A program made the position numbers and the translations under genes. From positions 1-25,283 of IMG/VR virus record IMGVR_UViG_3300030333_001876: a stretch of 25,283 nucleotides of DNA. One strand, written 5' to 3'. Every line of letters starts with the position of its first letter. The first letter of the stretch is position 1. The notes beneath the pieces were generated by a model. The model was not told the DNA's origin, did no database searches, and saw nothing but the letters and a program-made list of their open reading frames with translations. This document shows positions 1 through 25,283 of the stretch, piece by piece. The stretch is from a virus.

Positions 1-612
1 AGGATGCTTGCCCATTATCTTGCAAGATGGGACGGAGGAAGGTATGCAAAAGTGTTACTGCATGGTGACATACACCAAGAAAATGCTGATAAGATCGGTA
101 TTAGTAGATCACAAGTTAAGACCGTCACCTATGCATTTTTGTATGGGGCAGGCGATATAAAAATAGGACACTCTTATGACAAACAGCTTTCCGAGGACAA
201 GGCGAGAAAAAAAGGTAAAGAAATTCGTAAAGCTTATGTTGACGCCATACCAGGTCTTAAGAAATTTCTGGAGGCAGTACACAAAGCTAGTGAGAGGGGT
301 TATGTTCGCGGACTCGACAACCGTCGTATCCTCGTTGACTCGCGGCACAAATCCGTCAATTATCTCATCCAAGGATCATCGGCGATCCTCGCCAAAAGAT
401 GGATGGTATTAGCCCATGAATCTTTACCAAAAACTGCTCGACAACTTGCATTCGTTCATGATGAACTACAATTTGAATGCGAAGAAAAAGATGTAAAGGA
501 TCTTAGGTTCTTACTTGAACTAACAGCCGTGCAAGCAGGGGAATATTACAAACTTAGATGCCCTGTTGCTGCTGAATCAAAATCAGGAGGTACATGGGCA
601 GACGTACATTAA
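1..612 (+). CDS. T7-like family A DNA polymerase, C-terminal part (5'-truncated by window edge)
   Basis: Replicative DNA polymerase of the T7 gp5 family; the reading frame is already open at base 1, so this is only the last ~203 residues. Visible landmarks are motif B of the fingers (KTVTYAFLYGAGD, nt ~118-156), aligning with T7 KTFIYGFLYGAGD and keeping the lysine and the tyrosine at the T7 Y526 position, and motif C with the palm catalytic H-D-E (FVHDELQF, nt ~451-474). GLDNRRILVDSRH matches the T7 GLDGRKVHVRSPH segment. Position 4 is an internal Met (T7 has CLAHFMAR here), not a start. It ends three bases before the exonuclease start, as in an early/middle replication operon. Nt ~300-400 use noticeably more C/G-ending codons than the flanks. 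Family assignment is secure. Confidence 0.95.
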   Translation, partial: RMLAHYLARWDGGRYAKVLLHGDIHQENADKIGISRSQVKTVTYAFLYGAGDIKIGHSYDKQLSEDKARKKGKEIRKAYVDAIPGLKKFLEAVHKASERGYVRGLDNRRILVDSRHKSVNYLIQGSSAILAKRWMVLAHESLPKTARQLAFVHDELQFECEEKDVKDLRFLLELTAVQAGEYYKLRCPVAAESKSGGTWADVH

Positions 613-615
613 TTT

Positions 616-1380
616 ATGAAAATTTTATGCGATGCAGACTTCATCGTCTACAAATCGTGCGCTGCTGCAGAAAGTGAAGTTGATTTTGGTAACGATGTTA
701 TCCTTGTCACTTCTAATTTTAGTGATGCGTACGCCGCCACAAAACGAGAACTTACCAAACTTCAAAACAAATTTGGGGCATTCTCTGATATAATACTGTT
801 CTTTTCTGACAGTATAAATTTTAGGAAAAAAATTATGGCCGATTATAAAGGTCATCGAAATCGAAAAAAGCCCTGCGGTTATAAACGTGTCATCAATGCT
901 CTTCGAAAAGAGTATAAGGTTATTTTAAAACCCACGTTAGAAGCCGACGATAGTATGGGTATTTATAGTACAAAGTATCCTGGTAATATGATCGCTTCTC
1001 CTGATAAGGATATGCGTCAAATACCTGGCAAACTATATAACTTCGAGGAAGTTTTCACAATAACGCCTGACGAAGGTGCTGCATGGCATCTAACACAATC
1101 AATGGCCGGAGATCAAACAGATGGATATTCTGGTGTTCCTGGTATTGGTGTTAAAAGAGCTGAAGTATTATTTAAAGAAAAAGGTTGCTCTTGGAAAACA
1201 GTAGTCGAAGCGTTTGAGGAAAAAGGATTAACTGAAGAACATGCTTTAGTTAATGCTAGACTTGCACGTATTCTAACAGCTTCTGATTATGACTTCATCA
1301 AAAAACAACCCAAATTATGGACCCCCTCCTCCGGTTACAAAGTTAACGTTGGAGCAGGATCTAAAAATGAGACTACTTGA
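616..1380 (+). CDS. T7 gp6-like 5'-3' exonuclease (FEN/PIN-fold)
   Basis: A 254-residue 5'-3' exonuclease of the T7 gp6 family; in T7 this enzyme removes RNA primers and degrades host DNA. The N-terminus MKILCDADFIVYKSC carries the first metal-binding aspartates. The mid-region EADDSMGIY and SPDKDMRQIPG are the conserved acidic clusters of the FEN nuclease core, and GDQTDGYSGVPGIGVKRA is the helix-3-turn-helix DNA-binding motif. Length is near the usual for T7-like phages. It follows the polymerase by three bases, the expected replication-gene order, and its end overlaps the next small ORF by 14 bases. No truncation or lost catalytic residue is apparent. Confidence 0.93.
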   Translation: MKILCDADFIVYKSCAAAESEVDFGNDVILVTSNFSDAYAATKRELTKLQNKFGAFSDIILFFSDSINFRKKIMADYKGHRNRKKPCGYKRVINALRKEYKVILKPTLEADDSMGIYSTKYPGNMIASPDKDMRQIPGKLYNFEEVFTITPDEGAAWHLTQSMAGDQTDGYSGVPGIGVKRAEVLFKEKGCSWKTVVEAFEEKGLTEEHALVNARLARILTASDYDFIKKQPKLWTPSSGYKVNVGAGSKNETT

Positions 1381-1564
1381 AGACAGATTAAAGAGTGGCG
1401 AAGTCCATTATAAGGATTTCGCTACGGTCTTCCTAGCCTTACAGAAACAGAATTTTGTTCTGTGTAATTCACTCATGAATTTAATAGAGAAATGGCCTAC
1501 GGACCCACCTACTATAAACGAGGTTCCAGCGATGTTTGGGATTTTATTAGAGAACAGGGATTAA
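1367..1564 (+). CDS. Hypothetical protein, 65 aa
   Basis: A 65-residue protein I do not recognise. I chose ATG 1367 over the in-frame ATG at 1289 because the longer form would overlap the exonuclease by over 90 bases, whereas 1367 has an AGGA (1355-1358) at good spacing and only a 14-base overlap. The N-terminal half (MRLLEDRLKSGEVHYKD) is charged and helical in character, followed by a hydrophobic stretch FATVFLALQKQNFVLCNSLMNL and a short Pro-containing tail. It overlaps the DUF3310 gene by 73 bases. Position between exonuclease and nucleotide-metabolism genes suggests an accessory role in replication, but nothing in the sequence states a function. Confidence 0.7.
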   Translation: MRLLEDRLKSGEVHYKDFATVFLALQKQNFVLCNSLMNLIEKWPTDPPTINEVPAMFGILLENRD

Positions 1565-1782
1565 ATTTTCACCTTGGTAATGCTATAAAATATATTTGCA
1601 GAGCAGGGTATAAAGAAAGTAAAACTAAAGATTTAAGAAAAGCAATTCACTACTTAGAAAACGAACTCCACCATGAAGAAAAGCTTCTTGACAGACCAAG
1701 CGAAAGAATTCAGGGAAAAGTACAACATCCAGAACTCCCAAGTTTTAGGGACACGCACATATCAGAAAAATCTGATTGTTGA
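1492..1782 (+). CDS. DUF3310-domain protein (T7 gp1.7 nucleotide kinase-like domain)
   Basis: A 96-residue protein whose residues ~16-62 fit the DUF3310 (SaV-like) signature: FHLGNAIKYICRAGYK followed by DLRKAIHYLENEL, i.e. GN-x-x-KY-x-x-RAG-x-K then DL-x-KA-x-x-YL-x-x-EL. T7 gp1.7, described as a nucleotide kinase, carries the same domain (GNILKYRLRAGKK, DLAKADFY). By family knowledge it may take part in nucleotide handling; that is inference because the ~35-residue C-terminal tail is unlike gp1.7 and the protein is much shorter. It overlaps the preceding ORF by 73 bases and the MazG-like gene by 110 bases, an unusually deep pair of overlaps. GAG precedes ATG 1492 closely, so the start is only moderately certain. 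Confidence 0.82.
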   Translation: MAYGPTYYKRGSSDVWDFIREQGLNFHLGNAIKYICRAGYKESKTKDLRKAIHYLENELHHEEKLLDRPSERIQGKVQHPELPSFRDTHISEKSDC

Positions 1783-2053
1783 AGAATTCAAAGAATTTAT
1801 AGAAGCAGAAGGTATGTTATTCAGAAAGAATCCAGACATACATGCTGATACCTTAAAAGAATTAGCTGATTTAGTTTATGTATGTTATCAGTATGCTGCT
1901 AATATGAATTGGTTCCTGGATGAAGCTTTAGATAGAGTACACAAAAGTAATATGTCGAAACTCGGAGACGACGGTAAACCAATATACCGAGATGATGGAA
2001 AGGTTCTCAAAGGACCAAATTATGCACCACCAGATTTAAGAGACTTAATTTAA
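1673..2053 (+). CDS. MazG-like / PRA-PH superfamily nucleotide pyrophosphohydrolase
   Basis: A 126-residue all-alpha NTP pyrophosphohydrolase. The metal-binding signature is present: EExxE at E37-E38-x-x-E41 (IVEEFKEF) and ExxD at E63-x-x-D66 (LKELADLVYV). The C-terminal stretch, DRVHKSNMSKLGDDGKPI then KVLKGPNY, is typical of phage phosphoribosyl-ATP pyrophosphohydrolase-like MazG proteins. Such enzymes hydrolyse NTPs or dNTPs to monophosphates plus pyrophosphate; in cyanophages they are thought to reshape host nucleotide or alarmone pools, but the substrate cannot be read from sequence. It precedes ribonucleotide reductase alpha by one base, fitting a dNTP-supply operon. The 110-base overlap with the DUF3310 gene leaves the start slightly uncertain, though the next in-frame Met (residue 48) would delete EExxE. 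Confidence 0.88.
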   Translation: MKKSFLTDQAKEFREKYNIQNSQVLGTRTYQKNLIVEEFKEFIEAEGMLFRKNPDIHADTLKELADLVYVCYQYAANMNWFLDEALDRVHKSNMSKLGDDGKPIYRDDGKVLKGPNYAPPDLRDLI

Positions 2054-2054
2054 A

Positions 2055-3434
2055 ATGACCGCAGAACTTATCTCCCGCACTGGTCGGGTCCAATCATGGT
2101 TGGATAACCCAGAATCTAGACTCCCAGTGAGCTGCACCGTGTTCGTCGTCGAAGACTCGATGGAAGGACCAGAAGGTATTGAAGCAAGCTGGAGGTTTGT
2201 GTCTCATGCTTTAAGGCATGGGGCAGGGTGTGCAGTACACCTTTCTAAACTGAGACCACGTGGTCATGAAAATGGAAAAGGCTTAACAGCTAGTGGTCCA
2301 GTTTCTTTTGCAAAAATTTATTCAGTATTAAATGAAACACTCAGAAGGGGTGGGCATTATAAAAACGGGGCTGTTGTGGCTCACCTTGATATTAACCATC
2401 CCGATATCCTTGAGTTCGTGCAGCTTCCCCGTTCCGAAGCTCCCTGGATTAAAAGATGCGTCAACCTTGATACCGGACTCTGGAACTCCACAGATGCCAG
2501 AGTTAAAGACGCCATCCTTTACGGAATCAAATCCGGTGACATCTGGCTCAACAAAATAAGATATGACAAAGACTCTAAACGAATTCGTGGAAACGTCTGC
2601 CTTGAAGTATACCTGCCTTCACGAGGAACGTGCTTGTTACAGCATGTCAATCTCGGTGCCTGTAAGGTCGCAGACATCAGGACAGCTTTCACTCAGGGTA
2701 TGTCCGAGTTGTGCGATCTCCATGGCCGGACAGGTGTTGGAGGAACTGGAGAGTACCTTCCAGCGGCAACAGATAGGCAGGTCGGACTCGGAATGCTCGG
2801 TCTGGCCAACCTCTTAAAATTAAATAAGGTTAGTTATGACTCCTTTGGAAGTGCGTTGGCTAAAGTCAATGCAGGCGAGTCGGTTGATGGCATCGCAGGT
2901 GAGATTGCTTGGCAATTTAAGCTGGGTATTGAATCTGCCGCATCAGTGGCTCGCGATAATAGGATGGTTCGAGCCTTTGCTATCGCACCAACTGCCTCGT
3001 GCAGTTATCGAAGCAAAGATCTGGATGGCTATACATGCGCACCAGAGATCGCTCCACCTATCGCACGATCCATCGATAGAGATTCAGGAACATTTGGTGT
3101 AGAACACTATGATTATGGCGATGTAGAAATCGCTAGTGAAGTAGGTTGGGATGCTTACAAACAAGTAGCAGATCAACTGATGATTATGTTAGAAAATACA
3201 GGACTTCTTCACGGCTATTCATTTAATAGCTGGAGTGACGTCGTTACATACGACAGGAACTTCGTGGAAGAGTGGTTGCTATCACCCCAGACCTCCTTAT
3301 ACTACTCCCTGCAGGTGATGAATGATACACAAGATAAAACTAGTGCATATGCTGCATTAGGTGAAGATGATGTTGAAGATTACTTACAGGATATACTCGG
3401 AAACGAGCCAGTAACTTGTGACTGTCAAGAATAA
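2055..3434 (+). CDS. Class I ribonucleotide reductase, alpha (catalytic) subunit, compact cyanophage type
   Basis: Reduces ribonucleotides to deoxyribonucleotides with the beta subunit encoded next. Catalytic residues are readable: redox cysteine C27 (LPVSCTVF), the N-x-C-x-E active-site triad N180/C182/E184, the partner redox cysteine C193 (RGTCLLQHVNLG), the radical-transfer tyrosine pair Y416-Y417 (TSLYYSLQ) and a C-terminal cysteine shuttle C455/C457 (VTCDCQE). At 459 residues it is far shorter than E. coli NrdA and starts so close to C27 that there is no N-terminal ATP-cone. The adjacent YY pair plus a neighbouring beta gene argue for class I, not B12-dependent class II; the P-SSP7 enzyme was re-annotated from class II to class I on such grounds. 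The stop overlaps the beta start (TAATG). GC content and C-ending codons rise in parts of the gene. Confidence 0.92.
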   Translation: MTAELISRTGRVQSWLDNPESRLPVSCTVFVVEDSMEGPEGIEASWRFVSHALRHGAGCAVHLSKLRPRGHENGKGLTASGPVSFAKIYSVLNETLRRGGHYKNGAVVAHLDINHPDILEFVQLPRSEAPWIKRCVNLDTGLWNSTDARVKDAILYGIKSGDIWLNKIRYDKDSKRIRGNVCLEVYLPSRGTCLLQHVNLGACKVADIRTAFTQGMSELCDLHGRTGVGGTGEYLPAATDRQVGLGMLGLANLLKLNKVSYDSFGSALAKVNAGESVDGIAGEIAWQFKLGIESAASVARDNRMVRAFAIAPTASCSYRSKDLDGYTCAPEIAPPIARSIDRDSGTFGVEHYDYGDVEIASEVGWDAYKQVADQLMIMLENTGLLHGYSFNSWSDVVTYDRNFVEEWLLSPQTSLYYSLQVMNDTQDKTSAYAALGEDDVEDYLQDILGNEPVTCDCQE

Positions 3435-4156
3435 TGAAGAAAGATCCTTATGAAAAATTACTTGGGAGAAAGCGTAAGTGGACTCCCGTTCAAACCACAG
3501 CTGGTAAACTCAAAGAAGGTGCTGAAGAAACCATCTACCGTGCTCTTGCAATACGCCACATGGAGTTACCAGTTGGCGAGTGGGTTACAGAAAGCCTTGA
3601 TAAAGGCGTTCCCGAATCTGCTAGAGTACTGTTAGAATCAAACATTAAAGATGAAGAGAATCATGACCTTGCTCTTGGGTATATTGCTAATTCAATTGGG
3701 ACTGACCCTACGGCTGAGGCAGAAGCACTCCGATTGAGAACAGCTTGGGAAGAACACCCTGATCACACTATATTAAAAGCTTTGGTAGCTGAACGTGCTA
3801 TATTCTTTGTACTTCTTCCTTTTTTTAGGTTTTGTGGTGATGCTGGTCTCAGAACGGTATCAGCTGATATTTCCAGAGACGAACAAATACACGTTGCCTG
3901 TAATTCTCTCGTATGTACTGATATGGGCTATACTCCTAGTCAATCTTTGGATAAACTTAGGAAGGCCACCATTAACTGGGTATTCCAACCCTTAGGTATA
4001 AATACTACCGATAAATATTTGGACAAAAAATTTTGGCTGGATGCTAGTGATCGCCTAATGTATGAAGGCAAAGCCCCAGAATTTTCTGAGACACAGCGAG
4101 CTAGGATGCCAGCGTTCTTTGAACATAACAATGTCAATCTCCCTAAATACGCTTAA
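3434..4156 (+). CDS. Class I ribonucleotide reductase, beta (radical-generating) subunit, cyanophage type
   Basis: A 240-residue ferritin-like four-helix protein translated by TAATG overlap from the alpha gene. The dimetal ligands can be placed as E44 (RHMELPVGEW, less certain), E74-x-x-H77 (DEENH), E120 (LVAERAIFF) and E150-x-x-H153 (DEQIH). The residue four after the first histidine, which is the radical tyrosine in E. coli NrdB (H118 to Y122), is leucine here (L81), so a canonical tyrosyl radical is unlikely. It is much shorter than E. coli NrdB (375 aa), mainly between E74 and E120. The tail ends NLPKYA with a penultimate tyrosine that could serve radical transfer to alpha. Context and ligand pattern make the subunit call firm; the cofactor is unknown. 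Confidence 0.88.
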   Translation: MKKDPYEKLLGRKRKWTPVQTTAGKLKEGAEETIYRALAIRHMELPVGEWVTESLDKGVPESARVLLESNIKDEENHDLALGYIANSIGTDPTAEAEALRLRTAWEEHPDHTILKALVAERAIFFVLLPFFRFCGDAGLRTVSADISRDEQIHVACNSLVCTDMGYTPSQSLDKLRKATINWVFQPLGINTTDKYLDKKFWLDASDRLMYEGKAPEFSETQRARMPAFFEHNNVNLPKYA

Positions 4157-4313
4157 ACTACATAACGAAAGGGTGGAAGACTTACTACAACAAGTAGAAG
4201 ACCATTTTAAATGGAGACCTGTCCACCCTAAAGAACAGATAGAATCGATCATGTACAGAGCTGGTCAAGCCAGTGTTGTAGACTATATTAAATCACTACA
4301 GGAAGAAAACTAA
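4131..4313 (+). CDS. Hypothetical protein, 60 aa
   Basis: A small protein of 60 residues of unknown function. ATG 4131 is preferred over the in-frame ATG 4062, which would lie deep inside the reductase beta gene. The product is charged and probably helical (LHNERVEDLLQQVEDHF), with a C-terminal segment EQIESIMYRAGQASVVDYIKSL. It overlaps the beta gene by 26 bases and ends in TAATG with the next gene, so it is translated as part of the same run. It lies at the junction between nucleotide metabolism and virion genes; no signal peptide or membrane helix is seen. Translational linkage on both sides supports that it is real. Confidence 0.65.
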   Translation: MSISLNTLKLHNERVEDLLQQVEDHFKWRPVHPKEQIESIMYRAGQASVVDYIKSLQEEN

Positions 4314-4576
4314 TGTGTCTAGGACCACGTGAAATCAAGGTTGAACAACCTGATCCAATTAAACCGCCCCCAATGTTAGCTACTCCTCCTCCTCCAAAAG
4401 CTACACCTGCTCCTGAGAAAGTAGAAAAGGTTGATAAAGAAGAGGATTTAGTAAGGAGTAAGAAAAAGAAAGCTAAAAAAATTGAACAATTAAAAGCAGG
4501 AGTTAAAGAATTCTCAGCAATTTCAGGTGATGTACCTGATACACCTACTCAAGGTATTACTCCGCCAGCGGAATAA
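4313..4576 (+). CDS. Small Pro/Lys-rich protein, possibly T7 gp7.3-like virion/tail assembly protein
   Basis: An 87-residue, low-complexity protein: it starts MCLGPREIKVEQPDP, has a proline-rich stretch (residues ~15-33), a strongly basic cluster RSKKKKAKKIEQLKAG (~48-63), and a Gly/Pro-containing tail. Short proteins with an N-terminal MC, a Pro-rich middle and a Lys/Arg block are commonly encoded just before the portal gene in T7-like phages, and T7 gp7.3, a small tail/assembly protein, has a comparable Lys-rich composition and map position. That is similarity of composition and place, not alignable homology, so the name is tentative. An AGGAAG ribosome-binding site (~4300-4305) and a TAATG overlap define the start. 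Confidence 0.6.
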   Translation: MCLGPREIKVEQPDPIKPPPMLATPPPPKATPAPEKVEKVDKEEDLVRSKKKKAKKIEQLKAGVKEFSAISGDVPDTPTQGITPPAE

Positions 4577-4579
4577 ATT

Positions 4580-6217
4580 ATGAATGCACGTGAAAGGTAC
4601 AATCAACTAACAACAGGTAGAAATCAGTTCCTTGATACTGCGGTTGAATGTTCCAGATTAACGTTACCTTATTTAGTACAAGAAGATTTAAGTACACGAC
4701 CAACTTGGCAAAAGTTAATACAGCCTTGGCAGTCAGTAGGCTCTAAGGCTGTTGTCAATTTAGCAGCAAAATTAATGCTTGCTTTATTGCCGCCACAAAC
4801 TAGTTTCTTTAAGTTACAAATTAGAGATGACAAGTTAGGTGAAGATATACCAAGACAAGTTAGAAGTGAACTAGATCTATCTTTCTCCAAGATGGAGAGA
4901 ATGATAATGGATTATATTAATGCCTCTAGTGATAGAGTTGTAGTTCATCAGGCACTAAAACATTTAATAGTATCTGGTAACGCATTAATATTTATGGGTA
5001 AAGATGGTTTAAAAAACTATCCCTTAAACCGTTTCGTTGTCAGTAGAGATGGTAATGGTAACGTTTGTGAAGTAGTAACAAAGGAACTTATAAGTCGAAG
5101 GATGCTTGGTATGGATCTGCCAGTATCGAAACCTAATTCCCCTGGGGATGATGGTCATAAGACAGGATCCGATGATAATGATGTTGAGGTATACACCTAC
5201 ATCCGAGTGGATGAAAGCAGTGGGAGATGGGTCTGGCACCAGGAAGCATTCGATAAGATCTTACCTGGAAGCCGTAGCACAGCTCCAAAAAAAGCTAATC
5301 CATGGTTAGTACTCAGATTCAATACAGTAGATGGTGAAGATTACGGAAGAGGTAGAGTCGAAGAGTTCTTAGGTGATTTAAGATCACTTGAAGGACTGTC
5401 ACAAGCCTTAGTCGAAGGTAGCGCAGCAGCTGCTAAAGTAGTATTCTTAGTATCACCTTCATCAACTACTAAGCCACAAACTATAGCTCAAGCTGGTAAT
5501 GGTGCAATCGTACAGGGTAGACCTGACGATGTTGCTGTGATTCAAGTAGGTAAAACTGCTGATTTCAGAACAGCTGCTGAACAATCCGGTACTTTAGAGC
5601 GTAGAATAAATGATGCTTTCCTTGTCTTACAAATTAGACAAAGTGAACGCACAACTGCTGAGGAGGTACGCCTTACTCAGATGGAACTAGAACAACAATT
5701 AGGTGGGTTATTCTCACTGTTAACTGTTGAGTTCTTAGTACCATACTTAAATAGAACGTTACATATATTGCAACGTAGTAATCAAATACCTAAGTTACCT
5801 AAAGATTTAGTTAGACCACAGATAGTTGCTGGTGTTAACGCATTAGGTAGAGGACAAGATCAGCAAAGTTTAATACAATTTATTCAAACCCTTGCACAAA
5901 CAATGGGTCCAGAAGTTATAGGACAATTCCTAAAACCTGATGAATATATTAAACGTCTTGCTGCATCACAAGGTATTGATACATTGAATCTTGTTAAGAC
6001 TGAAGAAGAGTTACAACAAGAATTACAAGCACAACAACAAGCCGCTCAACAGCAAGCTCTATTAGAACAGACAGGTCAAATGGCTAATTCTCCATTGGCT
6101 GATCCAACTAAGAACCCTGCTGCAGGAGAAGCATTTCAGAATATAATTAATGGACAAAACCAAACCATCCCGCCCGAAGAGGGTATCGAAGGCGAAGCCC
6201 CTACCGAAGGTGAGTAA
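4580..6217 (+). CDS. Portal protein (head-tail connector), T7 gp8-like
   Basis: A 545-residue portal that forms the dodecameric ring at the capsid vertex through which DNA is packaged and ejected. It opens MNARERYNQLTTGRNQFLDTA, followed by WQKLIQPWQSVGSKAVVNLAAKLMLALLPPQTSFFKL, the typical N-terminal pattern of T7-like head-tail connectors. The mid-region GRVEEFLGDLRSLEGLSQALVEGSAAAAKVVFLV and the segment RTTAEEVRLTQMELEQQLGGLFSLLTVEFLVPYLNR are the conserved connector segments. The C-terminus is glutamine-rich (residues ~476-497) and probably flexible. Length matches the T7 family (536 aa). The last 68 bases are overlapped by the next small ORF if that uses ATG 6150. Confidence 0.95.
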   Translation: MNARERYNQLTTGRNQFLDTAVECSRLTLPYLVQEDLSTRPTWQKLIQPWQSVGSKAVVNLAAKLMLALLPPQTSFFKLQIRDDKLGEDIPRQVRSELDLSFSKMERMIMDYINASSDRVVVHQALKHLIVSGNALIFMGKDGLKNYPLNRFVVSRDGNGNVCEVVTKELISRRMLGMDLPVSKPNSPGDDGHKTGSDDNDVEVYTYIRVDESSGRWVWHQEAFDKILPGSRSTAPKKANPWLVLRFNTVDGEDYGRGRVEEFLGDLRSLEGLSQALVEGSAAAAKVVFLVSPSSTTKPQTIAQAGNGAIVQGRPDDVAVIQVGKTADFRTAAEQSGTLERRINDAFLVLQIRQSERTTAEEVRLTQMELEQQLGGLFSLLTVEFLVPYLNRTLHILQRSNQIPKLPKDLVRPQIVAGVNALGRGQDQQSLIQFIQTLAQTMGPEVIGQFLKPDEYIKRLAASQGIDTLNLVKTEEELQQELQAQQQAAQQQALLEQTGQMANSPLADPTKNPAAGEAFQNIINGQNQTIPPEEGIEGEAPTEGE

Positions 6218-6407
6218 ACCAGAACCTTTAGATGAAAAAGAGATTGCTAAACCTACCTCTTTTGATACTAATAAATATGCTCCAAAACCATTGATCGGAG
6301 AACCTACTGTAGGTGTAGAACAAGAGTTCGTAACTACAGTTGGTCTTGGTAAATTACAAGTAACAACTGCTAACGGATTTAAAGATGACGGAAACACTGA
6401 CGTATAA
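6150..6407 (+). CDS. Hypothetical 85-aa protein between portal and scaffold (start uncertain)
   Basis: A short protein bridging portal and scaffold, overlapping both. From ATG 6150 it has a basic N-terminus (DKTKPSRPKRVSKAKPLPK) followed by a Pro/Glu-rich stretch and a conserved-looking end (PKPLIGEPTVGVEQEFVTTVGLGKLQVT). An alternative start is GTG 6210, overlapping the portal stop, which would give ~65 residues and avoid most of the overlap; neither start has a well-spaced Shine-Dalgarno sequence (AGGAG is ~20 bases before 6150). I cannot assign a function. Its position suggests a head or packaging accessory protein. The C-terminus overlaps the scaffold start by 23 bases. Confidence 0.6.
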   Translation: MDKTKPSRPKRVSKAKPLPKVSKPEPLDEKEIAKPTSFDTNKYAPKPLIGEPTVGVEQEFVTTVGLGKLQVTTANGFKDDGNTDV

Positions 6408-7188
6408 TCCCGCCCCTGCTGATGCTCCTGAATTAACTGAAGACGAGCAGAATTCTTTAGAGGTAGCGGAGAAGTTAGGTGAAGAAGAAGCTAAACAGTA
6501 TGCTGGTAAATTCGAGAATGCTGAAGAGCTTGAAAAAGCCTACATAGAATTACAAAAGAAGTTCGGTTCTAAAGAAGATGATGATAAGGCTGAAAAAGCT
6601 GAACCTGAATCTGAGAAAGAAGAGAAAGAAGAAGAAGAAAAAATAGAAGACAGTCCAGGTGTATCATTAATTAATGATGCTACCAAAGAATGGAACGAAA
6701 ACGATGGTAAGTTGTCAGACGAAACCATGGCTAAGTTCTCTGACATGAGTAGCAAAGAATTAGTAGAAGCTTATATGGAAGCTTCAAAGGCAGCACCTGC
6801 TAAACAAGAAGATATAGCAACAGATTTATCTGATGAACAAGTTAAAAATGTACAAGATTCAGTAGGTGGTGCTAAGCAATATGACGCTATATTACAATGG
6901 GCTGTAGATAATTTAGATCAATCTGAAATAAAAGGTTTTGATTCCGTTGTAGAATTAGGTAATCCAGAAGCTATTAAAATAGCAATCTCTGGAATGAAAT
7001 CTAAATATGACGAAGCTAATGGTTACGAAGGTCGTATGTTACAAGGTAAACCTGCCCAAACATCAAACGATGCTTTCCGTAGTCAAGCTGAAGTAGTCAA
7101 AGCTATGAGTGATCCTCGCTATGATAGTGACCCTGCTTATCGTCAGGATATATACGATAAACTAGAAAGATCCAACTTAAAATACTAA
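6385..7188 (+). CDS. Capsid assembly (scaffolding) protein, T7 gp9-like
   Basis: A 267-residue very acidic protein that directs procapsid assembly and is then lost. The N-terminal ~100 residues are Glu/Asp/Lys-rich with a near-continuous charged run (nt ~6570-6650). The C-terminal end is diagnostic: FRSQAEVVKAMSDPRYDS and the following DPAYRQDIYDKLERSN align with T7 gp9 (EMIKAMSDPRYRTDANYRRQVEQK), the region that contacts the capsid protein. Length is close to T7 gp9. It sits between portal and capsid as expected, although here the auxiliary cassette separates scaffold from capsid by about 3 kb, unlike T7 where they are adjacent. Confidence 0.93.
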   Translation: MTETLTYNPAPADAPELTEDEQNSLEVAEKLGEEEAKQYAGKFENAEELEKAYIELQKKFGSKEDDDKAEKAEPESEKEEKEEEEKIEDSPGVSLINDATKEWNENDGKLSDETMAKFSDMSSKELVEAYMEASKAAPAKQEDIATDLSDEQVKNVQDSVGGAKQYDAILQWAVDNLDQSEIKGFDSVVELGNPEAIKIAISGMKSKYDEANGYEGRMLQGKPAQTSNDAFRSQAEVVKAMSDPRYDSDPAYRQDIYDKLERSNLKY

Positions 7189-7200
7189 TCATAAAAAACT

Positions 7201-7416
7201 ATGGCTGATAGAGTAAGAAATGATGGAGTAGATACAACTGGTTATGATCCAGAACAAAGACCTGATGCTATGCAAACTAAGTATGAGGTTAGTACAACTG
7301 GTGACCGTTGGTTTATTCCTTACGACCCTACCCAATCAATGGCTGATCAATTAGCCCATAATAAAAAAGTTGTAGGCCGGACCGTCGATAATACTGACGC
7401 TGGCGTAGAGATGTAA
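7201..7416 (+). CDS. Hypothetical protein, 71 aa
   Basis: A 71-residue hydrophilic protein of unknown function, beginning 12 bases after the scaffold stop. Features are an N-terminal RNDGVDTTGYDPEQRP segment, a middle TGDRWFIPYDPTQSMADQLAHN, and no signal peptide, membrane helix or cysteine. The leader has no clear Shine-Dalgarno sequence, as is common in this genome. A strong hairpin starts 6 bases after its stop, so it is the last gene of the head-assembly run before the photosynthesis genes. A structural or assembly role is a guess from context only. Confidence 0.7.
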   Translation: MADRVRNDGVDTTGYDPEQRPDAMQTKYEVSTTGDRWFIPYDPTQSMADQLAHNKKVVGRTVDNTDAGVEM

Positions 7417-7421
7417 AGTAG

Positions 7422-7480
7422 AATCATTGGCGGCCCGAACAGTTCATCGTCACCGCCACTGATTGTTATTTTATTTTTTT
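7422..7480 (+). terminator. Terminator-like hairpin ahead of hli-psbA
   Basis: AATCATTGGCGG (7422-7433) pairs with CCGCCACTGATT (7453-7464) in a 12-bp stem with a single mismatch and a 19-base loop, followed directly by a T-rich tract (7465-7480). This is the form of a rho-independent terminator and separates the scaffold block from hli-psbA. Since only four bases lie between the T tract and the hli ATG, there is no room for a conventional promoter after it, so it must be partly read through or act as an RNA-processing or stability element. Confidence 0.7.
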
Positions 7481-7483
7481 AAT

Positions 7484-7669
7484 ATGACCGTTATAACTGA
7501 ATACGGTAAACAAAACATTTTCCCCCATGAACCTCAACCTATAGTTATGAACAACAACGACAACATGCACAATGCTGAAGAACTGAATGGCCGTTTAGCC
7601 ATGATCGGTATAGCTGCTGCTCTCGGAGCTTACATAACAACAGGACAAATTTTACCTGGCATTTTCTAA
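7484..7669 (+). CDS. hli: High-light-inducible protein (Hli/Scp), chlorophyll-binding stress protein
   Basis: A 61-residue single-helix member of the light-harvesting-like family, placed in the host thylakoid. The signature AEELNGRLAMIGIAAALGAYITTGQILPGIF contains ExxNxRxAM, whose Glu, Asn and Arg bind chlorophyll and pair helices, followed by the membrane segment. Hli proteins bind chlorophyll and carotenoid and protect photosystem II during assembly or excess light. ATG 7484 is preferred over an upstream in-frame TTG (7463) lying in the terminator stem. The N-terminal ~30 residues (ITEYGKQNIFPHEPQPIV and an Asn-rich linker) are longer than minimal phage Hli proteins. The stop abuts the psbA ATG with no gap, so the two are co-transcribed. 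Confidence 0.96.
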   Translation: MTVITEYGKQNIFPHEPQPIVMNNNDNMHNAEELNGRLAMIGIAAALGAYITTGQILPGIF

Positions 7670-8728
7670 ATGGCAACTACAGTAACATTAACAAAACCAA
7701 CTAACAACTGGCAGAGTTTTTGTGACTGGGTTACTAGTACCGACAACCGCATTTATGTAGGTTGGTTCGGTGTTCTAATGATCCCTGCACTACTAACAGC
7801 AGCAACTGCTTTTCTTATAGCTTTTGTTGCCGCTCCTCCAGTTGATATAGATGGTATTCGCGAACCCGTAGCTGGTTCTCTTCTATATGGAAACAACATC
7901 ATCTCAGGGGCAGTCGTCCCGTCAAGTAACGCCATCGGTATGCATTTCTACCCAATTTGGGAAGCTGCTACAATTGACGAATGGCTCTACAATGGAGGGA
8001 CGTATCAACTCGTCATCTTCCACTTCCTCATTGGCATCTGCGCTTACATGGGACGCCAATGGGAACTTAGTTATAGATTAGGCATGCGCCCGTGGATATG
8101 CGTAGCTTATTCAGCACCAGTGTCTGCAGCTTTTGCAGTCTTCCTTGTATATCCTTTTGGACAAGGGAGTTTCAGTGATGGTATGCCTCTTGGTATTTCA
8201 GGCACTTTTAATTTTATGTTTGTGTTTCAGGCAGAACATAATATTCTTATGCATCCTTTCCACATGCTCGGTGTTGCAGGGGTATTCGGCGGAGCTTTAT
8301 TCGCTGCTATGCACGGAAGTCTTGTTACTTCCTCGCTTATTGCAGAAACGACTGAAGAAGTATCACAAAATTATGGATATAAGTTCGGTCAAGAGGAAGA
8401 GACGTATAATATCGTTGCGGCTCATGGCTACTTTGGGAGACTTATATTCCAGTATGCTTCTTTTAATAATAGCCGTTCTCTTCATTTTTTCCTGGCTACT
8501 TGGCCCGTCGTTTGCATATGGATTACCGCTATGGGAGTTTCAACCATGGCGTTCAATCTTAACGGATTTAATTTCAACCAATCCGTGGTTGATGCAAATG
8601 GCCAAGTCGTTCCTACCTGGGCTGACGTCTTAAACAGAGCGAACTTAGGTATGGAAGTAATGCATGAAAGAAACGCTCACAATTTCCCGCTTGACTTAGC
8701 GGCGACAACGGAGAAACAATATGCCTAA
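7670..8728 (+). CDS. psbA: Photosystem II reaction-centre protein D1
   Basis: A full-length, intron-free D1 of 352 residues. Functional residues are all in register: TyrZ Y161, H190, chlorophyll ligand H198, iron ligands H215 and H272, QB-site S264, and manganese-cluster ligands D170, H332, E333, H337, D342 and A344. The phage copy replaces host D1 as it is photodamaged, keeping electron transport running in infection. Residue 130 is Gln (YMGRQWEL), as in cyanobacterial low-light-type D1. The host-typical Arg225 (SLVRETTE) is Ala here. After the processing site at A344 only 8 residues (ATTEKQYA) remain, about half the usual C-terminal extension. The 3' end overlaps an 18-codon ORF. GC content is higher than in neighbouring genes. 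Confidence 0.99.
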
Positions 8729-8777
8729 AGGCAAAGGTACTTACGGTACAAAGAAAGGGAGACCCCCTAAAAAATAA
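8721..8777 (+). CDS. 18-residue basic micropeptide overlapping the psbA 3' end
   Basis: [18 protein letters not shown]: 18 residues, seven of them Lys or Arg, ending with an AT-hook-like GRP core. The ATG at 8721 lies inside the last psbA codons in a different frame, and GGAGA (8710-8714) sits at ideal spacing as a Shine-Dalgarno sequence. Similar tiny MPKGKGTYG-type ORFs are, to my recollection, scattered in marine phage genomes without known function. A nucleic-acid-binding role is only suggested by charge. Below usual gene-calling limits, hence moderate confidence. Confidence 0.5.
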
Positions 8778-8786
8778 TACAAACGC

Positions 8787-8860
8787 CACGTCCGTTCATC
8801 CATTTTTATGGACGCATGAAAACCAAGGCATGGAACGGGGCTTTGGTAGATTAAGGTATT
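8787..8860 (+). promoter_or_regulatory. Candidate glutamine-II (Downstream-peptide motif) riboswitch
   Basis: Three mutually compatible helices are present. P1 pairs CCGTTC (8792-8797) with GAACGG (8833-8838). P2 is TCCAT (8799-8803) with ATGGA (8808-8812) around a TTTT loop. A pseudoknot pairs ACCAAGGC (8822-8829) with GCTTTGGT (8840-8847), eight pairs with one G-U, crossing P1. The primary sequence (CGTTCATCC, GGACGCATGAA, GGAACGGGG) matches what I know of the Downstream-peptide motif, a glutamine-binding RNA reported from marine Synechococcus, Prochlorococcus and a cyanophage upstream of tiny ORFs. The Shine-Dalgarno AAGG (8853-8856) of the following 19-codon ORF lies just 3' of the pseudoknot, which implies translational control. 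The identification is by eye, not by covariance model. Confidence 0.8.
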
Positions 8861-8863
8861 ACT

Positions 8864-8923
8864 ATGACTTTAACCTATCGTGGCGTGAAGTATGTAAAAA
8901 CTACTCACACAAATTCTAAATAA
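8864..8923 (+). CDS. 19-residue DUF4278-like micropeptide downstream of the riboswitch
   Basis: MTLTYRGVKYVKTTHTNSK, 19 residues. AAGG at 8853-8856 gives a well-spaced Shine-Dalgarno sequence. The opening LTYRGVKY resembles the start of cyanobacterial DUF4278 proteins (K/T-LTYRGVSY), so this may be a minimal version of that family. Downstream-peptide riboswitches are by definition followed by short peptide genes, so the placement supports the ORF. Function is unknown. It stops four bases before the outer-membrane protein ATG, making translational coupling plausible. Confidence 0.65.
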   Translation: MTLTYRGVKYVKTTHTNSK

Positions 8924-8927
8924 CTTA

Positions 8928-9290
8928 ATGAAAAAACTTGCTCTAGCCCTAGCGGCATCTATCGCTTCAGCTCCTGCAATTGCTGGACCTTATGTAAATG
9001 TAGAAACTAATGGTAACTACACTGGATCTGATTACACTTCCAGAGCTACTGATCTACATCTAGGTTTTGAGAACACACTAGGTTCTTTTGACTGGTATGC
9101 ACAAGGCGGTAAGACAATCAATGCCGCTGATGGTGTTGACTCTGAATCTAATTGGTCTGGTAAAGTAGGTGGTTCTGTAGCAGCTACTGATAAGCTAGGT
9201 ATCTATGGTGAAGTAGCTTTCTCAAATGTATTTGATGAAGATACTGATAACACATGGGGTACTAAGCTCGGGGCTAAGTATAGCTTCTAA
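8928..9290 (+). CDS. Small outer-membrane beta-barrel protein with signal peptide
   Basis: A 120-residue exported protein. Residues 1-19 are a classic Sec signal peptide: MKK, a hydrophobic LALALAASIAS core and a cleavage site APAIA before G20. The mature ~101 residues alternate polar and hydrophobic residues in several short strands (YVNVETNG, DLHLGFEN, FDWYAQGGK, GKVGGSVAA, LGIYGEVAFS, TKLGAKYSF) with Asp/Asn-rich turns. The terminal KLGAKYSF fits the C-terminal beta-signal of BAM substrates (polar-x-G-x-x-aromatic-x-hydrophobic) ending in Phe. It should therefore insert into the host outer membrane as a small barrel. Roles such as receptor masking, uptake or envelope weakening are guesses. 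There is no Shine-Dalgarno sequence before ATG 8928; translation may depend on the preceding peptide gene. It is not a recognisable T7 gene. Confidence 0.8.
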   Translation: MKKLALALAASIASAPAIAGPYVNVETNGNYTGSDYTSRATDLHLGFENTLGSFDWYAQGGKTINAADGVDSESNWSGKVGGSVAATDKLGIYGEVAFSNVFDEDTDNTWGTKLGAKYSF

Positions 9291-9305
9291 TGCATAAATG
9301 TTTAC

Positions 9306-9347
9306 AATCACCGTGGAGTGTCTTAACGATACTCCTGGTGGTTTTCA
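9306..9347 (+). terminator. Terminator-like hairpin after the outer-membrane protein gene
   Basis: CACC-GT-GGAGT (9309-9319) pairs with ACTCC-T-GGTG (9331-9340), with a small internal bulge and an 11-base loop, extended by AAT/GTT at the base and followed by GTTTTCATTT. It lies 15 bases after the outer-membrane protein stop. The T tract is short, so it may be a weak terminator or a transcript-stabilising structure. Confidence 0.55.
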
Positions 9348-9367
9348 TTTATATAGAAGGTCTACAT

Positions 9368-9427
9368 ATGACAGAACATCAGCATTGTAGATCCTGCCCA
9401 CCGTGCGAAACCACGGAAAACTATTAA
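9368..9427 (+). CDS. 19-residue cysteine-rich micropeptide (CxxCxxC)
   Basis: MTEHQHCRSCPPCETTENY, 19 residues. A strong Shine-Dalgarno sequence AGAAGG (9355-9360) lies 7 bases before ATG 9368, better than most genes in this window. The core has three cysteines spaced CxxCxxC (C7, C10, C13) preceded by two histidines (H4, H6), which could bind a metal ion or an iron-sulfur cluster or be redox-active. I know no family for it. It is flanked by two RNA hairpins. It is too short for normal gene calling, so translation needs proof. Confidence 0.5.
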   Translation: MTEHQHCRSCPPCETTENY

Positions 9428-9428
9428 C

Positions 9429-9455
9429 GTCTTACGTAGCGGAACTACGTGAGGT
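9429..9455 (+). other. Stable RNA hairpin upstream of the putative decoration gene
   Basis: CTTACGTAG (9431-9439) pairs with CTACGTGAG (9445-9453), 9 bp with one G-T pair and a CGGAA loop; two further pairs extend the base to 9429/9455. A T-rich leader without a Shine-Dalgarno sequence (9459-9480) follows up to the next ATG. It could be an attenuator, an RNase processing site or a 5'-end stabiliser of the following mRNA. Confidence 0.5.
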
Positions 9456-9481
9456 CAATCTTTTAATACTTATTTTTTATT

Positions 9482-10036
9482 ATGCCTTTTACTTCTAATG
9501 CAACAGCTGGTACTGTAGTTTATACTCCAGAAGGTTTCTATTCCTCTGGTGGTATTCTTGATGCTAATAGTGCTTCCGTTACTAACAGTGCAACTGTTGT
9601 TACTGCAGGTACAGGATTACAAATTCCTCTTGGTGGATACGAAAGAGTCATAGGTCAGTATAGAATCTGGTATGATACAGATGCTGATAATGATTTCCGC
9701 TTCTGCATTGATACTACAGATGCTTCTGGTACAGCCTTTAACTCAAACATTAACTATGCTGTTCAAGCAGTAGTTGGTGGTGATGCTCTTGGTTCTGAAA
9801 CAGCAACTAATGCTCCATCTCTATCAGCAAGTGCTACCGTAACTAACGGTCAAGGTACTGAACTTCTATTAGTTGATGATGGTGATGAAGATCATTACGC
9901 CACTATTAGCTTTAAAATCGAAAATCAAACCGCTACTAAAGGTAAGGTAGATTTTCTATTTGCACAAGGAACAGCTACAGGTTCAACAGCAACCTTTATA
10001 TATGCTGGTTCCCATGTTATGTGGAAGAAGTACTAA
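9482..10036 (+). CDS. Putative capsid decoration/fibre (beta-rich virion) protein
   Basis: A 184-residue protein rich in Thr, Ser, Ala, Gly and Asp with alternating beta-strand patterns (IPLGGYERVIGQYRIWYDT, FRFCIDTT, YATISFKIENQT, KVDFLFAQGTATG, ATFIYAGSHVMWKKY). There is no signal peptide or membrane helix. It is the gene immediately before the major capsid gene and has its own terminator-like hairpin, so high expression and virion incorporation are likely. By analogy with the cyanophage Syn5, which has knob-like and horn surface proteins on its head, a capsid surface protein is the best guess; no sequence homology is claimed. Confidence 0.6.
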   Translation: MPFTSNATAGTVVYTPEGFYSSGGILDANSASVTNSATVVTAGTGLQIPLGGYERVIGQYRIWYDTDADNDFRFCIDTTDASGTAFNSNINYAVQAVVGGDALGSETATNAPSLSASATVTNGQGTELLLVDDGDEDHYATISFKIENQTATKGKVDFLFAQGTATGSTATFIYAGSHVMWKKY

Positions 10037-10048
10037 ACACTTCGGATT

Positions 10049-10081
10049 GGAGGCACCTCAGAGTCGGACCTCCTTTTCTTT
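10049..10081 (+). terminator. Terminator-like hairpin after the putative decoration gene
   Basis: GGAGG (10049-10053) pairs with CCTCC (10069-10073), followed by TTTTCTTT (10074-10081), 12 bases after the upstream stop codon. The stem is only 5 bp but all G/C-rich, with a 15-base loop that can fold further (AGG/CCT). It has the architecture of a rho-independent terminator of moderate strength. Confidence 0.5.
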
Positions 10082-10203
10082 GGCTTATGGCCCACCACGG
10101 TGGATACCCTTAAGCTGTCTAGACGGTGGGATAGACCACAAAATAATTCGAAAAAATTTCTCAACGTTGAGAGTCTGTAAACTTATACAAACTCTTTAAT
10201 ATA
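10082..10203 (+). promoter_or_regulatory. Palindrome-rich leader of the major capsid gene
   Basis: The non-coding stretch before the capsid ATG holds CCCACC (10091-10096) pairing with GGTGGG (10125-10130), an 8-base palindrome GTCTAGAC (10117-10124), CTTAAG (10109-10114), TTCGAA (10147-10152) and a perfect 14-base palindrome TCTCAACGTTGAGA (10159-10172), followed by an AT-rich segment CTTTAATATA up to the ATG with no Shine-Dalgarno sequence. In T7 the strongest late promoter and RNase III sites precede the capsid gene; a phage-polymerase promoter or mRNA-processing signal is expected here, but I cannot name which element does it. Confidence 0.4.
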
Positions 10204-11220
10204 ATGGCTAACGCCACACAATCAGTACTCGGTGCGCTGAATAAGGCGGTCTCTAATACCGCTGGATCTCAGGTATATAACACCAAGTACGCAACCTATT
10301 TAAAGCTGTTCTCAGGTGAGCTATTCAAAGCTTACGAAAGTGCTACGATTGCACGAGATACAGTACAAAGACGTACCCTAAAGAATGGACGCTCATTACA
10401 GTTCATCTTCACGGGACGCATGCAAGCGGCATACCATACTCCTGGTGAGCCTATCTTGGGTTCAGGCGATCCACCAGTAGCTGAGAAGACCATCAATTGT
10501 GATGATCTACTCATCTCTAGTGCATTCGTATATGATCTCGATGAGACACTTGCACACTACTCTCTAAGATCAGAGATCTCTGCTAAGATCGGTCACGCTC
10601 TTGCAGAAGCTTATGATAAGAAAGTCTTCCGTACAATTGCTCTAGCAGCAAGGCAGTCTCATCCTATCTCAGCATCTCCAGGTCCAGAACCAGGTGGTAC
10701 TCAGATTGAATTAGGAGTAACTAAGGAGTATGAAGCTCAATCATTAGTAGATGCCTTCTTTGAAGCAGCAGCTGTTCTAGATGAAAAGAACCTACCTAAG
10801 ACAGGACGTACAGCCGTACTAAACCCACGTCAGTACTATGCCCTTGTATCTCAGGTATCTTCTAACATTCTTAACAGAGACTATGGTAACTCACAAGGTA
10901 ACCTAAACTCTGGTGAAGGTCTAGTTGAAATTGCTGGTATTCAAATCAAGCGTTCTAACAACCTACCTTTCCTTGCTGGTACAGTTAATTCAGTATCTGG
11001 TGAGAACAATGATTACAACGGTGACTTCTCTACACACTGCGGTCTTATCTATCAGAAAGATGCAGCTGGAATTGTAGAAGCCATTGGACCACAAGTACAA
11101 GTAACGGGCGGCGACGTTTCCGTACTGTACCAAGGTGATGTGATGGTTGGAAGATTGGCTATGGGTTGCGCTCATTTGAACCCTGCAGCTGCGATTGAAT
11201 TAACTTCCGCACGTAGCTAA
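10204..11220 (+). CDS. Major capsid protein, T7 gp10-like
   Basis: A 338-residue HK97-fold capsid subunit that builds the icosahedral head. The segments RRTLKNGRSLQFIFTGRMQAAYHTPGE and LLISSAFVYDLDETLAHYSLRSEISAKIGHALA match the T7 gp10 pattern (SGKSAQFPVLGRTQAAYLAPGE, LIYDIEDAMNHYDVRSEYTSQLG). The centre has a typical NPRQYYALVSQ segment and the C-terminal part GDVSVLYQGDVMVGRLAMGCAHLNPAAAIEL is the usual end. Codons are more regular, with more C-ending codons, than in the tail genes, as expected for a highly expressed protein. No sign of a gp10B-type frameshift is evident. Confidence 0.96.
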   Translation: MANATQSVLGALNKAVSNTAGSQVYNTKYATYLKLFSGELFKAYESATIARDTVQRRTLKNGRSLQFIFTGRMQAAYHTPGEPILGSGDPPVAEKTINCDDLLISSAFVYDLDETLAHYSLRSEISAKIGHALAEAYDKKVFRTIALAARQSHPISASPGPEPGGTQIELGVTKEYEAQSLVDAFFEAAAVLDEKNLPKTGRTAVLNPRQYYALVSQVSSNILNRDYGNSQGNLNSGEGLVEIAGIQIKRSNNLPFLAGTVNSVSGENNDYNGDFSTHCGLIYQKDAAGIVEAIGPQVQVTGGDVSVLYQGDVMVGRLAMGCAHLNPAAAIELTSARS

Positions 11221-11222
11221 TT

Positions 11223-11390
11223 ATGTCACTTAATCCTGGAACAGATACAACTATAACTAGAGAAACAGGGAATGGTGCTTCCTTAAGTGGAATTGGACAG
11301 GTTGATAAATCAATCACTAAAAATCCTCCTACTCCTTTAGAGTATGGAAGGAAGCATTTGAGTCCTGCTAACATAGGTACAGTTTCTTAA
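11223..11390 (+). CDS. Hypothetical protein, 55 aa, after capsid
   Basis: ATG 11223, two bases after the capsid stop, opens a 55-residue ORF starting MSLNPGTDTTITRETGNG and ending KHLSPANIGTVS. It is Gly/Thr/Ser/Pro-rich with no cysteine, signal peptide or membrane helix. No Shine-Dalgarno sequence is visible; translation by coupling to the capsid gene is likely. It lies within the capsid transcription unit before the terminator at 11611, so it would be made at high level, possibly as a minor virion component. Function unknown. Confidence 0.6.
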   Translation: MSLNPGTDTTITRETGNGASLSGIGQVDKSITKNPPTPLEYGRKHLSPANIGTVS

Positions 11391-11402
11391 CAATATAATA
11401 CT

Positions 11403-11600
11403 ATGGCAGTCCCAACAGCAGTTGGAGAATACGGTTCATGTCAAGGTACAGAGACCCGTCTATCTCCTTCTAAAACTAGTGGTGGTGCAACTCCTTCGGC
11501 AGTAGCATCTACTACAAAAGATTTACGGTTAGCATATCATTCCGTCGGCTCCACCGGTGTTCTTGATACATGCGCCGTGGTTACAGCTCAATTACAGTAA
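11403..11600 (+). CDS. Hypothetical protein, 65 aa, before capsid-operon terminator
   Basis: A 65-residue Ala/Thr/Ser/Gly-rich protein, MAVPTAVGEYGSCQGTETRL followed by a low-complexity segment and LRLAYHSVGSTGVLDTCAVVTAQLQ at the C-terminus, which looks beta-structured. It is the last gene of the capsid unit, ending ten bases before the strong terminator. The leader is AT-rich (CAATATAATACT) without a Shine-Dalgarno sequence. Composition and place suggest a small virion protein, but I recognise no family. Confidence 0.65.
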   Translation: MAVPTAVGEYGSCQGTETRLSPSKTSGGATPSAVASTTKDLRLAYHSVGSTGVLDTCAVVTAQLQ

Positions 11601-11610
11601 CCATACATAC

Positions 11611-11638
11611 GGGAGGTTTTCGGACCTCCCTTTTTTTT
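11611..11638 (+). terminator. Strong rho-independent terminator downstream of the capsid block
   Basis: GGGAGGT (11611-11617) and ACCTCCC (11624-11630) form a perfect 7-bp stem with a TTTCGG loop, followed at once by eight T residues (11631-11638). This is the clearest terminator in the window. Its place just after the capsid genes is the same as that of T-phi in T7, so it probably limits transcription of the tail genes relative to capsid. Confidence 0.93.
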
Positions 11639-11658
11639 ATTCATAAATATTTATACCT

Positions 11659-12294
11659 ATGACTTCTACTCCCACGACTATTGATATCGATACAGAACTA
11701 TCCGCAGTTAATACAATCTTGGGTAGTATTGGTCAATCACCTATCTCTACATTAGATTTTGATAACCCTGAAATTGCATTCATCTATAATCTTTTGAAAG
11801 AAAGCAATCAAGATGTGCAAACTGAAGGATGGGTCTTTAATCGAGAGAATCATATCAAACAATATACAGGTTCAGATAATAAAATTATAATTGATTCTAC
11901 TTATGTTAGAATTGATATGGAAGATTCATGGGATAAAACCCGTGATTTCGTAAGAAGAAAAGATACTGATGGACTTTGGAAATTATATGACAAAGTAAAC
12001 CATACTTTTGAATTTCCAGATGATGATTATTTCCATGTTAATGTTGTACGGTTATTAGAATTTGAAGATATCCCTACAGTATTCCAACGTTATATAATAT
12101 ATAAAGCTGCTGGTAGAGCTGCAGTACAACTTGTAGCTAATCCTCAATTACAACAAATGATGGCTACATTCGAAGCGCAAGCAAGAGCTGCCTGTATGGA
12201 GTATGAATGTAATCAAGGGGATCATTCATTCTTTGGTTGGCCAGATGACTCAGCTTATCAATCCTATCAACCTTATAATTCATTAAGAAGATAA
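11659..12294 (+). CDS. Tail tubular protein A (adaptor), T7 gp11-like
   Basis: A 211-residue protein that forms the adaptor ring between portal and nozzle. The start DTELSAVNTILGSIGQSPISTLDFDNPEIAFIYNLL is the standard opening of T7-like gp11 proteins (a set of helices with a conserved GQSPV-like motif), followed by VQTEGWVFNRENH, LWKLYDKVNHTFEF and RYIIYKAAGRAAVQLVANPQ, the last being the conserved C-terminal helix. Length is close to T7 gp11 (196 aa). It lies directly after the terminator with an AT-rich leader and overlaps the next gene by TAATG. Confidence 0.94.
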   Translation: MTSTPTTIDIDTELSAVNTILGSIGQSPISTLDFDNPEIAFIYNLLKESNQDVQTEGWVFNRENHIKQYTGSDNKIIIDSTYVRIDMEDSWDKTRDFVRRKDTDGLWKLYDKVNHTFEFPDDDYFHVNVVRLLEFEDIPTVFQRYIIYKAAGRAAVQLVANPQLQQMMATFEAQARAACMEYECNQGDHSFFGWPDDSAYQSYQPYNSLRR

Positions 12295-15200
12295 TGGCAA
12301 GCGTTACGCAACAAGTTCCTAATTATGTCTTAGGTATGTCAGAACAACCAGATGAATTGAAATCACCTGGACAAGTTGTAAATTTAAAAAATGGCTTACC
12401 TGATATAACACGTGGTCTAATGAAAAGACCTGGTAGTGATTTAATATCAGCTATTACACCAGCTGCTTCAGGTAAATGGTTTTATATTTATAGAGCTGAC
12501 GAAGAAGGACAAAGATTTATAGGACAAGTAGCTACTACAGGTGCTGTAAAAGTATGGAGATGTAGTGATGGAGTAGAAATACCTGTAGATTATGCTAATG
12601 TAGCAGGTTCAAATTTAGCTACCTATTTAATTCATACAAATTCTGATGAGATACAACCGTTAAATTTAAACGAAACAGTTTTATTTACAAATAGAACGAA
12701 AACAGTGGCAATGAAAAGTACATCCACTGATAAAACAAATGTTTCGATTAATGAAGCGTTTATTTCAATACGTTCTGTAGCTTATGGAAAACAATATTCA
12801 TTAGATATATTTGATCCAGATGATAATAGTACTATTACATATAATACAGCTACATCAGTTGAATGTAAAAACCCTGTAGGTACAGGTAGTATACCTGGAT
12901 ATGCAAATGATGGTAAGTGTGCTGGACAACATAGAATGTCAGTACCTCCAAATAATACAAGTTCAGGTACAGCTATAGGAGCTACATCACCACCAAACGC
13001 AAGTTCAGGTGGTAAAAGTAATTTAAGATATGAAATTGATATACGTTGTGTACCTGTAAGTAATGGTACTGATTATGATGATTCATATCAAGGCTATGCT
13101 AAATTACAATGTGGTGGAGAAGGTTGGTCAACTGGTGATGAACATTCTCATACTAATTCAAAAGGTTCTTCTACTACAATAAAAGTTCTATCTCATGCAG
13201 CTATTACTGCTCGTGCTAATGTTGCTTTAGTAAGACCACCATCTACTTCTGCTGATGGTAATGAAATAGTAGCTTCAGAAACTATTATAAGTGGTATCAA
13301 GAATGCATTAGACGCTATTCCAGGTACAGGTATTACAACTACAATATGTGGTAATGGGTTACATTTATATAGAGCAACTCCATTTCAATTAACCACAGCA
13401 GAAGGTCAATTAATGGATATCATTACTACATCAGCTAATGATATAACCGAATTACCAAAAGCATGTAGACATGGATATGTAGTAAGAGTTGTTAATAGTG
13501 GTGAAGAAGAAGACGATTACTATCTAAAATTTAAAGCAGAAGGTACTGAAGAAGATATAGATCAAAGCGGTACTTATGCAAGAGCTGCTAGTGGATCTCT
13601 TTCAGGATCTTATACTAGGTCTGGTACAACGATAACTATTACAGATGCTGACCACGGATTAATAGTAGGAGATCAAGTTGTTTGTACGTTCTCAGGGGCT
13701 GCTACAGACGGTACATATACAATAGCGAATATAACTGCTGATACATTTACTGTTACGGATTCTGCTTCAGGTACTATTGGAGCCACTTCGATGACGTATA
13801 CTCATGGTATATGTACGATCACCACTACAGCTAACCACGGTTTGTCAACAGGCGATATTGTTAGCTTAGATTATACTAGCGGAGCAGCCACTGATGGACA
13901 AAGAGAAATAATTGTAACAGGTAATACTACGTTTACAGTTGGTGATCTTTTACCTGGATCTATAAGCTCAGGTGAAACAGTAACATTTACACCTTATAGT
14001 AGATTCGGTACTGGTACTTGGGAAGAATGTGCAGCTCCTGATTTAGATATTAAGTTTGATCAAGATACTATGCCTCTTAGATTAAATAGAGGTTTACCTA
14101 GTACTCAATATACTATAGCTACGTCTGCTGTAAATACTAGTAATGAACAAATTACTATTACTGGTCATGGACGCTCTACAGGCGATGTCATCTTATATAA
14201 GAACGGTGGAGGTACCACTTTAGCCGGACTTACAGATGCTACTAATTATTATGTTATCAAAGTAGATGCTAATACAATTAAATTAGCAACTAGCTCAGCT
14301 AACGCAACAGCGGGTACTGCTATTAATTTAACAGGTACAGGTAATAATGCTCAGACTTTAATTTACGGATCTTATTCAATTAATGGTGCAGCAGCAGCTC
14401 ATTATGCTAATGGTATATTTAGATTTGAATATCCAGCATGGGATGATAGAGATGTAGGTGATGATATTACTAACCCTAAACCATCTTTCGTTGGTAATAC
14501 TATTAATAAAGTATTTTACTATAGAAATAGATTAGGATTTTTAAGTGCTGAAAATGCTATATTATCTAGAACTAATGACTATTTTAACTTCTGGGCTAAG
14601 ACAGCTTTCGCTATATCTAATGCTGATCCAATAGATTTACAATCTAGTTCTACTCATCCTGCATCATTGTACGATGCTGTAGAAGTTAATAATGGTTTAT
14701 TAATGTTCAGTGCTAATGAGCAGTTCTTGTTGTCAACAGATGAGTCTTTAATGACTCCAGAAACAGCAAGGATATCTTACTTATCTTCTTATGCATTTAA
14801 TGAAAAAACTCATCCATTTTCTTTAGGTGTTACTGTAGGTTTCATAAATAGTACTGCTAAAAACAGCAGATTTTATGAAATGATTAATATACAAAGAAAT
14901 TCTGAACCTGATGTTGCTGAACAAAGTAAAGTTATATCTAAATTATTTCCTGATGACATCGATTTACCTGCAGCTTCTACTGAAAATAACATGGTGTTAT
15001 TTGGTACTCAAGATAATAATGAAGTATGGGGTTATAGATACTTTAACCAAGGTCAAAAAAGAGTACAATCAGCTTGGTTTAAATGGATTCTCCCAGGTAC
15101 GGTAACTTTCCATACAATAATGGATGATGTATATTATGCAATTATTAAAAATAGTAGTAATTATACATTAGAATCTATTGATCTTAAGAAAGAAGATGAT

Positions 15201-15830
15201 ACAACATTAGTAGATACAGAAGCATATAAAATACATTTAGATACAAAATCAGTTATAGCTTCCGGTTCTTTAAGTTACGCTACTAGTACAAATAAAACTA
15301 AATTTACTAAACCTACTGGATATAACAGTTCATCTCAGTTAGCAGTCTATTGCCATAAAACTGGTTCAAATAAAGGTAGATATGCTGAAGGTACTATAGA
15401 TGGTAGCGATATAACATTTGAAGGTGATTGGACTGGGCAGGATATTGTTCTAGGGTATTTATATGAAATGGAAGTCGAATTACCTACAGTATACGTACAA
15501 CAAAAGGAAGGTTCTAGTGTACGTTCTGAGACTCGTGGGTCTCTAATAGTACATAGATTGAATTTTACTTTTGGAACTGTTGGTCTAATAGATGTTACTT
15601 TAAAAAGAAAAGGTAGATCTGATTATACTAAGACTTATGAGTCTATAGAATGGGATAGTTATAGTGCTAGTTCTTTAGGTATAGCAGAAGATTATATACA
15701 TACTATACCAGCTTATGATAAGAATACTAATTTAAGTGTTCATTTAAAATCTTCCCACCCTGCCCCAGCGACACTCCATTCAATGACATGGGAAGGGGAT
15801 TATAATTCTAAATATTATAAACGTGTCTAA
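12294..15830 (+). CDS. Tail tubular protein B (nozzle), T7 gp12-like, with inserted beta modules
   Basis: A 1178-residue nozzle protein, well above T7 gp12 (794 aa). It opens ASVTQQVPNYVLGMSEQPDELKSPGQVVNLKNG and ITRGLMKRPGSDLI, the hallmark N-terminus of gp12-like proteins. The conserved late part contains NKVFYYRNRLGFLSAENAILS, DYFNFWAKTA and NGLLMFSANEQFLLSTDESLMTPETARIS. Extra length comes largely from a central region with three repeated HG-xxx-GD beta modules (residues ~440-690) and an Asn/Ser/Gly-rich segment around residues 200-280. It hexamerises below gp11 to gate DNA exit; the added modules probably decorate the outside of the nozzle. The end overlaps the next gene (GTG start) by 8 bases. 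Confidence 0.93.
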   Translation: MASVTQQVPNYVLGMSEQPDELKSPGQVVNLKNGLPDITRGLMKRPGSDLISAITPAASGKWFYIYRADEEGQRFIGQVATTGAVKVWRCSDGVEIPVDYANVAGSNLATYLIHTNSDEIQPLNLNETVLFTNRTKTVAMKSTSTDKTNVSINEAFISIRSVAYGKQYSLDIFDPDDNSTITYNTATSVECKNPVGTGSIPGYANDGKCAGQHRMSVPPNNTSSGTAIGATSPPNASSGGKSNLRYEIDIRCVPVSNGTDYDDSYQGYAKLQCGGEGWSTGDEHSHTNSKGSSTTIKVLSHAAITARANVALVRPPSTSADGNEIVASETIISGIKNALDAIPGTGITTTICGNGLHLYRATPFQLTTAEGQLMDIITTSANDITELPKACRHGYVVRVVNSGEEEDDYYLKFKAEGTEEDIDQSGTYARAASGSLSGSYTRSGTTITITDADHGLIVGDQVVCTFSGAATDGTYTIANITADTFTVTDSASGTIGATSMTYTHGICTITTTANHGLSTGDIVSLDYTSGAATDGQREIIVTGNTTFTVGDLLPGSISSGETVTFTPYSRFGTGTWEECAAPDLDIKFDQDTMPLRLNRGLPSTQYTIATSAVNTSNEQITITGHGRSTGDVILYKNGGGTTLAGLTDATNYYVIKVDANTIKLATSSANATAGTAINLTGTGNNAQTLIYGSYSINGAAAAHYANGIFRFEYPAWDDRDVGDDITNPKPSFVGNTINKVFYYRNRLGFLSAENAILSRTNDYFNFWAKTAFAISNADPIDLQSSSTHPASLYDAVEVNNGLLMFSANEQFLLSTDESLMTPETARISYLSSYAFNEKTHPFSLGVTVGFINSTAKNSRFYEMINIQRNSEPDVAEQSKVISKLFPDDIDLPAASTENNMVLFGTQDNNEVWGYRYFNQGQKRVQSAWFKWILPGTVTFHTIMDDVYYAIIKNSSNYTLESIDLKKEDDTTLVDTEAYKIHLDTKSVIASGSLSYATSTNKTKFTKPTGYNSSSQLAVYCHKTGSNKGRYAEGTIDGSDITFEGDWTGQDIVLGYLYEMEVELPTVYVQQKEGSSVRSETRGSLIVHRLNFTFGTVGLIDVTLKRKGRSDYTKTYESIEWDSYSASSLGIAEDYIHTIPAYDKNTNLSVHLKSSHPAPATLHSMTWEGDYNSKYYKRV
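13611..14355 (+). repeat. Three degenerate tandem beta modules inside the tail nozzle gene
   Basis: Three units start near residues 440, 502 and 606 of the nozzle protein. They share strand-turn-strand patterns around HG-x-x-x-GD-x-V: DADHGLIVGDQVV, TANHGLSTGDIVS and ITGHGRSTGDVIL, each followed by a variable 'T-D-x-x-x-Y/F-x-V' strand pair (TYTIANITADTFTV, REIIVTGNTTFTV, NYYVIKVDANTIKL). They are protein-level repeats with diverged DNA. Such modules are frequent as surface domains in phage tails; here they may bind host glycans or other tail parts. Confidence 0.7.
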
Positions 15831-16311
15831 ATACATTCACCCGATGACAATGGAGGCTGCTGTTGAAGTGGCCTCTAATCTTCTTCCTGATGATTATAGA
15901 GAAGTGTTTGAAGGCCATGGCCATTTCCCACTTTTCTTAATCCCCATGACAGCTTTCAACGGTGATGCAGTTTGGTTTGAAGTACCTAACGGCAAGACTG
16001 CCGGATTAGCTGGAGTGCATGATAATGGTCAAGTATGGATGTTATGTACACCCGCAATATATGACTACCCATTAACCTTTGCACGTGAAGCCAAACGATT
16101 CATAGAAAGCAGAGAAGAAAAACTTCTTTGGAATATTGTAGATAAACGGAATACTGTTCATCTAAAACTTCTAAAGTTCCTGGGATTTAAGTTCTTACGT
16201 GAACTTGAACATGGTCCCAACAAATTAACCTTTATAGAATTTTGCCGTGTGCGATCCAGTAACAATAGGAACATTCGCGATATCAAGCGCAAGTTCAATT
16301 TACCAGCATAA
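15823..16311 (+). CDS. Internal virion protein A, T7 gp13-like (GNAT-like fold)
   Basis: A 162-residue protein in the position of T7 gp13. The C-terminal half EEKLLWNIVDKRNTVHLKLLKFLGFKF aligns with T7 gp13 (DTLWNYVWVGNTSHIRFLKTIGAVF), the motif that resembles the end of a GNAT acetyltransferase fold. An N-terminal segment FPLFLIPMTAFNGDAVWFEVPNGKTAGLAGVHDNGQVWMLCTPA matches the beta-strand part. The start used is GTG 15823, overlapping the nozzle stop; ATG 15844 is an alternative giving seven fewer residues, and neither has a good Shine-Dalgarno sequence. gp13 is needed for infective virions in T7 but its chemistry is not established. Its end overlaps the next gene by 65 bases. Confidence 0.85.
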   Translation: MSKYIHPMTMEAAVEVASNLLPDDYREVFEGHGHFPLFLIPMTAFNGDAVWFEVPNGKTAGLAGVHDNGQVWMLCTPAIYDYPLTFAREAKRFIESREEKLLWNIVDKRNTVHLKLLKFLGFKFLRELEHGPNKLTFIEFCRVRSSNNRNIRDIKRKFNLPA

Positions 16312-17185
16312 CCAAAAAAAGAGACAAATTAGAGAAGCTAATAAAGCTAAATTAGCTAATTGGGATGAAACTAAAAAACAGTATTTTAATGAAATAACAT
16401 TAAAAAATACTAAGTGGAAAAATCAAGTACAAGATACTGAAATAGCTATAGATAATCTATTTGCTGCTCAAGCTAAACAATGGGAAACACAAGATTTAGC
16501 ATTACAAGAAGCTATAGATGCCCACGCTTTTAATAAAGTAGAGTTAATAAAACAGATGTATGAAGCTGAATATGCTGGTGAACAAACTGGTGTAACAGCT
16601 CAACGTAAAGCTAGAAGTTCTATTCGAGATGCTGGTATGGCTTTAACTAAGTCTGTTCGTCAAGCAATTATTGCACAAGATAAAACTAATCTTTCTAAAG
16701 AAGTAGGTTTACTTGATGTTGAAAATAAACGTAGAGCAGCATGGATGAAGACACGACAATCTCCTATACCTGGAATGCCCCCACCACCACCAGAACTTAG
16801 TAATATACCTGGTAACCATGGTTTAGCTTTGAAATTAGCTTTATCTGCAGCTTCATCTACAGTAACTGGTTTACAAGCTGCGAAAGCTGCAAAAGAGGCA
16901 AAAGACATGAAGGACTTAATTATGCAGAATATTACAAATCAAGGACAAAATAAGGCTACAAACACGGGGATTGGTTACGCAGCTGGAAGCTATATGGAAC
17001 AGATGAACATGAAGAATTTATATAATCAGGATATGAATCGTAAAAATCTAAATACATTAACATCTAATTTTTCTACTAATCCAGGAGACGCACTTTATCC
17101 AGATATGGGGATTAACCAACCCCTAGGTTTCTTGAATCAAAATTATAAACCTACATTAAATTGGGGGGATTACTACGTATCATGA
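16247..17185 (+). CDS. Internal virion protein B, T7 gp14-like (outer-membrane channel of ejectosome)
   Basis: A 312-residue ejection protein, longer than T7 gp14 (196 aa). The GTG at 16247 gives MCDPVTIGTFAISSASSIYQHNQKK, the conserved gp14 opening with an MC-P start and a hydrophobic helix. The body is Ala/Lys/Gln/Glu-rich and predicted almost wholly helical (residues ~25-150), including SSIRDAGMALTKSVRQAIIAQDKTNLSKEVGL, then a proline stretch GMPPPPPELS and a second helix region with AASSTVTGLQAAKAAKEAKD. The C-terminal ~80 residues are Asn/Gln/Met-rich. In T7 this protein leaves the virion first and inserts in the outer membrane. ATGA overlap couples it to the gp15-like gene. Confidence 0.9.
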   Translation: MCDPVTIGTFAISSASSIYQHNQKKRQIREANKAKLANWDETKKQYFNEITLKNTKWKNQVQDTEIAIDNLFAAQAKQWETQDLALQEAIDAHAFNKVELIKQMYEAEYAGEQTGVTAQRKARSSIRDAGMALTKSVRQAIIAQDKTNLSKEVGLLDVENKRRAAWMKTRQSPIPGMPPPPPELSNIPGNHGLALKLALSAASSTVTGLQAAKAAKEAKDMKDLIMQNITNQGQNKATNTGIGYAAGSYMEQMNMKNLYNQDMNRKNLNTLTSNFSTNPGDALYPDMGINQPLGFLNQNYKPTLNWGDYYVS

Positions 17186-19710
17186 GTACCTATGATGAAG
17201 CTATAGCAGGTCTTATTAATGCAGGACGAATAAGTACTACTACACAAAAAACGTGGAACACTCAATCTGCTAAAAATAAGATAGATAAAATAACTGACGA
17301 AACAAAATTTATTCTATCTGCTTCTAAAACTGCATTAGAGACATGGGGTAAATTTCAAGATTATAGAATCGCAAAACAATCAGGTGAATTAACAGACGCT
17401 TATATTCAAGAAAAATATGGTATAGAAGAAGCTAAAACAACAGATGAAGTTTTACAGAAATCAACTAACGTAAGTACTGCTTTAAATAGCATAGGTGTAG
17501 ATGCAAGGAATAAAGGAGTTTCTAATTCAAAATTCCAAACCATGCTTGCTAATGCTAACCCTAAAGCAGTAGCTGATGTTGCTAAAATAATACTTAGTGA
17601 ATCTGCTGGTAGATATAAAAGTTTTGTAGAAGATTCTCTTAAGAATAATACACAAAAAATAAACGTTGGTGGAGTTGATATACCAATAAATCAAATCAAT
17701 ACTTTACCAACCGGGCATTATGCAGCAAAAGTTCAAGCTTTAAACCAAGTAATTAAACCAGCTTTTTATGCTAAAGAATTTGGAAATAATTTTAATCCAA
17801 GTGTTGTAGAAAATTTTATTGGAGAACGAATAAGAAAAGATACTACTGATTTAGTAGGTGTCTGGGAAGAACAAGAAGATATTAATGATTCTGCAACCAA
17901 TCGTAATAGAGGTTACAATAGTTTACTTGTTGATATTAAAGCCATAGATCCAGAAACTAAACAATCTAAGCTTACTGCTGATGGTATAATAGAATTTGTA
18001 AGTGTAATAGCTAACGGAAAAGATTTAAAAGGTAAGCATATTGGCTGGGAAAGAGCTTGGAAAGACTTTATGCCTGACTATATGAAAGGTTTTTATAACC
18101 AAGGATTAAATGAAGAAATATGGAACAAGCTTATTAACCAGGAAATAACTTCAGGTATTTATAAAGGTAAGACATTAGCAACAATACGGTCAAAAGAGTT
18201 TGGTCAAGGTGGTACTTTTTCATTAATCAGAGATGAGGTTGTAAAAAAACAAGTAGCACGAATTGAAAACGAGAGAGGTAATAATCATATTCTTAGACAA
18301 GGTGAATACATACAACAAATTACAAGAACTTTAGAAACTGAAGGTTATGAAAAAGCACAAGCAGAATATAATATATTACGTAATCGGTTGAGTATATTTC
18401 AAGGAGAAGATAATTTAGGTCAAATACTAGATCAATGGTGGGAACGTCAAAGACCAGAAGCTCAACAGAATCAAGAGATTAAGGAAGTACTGAAAGAGAT
18501 TACAGCTGAACCAGGTTCTGAGGTTGCTGAACAATATAGACATCTGAATAATGAGGTTATCCAAAGCAGATTTAGGTTTCAAGATGCAGTTACAGAGAAT
18601 GAAAAAATACAAACACACATCAAAGAATTGAAAAATACGTTCGTTCAACAATTAGGATTTCAGAATTCAGATGGCAGTGCTAGAAACCTGACTGCTCAAG
18701 AAGCTATTGGATGGCGAGAACTTGAAAATAATTATCGAGCTGATTTACTTACTTATTACAACGATAATAATCAGAGATTACCTATTGGGAAGGAATTAGA
18801 AGCAATACAAAGTCTAGCAGTAAAAGAATTTACAGAGCAAACTGATAAAGGCGGGAAATATTATTGGGATTCGAATATGCCACAAGGTTCGAACCAAGTT
18901 AATGGTTTTGTAAATATAAATAAAGCTAATTATAGTAATGTAAAGTTTGAGAATAAAGACCTTGATCTTGAAGGAGAAAGTAAGTTACCATATCATCAAA
19001 GATATAGCAGGATGCAGGATATACAAGCATATAGAGATATATTCCAAACTGTTAAAGGTGATAGTACTTGGTATCAAGCTTTAATTGATGGTAAGTTTGA
19101 TTTCTTATCTTCTGCTGATACAGATCTTAATAAGATAAACGAAAATGGCTGGCCTGATGATATTATATATTTAGAAATGGCTTCTGGAGGTAATTTACAT
19201 AGATCAGAAATTGCAAGAGCTTTACATGACGGAGAAAATAATGATCCATTAAAATTAAACGATAAAGCAAGTGAATTATTATGGCAACATAAAATAAAAT
19301 CATTAACGCCAGGTTGGCTTGGAAATACTGGTATAAACGAAAGACAAAATAAAATAAAAGAATGTGTTAATAAAATGGGTGAAAGTGATTTTTGGTCAGC
19401 CTTTATGCCACGTGGCGACGAAATCGATGCATGGGAAGGTGGTAGTAATTGGTTCGGTTCAGCTTTAATAACACAACTTTCGTCTGAATTAGGTACAAAT
19501 GTATGGGGAGATATTAACGTTGGGGAAGTAGATTCGTTGTTAGATTCTTTCGATCAAGAAATGATTAAGCAATTGTGGACTAATGATGAGTGGCATTTCA
19601 ATTTAGCTGAATTTGATTTTAATTTAGCACCTCTTGAAGAAGGTGTAATTGGTACTTTCGATCAGTACGCTAGGGAATTATGTAATACCAAATACGGTAT
19701 ACCAAACTAA
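17182..19710 (+). CDS. Internal virion protein C, T7 gp15-like (ejectosome tube)
   Basis: An 842-residue internal core protein in the gp15 position, slightly longer than T7 gp15 (747 aa). I use ATG 17182, which shares ATGA with the preceding stop and follows a GG-rich stretch, rather than an upstream TTG at 17161. The protein is hydrophilic and mostly helical, with Gln/Asn/Lys/Glu-rich segments such as RHLNNEVIQSRFRFQDAVTENEKI (coiled-coil-like) and a more compact Trp/Gly-containing C-terminus. No enzymatic motif is seen. In T7, gp15 and gp16 assemble into the periplasmic tube through which DNA enters. Assignment rests on gene order, size and composition more than on residue identity. Confidence 0.8.
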   Translation: MSTYDEAIAGLINAGRISTTTQKTWNTQSAKNKIDKITDETKFILSASKTALETWGKFQDYRIAKQSGELTDAYIQEKYGIEEAKTTDEVLQKSTNVSTALNSIGVDARNKGVSNSKFQTMLANANPKAVADVAKIILSESAGRYKSFVEDSLKNNTQKINVGGVDIPINQINTLPTGHYAAKVQALNQVIKPAFYAKEFGNNFNPSVVENFIGERIRKDTTDLVGVWEEQEDINDSATNRNRGYNSLLVDIKAIDPETKQSKLTADGIIEFVSVIANGKDLKGKHIGWERAWKDFMPDYMKGFYNQGLNEEIWNKLINQEITSGIYKGKTLATIRSKEFGQGGTFSLIRDEVVKKQVARIENERGNNHILRQGEYIQQITRTLETEGYEKAQAEYNILRNRLSIFQGEDNLGQILDQWWERQRPEAQQNQEIKEVLKEITAEPGSEVAEQYRHLNNEVIQSRFRFQDAVTENEKIQTHIKELKNTFVQQLGFQNSDGSARNLTAQEAIGWRELENNYRADLLTYYNDNNQRLPIGKELEAIQSLAVKEFTEQTDKGGKYYWDSNMPQGSNQVNGFVNINKANYSNVKFENKDLDLEGESKLPYHQRYSRMQDIQAYRDIFQTVKGDSTWYQALIDGKFDFLSSADTDLNKINENGWPDDIIYLEMASGGNLHRSEIARALHDGENNDPLKLNDKASELLWQHKIKSLTPGWLGNTGINERQNKIKECVNKMGESDFWSAFMPRGDEIDAWEGGSNWFGSALITQLSSELGTNVWGDINVGEVDSLLDSFDQEMIKQLWTNDEWHFNLAEFDFNLAPLEEGVIGTFDQYARELCNTKYGIPN

Positions 19711-19722
19711 AAACAAATAATT

Positions 19723-22700
19723 ATGGCAAATCCTTACGAGGAGAGTTCATCACTTTTAAATGAAGGTGTACAAGAACCTGAACAAGAAGATTCTAATATA
19801 GAGTCTTCTCCACTATTAAATACAGAAGATACTACTAAGGTAGCAGAGTTACCACCACCAAGAGTGGAAGTACCCAGTTCACTTGCAGGTGGAGGTACAA
19901 ATGAATCCGAATCAAATGAAACATCTGGAACATCTTCTGATGTATCCGAACCATCTGATTCAAATAAATTTGCTGAGTTAAGATCTATTAAACGTGATAA
20001 TACTCTCAGCAGAGAAGAGAAAGAGGCTGCAATTGAAGCATGGTCAATGAAACACCACGGTGTGGATTGGCAAACATGGAAGCGACAAGAACAGGAAAAT
20101 AATGGTATAGCAAATTATTTAACAAATAAAAGTGTAATATACCGTCCTGAACAAATGTCAGCTATAGCAGCTGGTACTGTAGATTTCTTTCAACGTGATA
20201 TACCAAATTTATTCCTTCAAGGTAAGCATAAAATACCTTCTTTTATACCTAAATTTGAATCTGAAGGTGCTCAGTCTTTAAGAGATGTATCATCACTTAT
20301 TGTACCTTTTTTCATATTAAAAGGAAAAGGAATGCAAGCTGGTGCTAAAGTACATAGTGCTAAAGTAGCTCCAGTTTGGTTACAAAGATTAGGTAACAAT
20401 CCAGCATTTGCAAGATTTTCTAAAGTTGGTCTAGATTTAGGCGTAGGCGGAGCTGTTGATTATACAGCTCAAACTAGCCAAGACGATGATACTTTGGCCA
20501 CTAGTTGGAAACGAGGTAAATGGTGGGGTCATAACTTTATACCAGAATCATGGACATCAGATAATTTATCTCCAGATGGTAAACGAAGAGCTAATGTACT
20601 AGAAGGTATAAGACTTGGTTTTTATACAGGTGTAGCCGAAGGTGCATTTAAATTAGTACGAGCTGGTAAAAGTATTAAAAAAACTACTAAATATTTAGCT
20701 GCAAATTCTCAAAATCAAGAAAAATTAAATAAATATGTTGACGATCCACTTGATACACAAATCTTTGATGATGATCCAGTAACTGATAATTTACTTAGAC
20801 AAGAAGCTAAATATGATAGAGAAGTACAAAAACTAACTGCTTATCATAATGTTCTTACAGAGAACCCTACCGGACCAACAGTAGGTATACATAAAATAAA
20901 AAATCAATCAGAAGCAGGTATTATCCCGCGTAGTGGTGACGGTATCATAGGAGCAGCTAAAGATCAAACTTTAATATCAAAAAATCTAGGTACGGTTAAT
21001 GGTAGATTAAGTAATTTATTAAGTGACGCTGCTAGAAAGTTTGGTTTAAATTCAGACGCTGTTACTGAACGTGCAATTTTAAAAAACTTAAGAAAGAAAT
21101 TATTAGACATCGGTGAATATGATGTTAACTTACCAAATGGTAAAAGATTAAGTTGGAAAGAAATTGATCGTGAAGGTAAAATATTAGCTGAAGTTATTGC
21201 CGATCCAACTCTACCTAAAAATGAGTTAGTTAAAATATTAAATAATTTCAAAGAAACTGTTAATGGTGTAAAGAAATTAAATCCAGTAGGATATAAGGCT
21301 GTCTCTAAAGCTATGATAAGGTATTTAGATGATTGGGCTGATATCAATATGCATAAAGCTAGAGCATATTTACTTACATCAGAAGCTGGTCAAATATCAG
21401 ATTTATCAGAAGGTATGAGATATATTGATGGATCTGAAGGTATAACTAGAGCAAATGAACAGTTATTAGATCGTTTAGAATTATTTGAACTTGAAACTTC
21501 TATATCAGATTTTGAATGGAAAAGTAGAAATAAAGCCTTTGAATCTTTTAAACAAGCTATAGAAAGTGGGGATCAAAAATCTTTACTTAGAAAACTTGAT
21601 TTATTAAATGAGAATTATAATGAAAAGCTTACTGATATAATAAGTAAATCTAAAGAATTCAGAGCAACCTTAGCTGATATACAAGTAAATAACCCTGAAT
21701 TTGCTAAGTCTTTAAGACTTGCTTATGAGTTATCTGATGGAAATGTACAGACTATTAAAGGCATTAATAGAACAATTGAAAATATGCTTGGTACATATTC
21801 CAAAGCTGTAGTAGATGGTGCTCCAGAAATACCTTCTATATTTAATAGAGCAGTGATGACTAATATCTTCAACTCTATGCTATCAGCTATAGGAACTCCT
21901 ATAAGGGCTTTACAAGGTAACTTCGGTGGATTTATATCAGAACCAGTTAGTGTGCTGTATGGAGCCTTAAGAGAGGGTGATACAATTGCAATGCGTAGAG
22001 CAGCTCATATGTATTTTGGGATTGCTGATACATTTCAATTAGCACTACCTTATGCAGGTCGTATATTTAGAAAGGCATCTATGAATCCTGATGAAGTTCA
22101 ACACTTATTCCGTAATGATTTAGCTATACAAAAAGCAAGGAATATGGAATTTGCTCAGGAGTTTGCTAGAGCTGCATCAGAAAAAGGTGAGTACGGTGCT
22201 CAAACAATATTAAATCTAGTAGAAGAATTAGAAGCATTAGGTAGAAACCCTGTATTAAGGTTTGGTCCAAATGCTATGACAGGTTTAGATGGTTTAACAG
22301 AAGCTACACAAAAAATCGCTCAAGATAAAGGTCAAGCTTTTGATGAATTATTAAAACGATTCCCTGATGGAAACTGGACTAAAGAAGACTTCAGAAAAAC
22401 TTTCAAAAAAATATGGGATAAGAATTGGACAGAAGACGGTCTTATACATCAGAAATCAGTAGAGTATGCAAAACGTGAGATAGCTCTTAACTTAGACACA
22501 CCATTAGTTAGAAATTTAAATCCTATACTAAAACGTTTCCCAGTTTTAAGAAGTATATTCTGGTTCCCTACAACTCAAATGAATGCACTTGATATGTTTG
22601 GGAAATATGGTAATTTTAGTAGAGTTAAAATAGGTACTGATTTTACTGGTGAATATGCAGAATTATTAGGTCCATACGGTCAGAAAAAGATAACTGATTT

Positions 22701-23907
22701 CAGACCTGATGAAATACGTCAGATTCTAGCGAAACGTGGTATGGATATGACAGGTGATGTATTAAGTAAAATAAATCATCTTAGATATAAAATACGTGGT
22801 AGAGTTGCTATAGGTAATACAGCTATCATAGGTGCTGGTCTAATGGTATCTCAAGATCGTATTAGAGGTAATGGACATTGGGATAAACAAATACAAAAGA
22901 CTAGATTATCTCAAGGTTGGAAACCTTTAACATATAAAGGATTAGATGGTAATTGGCATAGTTATGAATGGTTAGGACCATTATCTAAATGGATCGGTTT
23001 AGTAGTTGATGGCTTCGATAATTTTGATAGTATGAGTACTACAACTTTAGAAAAGTTTGAAAAGAAAATGGCCTTTATATTAGGTGCTGCTATTACTGAC
23101 GATTCATTCTTAAGTAATCTAGAACCTGTATTCAGTATACTTTCTGGTAATCCTGCTGCAAGAAATAGATGGCTTGTAACAATGACTAATGCAGCATTCC
23201 CTGGAGCTGGCTTTAGAAATGAATTAGGTAAAAATATGTACGGTATGTTACGTGAAGTTGAACAAGAAGATATTGGTCAATTAATGCGTAATAGAAATAA
23301 CTGGTTAGATAGTGTAGATCCAGAAGGTGCTTTACCTGCTGTTATAGACTGGGTAACTGGTAGACCTGTACCACAAGGTATGGGTAGTTGGTTTGGTAGA
23401 GTTAAAAATACTATGACTGGATTTAAAACATATCCTGGTCAAACACCTCAAGGTCAATTTCTTATAGATATTGAATTTGATTCAATACCTCATTTTACAG
23501 TATCAAGTGGTGGAGTACAATACACTGTCAAGCAAAAAGAAGAACTCGGAAATCTTATGGGAAAAGACGGATTCTTTAAAAAGCAACTTGCATACATCAT
23601 GAATTACGCAGAAAAATTAACATATACCGATCAGAACACAAATAAAACTTATACAGGTTATGTAAATATAATGCGTTATTTCCGTGAAATGGGATTAACA
23701 GGCGAAGAGTTTGATGATTATGGTGGTGTTAAAAGCAGACTTGATTCAGCTCTTGGTACCGCAAAACGTAGAGTAGAATTACAATTATCAGATGCAGATG
23801 AAATAAGAGCCGAAGAATCTGATATTTATAGAAAAGAACAAGCAGTTAAAAGAGGTGATTCTTTATCCGTCTTTGAACTTATACAACCAACTCCTATGAA
23901 TAATTAA
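19723..23907 (+). CDS. Internal virion protein D, T7 gp16-like (ejection channel), no visible transglycosylase domain
   Basis: A 1394-residue core protein, the largest gene here, in the gp16 position (T7 1318 aa). The first ~80 residues are Ser/Glu-rich and probably disordered. I see no lytic transglycosylase motif (Glu followed by a Ser-containing helix and GLMQ-type segment) near the N-terminus, where T7 gp16 has its peptidoglycan-cleaving domain. Possible membrane-interacting segments are SSLIVPFFILKGKGMQAGAK (~residue 190) and RVAIGNTAIIGAGLMVS (~1026). The C-terminal third, with FWFPTTQMNALDMFGKYGN and NAAFPGAGFRNELGK, looks like the conserved end of cyanopodovirus gp16 proteins. It probably forms the inner-membrane end of the DNA channel. 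Tail fibre begins right at its stop. Confidence 0.85.
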   Translation: MANPYEESSSLLNEGVQEPEQEDSNIESSPLLNTEDTTKVAELPPPRVEVPSSLAGGGTNESESNETSGTSSDVSEPSDSNKFAELRSIKRDNTLSREEKEAAIEAWSMKHHGVDWQTWKRQEQENNGIANYLTNKSVIYRPEQMSAIAAGTVDFFQRDIPNLFLQGKHKIPSFIPKFESEGAQSLRDVSSLIVPFFILKGKGMQAGAKVHSAKVAPVWLQRLGNNPAFARFSKVGLDLGVGGAVDYTAQTSQDDDTLATSWKRGKWWGHNFIPESWTSDNLSPDGKRRANVLEGIRLGFYTGVAEGAFKLVRAGKSIKKTTKYLAANSQNQEKLNKYVDDPLDTQIFDDDPVTDNLLRQEAKYDREVQKLTAYHNVLTENPTGPTVGIHKIKNQSEAGIIPRSGDGIIGAAKDQTLISKNLGTVNGRLSNLLSDAARKFGLNSDAVTERAILKNLRKKLLDIGEYDVNLPNGKRLSWKEIDREGKILAEVIADPTLPKNELVKILNNFKETVNGVKKLNPVGYKAVSKAMIRYLDDWADINMHKARAYLLTSEAGQISDLSEGMRYIDGSEGITRANEQLLDRLELFELETSISDFEWKSRNKAFESFKQAIESGDQKSLLRKLDLLNENYNEKLTDIISKSKEFRATLADIQVNNPEFAKSLRLAYELSDGNVQTIKGINRTIENMLGTYSKAVVDGAPEIPSIFNRAVMTNIFNSMLSAIGTPIRALQGNFGGFISEPVSVLYGALREGDTIAMRRAAHMYFGIADTFQLALPYAGRIFRKASMNPDEVQHLFRNDLAIQKARNMEFAQEFARAASEKGEYGAQTILNLVEELEALGRNPVLRFGPNAMTGLDGLTEATQKIAQDKGQAFDELLKRFPDGNWTKEDFRKTFKKIWDKNWTEDGLIHQKSVEYAKREIALNLDTPLVRNLNPILKRFPVLRSIFWFPTTQMNALDMFGKYGNFSRVKIGTDFTGEYAELLGPYGQKKITDFRPDEIRQILAKRGMDMTGDVLSKINHLRYKIRGRVAIGNTAIIGAGLMVSQDRIRGNGHWDKQIQKTRLSQGWKPLTYKGLDGNWHSYEWLGPLSKWIGLVVDGFDNFDSMSTTTLEKFEKKMAFILGAAITDDSFLSNLEPVFSILSGNPAARNRWLVTMTNAAFPGAGFRNELGKNMYGMLREVEQEDIGQLMRNRNNWLDSVDPEGALPAVIDWVTGRPVPQGMGSWFGRVKNTMTGFKTYPGQTPQGQFLIDIEFDSIPHFTVSSGGVQYTVKQKEELGNLMGKDGFFKKQLAYIMNYAEKLTYTDQNTNKTYTGYVNIMRYFREMGLTGEEFDDYGGVKSRLDSALGTAKRRVELQLSDADEIRAEESDIYRKEQAVKRGDSLSVFELIQPTPMNN

Positions 23908-24834
23908 ATGGCACACGTAATAACACTTTCAAAAGCATATAGCGCAAATACAGGTGCCGCTAATACTTATAGCTGGTCAGGAAGCTTTGATGTTTTCAAG
24001 GAAACTGAGGTTATAGTTGAATTAGACGGTACTGCATTAACCTATACAGCCACTACTATAAATGAATCTGCATCACCCAGACAATACTCAGTAAATTTAT
24101 CTGGTAAAACCATCCATATCGGTGGTGCTGATTTATCTAGTGGTACAATCAAAATATATCCTAGAACAGATTTAGGATCACCAACAGCACGAGCTACTTT
24201 TAGTGCAGGATCTAGTGTAACTGCAAGCGATCTAAACGCAAACCAAACTCAAGTTCTACGGAAAGTAATGGAAGTAGATGCTGAACTTGGTGAAATTGCA
24301 GGAGATCATTGGAATGTTACTACAGAAACATTAGCTAGTTCTGAAACATTTGTAGATAGTGATAGTTATATAATGACAGCAGCAGCTATTCAAGATCGAA
24401 TAGATGCAACTTCACCAGCCCTTGTTGATACCACTAAAGTCGCTAAGGCTGGTGATACTATGACTGGTAATTTAATAATAGATAATGCTAAGGAAATTAG
24501 ATTTAGTGAACCTGATGCTTCAGGATCAAATTATACTGCCTTTAAAGCTCAGGCTCAAGGTTCAGATATAACTTTAACATTACCAGCCGCCGCCCCTGGC
24601 ACAGGTAAGTATTTAAAAACTAATGATAGTACAGCAACTACTCTTGAATGGGGAGACGCTGGAGTTGGAGCCACTGGTGGTGGTGACGACATAGTATTTT
24701 GGGTTAATGAACAAACTGTAGATCATGATTATACTATTCCAAATAATCGAAATGCAGGAAGTTTTGGACCTATAACAGTACAATCAGGTAAAACCGTCAC
24801 TGTAGGTGCCGGAGAATATTGGACGGTGGTTTAA
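23908..24834 (+). CDS. Tail fibre protein, T7 gp17-like N-terminal domain with short distal part
   Basis: A 308-residue fibre. Residues 1-~140 match the T7 gp17 tail-attachment domain in pattern: VITLSKAYSANTG, a beta region ETEVIVELDGTALTYTATTINES, SSGTIKIYPRTDLGSPTARATFSAGSSVTASDLNANQTQ. A short helical connector follows (VLRKVMEVDAELGEI). The distal part contains AKAGDTMTGNLIID, the widespread 'G-D-T-M-x-G' fibre repeat, LKTNDSTATTLEWGD, and ends GPITVQSGKTVTVGAGEYWTVV, the common marine-phage fibre terminus. It is short compared with T7 gp17 (553 aa), so receptor recognition is probably shared with the next fibre-like protein. It starts immediately after the gp16-like stop. Confidence 0.9.
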   Translation: MAHVITLSKAYSANTGAANTYSWSGSFDVFKETEVIVELDGTALTYTATTINESASPRQYSVNLSGKTIHIGGADLSSGTIKIYPRTDLGSPTARATFSAGSSVTASDLNANQTQVLRKVMEVDAELGEIAGDHWNVTTETLASSETFVDSDSYIMTAAAIQDRIDATSPALVDTTKVAKAGDTMTGNLIIDNAKEIRFSEPDASGSNYTAFKAQAQGSDITLTLPAAAPGTGKYLKTNDSTATTLEWGDAGVGATGGGDDIVFWVNEQTVDHDYTIPNNRNAGSFGPITVQSGKTVTVGAGEYWTVV

Positions 24835-24837
24835 ACT

Positions 24838-25283
24838 ATGGCAATTACAATTAATGGTAACGGATCAATTACCGGAATCAGTGCAGGTGGATTACCTGAT
24901 GGAACAGTAGATACAGACATGCTATCTGATGATGCAGTGTCAATAGCAAAAATGGCTGGTCTTGCTAGAGGTAAAATTATTGTTGGTGATGCTTCTGGGA
25001 ATCCGGTAGCTTTAACCGTTGGTAGTTCAGGTCAGGCATTAAAATCAGATGGTACTGATATAGCTTGGGCTACAGATTCTGGAGGTAAAATTCTTCAGTA
25101 TCAACATGCAGCAGCGAATACATCTTCAGATACAAGTGGAACTACTTGGATAGATACTGTTTGTACTGATACGATTACTACGACGAAGTTAAACAGTAAA
25201 ATATGGGTAACTGCGACATTTATAATCTTTCACATGAAAGATACTAATGATAGCCGTGCTGGTACTAGGTTAAGAAGAGATGA
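24838..25283 (+). CDS. Second tail-fibre-like/appendage protein (3' end beyond window)
   Basis: An ORF opening at ATG 24838, three bases after the fibre stop, and still open at the window end (148 codons visible). It begins MAITINGNGSITGISAGGLPDG, then TVDTDMLSDDAVSIAKMAGLARGKIIVGDASGNPVALTVGSSGQALKSDGTDIAWA, a pattern typical of marine phage tail-fibre-like proteins: a beta-rich attachment segment followed by 'G-Q-x-L-x-S-D-G-T-x-x-x-W'. The visible part continues as a beta-rich domain (KILQYQHAAANTSSDTSG). It probably encodes an additional receptor-binding or fibre-accessory protein. Being cut by the window edge, its size and C-terminal domain are unknown. Confidence 0.8.
   Translation, partial: MAITINGNGSITGISAGGLPDGTVDTDMLSDDAVSIAKMAGLARGKIIVGDASGNPVALTVGSSGQALKSDGTDIAWATDSGGKILQYQHAAANTSSDTSGTTWIDTVCTDTITTTKLNSKIWVTATFIIFHMKDTNDSRAGTRLRRD

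Follow-up and report, generated by a model that had tools for sequence, protein, structure and literature searches.

The closest described relatives of the locus considered here are the type-2 glutamine riboswitches, which, according to a review covering Klahn et al. 2018 (PMC6316151), are restricted to marine picocyanobacteria, occur mainly with genes coding for DUF4278 proteins and, as shown for one of Prochlorococcus, activate expression upon binding glutamine. In the same review, DUF4278 also makes up the N-terminus of IF17, the glutamine synthetase inactivating factor encoded by the Synechocystis gene gifB, whose synthesis as a small DUF4278-containing protein is likewise activated by glutamine, there via a glutamine-I riboswitch. 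In the crystal structure of the type-2 aptamer (PMC6698751), G41 pairs with C19 and the glutamine amide is stacked between C19 and G18; that study also proposed that the ligand-stabilized PK helix frees the RBS. Our inspection of Prochlorococcus finds the same aptamer 5′ of a protein of ~60 residues with three LTYRGxxY-type repeats (YRG/YRR; e.g., MTTLTYRGKNYVQ...ELTYRRNVYTN...ELNYRGVNYTK). A smaller cellular counterpart is Yfr6 of Prochlorococcus MED4, a 244-nt transcript with its own promoter that joins a Downstream-peptide 5′ UTR to a 33-aa peptide and is reduced on nitrogen depletion (PMC1242208, PMC2864571). Marine phages, namely T4-like cyanophages and the methylophage Melnitz, carry glutamine riboswitches of the glutamine-I class (glnA, RF01739).

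The window, by which we mean the whole stretch of 25,283 nt analysed here (IMG/VR record IMGVR_UViG_3300030333_001876, positions 1–25,283), features a cassette lodged between psbA and the capsid gene that closely parallels the above-described host units. We consider it likely that positions 8783–8923 represent a phage copy of such a unit, in which a glutamine-II riboswitch controls the translation of a micropeptide with a single YRG repeat of the DUF4278 type. With the RF01704 elements of Prochlorococcus and marine Synechococcus it shares the aptamer sequence, the three helices, the pocket nucleotides and the placement directly before a short YRG (DUF4278) ORF; it differs from them in its T7-like phage setting, in having one YRG repeat rather than three and in the adjacent capsid gene. 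The phage peptide equals one repeat of the three-repeat Prochlorococcus protein. Given the common aptamer, the YRG repeat and the link to DUF4278 in the hosts, the phage cassette would work like the host unit, of which it is most simply seen as a streamlined copy. The combination of a riboswitch leader with a very short conserved peptide is also that of Yfr6, which, however, is a cellular gene. The glutamine-I elements of other marine phages belong to a different aptamer class, phage group and set of genes, and the C-terminal part of IF17, which inhibits glutamine synthetase, has no counterpart in the phage peptide. Thus, the riboswitch class is already known, and it is the viral setting that appears new: the open-access literature yielded no earlier report of glutamine-II elements in T7-like cyanophages, and database entries may already exist. 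The features of the cassette are as follows:

8783–8790, plus strand: 5′ strand of the proposed long-range helix P0, ACGCCACG (8/8 pairing with 8879–8886 in the predicted free-state fold; ends 2 nt before the PK strand)
8790–8847, plus strand: glutamine-II (Downstream-peptide, type-2 glutamine) riboswitch aptamer (RF01704 match, covariation)
8793–8797, plus strand: 5′ strand of the PK helix, CGUUC, pairing with 8833–8837 (GAACG; invariant or compensated in 63 viral aptamers)
8799–8812, plus strand: P1 hairpin, 8799–8803/8808–8812 (outer pair UA, AU, CG or GC among phages)
8813–8815, plus strand: putative ligand-pocket strand C17 G18 C19 (crystal-structure homology; compensatory G19:C41 swap in a variant clade)
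8822–8847, plus strand: P2 helix, 8822–8829/8840–8847, crossing PK (both-side changes in 7/8 pairs)
8853–8856, plus strand: Shine-Dalgarno-like AAGG, 7 nt 5′ of the ATG (by sequence)
8864–8923 (stop included), plus strand: 19-codon ORF for the YRG micropeptide MTLTYRGVKYVKTTHTNSK, a single DUF4278-type repeat (DUF4278 and phrog_5049 matches, conserved YRG frame)
8879–8886, plus strand: 3′ strand of the proposed P0, CGUGGCGU, within the peptide codons R-G-V (pairing with 8783–8790, third-position covariation)

A cmscan search of the whole window recovered RF01704, the glutamine-II family formerly named Downstream-peptide, at 8790–8847 on the plus strand (56.0 bits against a curated cut-off of 33 bits; E 2.8e-11; full model 1–60) as the sole match over any Rfam gathering score, and none of 14 control genomes gave a match to this model over the cut-off. 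The glutamine-I class was discarded for this aptamer, as RF01739 scores 20.6 bits on the same stretch, under its cut-off of 35 bits. The Infernal comparison proposed in an earlier note on this DNA thus bears out its assignment of the element to the Downstream-peptide or glutamine-II class, for which the kept core nucleotides, the covariation and the associated peptide also speak. All the core nucleotides of the crystal structure (C1, G2, G18, C19, A33, G35, C39, G40, G41 and G42; compared with PMC6698751) are present in the window as C8793, G8794, G8814, C8815, A8830, G8832 and C8836–G8839, and by homology C8815 (C19) is expected to pair with G8838 (G41). The three helices described in the earlier note lie where it placed them, save for its outermost pair 8792:8838, which is probably not real because G41 (8838) pairs with C19 (8815) in the structure, and relatives have C, A or T at position 8792 but, within the canonical set, always G at 8838. 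Its labels need to be brought in line with the crystal structure (PMC6698751): what it called P1 is PK (8793–8797/8833–8837), the helix it named P2 corresponds to P1, and P2 is the “crossing pseudoknot” 8822–8829/8840–8847. Likewise, the Shine-Dalgarno sequence (AAGG) and 19-codon ORF that it recognized are both present, with the ORF running past the end at 8860 that it gave for the feature. From these features, we infer that the window RNA binds glutamine and thereby reads nitrogen status.

The compensatory changes that the earlier note suggested looking for in homologous phage loci are found in both P1 and P2. Across 63 distinct viral aptamers, 95.9% of the cells are standard pairs, and the covariation score is 0.399, a value reached by 0/500 shuffles, as opposed to 0.126 ± 0.010 for the shuffles, with slid registers scoring at most 0.087. 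Covariation is strong in P2, where seven of the eight pairs have changed in both strands, and in P1, whose outer pair has done likewise; PK is nearly invariant, one compensated pair being the sole exception. The search pattern behind many of these aptamers fixed the inner CC/GG of P1 and the CATGGAACGG loop, which are therefore uninformative for covariation, and left P2 and the outer P1 pair free.

The ORF for the peptide begins 17 nt 3′ of the aptamer. Its product matches phrog_5049 (E 7e-4) and positions 1–14 of the PF14105 DUF4278 profile (E 9.3e-4, 20.0 bits), where it falls short of the gathering cut-off of 25.3, as it consists of just one short repeat; hence, we see it, by sequence, as a YRG-repeat relative rather than filing it as a DUF4278 domain. 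The association of aptamer and peptide is obligate in the viral set: a YRG frame lies 3′ of 139/139 viral aptamers with enough downstream sequence (2.8% in shuffled regions), and is closed within 260 nt in 138 of them, the remaining one being that of S-RIP2, where the YRG is inside a 79-codon ORF whose stop lies just past 260 nt. To avoid selecting on the aptamer, we also fetched 64 viral loci via the capsid protein, each with at least 500 nt upstream, and searched them with a purpose-built covariance model: 25 have both the aptamer and the YRG ORF, 39 have neither and none has one only (Fisher 2.5e-18, phylogeny not being controlled in this figure). Among 99 distinct cores, no amino acid change is seen at the Y, R, G and second Y, while the R and G codons differ in their third positions, so the peptide is under purifying selection. 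In the same cores, the first conserved Y (codon 5) is TAT in 95/99 and the second (codon 10) is TAC in 84/99, an opposite codon choice that suggests an RNA-level constraint at the first Y.

The gene controlled by the window riboswitch is, therefore, most likely the 19-codon YRG ORF directly behind it. The earlier note had the riboswitch setting the translation of the genes downstream of psbA, which finds no support as worded, the tight partner being the YRG ORF in the above 25/0/39 distribution. As for psbA itself, it was dropped as a partner since each occurs without the other: the cassette is found with no psbA annotated upstream in SS120-1, S-TIP28 and MedDCM C3, and psbA without the riboswitch in S-B28 and DSL-LC07. 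The link of the cassette to psbA is incidental. Two other forms of control were set aside. Leader-peptide attenuation via glutamine codons was rejected, as the peptide has no glutamine. Transcription attenuation was rejected, with no terminator-like site found between the aptamer and the ORF, which is consistent with translational control.

Around the cassette, ORF 8928–9290 matches the Pfam family Phage_OMP of cyanophage outer-membrane-like beta barrels (E 6e-44) and is followed, before the next ORF, by a terminator-like hairpin at 9429–9455 with 11 pairs and a T-rich tail. On the other side, a tiny basic ORF at 8722–8778 overlaps the psbA stop and is conserved at the DNA level in SS120-1 as well as the Roseobacter phages CRP-171 and CRP-113. 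The start at 8928 is only 4 nt past the peptide stop at 8923, and in the phages examined the cassette sits just 5′ of the capsid gene; both observations would suit an arrangement in which a larger unit, be it the OMP-like protein or the run of late genes ending with the capsid gene, is controlled by translational coupling and the micropeptide is a mere leader. We deem this unlikely: the gene behind the cassette varies, being the OMP here, a gp222-like gene in P-SSP10 and the capsid after ~250 nt in P-SSP7, but the peptide is constant, and its conservation extends to the amino acids, beyond what a mere frame would call for.

The cassette also displays a feature that seems to set the phages apart from the hosts, namely P0, a predicted phage helix that is new here and has been computed only. 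In the predicted fold of 8780–8900, 8783–8790 pairs with 8879–8886 and the Shine-Dalgarno sequence is occluded. The 24 nt before the aptamer contain comparable strands in other phages, which could base-pair either with the YRG codons, both sides having changed in step (ACACCACG/CGTGGTGT, ATACCACG/CGTGGTAT, ACGCCGCG/CGCGGCGT; codon-type), or with the RBS (AGTAGACTCCAG/TTGGAGTCTACT, CTCCATAG/CTATGGAG; RBS-type), and the 5′ strand mostly ends 0–5 nt before the PK strand, most often 2 nt. With one representative per cluster, complementarity to the RBS or YRG codons is significant at p<0.05 versus shuffles in 14/45 phage representatives, as against 1/45, 5/45 and 0/45 for three segments further upstream. 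Base composition and shared descent were thereby rejected as the source of the P0 signal, there being no comparable excess in the flanking control segments and only one representative per cluster. At two positions, codon third positions covary with the upstream P0 strand (p≤5e-4 by shuffling, with phylogeny uncontrolled). The duplex energies of native and swapped P0 partners are only modestly apart because many relatives share identical YRG codons. In the few host representatives tested, P0 was undetected (none in groups of four and seven, the latter including some non-cyanobacterial pattern hits).

Predicted costs of opening the RBS give some indication of what P0 might do; they omit pseudoknot energetics, locking the aptamer always removes competitors, and the P0 class assignment uses the same pairing. 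For the window, the cost is 6.8 kcal/mol in the free RNA, 0.6 with the aptamer locked and P0 allowed, and 4.6 with P0 blocked. The means are 7.8 free and 4.7 locked for codon-type phages; for RBS-type phages, they are 8.9 free, 9.3 locked with P0 and 3.6 locked without it, i.e., with an RBS-type P0, locking the aptamer alone is predicted to leave the RBS closed. These modelled values fit an ON switch for the window itself. As the partner of P0 is a stretch of codons in some phages but the RBS in others, a single mechanism may not cover them all.

Hence, we propose the following scheme for the phage glutamine switch. Judging from its position between psbA and the capsid gene, the cassette is presumably transcribed together with the late genes. 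With no glutamine, the RBS of the window would be hidden in a hairpin involving codons 2–5 and some of the P2 3′ strand, and that of other phages by direct pairing with the 5′ P0 strand. At high glutamine, PK and P2 would form, the P2 strand would leave the RBS hairpin, P0 would hold the YRG codons, and the RBS would stay open, allowing the peptide to be made. The ON direction is what would be expected from the hosts. The peptide might then act in the glutamine or nitrogen physiology of the host, plausibly by imitating or competing with the host YRG proteins. The opposite sense, with glutamine turning the peptide OFF, might apply to some phages if P0 blocks the RBS in a manner compatible with the bound aptamer, as hinted by the modelled cost for the RBS type, which locking the aptamer fails to lower (9.3 kcal/mol). 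We regard this as improbable, however, for the host type-2 riboswitch activates (PMC6316151), and the ligand-stabilized PK has been proposed to free the RBS (PMC6698751). Moreover, by our own reasoning, an RBS-type P0 lies near the PK strand and P2, such that its formation may be sterically incompatible with the compact bound state, and the window itself has a codon-type P0.

The earlier note held such an element to be unusual in a small lytic podovirus, a view that its wide distribution does not support. We encountered it in isolated cyanophages by DNA similarity, with cmscan confirming 9 of 12 fetched loci. When whole records were searched, RF01704 was over the cut-off, just 5′ of the capsid gene, in 16 of 25 T7-like cyanophage records (NATL1A-7, P-SSP7, P-SSP2, S-RIP2, P-SSP10, MedDCM C849, P-GSP1, P-SCSP-R27W, SS120-1, S-CBP1, S-CBP4, S-TIP37, S-RIP1, S-TIP28, 9515-10a and MedDCM C3). 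The remaining nine comprise S-SBP1, with a copy lacking the 5′ half, S-CBP3, with a variant form, and seven with no RF01704 element (DSL-LC07, S-SRP01, S-B28, S-CBP42, S-CBP2, P60 and Syn5). A rigid aptamer pattern had no match in the IMG/VR viral contigs; a pattern scan of IMG/VR with variable gaps returned at least 120 matching stretches. The element is a family-wide trait of T7-like cyanophages. The annotation tables of the cyanophage loci examined have no riboswitch feature at its place. Some phage aptamers show much enlarged P1 arms with the core kept, at 80–107 nt in all (L282:1626–1706, L307:330–436 and L254:2571–2654).

The S-CBP3-like phages constitute a distinct clade in which CGCA is replaced by CGGG and GGAACGGG by GGAACGCG, whereby the C19:G41 pair is swapped to G19:C41 and A20 is also changed to G, with PK, P1 and P2 kept. 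Scanning for this pattern gave 50 viral stretches (including L255:2693–2744, L331:3683–3735, L337:3689–3741 and L349–L392), 47 of which are followed by a YRG ORF; S-CBP3, the sole such record searched with RF01704, scores 16.1 bits, under the cut-off of 33. As the glutamine amide stacks between C19 and G18, the swap may alter the affinity or specificity for glutamine in this clade. In S-SBP1 (L010:2487–2541) and L347:3684–3729, the aptamer has lost its 5′ half, and with it the PK strand, but P2 and the YRG ORF are kept, which implies that glutamine control is dispensable for the peptide. That these two phages retain only P2 and the peptide, and that the entire element is enclosed by P0 as by a stem, would also be in keeping with a fixed structured RNA of host origin that serves the stability or processing of late transcripts without sensing glutamine. 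Such a role strikes us as very improbable, given that the ligand-pocket nucleotides, needless for a plain stem, are invariant in nearly all copies, and that the element is obligately tied to the peptide family of the host.

If our preferred reading of a glutamine-responsive phage cassette is true, an abundant group of ocean viruses senses the glutamine of the infected cell by means of an RNA and responds by making a tiny peptide, which would couple the expression of viral genes directly to the nitrogen status of Prochlorococcus and Synechococcus and could let the virus adjust the YRG peptide to it. Taking this further, it is conceivable, as a tentative possibility, that T7-like cyanophages run a glutamine signalling of their own: a YRG micropeptide made at high glutamine might imitate or antagonize host YRG/DUF4278 proteins and so steer nitrogen assimilation in infection, with P0 as a new 5′ platform pairing with the peptide's codons or the RBS, and with the S-CBP3-like pocket change possibly altering affinity or ligand. 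The phages with and without the cassette, with half of the sensor lost and with the pocket changed offer natural experiments in this regard, and their peptides are the smallest members of the YRG family, rendering the purpose of the downstream peptide testable. YRG peptides are also seen behind the other glutamine aptamer class in T4-like phages: in DSL-LC02 (L011:1158–1543), a glutamine-I aptamer over the cut-off is followed by a small ORF, behind which a peptide containing the YRG repeat twice is encoded, and S-SCSM1 (L006:1105–1602) displays the same order behind a weak glutamine-I aptamer.

Follow-up and report, generated by a model that had tools for sequence, protein, structure and literature searches.

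A Glutamine-II riboswitch, a micro-ORF and a Phage_OMP gene in a T7-like cyanophage and its relatives

In the literature, the type-2 glutamine riboswitch is described as apparently confined to marine picocyanobacteria (PMC6316151), and 99 of the 101 Prochlorococcus genomes that we sampled carry the switch. A structure paper (PMC6698751) and a review (PMC6316151) report that expression from a Prochlorococcus type-2 element is raised when glutamine binds, probably at the level of translation. The ORFs found behind the host switch (n = 44) contain two or three YRG-like motifs in 33–78 codons; the corresponding DUF4278 small proteins (PF14105) are related to the N-terminus of the glutamine synthetase inactivating factor IF17. 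Phage-borne glutamine aptamers are likewise known from T4-like cyanophages and from the OM43 phage Melnitz, the latter with tmRNA (PMC9964418, PMC9004378). The RNAs of Melnitz and S-CREM1 are of the glnA type, whereas the element analyzed here is of type 2 and was found in T7-like podoviruses, together with a micro-ORF and a helix that we call P0. The membrane-protein gene of this locus also has described relatives, in PF24653, a cyanophage outer-membrane-like beta-barrel family (phrog_417, gp222, T4-GC 241). In the sampled cyanomyoviruses these genes stand alone, with their own Shine-Dalgarno (SD) sequence, near pstS, nrdC or glycosyltransferases, whereas the gene studied here lies behind the micro-ORF.

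The DNA analyzed (the window) is a stretch of 25,283 nt contained in a 25.9-kb IMG/VR virus record. Based on its portal, scaffold, hli, psbA, capsid and tail tube genes and on its nearest named relatives, the Tangaroavirus and Cheungvirus podoviruses of Prochlorococcus, the window was assigned to a T7-like cyanophage. The stretch under study is located between psbA (7670–8728) and the capsid gene (10204), and its parts described below, from the ORF at 8721 to the hairpin at 9315–9335, are on the plus strand. We regard the arrangement as the glutamine-II cassette of the host in a form modified by podoviruses: the peptide is shorter, a helix specific to the viruses is present and, in one lineage, the gene for a membrane protein lies directly behind.

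The riboswitch aptamer and its genomic setting

The Glutamine-II (Downstream-peptide) riboswitch aptamer RF01704 was matched at positions 8790–8847 with 56 bits against an Rfam gathering score of 33 (E = 2.8e-11), and the glutamine riboswitch that the initial annotation had placed upstream of the peptide ORF was thereby borne out. The pseudoknot pairs CGUUC/GAACG were present and invariant in all 56 phage sequences that were aligned, and the stems P1 and P2 covaried, with changes on both sides. The aptamer, the pseudoknot and P1/P2 are the same as those of the host Glutamine-II switch, and a short ORF with the YRG motif follows in both (PMC2864571, PMC6316151). The phage copies differ from the host copies in that they lie close behind an upstream stop codon and carry P0; moreover, among the sampled host copies, any second ORF of 40 aa or longer lay 76 nt or more away.

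Binding of L-glutamine and raised expression have been established for host elements only (PMC6698751, PMC6316151), and by analogy the phage element would be an ON switch with glutamine. Aptamer-dependent exposure of the SD sequence was rejected as the expression platform, given that the average exposure obtained by folding was 0.37 with the aptamer and 0.34 without it; no clear SD-exposure switch was seen, which weighs against this reading of the element.

An 18-aa lysine-rich ORF (8721–8777) overlaps the psbA stop, and its own stop lies only 15 nt 5′ of the CGTTCA of the aptamer, so that the switch appears to be inside an operon. Across the phage loci the stop of the upstream gene was very often found 9–10 nt 5′ of CGTTCA, whereas no upstream stop was found within 60 nt of this motif in the hosts; the phage switch therefore sits inside operons. 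A dedicated sigma-70 promoter 5′ of the switch was rejected, as matches were no more frequent than in shuffled sequences. The DNA of the C-terminal end of the 8721–8777 ORF reappears just 5′ of the riboswitch in three other contigs (L047, L054 and L067).

The micro-ORF and helix P0

The micro-ORF (8864–8923) encodes a peptide of 19 amino acid residues, MTLTYRGVKYVKTTHTNSK, with a single YRGxxY motif that corresponds to half of the host DUF4278 unit. Over 87 distinct core YRG-ORF sequences, the coding frame had a pN/pS of 0.43, compared with 1.45 and 1.49 for the two alternative frames, and the micro-ORF is thus a real coding unit under selection. Its match to DUF4278 reached 20.2 bits, under the Pfam cut-off of 25.3, and covered residues 1–15 of the 57-residue model; the phage peptide, which stands behind the same switch, resembles the N-terminal part of the model but is without the second YRG repeat of the host proteins. 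Phage YRG ORFs have one motif in 13–21 codons, or are about 35–40 codons long with an N-terminal extension. The latter form a second viral class with the same aptamer (MSxVELQARxxEQ..., 35–40 aa; L017, L025, L037, L054, L060, L126, L133, L140 and others), and they can also precede Phage_OMP. An annotation of the micro-ORF was absent from the named phage records inspected.

An SD-like AAGG (8853–8856) is located 7 nt 5′ of the peptide ATG. The initial annotation had called this SD sequence good; it is indeed present, but its strength is moderate, with a duplex energy of −4.0 kcal/mol against the anti-SD, and in related contigs 22% of positions picked at random also reach −4 kcal/mol. A hairpin between the peptide SD and codons 2–4, seen in the fold of the window, was dropped because the alignment showed no conservation of it.

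In the same fold, the bases just 5′ of the aptamer were first seen to pair with the YRG codons. The 5′ strand of this helix, P0 (ACGCCACG, 8783–8790), lies directly 5′ of the aptamer core, and the 3′ strand (CGTGGCGT, 8879–8886) is formed by the Arg-Gly-Val codons of the micro-ORF. P0 is a phage-specific long-range helix joining the 5′ flank of the aptamer to the coding region. It appears to be new, although PMC2864571 points to a regulatory hint in the conserved peptide and may already mention such a pairing. When its register was counted by anchoring over 131 distinct viral loci, 76% of cells were paired, compared with 29–54% for slid registers and 71.8 ± 0.5% when the strands were swapped among loci. 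In the 56-sequence alignment, the eight pairs were formed in 88.4% of cells (25–57% when slid), 30 cells were changed on both sides (12.1 ± 3.2 in shuffles) and the covariation was 0.251 (0.181 ± 0.009 in shuffles); two further rows of this output, the number of pairs changed on both sides and further pair types, were not above the shuffles. RNAalifold predicted six of the eight pairs without a supplied structure. When the P0 columns were left out of tree building, three variable pairs showed eight same-branch co-changes where about 2.7 were expected, seven of them from pair to pair, and in three close sister pairs (distance 0.04–0.14) a C-G was swapped for a U-A between the flank and the Val/Ile codon. 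P0 is thus a covarying helix.

Its distribution is viral. None of 44 host riboswitches had six or more of the eight P0 pairs (the maximum was five), and the 44 host ORFs mostly use AGA at the Arg codon. Some loci, chiefly ones with long ORFs, have a weak P0 or none: at least six pairs were found in 64 of 93 short-ORF loci and in 15 of 38 with long ORFs. The Synechococcus phage KBS-P-1A is among the loci without P0. A DNA inverted repeat serving as an operator is an unlikely explanation, given that G-U wobble pairs, present in many loci, would break such a repeat.

The Phage_OMP gene and conservation of the layout

The gene at 8928–9290 encodes a protein of 120 amino acid residues that was identified as Phage_OMP (PF24653, phrog_417, “gp222”). 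The Pfam match was 149.7 bits against a cut-off of 27 (E = 5.8e-44) and extended over positions 3–122 of the 122 in the model, that is, over the full length. The N-terminus is signal-peptide-like, and in the AlphaFold2 model (mean pLDDT 82) a signal-like helix is followed by six long strands. Its best structural match was to a designed barrel (Z 9.3), and no solved structure was matched by Foldseek at E ≤ 0.001. A relative was present in 469 phage records. One of 151 Prochlorococcus genomes had a Phage_OMP copy over the cut-off, and no host donor was found in this sample. That lone copy (L330, G089:C121:7564-7899; 49 bits) perhaps lies on a phage contig or is a cellular copy. In P-SSP10 (L196), the Phage_OMP frame is without an in-frame signal-peptide start and the only start left is 54 nt after the micro-ORF stop; the missing start suggests a frameshift or a sequencing error.

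As the initial annotation had described, the ATG at 8928 follows the stop of the 8864–8923 ORF by four bases (CTTA), and this layout recurs widely. All three parts (switch, YRG ORF and Phage_OMP) were found together in 45 distinct loci, where −4 to +17 nt separate the peptide stop from the ATG of the membrane protein; this set was enriched through searches with the membrane protein. With such recurrence, the layout is not due to chance. A scan of viral contigs with the aptamer pattern gave at least 120 loci. Among the matches listed from this aptamer-chosen scan there were 69 short YRG ORFs, which were followed by the capsid gene in 33 cases (at 149–188 nt), by Phage_OMP in 13 (at −4 to +17 nt), by other ORFs in 15 (13 of them at −4, −1 or 0, in contact with the stop or overlapping it) and by a gene like that at 9482 in two; no following ORF was found for the remaining six. 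Among named phages, the cassette precedes the capsid gene in P-SSP7, P-SSP2 and P-GSP1, and Phage_OMP in P-SSP6, NATL2A-133, NATL1A-7, P-SSP10 and P-SCSP-R27W. Podovirus Phage_OMP genes were also found without the switch, after hli (overlapping by 1 nt) or after other ORFs (overlapping by 4 nt). The proposed unit of switch, peptide and membrane protein holds as an order conserved in many cyanopodoviruses. A unit dedicated to the membrane protein is less plausible, since in the aptamer-chosen scan the cassette was found before the capsid gene more frequently than before Phage_OMP.

The type-2 switch thus occurs in T7-like cyanophages that include the model phage P-SSP7, where both the element and the micro-ORF are unannotated. 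There the riboswitch (AY939843.2, about 20522–20580; L326) has 10 of 10 P0 pairs and a 17-aa micro-ORF, MKVTFVYRGVAYTRVIG, and the cassette lies between PSSP7_028 and the capsid gene. In a further group of loci (L009, L024, L099, L104; L021, L031, L042, L048, L076, L086, L108, L146), the stop of the micro-ORF is overlapped, by 4 or 1 nt, by small ORFs of 41–57 aa, whose geometry is more favorable to coupling than that of Phage_OMP.

Translational coupling and the role of P0

The initial annotation had reasoned that the membrane-protein ATG has no SD sequence, and that a switch controlling the peptide gene would also gate the membrane protein. The first statement was correct, with an anti-SD energy of +2.2 kcal/mol before 8928. 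The capsid gene of the window is also without an SD sequence (+2.3 kcal/mol), and an SD energy of −4 kcal/mol is reached by 18% of the genes of NATL2A-133; in that phage, this strength was found for 25% of tightly packed and 14% of far genes, which is not the expected direction of difference. According to a Prochlorococcus study, these cells do not depend on SD sequences (PMC5607370). Since most genes of these phages have no SD sequence, its absence at 8928 fails as an argument for coupling. Folding further gave a mean of 0.76 unpaired for the start at 8928, the most open of 15 window starts compared, so that no masking structure demands coupling. Of the features expected for a coupled pair, a conserved stop/start spacing within re-initiation range was found, whereas a downstream start masked by structure was not. 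The conserved abutment speaks for the second statement but is not enough to establish gating, given that SD-less genes are usual and the start is open. Translational coupling of Phage_OMP to the micro-ORF is possible from the arrangement of the genes, and the chance of some re-initiation contribution is put at somewhat under one half.

If coupling were strict, the Phage_OMP start would be reached only by ribosomes that had translated the micro-ORF, and glutamine would gate the membrane protein. Consistent with this, the gap stays at −4 to +17 nt in the 45 loci, where no OMP start has an SD sequence of −4 kcal/mol or better; podovirus OMP genes abut or overlap several unrelated upstream ORFs, usually on or just after their stop; and the stop of the peptide is overlapped, by 4 or 1 nt, by other ORFs that follow it. 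In the cyanomyoviruses, each of the seven copies that have a leader of their own carries an SD sequence of −4 to −7.3 kcal/mol, but this contrast may reflect lineage, because some podovirus copies with a leader of 22–63 nt (L148, L153, L093 and L037) are also without one. Because the start is open, SD-less genes are usual and NATL2A-133 often packs its genes closely (28 of them are separated by −10 to 20 nt), strict coupling was judged distinctly unlikely. The switch might instead govern the micro-ORF alone, with Phage_OMP starting independently of it and of glutamine. Such a passenger gene would fit the open, A-rich start, the OMP genes found without a switch after hli or other genes, and the cassettes without OMP in P-SSP7, P-SSP2, P-GSP1 and most loci listed by the aptamer-chosen scan. 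A passenger needs no particular gap, however, and the gap stays in re-initiation range even though the OMPs diverge and the micro-ORFs are of two kinds, which makes independence rather doubtful.

The role of P0 also has two candidate explanations. P0 may itself be the expression platform, a translation latch opened or closed by the ligand or by ribosomes. It covaries, links the 5′ flank of the aptamer to the ORF and is favored by about 10 kcal/mol in the fold of the window, and ribosomes terminating at the upstream stop, often 9–10 nt before CGTTCA, would cover its 5′ strand. On the other hand, P0 and the aptamer share no bases, folding yields P0 both in the presence (0.73) and in the absence (0.63) of the aptamer, and its distance from the start codon varies from about +16 to +80; a latch is accordingly considered somewhat unlikely. 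As the phage switch sits inside operons, an insulating closing helix is the simplest role, and P0 most likely shields the switch from the rest of the polycistronic message.

On balance, we consider it fairly probable that the stretch is a phage Glutamine-II cassette within an operon, closed by P0, in which glutamine modulates rather than gates Phage_OMP. It would represent the phage form of the cassette known from marine picocyanobacteria, carried in an operon between the psbA and capsid genes. As in the Prochlorococcus element, plentiful glutamine would close the pseudoknot of the aptamer and ribosomes would start at the micro-ORF. The 8 nt 5′ of the aptamer and the Arg-Gly-Val codons would enclose the aptamer, the SD sequence and the start codon in one domain, and P0 would most likely shut this domain off from the remaining message. 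Phage_OMP would be made from the same message. Ribosomes terminating on the micro-ORF would probably add to its translation by re-initiating 4 nt downstream, but the open, A-rich start is expected to function unaided as well; glutamine would for this reason modulate and not gate the gene. More tentatively, and with low confidence, cyanopodoviruses may have rebuilt the host switch such that the pairing of the flank with the YRG codons makes coding sequence a part of the regulatory RNA; peptide translation, the binding of glutamine and the output of the following gene (for the membrane protein, a small protein or the capsid) would then be read out together in infection. If functional, the cassette would allow a lytic phage to sense the nitrogen state of its host via RNA and to set capsid-region or surface genes accordingly. 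In P0, codons that are under selection for the protein pair with the switch as well, which would make this RNA element within coding sequence amenable to a clean test by synonymous mutation.

A terminator-like hairpin with a T run (9315–9335) is located 25 nt 3′ of the Phage_OMP stop. The idea that the unit ends in a conserved terminator behind Phage_OMP was rejected: the terminator is clear in the window and in L126, but a hairpin of 6 kcal/mol or more with a T run was found in just 12 of the 40 riboswitch-linked loci checked. Directly 3′ of the hairpin in the window there is a 19-aa ORF (9368–9427; MTEHQHCRSCPPCETTENY) with an SD-like GAAGG, and beyond it a second terminator-like hairpin at 9429–9455.
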